Source: Acetobacteraceae bacterium | GTDB taxonomy: Bacteria > Pseudomonadota > Alphaproteobacteria > Acetobacterales > Acetobacteraceae | Reading direction: 5' to 3' | Assembly (NCBI GenBank): GCA_025452005.1 | Contig: JANWJK010000095.1 | Span: forward strand, 1-35,502 | DNA: 35,502 nucleotides | Part shown: one piece after another, positions 1 to 35,502 of the stretch | How positions within the stretch are numbered: the stretch's first letter is position 1 | How the letters are laid out: each line of letters begins with the position of its first letter | Notes under the pieces: generated by a model | What the model was told of the DNA's origin: nothing | The model's database searches: none | What the model saw: the letters and a program-made list of their open reading frames with translations, nothing else | Translations under genes and position numbers: made by a program

Positions 1-1
1 A

Positions 2-355
2 GCGCTGCTCGCCTATTCGGAGCGCTTTCGCGACAGACGCGTCGGCGTGGCGATCACCGGCGGCAACATCGACGCGCGTATCCTGTCCAACGTGCTGCTG
101 CGCAACCTGCTGCGCGACGGCAGGTTGTTGCGGCTGCATCTGCAGATTCCCGATCGCCCCGGCGTGCTGGCCGACATCGCCGGCAAGATCGGAAACATCG
201 GCGGCAACATCATCGAGGTCTCGCACCAGCGCCTGTTCGCCGCCTCGTCCGTGCAGGCGGCGGAACTGGAGGTGATGGTGGAAGCGCGCGATCCGGTGCA
301 CGCCGATGCTATTCTCGAGGCGCTGGAGCAGACCTACGTGGTGCGGCGGATCTGA
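2..355 (+). CDS. ilvA: Threonine ammonia-lyase (threonine dehydratase), C-terminal part with ACT-like domain; 5' truncated by window edge
   Basis: Open frame from base 2: ALLAYSERFRDRRVGVAITGGNIDARILSNVLLR...LLRLHLQIPDRPGVLADIAGKIGNIGGNIIEVSHQR, typical of the IlvA/TdcB C-terminus with a regulatory ACT domain. Confidence 0.88.
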   Translation, partial: ALLAYSERFRDRRVGVAITGGNIDARILSNVLLRNLLRDGRLLRLHLQIPDRPGVLADIAGKIGNIGGNIIEVSHQRLFAASSVQAAELEVMVEARDPVHADAILEALEQTYVVRRI

Positions 356-358
356 ACG

Positions 359-1933
359 TCACACCCGGCTCACGTTCCAGAACATCGGCCCGGTGGCTTC
401 AAGCTTGCCGGTCAGGCTCTTGCGATAGGCGGTGGGTATCTGGAACTGGCCCAGCGTCACTGTGGGCACCTGCGTGTAGTTCTCAAGCTGGATGGCCGCC
501 GCGACCTTCTTGCGCGCATCGTCGTCCTCTGCGTCCAGCCATTGCTGCGTCAGCTCCTCGATCTTCGGATTCTCGTACCAGCCGAACCATCCCGCCGCGC
601 CCGCACCGCGGAACGGCGCGGTGACCACGGGGTTGAGGATGAAGCCACCGGTGAACCAGGTGTGGAAGATCGACCAGCCGCCCTTTTCCACCGATTCCTT
701 GGTTGCCCGCCGCTGCACTACCGAACCCCAATCCGTCGCCTGCAATTCGGCGTTGATGCCGATCTTCTTGAGCGTGTCATAGGTGATGTCGCCGAGCGGT
801 CCGATCGTCGGGAAGTCTGTCGGATTGATGATCACCGCCTTCTGGCCGGTGTAGCCGGCCTCCTGGACCGTCCTCATTGCCGCTTTGAGGTCGCCCTGTT
901 GCACCGGCAGATCGACCTCGGTGCCATAGGTGGTGCCGCATGGGTACTGCGAGCGGCAGATGCGCCACGCCGTCTGATCGTTGCCCATGATCGCCGTCAT
1001 GTAGTCGGTCTGGTTCACCGCGGCCAGCACGGCGCGGCGCAGCCGAACGTCGTTGAACGGCGGATGCAGATGGTTGAACCGCAGACCGCCGATATAGCCT
1101 TGCGGATTGGACGGCGCGATGACGATGTCGGCGTTGCGGCGCAGCAGCGGCACGAGATCTGCCTGCGCCTGCTCGTACCAGTCCACCTCGCCGTTCTGCA
1201 ATGCGGCCGCCGCGGTGGCCGCGTCCGGAATGATCTTCCACTCGATCCGTTCGAAGCGAGCGATCTTGCCGCCCGAGGTCCATTCCGCCGGCTCCTGGCG
1301 CGGCACATAGGCATCGTTCTTCGCCCAGGCGGCGCTGCTGCCGGCGACGAACTCGTCCTTGAGGAAGCGGAAGGGGCCGGAGCCCACCGCCTCGGTGATC
1401 GCCTTGAACGGATCGGTCTTCGCCAACCGCTCCGGCATCATGAAGGAATTCTGTAGCGCAATCGCATCGATCAGCAGCGGGAAGGGTTTCTTGAGCGTGA
1501 TCTTGATCGTCCTGTCGTCCGCCACGCCCCAGGCATCGACAACCTTCGCTGCGGTCTGGCCGAACGTGTCCCTTGCCGCCCAACGGGCGAGGCTCGGTGC
1601 GCAGTCCTGCGCGCGTACCGGCTCGCCGTCATGCCACTTCAGCCCCTCGCGCAGCTTGATCAGATAGGTGCGGCCATCACCGGAGACCGTGTAGCCTTCT
1701 GCCATCTGCGGCTTCGCTTGCAGCGCGGCATTCACGCCGAACAGCGTATCGTACACCAGCCAGCCGTGGTTCGCCGTCACCGCCGCTGTGGTGAAGATCG
1801 GGTCCAGCACTGTGAGGTTGGCCTGCGGCACGAAACGCAGCACGCGGGCGTTCGCCGGCTGCGCAATTGAGAAATGCGGCAAAGCCGCTGCCGCAACGCC
1901 GGCCGCTCCGGCCAGGAGTGTGCGCCGCTTCAT
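359..1933 (-). CDS. ABC transporter substrate-binding protein, peptide/nickel family 5 (SBP_bac_5)
   Basis: N-terminal MKRRTLLAGAAGVAAAALPHFSIAQPA signal (Tat-like/Sec); body FVPQANLTVLDPIFTTAAVTANHGWLVYDTLFG...YLIKLREGLKWHDGEPV. Start set at internal Met (1933) rather than 1990. Confidence 0.9.
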   Translation of the reverse strand: MKRRTLLAGAAGVAAAALPHFSIAQPANARVLRFVPQANLTVLDPIFTTAAVTANHGWLVYDTLFGVNAALQAKPQMAEGYTVSGDGRTYLIKLREGLKWHDGEPVRAQDCAPSLARWAARDTFGQTAAKVVDAWGVADDRTIKITLKKPFPLLIDAIALQNSFMMPERLAKTDPFKAITEAVGSGPFRFLKDEFVAGSSAAWAKNDAYVPRQEPAEWTSGGKIARFERIEWKIIPDAATAAAALQNGEVDWYEQAQADLVPLLRRNADIVIAPSNPQGYIGGLRFNHLHPPFNDVRLRRAVLAAVNQTDYMTAIMGNDQTAWRICRSQYPCGTTYGTEVDLPVQQGDLKAAMRTVQEAGYTGQKAVIINPTDFPTIGPLGDITYDTLKKIGINAELQATDWGSVVQRRATKESVEKGGWSIFHTWFTGGFILNPVVTAPFRGAGAAGWFGWYENPKIEELTQQWLDAEDDDARKKVAAAIQLENYTQVPTVTLGQFQIPTAYRKSLTGKLEATGPMFWNVSRV

Positions 1934-2068
1934 GATGTGCCCCCTGTTGATTGTTGGACACAGGATGTCGAGTTTCCGCGTCTGCCGCAAGCAAGGAGAA
2001 CAGCCTCAAGCGCAAGCTCGCCGACGATTGCGGTGCCGCGGCGGTTATGCATGCACCCACTCCCCAAG

Positions 2069-2091
2069 CCTCCCCCGCTTCGCGGGAGAGG
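2069..2091. repeat. Intergenic inverted repeat (CCTCCCCCGC-ttc-GCGGGAGAGG), one mismatch
   Basis: Read directly: arms 2069-2078 and 2082-2091, 3-nt loop, between SBP and HyuA genes. Confidence 0.7.
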
Positions 2092-2115
2092 AAAAATTAT
2101 GGCGAGCGCGTGTAT

Positions 2116-4152
2116 CTACACGGATATATCCAGCCACCCGTTCGGCGTCACCGTCGCGCGGTTCCCTGGCCGCAACAGCACCGTGGTCATGGCCGATTCC
2201 ACGATCGCCGGCCCGGCAATCGCCTGGCCGGGTGCGATCTCGTCGAACTCGAACACCGGCACGGTGGTCCATTCCCGCAGCCACACGCGCCGTTCGCCGC
2301 GTGGTGCCGCATCTGCCTGTGCCGCCCGAACCGGTTCGGACGGCACACCGGGCAGCACGCCGATCACCGCGGCGCGCGCGTTCACCAGCACCGCGCCCTG
2401 GTCGCGGAGCGCGTAGGTGTACAGCTCCTCGTGCCGGTTGTGGAACCGCTCAACGATCTGCGGCAAAGGATCTTCGGCATCCCAGTCGATGCCGTCGAGC
2501 GGCACGGTGATTTCGAAGATCTGCTCGCCGTAGCGCATCTCGACGGACCGATGCACGCGCACCGGGCCATCGAACGAGGCGCGCAGCCGCGCCAATCCCT
2601 CCTGCTCCATCTCGGCAAACAGGCGCTTGATACCGGCGCCGTCCAGCCGCGTGGTGTCGCCGATATGCGTGCGCGACACCTCGAAGCGCAGGTCGGTCGC
2701 CAGCATCCCCCAGGCCGACAGCACTGCTGCGACGCGTGGCACCACCACCCGCGTCAGATCGAGCTGGCGCGCGACATCCGTTACGTGCAGCCCCGCTGCA
2801 CCGCCGAACGACAGCAGCGCGAACCTCCGCGGATCGACGCCGCGCCGCACCGAGACCAGACGGATGCCTTCCGCCATGTTGGTGTTGACCACGCGGTGCA
2901 CACCTTCGGCCGCCGCTGTCCGGTCGACCTTCAGTCGCGTCGCCAGCCGGTCCAGCGCAGCCTCTGCCGCCGCCGCGTCGAGCCGCGCGGCCCCGCCCAG
3001 GAAATGCGCCGGATCGAGATAGCCGAGGACGAGGTTGGCATCGGTCACGGTGGGATCGGTGCCGCCGCGGCCATAGCAAGCGGGACCCGGCACGGCCCCG
3101 GCGCTCTGCGGACCGACATGCAGGATGCCGCCGGCATCGACACGGCCGATCGACCCGCCGCCGGCGCCGAGACTGACGATGTCGAGGCTGTTCAGTGCGA
3201 GACGATGACCGCCGATGCCGCGGCCGCTGACCAGGGCAGGCTCGCCGTCGACGATCAGGCATATGTCGGTGCTGGTGCCGCCCATGTCGAACGGGATCAG
3301 ATTGCCGCTGCCGAGGAGCCGCGTTGCGTAGCGGCTGCCGGCGACGCCACCGGCGGGGCCGGACAACACACCGCCCGCGGCGAGCCGCGCGGACTCGGCG
3401 ATTGGTGCGACACCGCCGTGCGACTGGATGATCAGGATCGGGCCTCGGTATCCGGCCTCCACCAGGCGCTGCTCCAGCCGCCGCAGGTAGCGCGACAGCG
3501 CGGGCCCGACATAGGCGTTCACCACGGTGGTGGAGACGCGGTCGAACTCCTTGATCTGCGGCAGCACGTCGGACGACAGCGACACGTAGGCATCGGGCAT
3601 CGCCTCGGCGAGCGCGGCGGCTGTGTCACGTTCGTGGCGCGGATCGCGATAGGCGTGCAGGTAGCAGACCGCCACTGCTTCAACGCCGGCGCGCTTCAGC
3701 GCCTCGATCGAGGTGGCGAGCGACGTACGGTCGAGCGGGGTCTCGATCGTGCCGTCGGCGCGCATGCGTTCCGTCACGCCAAGTCGCAGCGCGCGCGGCA
3801 CGAGCTGTTCCGGCGGTGGCATGCGGAGGTTGTACCGGTCGTCCTTCAAGCCCTCGCGCATCTCTATGACGTCGCGGTGGCCCTCCGTGGTGAGCAGGCC
3901 GACCCTGGCGCCCTTGTGCTCGAGCAGTGCGTTGGTTGCGACCGTGGTGCCGTGCACGATGCGCTCGGTCTGTGCGAGCAGGGCCGGCGGCGCGAGGTCG
4001 AGGAGATCGGCCAGGCGGTCGAGCCCGGCCATCACGCCGATCGACGGGTCGTCGGGTGTCGAGGCCACCTTTGCCAGTGTGGCGCGGCCGGTGTCATCCA
4101 CCGCGACCAGGTCGGTGAAGGTGCCGCCGACGTCGATGCCGATCTTCAGCAT
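2116..4152 (-). CDS. hyuA: Hydantoinase/oxoprolinase family protein, subunit A (HyuA-like)
   Basis: MLKIGIDVGGTFTDLVAVDDTGRATLAKVASTPDDPSIGV (ATP-binding DxGGTFTD) ... SHGGVAPIAESARLAAGGVLSGPAGGVAGSRY ... IPFDMGGTSTDICLI. Start placed at the Met at 4152. Confidence 0.93.
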   Translation of the reverse strand: MLKIGIDVGGTFTDLVAVDDTGRATLAKVASTPDDPSIGVMAGLDRLADLLDLAPPALLAQTERIVHGTTVATNALLEHKGARVGLLTTEGHRDVIEMREGLKDDRYNLRMPPPEQLVPRALRLGVTERMRADGTIETPLDRTSLATSIEALKRAGVEAVAVCYLHAYRDPRHERDTAAALAEAMPDAYVSLSSDVLPQIKEFDRVSTTVVNAYVGPALSRYLRRLEQRLVEAGYRGPILIIQSHGGVAPIAESARLAAGGVLSGPAGGVAGSRYATRLLGSGNLIPFDMGGTSTDICLIVDGEPALVSGRGIGGHRLALNSLDIVSLGAGGGSIGRVDAGGILHVGPQSAGAVPGPACYGRGGTDPTVTDANLVLGYLDPAHFLGGAARLDAAAAEAALDRLATRLKVDRTAAAEGVHRVVNTNMAEGIRLVSVRRGVDPRRFALLSFGGAAGLHVTDVARQLDLTRVVVPRVAAVLSAWGMLATDLRFEVSRTHIGDTTRLDGAGIKRLFAEMEQEGLARLRASFDGPVRVHRSVEMRYGEQIFEITVPLDGIDWDAEDPLPQIVERFHNRHEELYTYALRDQGAVLVNARAAVIGVLPGVPSEPVRAAQADAAPRGERRVWLREWTTVPVFEFDEIAPGQAIAGPAIVESAMTTVLLRPGNRATVTPNGWLDISV

Positions 4153-4172
4153 GGCAGGGCGCAGGCAGTAAT

Positions 4173-4201
4173 CCTCTCCCTCCCCTTGCGGGAGGGGGAG
4201 G
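4173..4201. repeat. Intergenic inverted repeat (CCTCTCCCTCCC-cttgc-GGGAGGGGGAGG)
   Basis: 12-bp arms with a single T/G wobble, 5-nt loop, in the HyuB-HyuA gap. Confidence 0.75.
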
Positions 4202-4231
4202 ACCCTTTGCCTGCCCCCGTCACTACAAGTT

Positions 4232-5875
4232 TCAGACGAAACCATTGACCTCATCCCGTTCCCGCGCCGCCGGATCGCGCTTGGCCGGATCGCCCCAACC
4301 ACCGCCGCCCCCGGACTCGATCTTGAACACGTCGCCCGGCCGTATCTCGATCCCCACTTCCTTCGTTTTCAGCGCCCGCTGCTGGCGTCCCTCCGAGTGC
4401 AGCACATAGCGATGCGGCAGTCCGTCCTGGCCGCCGAGCATGCCGCAGGCGCCATACTTCACCCCATCGCCGGCGGTGTTGCCGCGTGCCGGCTCGTCGA
4501 TCTCCGCCACCATCTCCAGCACGCAGCCTGGGCCGCCGCGATACTGCCCATCGCCGCCCGATCCCGACCTGAACTCGTGCGTGCGGAAGAACAGCGGAAA
4601 CCGCACTTCGGTCACCTCCAGGCTGCCGAACTTGATGCCGCCTGCCGCCTGCCATTCGCCGCCTCCCGGCCAGCCGTCGCCCACCGGCGACGCGCCTCCG
4701 CCCGGGCGTGCCTGGAACATGTGCCAGATGAACGGCTTCCGCGTGCGCGGATCGCACCCTTGGATGGCGATCCGGAACCGCCGCCCCCAGCCTGCCATCG
4801 CACGATCAGGGCAGGCGGGGGCCAGAGCCTTGATGATCGCCTCGATGATCTCCTGCGAACAGTGGTTGGTGCACAACGTCACCGGCGCGCCCTCGTTCGC
4901 CCACACCACCGTGCCGGGTTTCGCGATCACCTCCAGCGGACGGAACGCGCCGTCGTTCTTCGGCGTATGCGGATCGATCAGATAGGCCAGCGCCACCACC
5001 ACCGCGGACCGCATGTTCGGAAAGGACGAATTGACGAACCCGATAACCTGCTCGTGCGAGTCCGACAGATCCACAGTCAGGTCGCTGCCCCGCTTGGTCA
5101 CCGTCGCGCGGATATGGATGTCGGTGTAGCCATGCCCGTCGTCGTCGAGAAACGCCTCGCCGTGGTACACCCCATCCTTCCAGGTTGCGATCACCGTGCG
5201 CGCCTGACGCTCCGCGCCATCCAGCACCGCCTCGATCGCCGCGTGCGTCGTCTCCCAGCCGAACTCGGAGGCGAGCGCCAGCATGCGCCGCTGCCCGACA
5301 TGCGCCGAGCCGATCATCGCCGCGAGGTCGCCGCGGAAATCGTGCGGGTGGCGCACATTGGTCACCAGCATCTCCAGCACGTCGCGCCGCACGACGCCGC
5401 GGTCGTAGAGACGCAGCGGCGTGACGCGAATGCCTTCCTGCCAGATCTCGGTCGCGGCCGCGTTGTAGGCACCGTGCGTAGACCCGCCGATGTCGCTCTG
5501 GTGCGCGCGATTGATCGACCAGAACACCGGCCGGTCGCCCTCGAACACCGGCACGAACGCCGTCAGGTCGGGAATGTGGTTGCCGCCATGATACGGATCG
5601 TTCAGCAGGAACACGTCGCCGGGGTGGATGTCACCCAGGAAGAACTCGGTGACCGCCTTGGCCGCCCAGGGCAGCGCGCCGACATGGATCGGCACGTGCT
5701 CGGCCTGTGCGATCAGCCTTCCGTCGAGGTCACAGATCGCGGTGGAGAAATCGCGGCTGGAATTAAGGATCTGGGAGTAGGAGGTGCGCAGCATCGCCTC
5801 GCCCATCTCCTCGACGATGGCATGCAGCCGGTGCTGCACGACCGAGACAGTCACCGGATCGACGGTGTCAGACAC
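4232..5875 (-). CDS. hyuB: Hydantoinase/oxoprolinase family protein, subunit B (HyuB-like)
   Basis: MSDTVDPVTVSVVQHRLHAIVEEMGEAMLRTSYSQILNSSRDFSTAICDLDGRLIAQAEHVPIHVGALPWA ... VLLNDPYHGGNHIPDLT ... ESGGGGGWGDPAKRD C-terminus. Confidence 0.94.
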   Translation of the reverse strand: MSDTVDPVTVSVVQHRLHAIVEEMGEAMLRTSYSQILNSSRDFSTAICDLDGRLIAQAEHVPIHVGALPWAAKAVTEFFLGDIHPGDVFLLNDPYHGGNHIPDLTAFVPVFEGDRPVFWSINRAHQSDIGGSTHGAYNAAATEIWQEGIRVTPLRLYDRGVVRRDVLEMLVTNVRHPHDFRGDLAAMIGSAHVGQRRMLALASEFGWETTHAAIEAVLDGAERQARTVIATWKDGVYHGEAFLDDDGHGYTDIHIRATVTKRGSDLTVDLSDSHEQVIGFVNSSFPNMRSAVVVALAYLIDPHTPKNDGAFRPLEVIAKPGTVVWANEGAPVTLCTNHCSQEIIEAIIKALAPACPDRAMAGWGRRFRIAIQGCDPRTRKPFIWHMFQARPGGGASPVGDGWPGGGEWQAAGGIKFGSLEVTEVRFPLFFRTHEFRSGSGGDGQYRGGPGCVLEMVAEIDEPARGNTAGDGVKYGACGMLGGQDGLPHRYVLHSEGRQQRALKTKEVGIEIRPGDVFKIESGGGGGWGDPAKRDPAARERDEVNGFV

Positions 5876-5929
5876 GCTTTGCCTCCATGGATGGCCGCGG
5901 ATACCATATGCGAAAGGAGTAGACAGTCG

Positions 5930-6100
5930 ATGATGCGCAGAGGCAAGGAAGCCAGCGATCCGCGCCGCCCGGAGTCACCGTGGCTGGCAGGCGCCGCGAT
6001 CGGGATAGCGATCTCGTCGCTGGCGGCCGGCGCGATGCTGCTGGGAGCAGGACTGGCGATCGTTCAGGCGACGCCTACCAGCCGATTGCCCTCTCGATAG
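5930..6100 (+). CDS. Putative small single-pass membrane protein (56 aa)
   Basis: AAAGGAG-type RBS at about 5912-5918 before ATG 5930; product MMRRGKEASDPRRPESPWLAGAAIGIAISSLAAGAMLLGAGLAIVQATPTSRLPSR with basic N-terminus and about 25-residue hydrophobic segment; sits mainly in a gap between two minus-strand genes and overlaps the 3' end of the next one. Confidence 0.4.
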   Translation: MMRRGKEASDPRRPESPWLAGAAIGIAISSLAAGAMLLGAGLAIVQATPTSRLPSR

Positions 6101-7248
6101 CGCCAGAAGATATCGCTGGTGACCTCGTCCACGGTGCGGCATCCGGTATAGGCCATCGTCTTGTCGGCCTCGTTCTTCAGGATATCGATCGCCTTCAGCG
6201 CGCCCGCCTCGCCGCCCGCCGCCGTGCCGTAGAGCGTCGCGCGACCGGTCAGCACCGCCTTCGCTCCCAGCGCCAGCGCCTTCACGATGTCGGAGCCACG
6301 CCGCACGCCGGAATCCAGGATCAGCGTCATGCGGTCGCCCACCGCCTCGGCGATCTCCGGCAGCACGTCCAGCGTCGCCGCCGCGCTGTCCATGTTCCGT
6401 CCGCCGTGGTTCGACACCACGATGCCATCGACGCCGTAGCTCAGTGCCTTGATCGCATCGTCCGGCCGGTTGACGCCCTTCAGCATCAGCACCCCAGGCC
6501 AGATGTCGCGGAACTTCGCGATGTCATCCCAGGCAAGCGAGTCGGCACGCATGGCGTCGCGTGAGCCGACGCCGCTGAGGATCGATTTCTGGTATTCCTC
6601 CGGATAGTTCTCGTGGCGCGGGAACTGTCCGGACGTGAAGTACCGCATCAGCACGCTGGTGGTCCATGCCGGATGGCGCATCATGTCGAGCGTGAACCGC
6701 AGGGTCGGATTGAACGGCAGGCCGAAGCCGTTGTGCGTGTTGTATTCGCGGTTGGCGCCGACTGGGGAATCGACCGTGACGATGAGTGCCTCGAAACCGT
6801 TGCGGTGGGCGCGCTCGATCAACTGGTGCGACAGGTCGCGGCGTTTCCACACATAAAGCTGGAACCATAGCCGACCGCCGGCCGTGGCGATCTTCTCCAT
6901 CGGCGTCATCGATGCGGTGGACAGCGTCAAGGGTATCTGCGCCTTGGCGGCCGCCTTCGCCAGTTCCATTTCGCCCTGATGCCAGCACAGGCCGGCCGCT
7001 CCGGTGGGCGCAATGGCCAGCGGCAGGCTTGCCGGTTTGCCGAACAGCGTGGTGGCAACGCTACGGCCGGAGACATCGACCAGTGCGCGGTGGCGCAGCT
7101 TGATGCGCTCGAACGCCGAGCGGTTGTTGGCGACCGCGATGTGGTCCTCGGTGGCGCGATCCACGAACTCGAACACGCCCTTCGGCAGGCGCCGCTGCGC
7201 CGCGGCGCGCAGGTCCCAGACGTTCAGGCAGCGGTCGAGGTTGGTCAT
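6064..7248 (-). CDS. FMN-dependent alpha-hydroxy-acid dehydrogenase/oxidase (LldD/mandelate dehydrogenase family), copy 1
   Basis: PLAIAPTGAAGLCWHQGEMELAKAAAKAQIPLTLST, GRLWFQLYVW, GIVVSNHGGRNMDSA, LILDSGVRRGSDIVKALALGAKAVLTGRATLYG. ATG at 7248 preferred over GTG 7257. Confidence 0.95.
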   Translation of the reverse strand: MTNLDRCLNVWDLRAAAQRRLPKGVFEFVDRATEDHIAVANNRSAFERIKLRHRALVDVSGRSVATTLFGKPASLPLAIAPTGAAGLCWHQGEMELAKAAAKAQIPLTLSTASMTPMEKIATAGGRLWFQLYVWKRRDLSHQLIERAHRNGFEALIVTVDSPVGANREYNTHNGFGLPFNPTLRFTLDMMRHPAWTTSVLMRYFTSGQFPRHENYPEEYQKSILSGVGSRDAMRADSLAWDDIAKFRDIWPGVLMLKGVNRPDDAIKALSYGVDGIVVSNHGGRNMDSAAATLDVLPEIAEAVGDRMTLILDSGVRRGSDIVKALALGAKAVLTGRATLYGTAAGGEAGALKAIDILKNEADKTMAYTGCRTVDEVTSDIFWRYREGNRLVGVA

Positions 7249-7253
7249 TGGCG

Positions 7254-7338
7254 GCACCCCCTCCCCAACGCGCTGCGCGGGAGTATGGGCGCTGAACTCC
7301 CTCTCCCGCGCAGCGGGGGAGGGTCGGGGAGGGGGTGC
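7254..7338. repeat. Nested (compound) inverted repeat between the two alpha-hydroxy-acid dehydrogenase genes
   Basis: Outer arms GCACCCCCTCCCC (7254-7266)/GGGGAGGGGGTGC (7326-7338), 13/13; inner arms CGCTGCGCGGGAG (7271-7283)/CTCCCGCGCAGCG (7303-7315), 13/13. Confidence 0.85.
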
Positions 7339-7345
7339 ATCCTCA

Positions 7346-8560
7346 TCACACCGTATCCATCACGCGTTCGAACAACCGGTTCCCCTGCCGCCCGCCGAAG
7401 AAGATGTCGGTTGTCACCTCGTCCACGGACCGGCACCCGGTATACGCCATCGTCTTATCCAGCTCGTTGCGGATGATATTGATCGCCTTGAATGCGCCTG
7501 CCGTGCCGCCGACCGCGGTGCCGTACAGCGTCGCCCGGCCGGTCAACACCGCCTTCGCCCCCAGTGCCAGCGCCTTGGCGATATCGGACCCGCGCCGCAC
7601 GCCGGAATCCAGGATCACCGTCAGCCGCTCCCCGACCGCCTCGGCGATCTCCGGCAGCACGTCGATCGAGGCCACGACGCTGTCCATGTTCCGCCCGCCG
7701 TGGTTCGACACCACGATGCCGTCCACCCCGTACTCGATCGCCTTCAGCGCATCGTCCGGCCGGTTGATGCCCTTGATCATCAGGATGCCCGGCCATTTGT
7801 CGCGGAAGATGCGGATGTCGTCCCAGTCCAGCGAATCCTGCCGCGTCAGCTCGTGTGTGGTGGTACCGCGCTCCATCCGCTTGTATTCGTCCGGAAAGTT
7901 CTCGTTGCGCGGCATGCCGATGGTGGTGAGATATTTCATCAGTACGTTGGTGAACCACACCGGATGCCGCATGATATCGAGCGTGAATGTCAGGTTCGGC
8001 TTGTACGGCGCGATGAAGCCATTGTGCGTGTTGTATTCGCGGTTCGGCGGCACGATGGTATCGACCGTAACGATCAGCGCCTCGAACCCCGCGCGGTGGG
8101 CGCGATCGATGAGCTGATACGACATCTCGCGCTTGTTCCAGACATAGAGCTGAAACCACAGCCGCCCGCCCGCTCCTGGCCCCGCCTCCTTGGCGATCTT
8201 CTCCATCCCGGTCATCGCGCCCGTGGCCAGCGTGAACGGGATCTTCGCCTTGGCGGCGGCCTTCGCCAGTTCCAGCTCGCCCTCGTGCCAGCACAGGCCC
8301 GCCGCACCGGTGGGCGCGATCGCCAGCGGCATCGACACCGGCTTGCCGAACAGTGTCGTGGCCATCGAGCGGCCCGATACATCCACCAGCGCGCGGTGCC
8401 GCAGTTTGATGCGCTCGAATGCGTTGCGGTTGTTGGCGACCGCGATGCCGTCCTCGCTGCCCCGGTCGACGAATTCGAACACGGCCCTGGGCAGGCGACG
8501 TTTTGCCGCGGCACGCAGGTCATACACGTTCAGGCAACGATCGAGCGCGGACATGGACAT
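7346..8560 (-). CDS. FMN-dependent alpha-hydroxy-acid dehydrogenase/oxidase, copy 2 (paralog of 6064-7248)
   Basis: MSMSALDRCLNVYDLRAAAKRRLPRAVFEFVDRGSEDGIAVANNRNAFERIKLRHRALVDVSGRS..., same motifs and clear end-to-end similarity to the neighbour. Confidence 0.95.
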   Translation of the reverse strand: MSMSALDRCLNVYDLRAAAKRRLPRAVFEFVDRGSEDGIAVANNRNAFERIKLRHRALVDVSGRSMATTLFGKPVSMPLAIAPTGAAGLCWHEGELELAKAAAKAKIPFTLATGAMTGMEKIAKEAGPGAGGRLWFQLYVWNKREMSYQLIDRAHRAGFEALIVTVDTIVPPNREYNTHNGFIAPYKPNLTFTLDIMRHPVWFTNVLMKYLTTIGMPRNENFPDEYKRMERGTTTHELTRQDSLDWDDIRIFRDKWPGILMIKGINRPDDALKAIEYGVDGIVVSNHGGRNMDSVVASIDVLPEIAEAVGERLTVILDSGVRRGSDIAKALALGAKAVLTGRATLYGTAVGGTAGAFKAINIIRNELDKTMAYTGCRSVDEVTTDIFFGGRQGNRLFERVMDTV

Positions 8561-8646
8561 CTCCCCGGATGAGGGGATGATGAAGCCGATGACTCACTTG
8601 TCAAGCGAGCGCATCGGCATGGCCGGTGCGCTCGTGCGACGGACGG

Positions 8647-9744
8647 TCAGAAAAAGTCGCCGTATTTCAGATGGACGGACGTAGCGCTCGACTTCCACGC
8701 CATCGAGATGTGCTCGGTGCGTACCGGGTCCGGCAACACCTCGAACATGCGGATCAGGCGTTCGCCCCGCAGCTCCTGCTCCACCCCGCCGAGCAGCGCG
8801 GTGATATTGACCTCGCTGGCTTCGATCGCGCCGCAGTAGCTGAAATCGCTCGTATGATAGTCGGGGAAGTTGCACTGCTTCGTCGAGTGGACAATCCGCG
8901 GCCGTTCCACGATCCATTCAGCAGTGACGCCGGAAATGCTGGGGAATACTATGGACATATCGGGCAGCGTGACCGGCGGGGCGGTGCCGGTCACCGGCAT
9001 GAATTCACCACTGGTCAGGTTGACCATCAGGAAGACCACCGTCTGAGGATCCAAGGCAGTCAGGACACTCAGCACTTCGTCGCCGGGAGCGACCGTCAGT
9101 GGCATAGGCAAGGGAACCGTGCCGGTGTTGCCGCGCGCCCACCATTGCGTCCACGCCTCGGTGATCGGCGGACCGACGTCCTGCCGCGTGGACGCAGTCC
9201 CCATCTGGGGCAGCGACGAGTCGAGATAAAGTCGCTGACCGTCCAAACCGATCCAGTTGGAACAGACATATGGCAGATCCGGTGGCCCCTGGTACGGAGC
9301 GAGTGGGAGGTCGAGATGTTCCGGAGCCGTCCAGACCCCCCATATCTGCATGAGCTGCCGGTCCCGGTTCGCGGTGATGTAGGCGCCTGACCAGTTGGAA
9401 CTGGACTCGACGCGAGTCTCCTCGATCGGCATTTCGTCGACATGCCGATTGAGCATTCGGTAGCGGATGGCCTGCAGCAGGTCCTCCCTGAATTCAAAGG
9501 GAACGACTGTCACTTCCCTGGCGAACGCTCGGTCCCAGAGCTGCCGCAACAGCGGTTGCCGCTCGGGATCCGGTTTCGGTGGCAGTCCGAGGTCCAGCAG
9601 CTCCTGGGTCGAACGGTCCGACGGGTTGAAGGTACGCTGTTCGGGTGGTGGGAATGCCTTGAAGCGCTTTCGCAGGTCCTCGACGACGAAATCCGGAACG
9701 TATGGCTCTTGCCGCCGGTCAGCGTCCGCCCCACTCATTGCCAT
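8647..9744 (-). CDS. Putative G1-family (eqolisin-like) glutamic endopeptidase
   Basis: SSNWSGAYITANRDRQLMQIWGVWTAPE, CSNWIGLDGQRLYLDSSLPQMGTAS, ITEAWTQWW, LTVAPGDEVLSVLTALDPQTVVFLMVNLTSG, TAEWIVERP: order and spacing match the G1 fold with candidate catalytic Gln (LPQMGT) and Glu (AEWIVE). Start (9744 or 9738) overlaps the upstream gene's stop. Confidence 0.72.
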   Translation of the reverse strand: MAMSGADADRRQEPYVPDFVVEDLRKRFKAFPPPEQRTFNPSDRSTQELLDLGLPPKPDPERQPLLRQLWDRAFAREVTVVPFEFREDLLQAIRYRMLNRHVDEMPIEETRVESSSNWSGAYITANRDRQLMQIWGVWTAPEHLDLPLAPYQGPPDLPYVCSNWIGLDGQRLYLDSSLPQMGTASTRQDVGPPITEAWTQWWARGNTGTVPLPMPLTVAPGDEVLSVLTALDPQTVVFLMVNLTSGEFMPVTGTAPPVTLPDMSIVFPSISGVTAEWIVERPRIVHSTKQCNFPDYHTSDFSYCGAIEASEVNITALLGGVEQELRGERLIRMFEVLPDPVRTEHISMAWKSSATSVHLKYGDFF

Positions 9745-10697
9745 TCCCCCTGCGCCTTGCCGGCAGCATCCAGGAACGTCGGCGACGTGTTGAGCAATGG
9801 CATGATGCATATTGCGAACAGCACGCCTGCCAGGGTATCGCTGCGATAGTGGAGACCGGCGATTTCGCGATTGCGCGCGATGCGGTCGGCAAGCGTCCAC
9901 AGATCGTCGTTCATGACGGGCTGCTGCGGCAGCGGCGGCGCCGGAGGCGATGGCGCCGTCGGTCTCAGCACCTTGTCCATGCACAGCGCCATCAGGTGCG
10001 CCTGCGTCGAATGGCCACTCGGGAAGGACGCGTGCCCCGGCACCTCGATCGGGGGAAGCAGCGCCGGACACAACTGCGACGGTCGCGGGCGCCCGTACAG
10101 CGCCTTGAAGTACATCGCAACGAAAGTTCCGACGAGACTGGCGATGGCGAGTACCTTTGTCGTGTTCGGATAGGCCCCGGGACGGGCTGTCATCATGTTC
10201 AGGAAGTAACTGATGAATTCGTCGGACTGCGACAGGATTTCGGCAAGGGCGTCAGCGCGCTCGTTCATCGCCGCCCTGACGAGGTGTTCGATCTCCTCCT
10301 GTGCATGGGACAGCACTGTGGCGGCCGACCAATCCACCGTCGCGGGAGGCGTTGGCGGACCGGGTATCCAGGCCGGCCAGAGGGCGCTCGTGAGCGCGTT
10401 CGTCGCCGGATTGATCGTGTTCCACGCGGTCCCCGCGAACTCGTTCAACGCGCGCCACGCGTACCATTCGGCCGACCAGTTCAAATCGGGAAAGTTCTTT
10501 ATCTTGATGGCCGGCAGCCTGCCGATCATGACATCGGGAGTCGCCGTCAGGGGCTTCCTGTCGGGCGCGGTGACCAGCGGCAGGTTCACCCGATCGGCGA
10601 AGAACCAGCCTGAACTTACGCTGGTGGCATTGCCGCCGCCGCCGGAGTTGGCGCTGTTGCCGTCATTGCCGTCGTTGCCGTCGAAACTCGCAGGCAT
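9735..10697 (-). CDS. PAP2 / vanadium-dependent haloperoxidase superfamily protein
   Basis: KALYGRPRPSQLCPALLPPIEVPGHASFPSGHSTQAHLMAL ... RNREIAGLHYRSDTLAGVLFA: the three PAP2 signature blocks (KxxxxRPRP, PSGH, RxxxGxHxxxD). Confidence 0.88.
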   Translation of the reverse strand: MPASFDGNDGNDGNSANSGGGGNATSVSSGWFFADRVNLPLVTAPDRKPLTATPDVMIGRLPAIKIKNFPDLNWSAEWYAWRALNEFAGTAWNTINPATNALTSALWPAWIPGPPTPPATVDWSAATVLSHAQEEIEHLVRAAMNERADALAEILSQSDEFISYFLNMMTARPGAYPNTTKVLAIASLVGTFVAMYFKALYGRPRPSQLCPALLPPIEVPGHASFPSGHSTQAHLMALCMDKVLRPTAPSPPAPPLPQQPVMNDDLWTLADRIARNREIAGLHYRSDTLAGVLFAICIMPLLNTSPTFLDAAGKAQGEWQ

Positions 10698-10739
10698 GTC
10701 CAGTCTCCTGTGACTAAGGCGCGCACAATCGCGAGCCTT

Positions 10740-12578
10740 TCAGTCCGGCACCCCAGCCTGCCGGAGTCGATCGGCGAATTGATCACGGACCTCGCCGCGC
10801 AGCGGTGTTCGTGCGCGGAATGTTGCCAGTCGGAACGTCGGCACGAGCCTCATCAGGTGCTGTGCCATCTTGCGCGCCTCGTCGATCTCGCCGGCCGCGA
10901 CGAGGCTGGCGATCAGGGCGCGGAGATTCGAGGTATTGGCGCCCGCATGGGCCGCCGACATGCGACCCCACGCGATCGCGTCGGCGTAGCGCCCGCCGAG
11001 ATAGTACGATTGCGACAGGTAGTGCTCGAGCCAGAAGCTGTCGGCACCGATCGGCGACAGCCGCACCGCACGTTCGGTCCGCGCGATCGCGGTCGCCACA
11101 TCGCCCAGATAGCCGCTGGTGAGACCGCTATAGGCCCAGGCCCACGCACAGCTCGGGCCAGCCGCCATGGCGCGTTCAAGATATTCCCGCGCGACGTCGT
11201 AGTCCTTCAACAGGTACGACTGGAGATGCCCGTAGATCGCCAGCCCCAACGCGTCGTTGCGGTCGCGCTCGATCGCCATTCGCGCGGCGTTGGCTGCCAT
11301 CGTGCGGTCCGCCATCTCATCGGCGGACCAGCCTTGGCCGATCCATCGCATGCGCAGCGATGCCATGTGCGAGTAGGCCGTCGCATAATCGGGGTCGTGC
11401 GCGATCGCCTGCTCGAGCAGTTCACGCGCCTGCTCGATCGAGGATCGATCCATGCGGTAGAACCGATCCAGCGCCTGAAGGGTGAGGTCATAGGCTGTCA
11501 TGTTGTCGGGATGCTTGCGCAGCGCGCGATCGAGTTCGCGCTCGCGCAACTCCGGCGCGATGGCGGTCGCCACGCGAAGCGCGATCCGGTCCTGCAGGTC
11601 GAACAGTTCGGTGAGCTCACCATCGAAGCGATCGGCCCAGATGACGTTGCCGGTCGGCGATTCGCTCAGCTCGACTGCGATCCGCAGCGCGTTCCCGGAA
11701 CGGCGGACGCTGCCGTGCAGCACATAGCGGACATCGAGTTCGTGGCCGACGCGGCGTACATCCAGCGGCATGCGCGCGAAGCCGATCGTCGAGCTGCGCG
11801 CGATCACCAGTAGATCCTTCAGCCCGCCGAGTGCGCGGATGATGTCGTCGATCATTCCTTCGGCGAAGTAGGCGTCGGATTGGTCCTTTTGCAGCGTACG
11901 GAACGGCAGCACCGCCAGCGATGGCCGATATTCGCCGGCATCCTCGGCCGTGGTTGCGCCGGGAAGGCTCTGGCGCGGCAGCGCCGGCATGTTGATCCAC
12001 GACGAGCAGGCCGATGCGGGAATCGCATAGGCCATGATCGGGTCGCGAATGTTCTTCAGCCGTTGCTCGCCGACCGGCTTGTAGGAGGCCGAAACGGTGC
12101 GGCGTACCTGCTCGAAGACCGCCGCGGACATGGTGACGCCACCCGGCTCGGCCAGCGCCTCGAGGCGCGCGGCGACGTTGATCGTCGTGCCGCCGCGGCG
12201 ATTCTCCTGCACCATGATCTCGCCCGAGTGGAGCCCGATGCGGAAGGTGATCCGTTCCTCGGGCGACAACCTTGCGTTGCGCCGCGCCGTATCGGCCTGC
12301 ACCCGCAACGCGCATTTCAGTGCCTCGACCGCGCTGGGAAACTCCGCCAGCACGCCGTCGCCGGCAACGTTGAATACCAACCCGTGCGCACGCTCGATTT
12401 CGCGGACGACCCTGTCGCACTCGGCGCCAACGCGCTTATAGGTGTCCTCCTCGGCGCGTACCATGAGCGCGCTGTAGCCCACGATGTCGGCGCCGAGCAC
12501 CGCGGCGAGCCGACGTTGGATCCGGCCTTTCCGCCCGGTGCGTCCACGAACCGATGACTGCTGATCCCCTGGGAGCAT
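10740..12578 (-). CDS. Class III adenylate/guanylate cyclase with TolB-like middle region and TPR C-terminus
   Basis: RRLAAVLGADIVGYSALMVRAEEDTYKRV ... GLVFNVAGDGVLAEFPS ... RIGLHSGEIM ... GTTINVAARLEALAEPGGVTMSAAV; then SLAVLPFRTLQKDQSDAYFAEGMIDDII...; then TPR-like repeats. Start placed at Met 12578. Confidence 0.92.
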   Translation of the reverse strand: MLPGDQQSSVRGRTGRKGRIQRRLAAVLGADIVGYSALMVRAEEDTYKRVGAECDRVVREIERAHGLVFNVAGDGVLAEFPSAVEALKCALRVQADTARRNARLSPEERITFRIGLHSGEIMVQENRRGGTTINVAARLEALAEPGGVTMSAAVFEQVRRTVSASYKPVGEQRLKNIRDPIMAYAIPASACSSWINMPALPRQSLPGATTAEDAGEYRPSLAVLPFRTLQKDQSDAYFAEGMIDDIIRALGGLKDLLVIARSSTIGFARMPLDVRRVGHELDVRYVLHGSVRRSGNALRIAVELSESPTGNVIWADRFDGELTELFDLQDRIALRVATAIAPELRERELDRALRKHPDNMTAYDLTLQALDRFYRMDRSSIEQARELLEQAIAHDPDYATAYSHMASLRMRWIGQGWSADEMADRTMAANAARMAIERDRNDALGLAIYGHLQSYLLKDYDVAREYLERAMAAGPSCAWAWAYSGLTSGYLGDVATAIARTERAVRLSPIGADSFWLEHYLSQSYYLGGRYADAIAWGRMSAAHAGANTSNLRALIASLVAAGEIDEARKMAQHLMRLVPTFRLATFRARTPLRGEVRDQFADRLRQAGVPD

Positions 12579-12860
12579 GAGCTTTCCGGTGGTGACGCCC
12601 AAGGAATGTACAATGCTCGCCGACGTCGCCGGTGCTGGCGACGAACGCGCGGACATTGCTGGGCGTATTTTTTCCAGGAGCAGCATAGGTCACGATTGCT
12701 TGTCCACGCAACGCATCGAAGTGCGACCGCCTCACGGCGGCATCAAGGGTTCTTGCACGGCATGATGGGAGCGAATGTGAATGGACTCACACGAGAGAGA
12801 ACGAAACGGCTTCCGAATCAGGACGATCGGGTGAACGTGTGAAGCTCTCCCGTCGCCGCT

Positions 12861-12926
12861 GTCATTGCGAGCGAAGCGAAGCAATCCCCATGGGGATTGC
12901 CGCGTCGCTGCGCTCCTCGCAATGAC
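12861..12926. repeat. Dispersed-type palindromic intergenic repeat (GTCATTGCGAG...GCAATCCCCATGGGGATTGC...CTCGCAATGAC)
   Basis: Perfect 20-bp palindrome GCAATCCCCATGGGGATTGC at 12881-12900 flanked by perfect 11-bp arms 12861-12871/12916-12926. Confidence 0.88.
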
Positions 12927-13026
12927 AGGACAAGCGACGGCCTACCGTGGCATGCCGGACGGAAAGCAGGCATTAATGCCATCGTGCCACCATGCCGCCG
13001 GACAACGCAGCCGGCGGAGGCTTGCG

Positions 13027-13896
13027 ATGAGCGGCATCATCGGTGGCATCGACTATAACCTGCTCTTCTCCGGACGCTCGGCAACGTCCGACATCGCCAG
13101 TTCCATCCTTGGCGCGCTGTATGGCGGCGGCAACGCCGCTGCCTCGACCGCGGTCTCCACCGGCAATCCGCTCACCGACCTCAAGCTCGCCCAGGCGAAC
13201 GAGGCCAAGGGTGTCGCCCAGGAAGGGAAAACCCCGCAGGTGCAACGCGATATCACGGCATTCCAGTCCGGGGTGGCCAAGGCCAAGGATATCCAGGCTG
13301 CGCTCGCCAATCCCAATGTGATGAAGGTGCTGCTGACCGCCAACAACCTGTCGCGCTACATCCAGTATCCGGCGCTGGCGCAGAAGGCGCTGCTATCGGA
13401 CCCCGGCCAGAGCGACTCTCTCGTCAACAAACTCGCCGACCCCAGCCTGCTGAGCACCGCCAAGACATTCGCCTTCGCCACAAAGGGATTGGCGGCGCTG
13501 CAAAATCCGCAGGTCGTCGCCGCGCTCGCCAATGGCTACAGCGAGGTGCTGTGGCGGCAGTCGCTGGAAAAGGCAACGCCAGGCCTGTCGAACGCGCTGG
13601 CGTTTCTCGGCCAGGCGAGCTCGATCAAGTCGGCGTACGATATCCTCGGCAACTCGGTGAATCGCAGCGTCGTCCTGACCGCACTCGGCATCCCGCAGGA
13701 AGTGGCCTTCCAGGAACTCACAGCCCAGGTGCAGGCGGTGTCATCGCGTGTCGACGTGGCCAAGTTCAAGGATCCGAAGTTCGTCACGAACCTCACCGAC
13801 CAGTACCTGCTCATCATGCAGCAGCAGTCGCGATCCGCGGGCAGCGGGACCGATCTGACCGCGCTGGCAGTGCAGGGGCACGGACTGATGGCGTAG
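13027..13896 (+). CDS. DUF1217-like protein (family often linked to alphaproteobacterial flagellar loci)
   Basis: RBS-like GGAGG before ATG 13027; DIQAALANPNVMKVLLTANNLSRYIQYPALAQKALLSDPGQSDSLVNKLADPSLLSTAKTFAFATKGL ... ILGNSVNRSVVLTALGIPQEVAFQELTAQVQAVSSRVD resembles DUF1217. Confidence 0.65.
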   Translation: MSGIIGGIDYNLLFSGRSATSDIASSILGALYGGGNAAASTAVSTGNPLTDLKLAQANEAKGVAQEGKTPQVQRDITAFQSGVAKAKDIQAALANPNVMKVLLTANNLSRYIQYPALAQKALLSDPGQSDSLVNKLADPSLLSTAKTFAFATKGLAALQNPQVVAALANGYSEVLWRQSLEKATPGLSNALAFLGQASSIKSAYDILGNSVNRSVVLTALGIPQEVAFQELTAQVQAVSSRVDVAKFKDPKFVTNLTDQYLLIMQQQSRSAGSGTDLTALAVQGHGLMA

Positions 13897-13914
13897 CGCC
13901 GGCCGCGGCCTGCG

Positions 13915-14283
13915 TTATCCCGCCTCGCGCAGCACCTCGGTCTTCACCGCCAGCACCTCGCCAAGCCACATCGCGTTCACCGTGTGGTCGTCGCGTGGGC
14001 GTCCCGACTGCGGATGCACCAGCACGGTCAGCCCCATGCGGTTCATCATGATGAACGGCACCAGCGTGGGGAACAGATCCGGCGCGAAGGCGATCTGATA
14101 CATCGCCTGCACATGCGGACCCACCTCCTCGTCGTGCCAGCTTCCCATGCGCATCTGCCCGGCGAAGCGCTCCTCCACCCATTGGCGCAGCAGCGCGGCG
14201 CGTTCCTTGGTGGACGGGTCGTAGTAGACGTGTACGTGGTAGTCCTTGATCGCGCCTACGTCCTTCGGTGCGGCCTGCATCAT
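13915..14283 (-). CDS. DOPA 4,5-dioxygenase family protein
   Basis: AIKDYHVHVYYDPSTKERAALLRQWVEERF...MGSWHDEEVGPHVQAMYQIAFAPDLFPTLVPFIMMNRMGLTVLVHPQSGRPRDDH; YHxHxYYD and LVHP.. motifs. Overlaps upstream thiolase stop by 4 nt. Confidence 0.88.
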   Translation of the reverse strand: MMQAAPKDVGAIKDYHVHVYYDPSTKERAALLRQWVEERFAGQMRMGSWHDEEVGPHVQAMYQIAFAPDLFPTLVPFIMMNRMGLTVLVHPQSGRPRDDHTVNAMWLGEVLAVKTEVLREAG

Positions 14284-15449
14284 CGAACACCCTCCAGAAT
14301 CGATACGTAGTTCGCCACCGCGGCACCGCCCATGTTGAACACGCCAGCGATGTCCGCCTTCGGCAACTGCATCGCGCCCGCCTGGCCGGTGAGCTGCATG
14401 GCCGTGACGGCGTGCATCGATACGCCGGTGGCACCGATCGGATGGCCCTTCGCCTTCAGTCCCCCCGACGGGTTCACCGGCAGCCGGCCGTTCTTCGCCG
14501 TCCAGCCTTCCAACACCGCGCGCGCACCCTGGCCTGGGGCGGTCAGCCCCATTGCCTCGTATTCCAACAGCTCGGCGATGGTGAAACAGTCGTGCGATTC
14601 GACGAACGACAACTCGTCCAGTTTCACGTCCGCCGCATCGAGCGCCCGCCGCCATGCCTCGGCGGCACCCTCGAACTGCGTGATGTCGCGCCGGGAGATC
14701 GGCAGGAAATCGTTCACCTGGACCGCGGCGCGGAACCGCACCGCCTTGCCCATCGAGCGCGCCGTCACCTCGTCCGTCATCACCAGCGCCGCGGCGCCAT
14801 CGGACACCAGCGAGCAGTCGGTGCGCTTCAGCGGCGGCGCCACATAGGGGTTCTTCTCGCTGACGTGGCGGCAGAACTCGTAGCCCAGGTCCTTGCGCAT
14901 CTGCGCATACGGATTGTCCACGCCGTTCCTGTGGTTCTTCGCCGCGATCGCCGCCAGGGCATCGGACTGGTCGCCGTAGCGCTGGAAATACCGCTCCGCG
15001 ATCCGTCCGAACACACCGGCGAAGCCGGCGGGGATGTCGGCCTCCTCCTTCTGGTAGCTCGCCTTCAGCAGGATGTCGCCGACCTGCGCGCCTTGTGTCG
15101 CGGTCATCTTCTCGACGCCGATCACCAACGCGAACCGCCCGCGTCCCGCCGCCAGGAAGTCGCGCGCGCCATGCACCGCGGCAGAGCCGGACGCGCAGGC
15201 GTTCTCATACCGGGTGATCGGCCGGAACCGCAGTTCCGGCACGTGCTGGAGCACCAGCGAGGCGGGAAAGTCCTGCGCGGAGAACCCGTTGTTGAACAGG
15301 CTGACGAAGCCTGCCTCCACCTCGGCAGCCGAGATGCCGGCGTCATCGATTGCGGCGCGGGCGACGCGGCCGACCAACGCCTCGATGTCGGGATCGTCCA
15401 ACTTGCCGAACGGCGAGTGCGCCCAGCCGACGATGCAGGCTTCGGTCAT
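14280..15449 (-). CDS. Thiolase-family protein (acetyl-CoA acyltransferase / SCP2-like)
   Basis: MTEACIVGWAHSPFGKLDDPDIEALVGRVARAAIDDAG ... RYENACASGSAAVHGARDFLA (nucleophile Cys) ... VNPSGGLKAKGHPIGATGVSM. Confidence 0.92.
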   Translation of the reverse strand: MTEACIVGWAHSPFGKLDDPDIEALVGRVARAAIDDAGISAAEVEAGFVSLFNNGFSAQDFPASLVLQHVPELRFRPITRYENACASGSAAVHGARDFLAAGRGRFALVIGVEKMTATQGAQVGDILLKASYQKEEADIPAGFAGVFGRIAERYFQRYGDQSDALAAIAAKNHRNGVDNPYAQMRKDLGYEFCRHVSEKNPYVAPPLKRTDCSLVSDGAAALVMTDEVTARSMGKAVRFRAAVQVNDFLPISRRDITQFEGAAEAWRRALDAADVKLDELSFVESHDCFTIAELLEYEAMGLTAPGQGARAVLEGWTAKNGRLPVNPSGGLKAKGHPIGATGVSMHAVTAMQLTGQAGAMQLPKADIAGVFNMGGAAVANYVSILEGVR

Positions 15450-15518
15450 GCGGGGAACCTCCTGGTCTGCCGCCGGAAACCTAGCCGATCGCCCCGCGGT
15501 TGGCGACACGACAGCCCG

Positions 15519-16268
15519 CTATCTGGCGACGACGATCCGGTAGAGCACCGCGTTCGGGTGCTCGGGCGTACCGGCACTCACCCGCTCGACCCGCACCGCA
15601 GGGCTCACGCCGGGAGGGTAGATGAGGCGCCCCGCGCTCGGCGCACTTCTGACCGCGGGTCCGCCCGGCCCGGGCCGGTCGAAGAATGCATGGTCGCGGA
15701 CCACGGCGATGGGCACCTGATTGCCGAAATTGGTCAGGCTTGCGGGCACCTCGCCGGCCGCCGCACGGCGGGCGACGATCCGCGGATTCTGGAAAAACGT
15801 CGCGCCCTCGGTCGGATCCGGCAATCGCCCCTGCTGTATCAGGTTGACGATGGTCGCGATGGTTGCGGACTGCGTGGCCGACAGCGGCGGCAGATTGCGC
15901 CATTGCCCGCCCGCGCGGCCGACCGGCTCGAACTGACCCGGGCTTTCGATCGCGACCCTGACGGTGGAACCGAAGCGGCCAGAAACCACTCGGTTCAGCA
16001 CCGCGTATATGACGGCCGCCAAGCCCTCCTCCCCCTGATTGCCCGCCTCGGCATACGCCACGCGGCCAAGGGCGTCCCGATCCTCCGCGCTCAGCAGCAC
16101 CGAACACAACGGCGAGGTGCAACTCGGCGAGGCAGCGGCTCCGCGCGCTGTCCCCGCCGGAACGCTGTCGGCGAGTGCCCATCCGGGAAGCAGCGACAGG
16201 CCGCCCGAAAGTCCGAGCAGCAATCGAAACACGACACGCGAAGCCTTCGACTGCCGGCGCGGCTTCAT
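15519..16268 (-). CDS. Cell wall hydrolase, SleB-like (hydrolase_2) domain
   Basis: Signal-like N-terminus; ALGRVAYAEAGNQGEEGLAAVIYAVLNRVVSGRFGSTVRVAIESPGQFEPV typical of SleB-like hydrolases. Confidence 0.86.
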   Translation of the reverse strand: MKPRRQSKASRVVFRLLLGLSGGLSLLPGWALADSVPAGTARGAAASPSCTSPLCSVLLSAEDRDALGRVAYAEAGNQGEEGLAAVIYAVLNRVVSGRFGSTVRVAIESPGQFEPVGRAGGQWRNLPPLSATQSATIATIVNLIQQGRLPDPTEGATFFQNPRIVARRAAAGEVPASLTNFGNQVPIAVVRDHAFFDRPGPGGPAVRSAPSAGRLIYPPGVSPAVRVERVSAGTPEHPNAVLYRIVVAR

Positions 16269-16411
16269 GAGCGCTCCCTTTCGGCAAAGCTTTCCGGATC
16301 GATTACGCATGAACGCGAGCCGGTTCAAGGAGCGGGCAACTCTGCACGCGGTCGCCTTGCTCATTGGGGCGCTATCCGGCGATCATCGCTGCCGCGAACA
16401 GGGAGCCCACC

Positions 16412-16909
16412 ATGGCAGCATTTCGGTTTCACGCCTCGGCATTGCTCGTGCTGCTGATCCCTCTGGTGCTCGGCGTGGCTGCGGGAAGCGCGAGCGCGCA
16501 GCAGCCGACCCAGCCGCAGGCAGACGCGATCCGTCAGTCGTGCCGCTCCGACTACCAGGCGCATTGCGCGAGCGTGCCGACCGGCGGCAGTGCCGCCCTG
16601 CAATGCTTGCAGCAGAACCTTGCCGTTCTGTCGTCGGCCTGCCGAACGGCGGTGAGCGCGACCGAGGGCTCGGGTGCGTCGTACCCGCCGGCAGCCGCAT
16701 CGCAGGGCGGCCCTGCGCCGACCGCGCGACCCTCGATGACGCCGCGTCAGCAGGCCATGATGATGCGCAACGCCTGCGGCGGTGATTTCCGCACCCATTG
16801 CCGAGGTGTGGCCCTGGGCGGGGGCAGGGCACTGGCGTGCCTGGCAGATCATAGTGAGAGCCTCTCGGCGCCATGCCGAGAGGCGCTGGCCGCGGCGCGC
16901 GGACGGTAA
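16412..16909 (+). CDS. Secreted cysteine-rich repeat protein (GLG1-like Cys-rich repeats)
   Basis: Signal peptide MAAFRFHASALLVLLIPLVLGVAAGSASAQ; two repeats IRQSCRSDYQAHCASVPTGGSAALQCLQQNLAVLSSACRTAV and MRNACGGDFRTHCRGVALGGGRALACLADHSESLSAPCREAL. Confidence 0.8.
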   Translation: MAAFRFHASALLVLLIPLVLGVAAGSASAQQPTQPQADAIRQSCRSDYQAHCASVPTGGSAALQCLQQNLAVLSSACRTAVSATEGSGASYPPAAASQGGPAPTARPSMTPRQQAMMMRNACGGDFRTHCRGVALGGGRALACLADHSESLSAPCREALAAARGR

Positions 16910-18096
16910 GCCACCTGGCTCAGGGTGCTGAGGGCCGGGCTTTCCGGCTGCCGCGCTGGCACCCGATCATCGTCTTGGCGGTGGTGTTGTGGGCGGGGCT
17001 GGTGCTCGGCGCCTCCATCGCGGTGCTGCGCCAGCCGGGGCGATCGATCTTCGACGTCTATCGCGACGCCGCGGCCCACTGGTGGGCGGCGGAGCCGCTG
17101 TACGGGCCGGGGATGCGAGCCTTCGTCTATCTGACATCGGCCCCCCTGCTCTTCAGCCCGTTCGCCGCCCTGGGACCGCCGCTCGACGATCTGGCATGGC
17201 GCTTCTTCTCCGTGGCGGTCTTCCTGTGGAGCGCATTCCGCCTGGTGCGGGTGGCGCGGCCATCCGGCGCGGGCGTTGCGATGGCGGCCATCATGCTGCT
17301 GATGCTGCCCGTTGCCGGCGTGGACGTGCAGCGCGGCCAGGCCACGGTGGCGATGGCCGGATGGGTGTTTCTCGGCGCCGCCGATGCCGCTGGCCGGCGC
17401 TGGATCCTGGCGGCGCTGTGGTTCTGCCTGGCACTGGCGCTGAAGCCGCTGGCGCTGGTGCCGCTGCTGCTGTTCGCAGCGGCGTTCCCGCCGCTTCGCC
17501 TGCCATTGGCGGCGGGTGTCGCGCTGGTGCTGGCGGTGCCGTTCCTGCATCCGGATCCGTCCTACGTGGCAGCGCAGGACGTGGCGATGGTGCGCACGCT
17601 GACGCACGCCGCCGACCTTGGCGTCACGCGCTTCAACGACATCGGGATGATGCTCCATCGCTTCGGAATCGATCTTCCGAACACCGCGCTGCTGGCGTTG
17701 CGGGCGGCGGCGGCGGTGGCGGCGCTTGCTTTGACGATGGCGACGGTGCGACGGGCGGCAATACCGACGCGCGCGCTGGTCGTGCTGGCGATCGCGATGG
17801 CGTACCTCATGCTGTTCAATCCGCGCACCGAGCTGGGCAGCTACCTGGGGCTGGCCGCGGTGATCGGCGTCTTCATGGTGCGTGACGAGCCTGCGTCATG
17901 GACGGAGCGGGTCTGGCTTGGCGCGACGATCCTGGCGATGGGCACGCAGGCCTATGGCGAGTGGATCTATCGGCCGACGGATGTCTGGCTCAAGCCGTTC
18001 CTTGCCCTTGTGTTCGTGGTCTGGCTCGCCGACGGGATCCTGCGGCCGCGCGCGGCCCCGCGTTTGCTCGCCAGCCCCGTGCCCGCAGAGTGTTGA
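16873..18096 (+). CDS. Glycosyltransferase family 87-like (DUF2029) multi-pass membrane protein; start uncertain
   Basis: Polytopic; RSIFDVYRDAAAHWWAAEPLYGPGMRAFVYLTSAPLLFSPFAALGPPLDDLAWRFFSVAVFLWSAFRL. ATG 16873 lies in a hairpin loop, so the true start may be downstream. Confidence 0.78.
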   Translation: MPRGAGRGARTVSHLAQGAEGRAFRLPRWHPIIVLAVVLWAGLVLGASIAVLRQPGRSIFDVYRDAAAHWWAAEPLYGPGMRAFVYLTSAPLLFSPFAALGPPLDDLAWRFFSVAVFLWSAFRLVRVARPSGAGVAMAAIMLLMLPVAGVDVQRGQATVAMAGWVFLGAADAAGRRWILAALWFCLALALKPLALVPLLLFAAAFPPLRLPLAAGVALVLAVPFLHPDPSYVAAQDVAMVRTLTHAADLGVTRFNDIGMMLHRFGIDLPNTALLALRAAAAVAALALTMATVRRAAIPTRALVVLAIAMAYLMLFNPRTELGSYLGLAAVIGVFMVRDEPASWTERVWLGATILAMGTQAYGEWIYRPTDVWLKPFLALVFVVWLADGILRPRAAPRLLASPVPAEC

Positions 18097-18162
18097 CGGC
18101 GTTTCTTGCAATCCCGCGCCGGCGCCCCAGGTTCCGATCCTGCACCAGCAGGAGAGTCCGAC

Positions 18163-18594
18163 ATGGCAAGCATCAAGCGGCACGCCAGCGCCGAATGGCA
18201 AGGCAGTGGCAAGGACGGCAAGGGCAGCCTCACCACGCAGAGTGCGACCCTGAAGGATACGGCCTACTCGTTCAACGCCCGGTTCGGCGACGGCAAGGGC
18301 ACCAACCCCGAGGAGCTGATTGCCGCGGCGCATGCCGGCTGCTTCAGCATGGCGACGGCGTTCCAGCTCAGCGGCGCGGGCCACCCGCCCGAGAGACTGC
18401 ATTGCGATGCAACCCTGACGATGGAACAGGAAGGCGCCGGCTGGAAGATTGCCGCGGTGCACCTTGTGCTTCGCGCGCGCGTCCCGGGCATCGATGCGAC
18501 AAAGTTCCAGGAGCTCGCGGCTGGGGCGAAGGCAAATTGCCCGGTGTCAAAGGTACTGAATGCCGCGATCACGCTGGACGCGAAGCTGGAGTAA
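18163..18594 (+). CDS. OsmC/Ohr family peroxiredoxin
   Basis: MASIKRHASAEWQGSGKDGKGSLTTQSATLKDTAYSFNARFGDGKGTNPEELIAAAHAGCFSMATAFQL ... KANCPVSKVLNAAITLDAKLE: both OsmC cysteines present; AGGAG RBS upstream. Confidence 0.95.
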   Translation: MASIKRHASAEWQGSGKDGKGSLTTQSATLKDTAYSFNARFGDGKGTNPEELIAAAHAGCFSMATAFQLSGAGHPPERLHCDATLTMEQEGAGWKIAAVHLVLRARVPGIDATKFQELAAGAKANCPVSKVLNAAITLDAKLE

Positions 18595-18733
18595 ACCGCG
18601 CGCAGCGGCGAGCTGATGGCATCCTCACAAGATCGCGAGTAAGCCAGAGCTGAAGCGTACCTGGTTCATCCAAGAGCAATGGTGTCGGCTGCGCGCTATT
18701 CTACTTCGCGCACCGGGAAGCTATGCTTGCCGC

Positions 18734-19045
18734 ATGACGGAGACGCTTGTTCAGGTCGAGGGCCGGCTCGAATCCGGCTCGGTCCCGGCGTTCCAGGCTC
18801 GTCTGGCTGCGGCCAGCCCACTCGGCACCGAGAAGCTCGTGCTCGATCTGTCTCGCGTCAGCTTCATCGGCAGCGCGGCCTTGCGAGCGATACTGGTGGC
18901 CGCGAAGCGGCTCGGCGTCTCCGGCGGGCGGCTCGCGATCTTCGCGCCGCCGCACATTGCCGAGATGTTCGCGGTCTCCGGACTGGACGCGGTACTGCCC
19001 GTTCGCCTCAGTCTGGCGCAGGCGCAGGAGGCGTTGGCAGACTAG
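18734..19045 (+). CDS. STAS-domain protein (anti-sigma factor antagonist-like)
   Basis: ETLVQVEGRLESGSVPAFQARLAAASPLGTEKLVLDLSRVSFIGSAALRAILVAAKRLGVSGGRLAIFAPPHIAEMFAVSGLDAVLPV. Confidence 0.88.
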   Translation: MTETLVQVEGRLESGSVPAFQARLAAASPLGTEKLVLDLSRVSFIGSAALRAILVAAKRLGVSGGRLAIFAPPHIAEMFAVSGLDAVLPVRLSLAQAQEALAD

Positions 19046-19049
19046 GCGG

Positions 19050-22000
19050 TCAGGAGTTGCGCGGTAGCCGTATCGTGAACTCGCTGTACTCGCCGACCTT
19101 GCTGTCCACAGCGATGCTGCCGCCATGTTGCTGCGTGATTATATCGTAGCTGATCGACAGACCGAGGCCGGTGCCTTCGCCGGTCGGCTTCGTCGTGAAG
19201 AACGGCTGGAACAGCTTGTCCCTGATGTCAGCCGGAATGCCGATGCCGTTGTCCCACACGCGGATTTCCACCGCATCGCCGGTATCATGGGTGGTGACCT
19301 TCAGGGTCGGCACGAACCTGGCGTCCCCGCCTTCACGCGCCCGCCTCGTGGTCGCGTAGAAGCCGTTGGCGAAGAGGTTCAGGAACACCCGCGTGATGTC
19401 CTGCGGGTTGACCTCGATCGGGGCGATGCCCTCGCCGAAGTCGCGTTCCAGGGTGATGTTGAAACTCTGATCCTGCGCGCGGGCGCCGTGATAGGCGAGG
19501 TTCAGCGCCTCATCGATCAGCACGTTCAGATCGACCATGCGCCGTTCGCCCGATGAGCCGCGTGAATGGTCAAGCATGCTCCTGACGATACCGTCGGCAC
19601 GCTGCCCATGTTGGACGACCTTTTCCAGATTGCCCTTGAGAAGCGCCGTCAGGTCATCGACCTCCGTCCGGGCGGTCTCCCCAAGCGGTTCGGGGGCAAG
19701 CACCTCCCGCAACTCGTCGATCAGTTCGGTGGACAGTGCGGAGAAATTGTTGACGAAGTTGAGCGGGTTCTTGATCTCGTGCGCGATGCCCGCGGTGAGT
19801 TTGCCGAGCGAGGCCATCTTTTCCGCCTGGATCAGATTGGCCTGCGCGGTCCGCAGTTCGCACAGGGCGGTTTCGGCAGCGTCCCTTGCCGCTCGTATCT
19901 CGACCTCGGAACGCTTGCGCTCGGTGATGTCGGAGAAGATCAGCACGAAGCCGCCGTCCGGCACCGGGTTGCGGCGGATTTCGATCACTCTGCCGTCCGG
20001 CCGCGTGCGCTCATAGCCGTAGGCTTGGCCGGTACTGGCGACCAGCTCATCAATCTGCTCAACCGTATCGACACCCGGCCCAAAGTCGCCGCGCGCTGCA
20101 AGGAAGCGGAGGTGTTCCTCATAGGTGCGATGCTGTCCGAGAAGGGCGTCGGGCAAGTCGAAGATCTCCTGGAACTTGCGGTTCCATGCGACCAGCTGTT
20201 GTGTTTCGTTGAACATTGCGACGCCGTCGCCCATATTCTCGAATGTGACGCGCAATTCGGCCTGACGTTGTGCGAGTTCATCGGTGCGGGCACGTAACTC
20301 ATCCAACAGGCGGGCGTTTTCCATCGCAATTACTGCTTGCGCGGCGAAGTTCCCGAGCAGGGTGATTTCTTTCTCGGAGAATGCTCGTACCTCGCGGCGA
20401 AAAATAACGAAGACCCCGACAACGGCGTTGTCCTTGTACAATGCTACCCACAGGGCTGTGCGAGCCCCGAGACGTTCAACAGTAACCACGCGCGAGGGGA
20501 TCCGCTGACGGTAGGCGTCTGTATCGACCAGATCAAGGATGTGCACAACGCGTTCGCCATTAACAACGCGCCCCAGCGCACTGCCCGGCTCAGGCATAAT
20601 CGGGGTGGCAGTAGGGGAATACTCGAACCCATAGTGGTTGGCAACAACTTTGAAAGCCGTGCCATCAAAGATAGCTAGATTGCCAAATGCCGCATCACAC
20701 AACCGTATCGCCTTTTCCAACATCGCATCGAACACCGGCGTCAGGTTGCCGGGCGACGCGTTGATCACCTGCAACACCTCGGCGGTGGCGGTCTGTTGTT
20801 CCAGCGCTTCTCGCTGCTCGTTGATCAGCCGCGCGTTCTCCATCGCGATGACCGCTTGCGCAGCGAAGTTTTCCAGCAAGGCGACCTGCTTTTCCGTAAA
20901 CGGCCGGACCTCACGGCGATGCACGTTGATGACGCCGAGCAGTGCGCCTTCCTTACGCAACGCGACCGCCAGCCAGCTGCGGATCCCACGAAGTTCGAGC
21001 CGTTCGCGAGCCCGTGCGTTGGTCAGGAACGCCTCGGTTTCCCACACATCGACCAAATGGGTGACCGAAGCCCCCTGAGCGATCGCTTCGTAAAGGCCGT
21101 CCGGGTGGCTCGGGCCAAGCCGCTCCAGTTCCTCGAGGATGCCTGCCGGGGCGTGTGTAGCGACTAGGTTTAGGACGGAGCCATCGAAGGTGCGAACGGC
21201 TGCCTCGTCGGCTTCGCAAAGCGTGGCTGCCCGCTCTACGATTGCGTCGAACACCGGCACGAGATCGCCGGGCGAAGCATTGATGACCTCCAACACCTCT
21301 GCGGTCGCGGTCTGCCGTTCCAACGCCTCTCGCTGCTCGTTCAATAGCCGAGCGTTTTCCATCGCGATCACCGCCTGGGCGGTGAAGTTTTCCAGCAGTG
21401 CGACCTGCCTGTCGGTGAACGGCCGCACCTCCTGGCGGAAGATGTTGAACATGCCTATCAGGGCATTCCCCTGGCGCAGCGCGACCAGCAGCTGCGTGCG
21501 GGCACCGCCCAGGTCGGCAACGGCGCGGCGGCTTGGAATTCCGAGCCGATATGCCTCGTCGGCAGTGATGTCGGCCACGTGGACAAGGTCTTCGCCTTGC
21601 ACGAGCCGATAGGAGGACGATCCCTGCTCAGGCCGTACGGGTCGGCTCAGGAACTCGGCGAGGCGCGGATCCAGTCCGCGCGAAGCCACCGGGTGGAAGT
21701 ACTGGCCGTCGAAGGTGTTGAAGACACCAAATGCTGAATCGCAAAGCCGGATGGCCTTCTCCAGCATTGCGTCGAACACCGGCTGTAGATCGCCCGGCGA
21801 TTGGTTGATCACCTGCAACACTTCGGCGGTCGCAGTCTGCTGCTCCAGTGCCTCGCGCTGCTCGGTCAGCAGCCGCGCGTTCTCCATCGCGATCACGGCT
21901 TGGGCAGCGAAGTTCTCCAGCAGGGCGATCTGCTTGTCAGAGAATACCCGGACCTCCGGGCGGAATGCGCTGATAAAGCCCAGCAGGGCACCGTCTTTAC

Positions 22001-24605
22001 TCAGTGGCACCAGAAGCATGGTGCGTGCATCGGTGCTCTCCACCACTGCGTCGCCCCATGCGCTGTTCGGTCCACGCCCGATCGCACGGATGTCCGCGAC
22101 TTGAACGAAACGTTCACCGTCCACGAGGCGTTGTCGCGCGCGGTTCGGCCCGGCAGGTTCGCTGAACAACGCCGTGATTGAGTTTGGCCAGCCATGGGTC
22201 GCCACCGCGCGGAAATACGTGCCGTCAAAGAGCACCAATGACCCGATCGCGGCGCCGCACAGTGTGTGCGCCTTGTCCAGGATCGCCTCGAACACCGGCG
22301 TGAGATTGCCGGGGTTCGCGTTGATCACCTGCAACACTTCGGCGGTCGCGGTCTGCTGTTCCAGCGCCTCCCGCTGCTCGGTCAGCAGCCGCGCATTCTC
22401 CATCGCGATCACCGCCTGCGCGGCAAAGTTCTTTACAAGCGCGATTTGTTTGTCGGAGAATGGGCGCACCTCCTTCCGGAAGATTATAAACACCCCCAAC
22501 AGGGCATCATCTCCACGCAGCGCAACAAAGAGCGTCGTACGCGCTCCGTCCTGATGGATGTTCGGTGAGGACGGGGGCGGCGGCAGGAGCGGATCGGTGA
22601 TATCCGGGATGTGCACGATGTCAGCACCCCGGGCGATCTGGTCATAGGCGATACTCGCGCTTGGTCGAACCGGTCCGCGTTTGCGCAAGGCATCCACCAA
22701 GCCACTCGACATCCCCCGCGTCACACCGAACTGAAAATATTCACCATCGAAGGGCACGAGGCTGCCGAACGCCGCCTCGCACAGCCGCATCGCCTTTTCC
22801 AGCATTGCGTCGAAGACCGGCGCCAGGTTCCCCGGCGAGGCGTTGATCACCTGCAACACCTCCGCCGTAGCGGTCTGCTGCTCCAGCGCCTCCCTTTGCT
22901 CGGTGATCAGGCGCGCGTTCTCCATCGCGATAACCGCCTGCGCCGCAAAATTCTCCAACAGGACGATCTGCTTCTCGGAGAAAGGACCAGCCACCTTTCG
23001 GTAGCCGGTAAGGAATCCCAGCAGAGTGCCGTCCTTTCGTAACGGAACCATGAGACAGGCACGAAATCCCGAGGCCGTCACAAAGGCTGGAATGGCGGCA
23101 TCGTCGGGATCGACTGGGTATACCTGCATGTCCGGTATGTGGATTAGACGGTCGCCACGCAGCAACGCTCTCTGGGCGGTCAGGGGGCGATATGGCGTTC
23201 GTGCCATTACTTCCGCTTGGTTGCCGTAACCGCGCGTCGCCACGGCGCGGAAAAACGTTCCATCGTAGGTCGCCAGGGAACCCATATCGTATTTACAAAT
23301 CCTGTGCGCCTTCTCCAGGATCACCTCGAACACCGGCGCCAGATCGCCGGGCGAAGTGTTTATGACCTCCAGCACCTCTGACATCGCTGTCTGCTGCTCC
23401 AACGCCTCCCGCTGTTCGGTGATCAAGCGCGTATTCTCGATCGCGATCACAGCCTGATCGGCGAAGGTGCTGATGAGTTCGATCTGCCGATCAGTGAATG
23501 GCTCAACCCGCTGGCGCGCTAGCAAAATCACCCCAATTGGCACGCTTTCGCGTAACAACGGCATGGCGAGCGAGGTTCGCTGCTTGCCAAGCCGTATGGG
23601 TATATCTGGATAGCCTGGAACAGCAGCCACGTCGTGGATGTGGATGGTGCGGCCCTCAATCAAGGCTCTATGCGCCACAGCCGGCGTGTTTCGGTCTAAG
23701 GGAAATACCCCGAGGGCTTTTGCCGCAGCCTCGTATTCTGGTGGAAATCCACAATTTGCCCCCAACCATACTGTCTCGCCCTCGCGACGGACGATCACCG
23801 CTTGGTCAGCCTCGCAAAGCCGCGCCGCCGTTTGGACGACCGTATCCAGCACAGGTTGCAGATCGAAAGTGGATTGGCTGATCACCTTCAGCACGTCGCT
23901 GGTTACGGTTTGGTATTCCAGCGTTTCCTGAAGATCGCTCGTGCGGGTCTGCAACGCGCGATATGTCTCCGCACCAGTGATCGCGATCACCGCCTGCTCG
24001 GCGAAGGTTTGCAGCAGCGCAATCTGGCTGTCCGAGAATCCGCCGGGAGCCTGGGTGCCGATCGAAATAGCGCCGATCGCAAGGCCGTCTCGTATCAGCG
24101 GTACCGACACTTGCGACCGGTGCCCGAGTTCACGGATGAAGCCTGCCAGCTCGGAGTCCAGTCTCAGATCCCGGATGTGGACGATCTGCCGATCCAGGAT
24201 CGCCCGGCAAGAAATAGACCCGCGCGTCGGGCGCATGGGAAACAGTTGACTACATGCCGCCAATGGAGTGGCAGCCACGAACCTCTCGATGAGGTAGGAA
24301 GACCGAATGTGGACCAGGTGACCGTCATATTCGAACAGCGTTGCCGTCGGGACATTGCACAGTTCGGTCGCATGCCGAACGATCAGATCGAACACCGGCT
24401 GGGGATCGCCCGGCGAGGCCGACATCGCCTTCAGCACGTCGAGCGTCGCGGCCTGATTCTCGATCCGCTCGCCGAACTCGCTGTTGCGCAGGGCCAGTGC
24501 CTCGGCCAGCGCGGCCTTCTCCGACAGCGCCGCATCGAGCCTCTGCTGTAACACCGCGACGATGTTCTGAGGATCGGACGTTGCGTCGGTTTGTGGCAGG
24601 CTCAT
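19050..24605 (-). CDS. Large soluble hybrid sensor histidine kinase: about 8 GAF modules + PAS + HisKA/HATPase
   Basis: Repeated unit [49 protein letters not shown]; PAS region [31 protein letters not shown]...[12 protein letters not shown]; H-box [19 protein letters not shown]; G boxes [23 protein letters not shown]. No obvious TM segment. Confidence 0.95.
   Translation of the reverse strand: [1851 protein letters not shown]
20761..23888. repeat. Intragenic tandem-repeat array of GAF modules, unit 516-525 bp
   Basis: Conserved linker motif (ttgatcacctgcaacac-like) starts at 20761, 21280, 21805, 22321, 22843, 23359 and, more diverged, 23878; spacings 519, 525, 516, 522, 516, 519, all multiples of 3. 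Confidence 0.85.
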
Positions 24606-24633
24606 TCGCTTCCCCCGATCGCTTCAGTCTTCC

Positions 24634-25581
24634 TCACCCGCCTGGTGCACCTTGCGCCTCGACATACAGCGCATAGACCGACTGGCTCGCCGCCATGAAC
24701 AGCCGGTTCCGCTTCGCCCCGCCGAAGCAGACATTGGCGCAGCGCTCTGGCAGCAGGATGCGGCCGATCAGCCTGCCGTCGGGGGCGAACACCGCGACGC
24801 CGTCCTCGCCCTCGCCACCCGAGAAGCCGCACCAGACATTGCCCTCGGTGTCGCAGCGGATGCCGTCCGCGTATCCCTTTGTCGCGAAGAACACTCGGCC
24901 GTTCACCGCCCTGGTGCCATCGACGATGTCATAGACATGCGTGGTCTTGGGTTCCGCCGGCGTGTCCACGACGTACAGAAGCTGCTCGTCCGGCGAGAAC
25001 GCCAGGCCGTTCGGTCGCGCCATGTCGTCGATCGCCACCGTCAGCGCGCCGGTCTTCCCGTCGATACGATACACGCGGTAGGGCAGTTCCGGAGTGCCCT
25101 TGTGCCCCAGGTAGTTGCCGCGGATGCCGGCGCCGTTGTCGCTGAACCAGATCGAGCCGTCGGACTTCACCACCACGTCGTTCGGACCGGTCAGCCGCTT
25201 GCCGTCGAAGCTCTCCGCCAGCACGGTGATCGAGCCGTCATATTCGGTGCGCGTCAGCCGCTGGCTGCCCATCTCGCAGGTAATCAGCCGACCTTGGCGG
25301 TCACGCGTGTTGCCGTTGGCGTAGTGCGACGGCCGTCGGAACACGCTGACCGCGCCGGTCTCCTCGTCCCAGCGCAGGATGCGGTCGTTCGGGATGTCGC
25401 TGACCAGAAGCTGCCGCGTGTCGCCGAGCCATACCGGCCCTTCGGTGAAGCGACAGCCGGTGACGATCCGCTCGATCGCCGCGTGGCCCAACGCGATGCG
25501 GTCGAACCGCGGATCGAGCGACACGATATCAGGGTCCGGATAGCGGATTGGCGCCCCGTTTGCTTCCCAGCGCGTGCCCAT
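24634..25581 (-). CDS. SMP-30/gluconolactonase/LRE family protein
   Basis: IVTGCRFTEGPVWLGDTRQLLVSDIPNDRILRWDEETGAVSVFRRPSHYANGNTRDRQGRLITCEMGSQRLTRTEYDG ... GPNDVVVKSDGSIWFSD ... RPNGLAFSPDEQLLYVVDT. Confidence 0.94.
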   Translation of the reverse strand: MGTRWEANGAPIRYPDPDIVSLDPRFDRIALGHAAIERIVTGCRFTEGPVWLGDTRQLLVSDIPNDRILRWDEETGAVSVFRRPSHYANGNTRDRQGRLITCEMGSQRLTRTEYDGSITVLAESFDGKRLTGPNDVVVKSDGSIWFSDNGAGIRGNYLGHKGTPELPYRVYRIDGKTGALTVAIDDMARPNGLAFSPDEQLLYVVDTPAEPKTTHVYDIVDGTRAVNGRVFFATKGYADGIRCDTEGNVWCGFSGGEGEDGVAVFAPDGRLIGRILLPERCANVCFGGAKRNRLFMAASQSVYALYVEAQGAPGG

Positions 25582-25667
25582 GGTGCGGTTTCCTCCTGCG
25601 CTTTATTTGCAGGCATTATGACGCGGCCAGGAGGGATGCGACAACCGCGGGCGCCGCTCCGCTGCAA

Positions 25668-26063
25668 CTATGACCGCGTCACCGCGGTGAGATTCATTGT
25701 CAGCAGCACGCCAGGCTTCGGCAGCTCGCTGACAGCAACCACGGTCCGCGCCGGCCGATGCAGTCCCATCACCTCGGCGTATGCCGCATTCATGGCGTCG
25801 AAGTCAGCCATGCTCTTGAGGAAGATGTTGACGTGCACGGTGTGATCGATGTCGGACCCCACAGCCTCCAGCATTACCTTGAACGATTGCAGGATCCGCT
25901 TTGTCTGCGCCCCAACATCGGTTCCTGCCAGTTGCCCCGTCGTCGGGTCAGTGCCAGCCGTGCCGCCGATCCAGATGTGTTCGCCCACCTTGGCAATGTG
26001 GTTGTAGGGACCGATCGGTGTCGGCGTGTTGGGTGGCGTCAGCGTCTCAACGCGCAACGTCAT
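25668..26063 (-). CDS. RidA family protein (YjgF/YER057c/UK114)
   Basis: NTPTPIGPYNHIAKVGEHIWIGGTAGTDPTTGQLAGTDVGAQTKRILQSFKVMLEAVGSDIDHTVHVNIFLKSMADFDAMNAAYAEVMGLHRPARTVVAV. Confidence 0.93.
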   Translation of the reverse strand: MTLRVETLTPPNTPTPIGPYNHIAKVGEHIWIGGTAGTDPTTGQLAGTDVGAQTKRILQSFKVMLEAVGSDIDHTVHVNIFLKSMADFDAMNAAYAEVMGLHRPARTVVAVSELPKPGVLLTMNLTAVTRS

Positions 26064-26181
26064 TGCTTGCTCCCGGTGTCAGTGGCGATCGTCCTGTTCT
26101 CGGATCGCCGAGGCATAACCCCCGTTTCCTCTTGAGCAGGTTGCGCGCATTCTGCGGCGCAGCCACGGAGGAGACAACATC

Positions 26182-27000
26182 ATGCAGCTTGGCATCCATC
26201 TGCCGCACGCCGGCGAACAGGCGACGCCGGCACTGATCCGGCGCCACGCGATCCGCGCCGAGGCGCTGGGGTTCGACGACGTCTGGGTGAGCGAGCACAT
26301 CATCGTGCCGCGTAAGGAGTTCCCGCGCTCGCCGCTGTTCTACGATCCGGTGGTGACGCTGAGTTATGTCGCCGCGGTGACCGAGCGGGTGCGTCTCGGC
26401 ACAACGGTGCTGGTGCTGCCGATGCGTCATCCGCTGCCGCTGGCGAAGGAGCTGGCCACACTGCACAACCTCTCGAACGGGCGGCTGATCCTGGGTGCCG
26501 GCGTGGGCTGGCTGGAGCCGGAGTTCGCCGCGCTCGGTGTGCCGTTCAAGGAGCGCGGCCGGCGGATGGACGAAGGCATCGCGATGATGCGCGCGGTGTG
26601 GACGCAGGACCCGGTGACGTTCGAGGCGAAATACATCCCGGCGAAGATCACCGACTTGACGATGCTGCCGCTGCCGATCAGTCACATTCCGCTGTGGATC
26701 GGCGGCAGCTCGGACGCGGCGCTGAAGCGCACCGCGCGCATCGCCGATGGCTGGCATGGCAGCCGCGAGACGCCGGAGGAGGCCGCACCGATCGTGCAGC
26801 GTCTGCGCGCAGCGCGGCCGGAGGGGTTCACCGTCTCGATGCGAATCCAGTGGAACGGCAAGGACCAGGGCGAGCTGCGTGACCGGCTTGCGGCATACAA
26901 GGCGGTGGGCGTGCAGCACGTGTTGATAGCGCCGGTGAACCGCGAGGTGGATGACTGGGACGAGGTGATCGAGGGCGCGGGGCGGATGGTAGGGGCATAG
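26182..27000 (+). CDS. LLM-class flavin-dependent (F420-type) oxidoreductase
   Basis: MQLGIHLPHAGEQATPALIRRHAIRAEALGFDDVWVSEHIIVPRKEFPRSPLFYDPVVTLSYVAAVTERVRLGTTVLVLPMRHPLPLAKELATLHNLSNGRLILGAGVGWLEPEFAALGVPFKERGRRMDE. Confidence 0.95.
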   Translation: MQLGIHLPHAGEQATPALIRRHAIRAEALGFDDVWVSEHIIVPRKEFPRSPLFYDPVVTLSYVAAVTERVRLGTTVLVLPMRHPLPLAKELATLHNLSNGRLILGAGVGWLEPEFAALGVPFKERGRRMDEGIAMMRAVWTQDPVTFEAKYIPAKITDLTMLPLPISHIPLWIGGSSDAALKRTARIADGWHGSRETPEEAAPIVQRLRAARPEGFTVSMRIQWNGKDQGELRDRLAAYKAVGVQHVLIAPVNREVDDWDEVIEGAGRMVGA

Positions 27001-27003
27001 GAG

Positions 27004-27729
27004 ATGGCGACCTGTCTCGATTACGCGAAGATTGCGTACGCCGCGTACTTCACCGGCCCCGGACAATATTACGAGGAACCGTCCGGTCACATGGTGGACG
27101 ACTGGGTGGTCCAGCAGTGGGAGACCGGCACGCTGTTCGGGGATGGCTTCCAGGGCGGGATCTGGCAGTCCGCGAACGACGTCGTGGTCGGCTGCTGTGG
27201 CACCAATCCGCAACAGAAGGGGAAACTGCTCAGCGATCTGGGCGCTGACCTGCGCATCGGGTTGCGCATCCTGCCGAACCAGGCAAGTTCCGCGCGCCAG
27301 ATGGTCAAGGCCGCGAAGGACATCGCCGCGGGGCGCCGGGTTTCGGTGACCGGCCACTCGCTGGGCGGCGGGCTCGCGCAAGTCATGGGCGTCTGGGAAG
27401 AAGTTCCATTCGTGACCTTCAATGCTCCCGCGATGAAGAACGTCGTGAGGGCCGCGAACATCAACATCTTCAAGCCGATGATGATGGTGCGCACCCTGAA
27501 GGCGCAAAGCCCCGATGACACGGTCGGAGTGGATTTCCGGATTCGCGGGTTGGGCCTCGACGGGATCGTACGTAACGACCTTGTGAGCGCTCACGGCGTG
27601 GCGGGCGGACATATCGGAATGGTCGTCGATTTGCCTGCGGCCAGCAGCACGGGTGCCCATGGCAAGAACACCTGCTGGCAGGCGGTGTTGGCGACGGATT
27701 GGGCCAATATCGATCCCTTCGGGGCATAA
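27004..27729 (+). CDS. Lipase-like alpha/beta hydrolase (class-3 lipase-type GHSLGGG)
   Basis: RRVSVTGHSLGGGLAQVMGVWEEVPFVTFNAPAM, putative Ser at 27358-27360, downstream Asp- and His-containing segments (SPDDTVGVD, AHGVAGGHIGMVVDL); starts 3 nt after the LLM gene stop. Confidence 0.75.
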   Translation: MATCLDYAKIAYAAYFTGPGQYYEEPSGHMVDDWVVQQWETGTLFGDGFQGGIWQSANDVVVGCCGTNPQQKGKLLSDLGADLRIGLRILPNQASSARQMVKAAKDIAAGRRVSVTGHSLGGGLAQVMGVWEEVPFVTFNAPAMKNVVRAANINIFKPMMMVRTLKAQSPDDTVGVDFRIRGLGLDGIVRNDLVSAHGVAGGHIGMVVDLPAASSTGAHGKNTCWQAVLATDWANIDPFGA

Positions 27730-27831
27730 TTGGCGCCCAGGTGCCGGTTTCACAAAACCATAACGTGTCACATCGCAAAACCGATGCGAGTCTTGTGCGG
27801 GTTGCGGATTCGCGTGGAGGGGTTGGCAAGG

Positions 27832-28476
27832 ATGGCGATGACCGGCTTTATGGAGGACCTGAAGGTCCAGCGGTGGGACGATCATCGCTATTATCACCAC
27901 AGCCGGATCAATCAGTCCCTCCATCTGCTCAGCGCGATGAGTTTCGTTTGCGCCTACGTGCTCGCATTCAAGGAGCCAGCTATGGCGGCCCTGATCGGAT
28001 GGCTGGTGGCCATGGTCAGCCGGCAGATCGGGCACCTGTTCTTCGAGCCCAAAGGCTACGACTTCGCCAACGAGGCAACGCACGAATACAAGGAGGCGAT
28101 CAAGGTTGGCTATAACCTGCGTCGCAAGATCGTTCTCTTGACGATCTGGGCGCTGTCACCGCTGCTGCTGTTCGTTGATCCGACGCTCCTGCACACTGTC
28201 AGCCCGCATCGAACCCTGGGCGAGTTCGCGCGGCACGTCGGCTACCTGTGGCTGGTACTCGGTATCGGCGGGCTGCTGTTTCGCACCGTGCATCTTTTCA
28301 AGATCAGGGATGTCCAGACCGGACTGGTCTGGGCAACCAAGATCCTCACCGACCCGTTCCACGATATAAAGCTGTACTACCGCGCCCCCGGCCGCCTGTT
28401 GCGCGGCGAACTCTTCGCGGACGCAACGTCGATGGCACATCCAGGCTGCCTGCAAGAGTCAGCGAGCGTCAGGTAA
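27832..28476 (+). CDS. Multi-pass membrane protein, Mpo1/DUF962-like (2-hydroxy-fatty-acid dioxygenase-like); start uncertain
   Basis: RYYHHSRINQSLHLLSAMSFVCAYVLAFKEPAMAALIGWLVAMVSRQIGHLFFEPKGYD resembles the Mpo1 pattern YHHxxxNxxxH ... Q.xGHxxFE; additional TM segments in the C-terminal half. Confidence 0.55.
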   Translation: MAMTGFMEDLKVQRWDDHRYYHHSRINQSLHLLSAMSFVCAYVLAFKEPAMAALIGWLVAMVSRQIGHLFFEPKGYDFANEATHEYKEAIKVGYNLRRKIVLLTIWALSPLLLFVDPTLLHTVSPHRTLGEFARHVGYLWLVLGIGGLLFRTVHLFKIRDVQTGLVWATKILTDPFHDIKLYYRAPGRLLRGELFADATSMAHPGCLQESASVR

Positions 28477-30153
28477 CGCCCGGGCGCGCACACCGAGCCG
28501 CGCACGGTAGTTGGCCAGAATCTCGCGAAGCACCTGTTGCCTGATCGACTTGTTGCTGCTCGCCGGGCCGCTCCACCACCAACCGTCCCGGTCCATCGCT
28601 TTTGTCGCAGCGAGGAACCGGTCCATGACGGCCGCGAAGTCGGCATCGCTGTAATTCAGGCTGAAGATGAGCCGCCCGGTACCCACCCAGCTCAGCACGA
28701 GGCCTTCGCCGCGAAGGTAATATTGCAGCATCCAGTTGTAACGCGACGGACGCGTGTAGCAAACGACCCAGATCGACGAGAAATTCGCCACCCGCACCGG
28801 GAGATTCTCCTCGGCCAGACGGCGGTTCATGCATTCGGCCCGCCTGTTCCAAAGCTCATCGAGCCCTTCATACAGCCGCAGCATCGCAGGCGTTGCCATG
28901 CGATGGAGAAACTCGTTCATCGCGCCAATGACGTAGGGATGCGCGTTGAAGGTGCCCCGCGCCAGGCAGACATCGGCCGGCCGATCGTCCCTGAATCGCT
29001 TCATCCATTCGTGGCGTCCGCACACCACGCCGACCGGAAGTCCACCTCCGAGCGTCTTTCCGTAGGTGACAAGATCGGCCTGGACGCCGAAATACTCCTG
29101 CGCCCCGCCAAGCGCCACGCGGAAGCCAACGAAGACCTCATCGAAGATCAAGGCGATCTTGCGTTCGGTGCACACCGTCCGGAGTTGCCGCAGCCAGCGC
29201 GTATAGGCCTGGCGATCGAAATGCGCTGCCCTTCCGCTGTCTACCAGCGACGAATCGGCTGGCGCGGCAGCATTCGGGTGCAGTGCCTGGAGCGGATTGA
29301 CGAGCACGCAGGCGATATCGCGGCGCGTGCGAAGCACATGCAGCGCGCGCTCGGACATTTCTGCCAGAGTGTAGGTCTCGCGCACGGCCGAAGGATTGCC
29401 TATGCCGGGCTGAACGTCGCTCCACCAGCCATGATAGGCGCCGGCGAAGCGCACAATGTGCGAGCGACGGGTATGATACCGCGCAAGCCGCACCGCCTGC
29501 ATCACCGCTTCGGTGCCCGACATGTGGAACGACACCTCGTCCAACCCGGAGATCTGGCGGATTCGTTCGATGTTATAGGCGACGATCGGATGGTAGGCGC
29601 CCAGCACTGGCCCAAGATCGCGCACCCGCTCCGCACCGCCTGCGATGCACGCCTTGTAGAAATCATAACCGAAAAGATTGACGCCGTAGGAGTTGGCAAC
29701 GTCGTACAGGACATTGCCGTCGGCATCGCTGACCGTGACGCCATCGGACGACTGCAGGATGGAACCAGAGGCCAGGTGCTCACGCACGTAGCGGCTGAAC
29801 TGGAAGGGAACCCGATAGGCGGACGTGAACTGAAGGTCGGAAGCGCCGCTCCGGAGCTGGGCAGTCAGCGCACTGGTCCGTGCAAACCGCTCGCTATAGA
29901 TCGCGGCAAGCCGCACAAAGCCATCGCGCCGTCGGATCGCGATGTCCTCCGGCGGATCGTCCGAACGGAAGAACCGATGTTCGTCGTACTCATAGAATGG
30001 CACCAGCGATGCGATCAGTCGTGCGAGACGAGTGTGTCCCGCAAGCGACCAGTGCTTCGCTCGCGACAATTCTATGCGTCGCTTGAGTTTGAGGACCGGA
30101 AAACTGAGCACCGCCGCACCGGCGGCATAGGCTGCGAGCATCGTCATTTCCAT
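28459..30153 (-). CDS. Class III PLP-dependent aminotransferase (glutamate-1-semialdehyde aminomutase-like) with N-terminal membrane anchor
   Basis: N-terminal hydrophobic MLAAYAAGAAVLSFPVLKLKRR; VSFHMSGTEAVMQAVRLARYHTRRSHIVRFAGAYHGWW; ALIFDEVFVGFRVALGGAQEYFGVQADLVTYGKTLGGGLPVGVVCGR (PLP Lys in YGKTLGGG); FNAHPYVIGAMNEFL. Confidence 0.9.
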   Translation of the reverse strand: MEMTMLAAYAAGAAVLSFPVLKLKRRIELSRAKHWSLAGHTRLARLIASLVPFYEYDEHRFFRSDDPPEDIAIRRRDGFVRLAAIYSERFARTSALTAQLRSGASDLQFTSAYRVPFQFSRYVREHLASGSILQSSDGVTVSDADGNVLYDVANSYGVNLFGYDFYKACIAGGAERVRDLGPVLGAYHPIVAYNIERIRQISGLDEVSFHMSGTEAVMQAVRLARYHTRRSHIVRFAGAYHGWWSDVQPGIGNPSAVRETYTLAEMSERALHVLRTRRDIACVLVNPLQALHPNAAAPADSSLVDSGRAAHFDRQAYTRWLRQLRTVCTERKIALIFDEVFVGFRVALGGAQEYFGVQADLVTYGKTLGGGLPVGVVCGRHEWMKRFRDDRPADVCLARGTFNAHPYVIGAMNEFLHRMATPAMLRLYEGLDELWNRRAECMNRRLAEENLPVRVANFSSIWVVCYTRPSRYNWMLQYYLRGEGLVLSWVGTGRLIFSLNYSDADFAAVMDRFLAATKAMDRDGWWWSGPASSNKSIRQQVLREILANYRARLGVRARALPDAR

Positions 30154-30191
30154 CGCCGTCGAATCGCTCCATCCGGCAAGATGCCAATATC

Positions 30192-31085
30192 ATGAAAGCG
30201 CTGCGCTCCGCGATTGCCACGATCATTCGTCATGAAGACGTCAACTTTCTGCTGACCAACCGCATCCCAAGACGCCTCGCCACCCGCCTGTTCGGCTGGT
30301 TCAGCCAACTGGAGCATCCACTGGTTCGCGATCTGTCGATCGGCGTCTGGCGCCGTTTCGCCGATCTCGATCTGGACGAGGCGCGAGAGCACCGCTTCCG
30401 CAGCCTGCATGACTGCTTCATCCGGCGGCTACGAGACGGTGTGCGCCCGATCGATCCCGACCCGGCGCTTCTCGTCAGTCCTTGCGATGCGATTGTCGGG
30501 GCATCCGGCTCGGTTCTGGGCGATCAGGTCATGCAGATAAAAGGCTTTCCCTATCAACTGCGAGACCTGCTCACGGACGAGCAACACGCCAAGATCTACC
30601 GGGACGGCTGCTACGTGACGCTGCGGCTCACGTCGGCAATGTACCACCGCTTTCATGCGCCGCATGACTGCAATGTCGAATGCGTCACCTATGTCTCCGG
30701 CGATACGTGGAACGTCAATCCTATTGCGCTCGAACGCGTCGAGCGCCTGTTCTGCAAGAACGAGCGAGCGGCAATCAAGGTCAGGCTCTCCCGTACCGGT
30801 CATCCCATCACCCTGGTTCCCGTCGCTGCGATACTGGTGGCAAGCATTCGCCTCAACTTCCTCGGCCCGTGCAACGACGTCCGTCGCGGCGGCCCACGAA
30901 CAACGGAACTAAATGTGCCGTTGGCAAAAGGCGAGGAGATGGGCTGGTTCCAGCATGGCTCGACGATCATCGTCTTCGCACCGCATGGCTTCACCCTGGC
31001 GGAAGGCATCCGCCAGGGTTGCAGAATCCGCGTCGGAGAGCCGCTCATGCGACTGCCTCCCGCCACATCCGCCGCCAGCCGGTGA
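30192..31085 (+). CDS. psd: Phosphatidylserine decarboxylase-like proenzyme
   Basis: LVSPCDAIVGASGSVLGDQVMQIKGFPYQLRDLLT...GCYVTLRLTSAMYHRFHAPHDCNVECVTYVSGDTWNVNPIAL...KGEEMGWFQHGSTIIVFAP; GST self-processing site with HGST at 30954-30965. Confidence 0.9.
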   Translation: MKALRSAIATIIRHEDVNFLLTNRIPRRLATRLFGWFSQLEHPLVRDLSIGVWRRFADLDLDEAREHRFRSLHDCFIRRLRDGVRPIDPDPALLVSPCDAIVGASGSVLGDQVMQIKGFPYQLRDLLTDEQHAKIYRDGCYVTLRLTSAMYHRFHAPHDCNVECVTYVSGDTWNVNPIALERVERLFCKNERAAIKVRLSRTGHPITLVPVAAILVASIRLNFLGPCNDVRRGGPRTTELNVPLAKGEEMGWFQHGSTIIVFAPHGFTLAEGIRQGCRIRVGEPLMRLPPATSAASR

Positions 31086-31233
31086 CGCCCTCGTCAGATC
31101 TCGACTTGGCTCATCGGTTCTGATCACCGGCCGCAGCCACGCGCGCCGTTCTTACCGGCGACACTGCACCGCTGGCGCGTGAGGGTACCCCGAACGACGG
31201 AGGTCACGGGTGCAGCGGTCCGTGAGGAAAACC

Positions 31234-31638
31234 TTATGGCCCACTACGCGCGAGGTAGTCTGCTGGCCGCAGAACAGATATGCCGCGCCACGGATGCAGG
31301 ATCAGCAGGTCGTGATCGCTGGAGACGACCGTGTGTGCCTCGGCCGCTACAGCGAGTTCGAGATACTTATTGTCGCTGGGGTCTCGACAATCGGTCACGA
31401 CGACCGAAGGTTCGAACCAATAAGTTCCCGACACAAGCTGATCCAGCAGATCCGCACGCAGGACCGGATCGACAAAACGCGCCAAACGTGGCCGGTGAAG
31501 AACGTCGAATAGTTCATCCAATACATGCTGCGACATCGCGATCGTATCGATCGCCCGTGCCTTTTCCAGTGCCCGGTAGGGTGCGCCAGTGTCATCCATT
31601 GCGGCGCTGACGAGCGCTGATGCATCGAAGACGATCAG
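31234..31638 (-). CDS. PIN-domain toxin (PIN_3/VapC-like), apparent CTG start
   Basis: Reading through from 31638: (CTG)IVFDASALVSAAMDDTGAPYRAL...MSQHVLDELFDVLHRPRLARFVDP...VVTDCRDPSDNKYLELAVAAEAHTVVSSDHDLLILHPWRGISVLRPADYL. First in-frame ATG (31599) would drop the first catalytic Asp. Confidence 0.78.
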   Translation of the reverse strand: MIVFDASALVSAAMDDTGAPYRALEKARAIDTIAMSQHVLDELFDVLHRPRLARFVDPVLRADLLDQLVSGTYWFEPSVVVTDCRDPSDNKYLELAVAAEAHTVVSSDHDLLILHPWRGISVLRPADYLARSGP

Positions 31639-31874
31639 CGGGTTCGCTCGACCTTGTGAGCGGCGAGCTCAGCCTCCAGCGTCTCCGCGGTCAACCCCTT
31701 CGCCTTTGCCTCTGTACCAAGTTTCCGCATTGCCTCGAGCAGAAGATCCTGACCTGGCTGGGGTCGGAGGATACGGCTGACTATACGGCCCACGGCTTCC
31801 CGCTTACGCTCATCCGTGAGAGCGACCGCGGCCTCGGCTTCCACGGGAATAACGATGTCGACGGTGTCCGCCAT
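31635..31874 (-). CDS. Cognate antitoxin-like small protein
   Basis: MADTVDIVIPVEAEAAVALTDERKREAVGRIVSRILRPQPGQDLLLEAMRKLGTEAKAKGLTAETLEAELAAHKVERTR; stop overlaps the PIN reading frame at CTGA. Confidence 0.7.
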   Translation of the reverse strand: MADTVDIVIPVEAEAAVALTDERKREAVGRIVSRILRPQPGQDLLLEAMRKLGTEAKAKGLTAETLEAELAAHKVERTR

Positions 31875-31919
31875 GTGTGCCTCCTATCGATCGATAATAC
31901 AGGACGATACTCGCCCGAC

Positions 31920-33003
<1,084 letters not shown>

Positions 33004-33005
<2 letters not shown>

Positions 33006-34536
33006 GCACTATAATCTGGCGACGATGACCGCGATCCGCCATCCCGCTGTCGCCGGGACCTTCTATCCAGCCGAACCGGACGCGCTGGAACGGCAGCTCG
33101 CGCTGTTCCTGTCCGAGGCCGCCAACGATGCGCCGTTCCCGGCGCTGCCCAAGGCGATCATCGGCCCGCACGCCGGCTACATCTATTCCGGCGCGGTCGC
33201 CGCCCGCGCCTATGCCCGCCTCACCGCGGCGCGTGGCCGCGTCAGCCGTGTGGTGCTGATCGGACCGTCGCACTACCTGGCGTTCCGCGGCCTCGCCGTC
33301 GATACAGCCGCGGCCTGGGCCATGCCGAGTGGCACCGTCGCGCTCGACACCGAGGCGATCGGCCGGCTGCGCGCGCTGCCCATGGTGGGCGAGCTCGACG
33401 CCGCCTACCAGCGCGAGCACGCGCTGGAGGTGCACGTGCCGTTTCTCCAGCATGTGCTGGGCGAATTCCGCCTGGTGCCGATCGTGGCCGGCGACGCCCC
33501 GCCCGAGGCGGTTGCCGCGGTGTTCGATGCGCTATGGGGCGGGCCGGAGACGTTGTTCGTGGTGTCCACCGACCTGTCGCATTTTCTCGACTATGCCGCA
33601 TGCCGCCGGCTCGACCAGTCCACGGCAGAGGCGATCGAGCGGTTCGACATCGATGCGCTGGGCCCTACCGAGGCGTGCGGGGCGGTGCCGACACGCGGGC
33701 TGCTGCTGGCGGCGCGGCAGCGCGGCATGGCGATCGAGCGGCTGGACCTGCGCAACTCCGGCGATACCGCCGGCCCGCGCGACCGCGTGGTGGGCTACGG
33801 CGCCTGGGCGCTCTACGAGAGTGCGCCGCCGGATGCGGAGCAGGTGGCGATCGAGGCGCTTGGACCGGCGCTGATCGATCTGGCGCGGCGCTCGATCCTG
33901 TTCGGGTTGGATACCGGCCTGCCGCCGCACGTCGTGGCGGACGCCGGTCTGGCGCCGTTGCTCGCGGCGCCCGGCGCTGCCTTCATCACGCTGCGGCGGC
34001 GCGACGGTGCGTTGCGCGGCTGCATCGGTTCGGCTGTGGCGACGCGGCCGCTGATCGTCGACGTGGTGGCGCATGCGTTCAACGCGGCGTTCCGCGACTG
34101 GCGCTTTCCGCGGCTGGACTGGCTGGAGCTGGCAGGACTGTCGCTGTCAGTCTCGGTGCTGACGCCGCCCTCGCCCATGCGCTTCGCCGATGAGGCCGAC
34201 CTGCTGGCGCAGCTTCGCCCCGGGATGGACGGGCTGATCATCGAGGATCTGGGACGCCGCTCGCTGTTCCTGCCCAGTGTGTGGGAGGAGTTGGCGGAGC
34301 CTCGGCAGTTCCTGACGGCGCTGAAGCTGAAGGCGGGGCTGGCGGCGCAGCATTTTTCCCCCGGCTTCCAGGCGCAGCGGTTCCGTTCGATCGAGGTGAA
34401 GGGGGCGATGGAGGCCGGCGGCGGCGCGGTCGCCGGGCGGCTGGGGTGGACGGTGCTGGGGACGGGGAACCGTCAGCCCGGATCGAGCCGCAGCGTGGTG
34501 GACAGCGTGTCGGGTGCGACGATCGACTTCGCATAG
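33004..34536 (+). CDS. amrB: AmmeMemoRadiSam system protein B (MEMO1 family) fused to protein A (AMMECR1 domain)
   Basis: Memo: RHPAVAGTFYPAEPDALERQL...IIGPHAGYIYSGAVAARAYARL...VVLIGPSHYLAFRGLAV...EHALEVHVPFLQHVL...FVVSTDLSHFLDY; AMMECR1: AAFITLRRRDGALRGCIGSAVATRPLIVDVVAHAFNAAFRDWRFPRLDWLELAGLSLSVSVL. Start 33004 or 33025. Confidence 0.96.
33010..33015 (+). promoter_or_regulatory. Perfect TATAAT hexamer, putative -10 element for the Memo-AMMECR1 gene
   Basis: cactaTAATctggcgacgATG: TATAAT at 33010-33015, 9 nt before ATG 33025; only weak -35 match upstream. Confidence 0.3.
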
Positions 34537-34856
34537 GGGCTGGTCGCGTATTTCGTCAGGAACGCCTGGCTGACCGCCTCGATCGTGCCCTGGTCGGCAA
34601 TGGGGACGACCTGCACAGGTAGCTGGCGACCGCCGACCTCCAGCGTCGCCCGACCTTCGGCCGCGGCGGCGACGTACCATTTGCCGGTGGGCCCGCGAAC
34701 CGAGCGCACGAACACGGCGTCATCCGCCACCACGACCCAGATGACGATGCCGTTGCGTTTGTGCCTTGCGGTGCGGATGCGCACCTCCTTCGTGCTGTGC
34801 AGGGAGGCGAGGGTGGCGGCGTCGAATGTCTGGGGCACGGGCGCGGTCCCTTTCAT
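34473..34856 (-). CDS. DUF2255 family protein
   Basis: PQTFDAATLASLHSTKEVRIRTARHKRNGIVIWVVVADDAVFVRSVRGPTGKWYVAAAAEGRATLEVGGRQLPVQVVPI; start placed at Met 34856. Confidence 0.8.
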   Translation of the reverse strand: MKGTAPVPQTFDAATLASLHSTKEVRIRTARHKRNGIVIWVVVADDAVFVRSVRGPTGKWYVAAAAEGRATLEVGGRQLPVQVVPIADQGTIEAVSQAFLTKYATSPYAKSIVAPDTLSTTLRLDPG

Positions 34857-34947
34857 GCGCGGGCTTGCGCATGATGGCACGGGGCGGGGCGCAGCGAGAG
34901 GGTGTCGCGCGAACGTTACTGCGCGACACCCCTCACCTCTGCCGAAA

Positions 34948-35502
34948 TCACGCCTGCGCGCGTCGCCGTACCATGCCGAGACAGAGAAGGCCGCTGCCGA
35001 ACAGCAGCAGCGACGCTGGCTCGGGTGCCGGTGTGTAGACGATGCTGTCGATCGTGAAGAATTGCGCCTCGAAAGCAAAGAAAAGCGACGCGTTGGTGAA
35101 GGCCGGGCCGGTGTAATCGAACGTCATCGGATCGTTCAGGTTGCCAGGCACCACCACGACGCCGTTGAGGTCGCCATTGGAGAAACCCAACAGAGCGACC
35201 AAGGCGTCGTCGACCGGTGCGCCGACGTCGGACAGATTGCTGTAGTTGAATGACAGTTCGCTGACAGGTACATCGAACGACATGGTGAGCACGCCGTTGT
35301 TCGGATTGCCGAAGATGCCGAACGACTGGGCCTGGGCGAACACGGGGTCGCCGAGTTCGTTGATCGGTGTGCCGAAATTGTCGTAGCTGAATGTGACACC
35401 ATTCAATGTGAGGCTTGCCGGCGACGTGATGTCGATCGCGGTATCGACTCCATTGACCATGAGGACACTGAAATCCACCGCGACGGGCGCCGTGGCCTGG
35501 GC
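34948..35502 (-). CDS. PEP-CTERM sorting-domain protein, 5' end beyond window
   Basis: C-terminal PEPASLLLFGSGLLCLGMVRRRAQA is a PEP-CTERM tail (PEP motif, TM helix, Arg cluster). Frame stays open to the window edge. Confidence 0.88.
   Translation of the reverse strand, partial: AQATAPVAVDFSVLMVNGVDTAIDITSPASLTLNGVTFSYDNFGTPINELGDPVFAQAQSFGIFGNPNNGVLTMSFDVPVSELSFNYSNLSDVGAPVDDALVALLGFSNGDLNGVVVVPGNLNDPMTFDYTGPAFTNASLFFAFEAQFFTIDSIVYTPAPEPASLLLFGSGLLCLGMVRRRAQA

Follow-up and report, generated by a model that had tools for sequence, protein, structure and literature searches.

An AMT-like aminotransferase, a second phosphatidylserine decarboxylase and a distant Mpo1 relative encoded together in Proteobacteria

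Closest described systems and layout of the locus

Yeast Mpo1 is an Fe(II)-dependent dioxygenase of 2-hydroxy fatty acids and works in the degradation of phytosphingosine. The AMT domain of mycosubtilin synthase aminates a beta-ketoacyl thioester. Distant or close relatives of both are encoded, together with a phosphatidylserine decarboxylase (PSD), at a locus of an Acetobacteraceae bacterium. All three enzymes come from known families; the open-access literature searched yielded neither this combination nor any description of the three-gene locus. An earlier note on this DNA recognised no standard operon in the grouping.

The analysed stretch of 35,502 nucleotides (the window) is a whole contig (C95) of a 5.02-Mb genome assembly, 74% complete (GCA_025452005.1, JANWJK010000095.1). 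The following features were assigned:

27832-28476, + strand: Mpo1/DUF962-related integral membrane protein, 214 aa, core H22, H31, H68, E72 (PF06127 19.5 bits, hhalign, AF2 model)
28459-30153, - strand: class III (fold type I) aminotransferase, AMT-like, predicted membrane-anchored, 564 aa (Aminotran_3 E 1.9e-30; 6kfm E 9.3e-49)
30079-30153, - strand: hydrophobic N-terminus of the aminotransferase (residues 1-25), predicted to be its single membrane anchor, ahead of KLKRR (hydropathy, model)
29056-29058, - strand: codon of the PLP-binding lysine K366 (TYGKTLGGG; invariant in orthologues, aligned with GK of 6kfm)
30192-31085, + strand: second PSD, pyruvoyl PSD family, 297 aa, module-specific clade (PF02666, TIGR00163, structures, tree)
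30954-30965, + strand: HGST self-cleavage/pyruvoyl motif of the PSD, H255-T258, with S257 (invariant alignment columns)
28459-28476, no strand: 18-nt overlap of the convergent 3' ends, stop to stop (ORF coordinates)
30154-30191, no strand: 38-bp gap between the divergent starts (sequence)

All three reading frames were found where they had been described, and their start codons are backed by near full-length orthologue alignments. The convergent overlap and the divergent gap had also been measured correctly. The overlap is not a conserved trait; 3' ends overlap in 18% of 85 loci, with a median gap of 49 bp. The divergent order of aminotransferase and PSD is kept across loci. A promoter scan of the 38-bp gap gave no sigma-70-like match. 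Two further genes on the Mpo1-like side, a lipase-like gene (27004-27729) and an LLM oxidoreductase gene (26182-27000), were considered as members and rejected, as their conservation ends at the genus.

Families and catalytic residues of the three proteins

The aminotransferase matches Aminotran_3, and its closest solved relative is the mycosubtilin synthase AMT (6kfm) by sequence and by profile (E 2.6e-58). The model agrees with the AMT fold with a TM-score of 0.83 to the target. The next-closest homologues elsewhere are domains inside frames of 1,091-2,806 codons, as in PKS/NRPS; no relative was found in viral contigs. K366 and D338 of the PLP site are invariant among orthologues. The PLP lysine, the fold and the nearest relative all place the protein with the class III aminotransferases of AMT type. 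The label GSA-type, given in the earlier note, was not upheld, as the beta-ketoacyl AMT domains of PKS/NRPS are closer than GSA aminomutase. HemL has the PLP fold and the general family signature in common with the module aminotransferase, but the latter carries an extra anchor and reaches 154.8 bits against the hemL equivalog cut-off of 527.3, and no haem genes were seen among the recurrent module neighbours. HemL identity was rejected on the score.

MycA AMT (6kfm/6kfu) is thus nearest in sequence and fold, with a conserved PLP site. Unlike it, the module aminotransferase stands alone, without ACP or PKS/NRPS modules; an ACP gene was not recognised among the recurrent neighbours. It differs further in having a membrane segment at the N-terminus and, there too, a helical domain of about 100 residues. 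The hydrophobic segment behind the membrane anchor predicted earlier is kept in the orthologues: among 96 of them the maximal 17-residue hydropathy has a median of 1.89 and exceeds 1.2 in 99%. Basic residues follow in a conserved pattern, and the model has a helix at residues 2-32. Anchoring of the enzyme in the membrane is probable on these grounds.

For the PSD, PF02666 was matched with E 7.6e-54 (182.8 bits, cut-off 22) and TIGR00163 with 158 bits (cut-off 111.75), which places it in the family. D99, H155 and G256-S257-T258 of the HGST motif are invariant in 16 orthologues; D99 and H155 align with the catalytic residues of solved PSD, and the alignment with the structures 6l06/7cnw has E 4e-32. 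The Asp, His and Ser of the catalytic and pyruvoyl site of Psd are thereby retained. In contrast to these likenesses, module PSDs carry HGST in place of LGST and form a single clade (support 99/96) apart from six other long PSDs, which have LGST or GGST; the short housekeeping PSDs are outside this tree, as the motif filter missed them. Judged by its sequence, the enzyme would act on a phosphatidylserine-type lipid head group. Members of the PSD family also include enzymes with soluble substrates, and a weak match to the PsiD-like 9jer was obtained. One could therefore imagine that the PSD decarboxylates a small soluble amino acid, like PsiD-type decarboxylases, and that a small amine is the natural product of the module. 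This we regard as very improbable: lipid PSD structures are far closer (4e-32 versus 6e-4), two of the three module proteins are predicted membrane proteins, and the neighbours described below are phospholipid enzymes.

Unlike housekeeping Psd, the module PSD is a second copy. A search for another psd in the genome had been named as a check, and a short PSD was found on contig C136 of the window genome (G000), which rules out the module PSD as the only one. In a PF02666 search the aminotransferase-positive genomes covered had the module PSD and at least one other PSD, apart from one in which the contig breaks in the module (G156). Same-family relatives lacking the aminotransferase, eight genomes tested, had exactly one PSD each.

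The membrane protein had been taken for an Mpo1/DUF962 member. What stood is a distant relationship with the His/Glu core kept; the match spans the N-terminal half only and lies below the cut-off in the window protein (19.5 bits against the curated 24 of PF06127). All 29 orthologues scanned matched PF06127 (best E 3e-5), and three exceeded the cut-off with 25.6-27.1 bits. Profile alignment (hhalign) of the family with bacterial DUF962 gave E 4.3e-5 and a probability of 69% over 49 columns. The invariant H15, H24, H62 and E66 of bacterial DUF962 align with the invariant H22, H31, H68 and E72 of the Mpo1-like family, so that all three histidines and the glutamate of the core are present and the pattern H..N...H ... 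GW ... GH..FE is retained. Unlike Mpo1/DUF962 proteins, the module protein is longer (about 210 aa) and has another C-terminal half with invariant residues of its own. The AF2 model is all-helical (pLDDT 82); a fold search of it against the PDB gave nothing better than E 0.9. The protein may thus be called Mpo1-like in the sense of a distant assignment.

Conserved grouping and all-or-none presence

A scan of one genome collection with the aminotransferase yielded at least 557 related stretches. The best 80 of these share 66-73% identity and belong to alpha-, beta- and gammaproteobacteria and one MAG labelled Myxococcales; in nearly all of these 80 loci the other two genes adjoin the aminotransferase. 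The order PSD< AT> Mpo1< (AT, aminotransferase) was found in 85 of 97 loci, and in one the Mpo1-like gene is on the opposite side. Five loci, all from one family of small genomes (f39), have the one-strand order AT>GT4>PSD>Mpo1>. The remaining six are without one or two of the three genes in the stretch seen, several of them at contig ends. The rearrangement of gene order with linkage kept argues for a shared function. In most loci the genes diverge on one side and converge on the other rather than forming a single operon. The GT4 protein between aminotransferase and PSD in the small-genome family has about 900 aa; by eye its N-terminal region is PHP-like (HCHD-type motif), and Pfam gives GT4 only. 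As a core partner this PHP-like/GT4 fusion was rejected, since it is confined to that family.

Pairwise distances of the three proteins correlate with r 0.80-0.85, values that no permutation reaches and to which common genome ancestry contributes. Presence was counted in 299 Pseudomonadota genomes, with at least 54% identity for the aminotransferase and more than 50% for the module PSD. Aminotransferase, Mpo1-like protein and module PSD each occurred in 21 genomes and all three together in 20; no further match to the Mpo1-like query was found in the 299 genomes at E <=0.001. The two exceptions are contig ends: in G156 the aminotransferase lies on a contig ending inside a GT4 gene, and in G291 PSD and Mpo1-like gene lie on a contig likewise ending inside GT4. 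In two loci (L012, L020) aminotransferase and PSD are adjacent without the Mpo1-like gene, which sits on another contig of the genome concerned, beside PmtA (L183) or a GT4-PmtA fused ORF (L184).

The co-occurrence of the three genes in related genomes, set beforehand as a test, thus holds far beyond chance, and their grouping is not a chance one. Distribution is patchy, with the module in 2 of 17 relatives in the window's own family, and one genome (G056) is without all three though congeneric with two carriers (G171, G195). Such patchiness would suit genes that are transferred together horizontally without a common function. This explanation is scarcely credible and was rejected: solo occurrences are missing from the 299 genomes, the clusters are rearranged yet kept, and the Mpo1-like gene is retained even when unlinked. 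The three genes almost certainly form a functional module.

Phospholipid neighbourhood and proposed working

In the 93 loci with aminotransferase and Mpo1-like gene, PmtA is nearby in 51 and GT4 in 55. The methyltransferase linked in alphaproteobacterial module loci was identified as PmtA (8ys9 E 4.9e-43; NF045882 3e-44, below its strict cut-off). In several alphaproteobacterial carriers this linked PmtA, and sometimes GT4, is additional to a general copy; relatives without the aminotransferase have one general copy each of PmtA and GT4, and the window genome and its congener have general copies only. Both genes are absent from the window locus, a difference from the loci with linked PmtA, and from many others; PmtA and GT4 are not core to the module. 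A PlcP/LpxH-like phosphoesterase is among the rarer neighbours, as is an MprF-like membrane protein. By eye only, further rare neighbours were taken for an LplT-like transporter, a UDP-glucose dehydrogenase and a PldB-like hydrolase. The lipid-related character of the grouping, proposed in the earlier note from the three genes, is strengthened by PmtA, GT4, PlcP-like and LplT-like neighbours, which its author could not have known. A phospholipid context of the module is highly probable.

On a plasmid of Sphingomonas parapaucimobilis the genes are annotated as 'asd archaetidylserine decarboxylase', 'aminotransferase class III-fold', 'hypothetical protein' and 'methyltransferase domain-containing protein'. 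The gene annotated as 'hypothetical protein' encodes the Mpo1-like orthologue (59%) and overlaps that of the methyltransferase by 4 nt. This carrier and the role of yeast Mpo1 in phytosphingosine degradation recall a catabolic module for 2-hydroxy or sphingoid-type lipids, in which the Mpo1-like protein alpha-oxidises 2-hydroxy acyl chains and the aminotransferase deaminates long-chain amines. Furthermore, aminopentol aminotransferase (6hbs), of class III as well, deaminates a sphingoid-like amine and matches the module enzyme with E 5e-14. The AMT match is much stronger, however, and PSD and PmtA are biosynthetic. Sphingolipid use is not known for most of the carriers that were found (Bradyrhizobium, Zoogloea, Methylocapsa), which also counts against degradation. 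We consider a catabolic role quite unlikely.

Remodelling of lipids under phosphate limitation by the PlcP/Agt system (PMC9239053, PMC4796936) is similar in that GT4 and a PlcP-like metallophosphoesterase adjoin some module loci. The PlcP-like gene was found in 5 of the 93 loci, and the window locus has neither a PlcP phosphoesterase gene nor a glycosyltransferase gene. We know of no counterpart of the aminotransferase, the PSD or the Mpo1-like protein in the PlcP/Agt system. These neighbours nevertheless bear on the main competing explanation, a conditional second route to ordinary PE/PC. According to it, the PSD, together with PmtA, duplicates the housekeeping enzymes under regulation by stress or phosphate, and acyl chains are provided or recovered by the aminotransferase and the Mpo1-like protein. 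The catalytic residues of the module PSD are indeed those of ordinary PSD, and the linked PmtA resembles a PE N-methyltransferase. Such a route would leave unexplained the obligate presence of aminotransferase and Mpo1-like protein and the separate HGST clade of the PSD; we hold it to be unlikely.

Many Proteobacteria that are not related to one another inherit the three genes together, next to those of other phospholipid enzymes, and so the three proteins probably make or remodel a membrane lipid. We favour, with some confidence, the reading that they form one co-inherited module which makes or modifies a membrane phospholipid. Observed for this reading are the genes, their families, the intact catalytic residues of aminotransferase and PSD, the obligate co-occurrence, the second PSD and the lipid-enzyme neighbourhood; from these we infer membrane anchoring, substrates, order of reactions and product. 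Anchored in the inner membrane through its N-terminal helix, the aminotransferase would transfer an amino group to the keto function of a lipid or an acyl intermediate, by analogy with its nearest characterised relative, which acts on a beta-ketoacyl thioester. The module PSD would decarboxylate a phosphoserine head group to phosphoethanolamine on the same lipid, and the Mpo1-related membrane protein may carry out an Fe(II)/O2-type oxidation of the lipid or its acyl chain. Where present, the dedicated PmtA would methylate the ethanolamine and the GT4 enzyme would glycosylate. We put this aminated-lipid chemistry forward tentatively.

Module-specific PSD and PmtA beside housekeeping copies suggest a substrate beyond the reach of the ordinary enzymes; the dedicated copies could also serve regulation rather than a different substrate. 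An aminolipid or a 2-hydroxyacyl lipid may be the product. The extended form of our proposal is a new class of amino-phospholipids, in which the anchored aminotransferase aminates a phospholipid precursor in its acyl or backbone part, trimming or oxidation of it falls to the Mpo1-like protein, and ethanolamine- or choline-type heads are built by the dedicated PSD and PmtA, in parallel to ordinary PE/PC. This form is rather speculative.

By the number of aminotransferase-related stretches in one genome collection (at least 557), the module is widespread. Among its carriers are well-studied genera, Bradyrhizobium and Zoogloea for instance, and its genes bear unconnected annotations ('aminotransferase class III-fold', 'archaetidylserine decarboxylase', 'hypothetical protein'). 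If the module makes a distinct lipid, a class of membrane lipids would have been missed in common soil and water bacteria, and a bacterial Mpo1 relative and stand-alone AMT-type aminotransferases would become functionally testable by lipidomics.

Genes flanking the module

27004-27729 (+), Lipase_3/alpha-beta hydrolase protein, weak match, with GHSLGGG motif
31234-31599 (-), PIN-domain toxin-like protein (TIGR00305)

The Mpo1-like gene is directly preceded on its upstream side by the Lipase_3-type gene. Across the other module loci this gene is not conserved, and the locus of the window genome's congener was not found to contain it. For the PIN-domain gene, which also adjoins the module, no cognate antitoxin was recognised.

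Further genes of the window

19050-24605 (-), histidine kinase (1851 aa) with eight GAF stretches, one PAS and HisKA/HATPase
31920-33005 (-), radical SAM enzyme of the AmmeMemoRadiSam system (TIGR04337, 627 bits)
32989-34536 (+), Memo-AMMECR1 fusion of the same system

The number of tandem GAF stretches in the kinase is unusually high. AmmeMemoRadiSam is a system of wide occurrence; its two genes are divergently oriented here with overlapping starts.

Neighbours at module-related loci of other genomes

L184 3106-4920 (-), GT4 glycosyltransferase and PmtA methyltransferase in a single open frame of 604 aa
L079 10422-11222 (+), membrane protein with glycine/cysteine-rich C-terminus (GGGGCGGGGCGGGD)

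The GT4-PmtA frame adjoins the unlinked Mpo1-like gene of L184 and may be a genuine fusion or may reflect a stop lost in the MAG. The membrane protein gene of L079 adjoins the module, as do similar genes in nine Zoogloea-type loci. At L123-L127, the gene between those of the aminotransferase and PSD encodes a protein of ~900 aa, combining an N-terminal HCHD-type (PHP-like) region with a C-terminal GT4 domain. Among the genomes searched, this protein is confined to one family of small genomes (f39).
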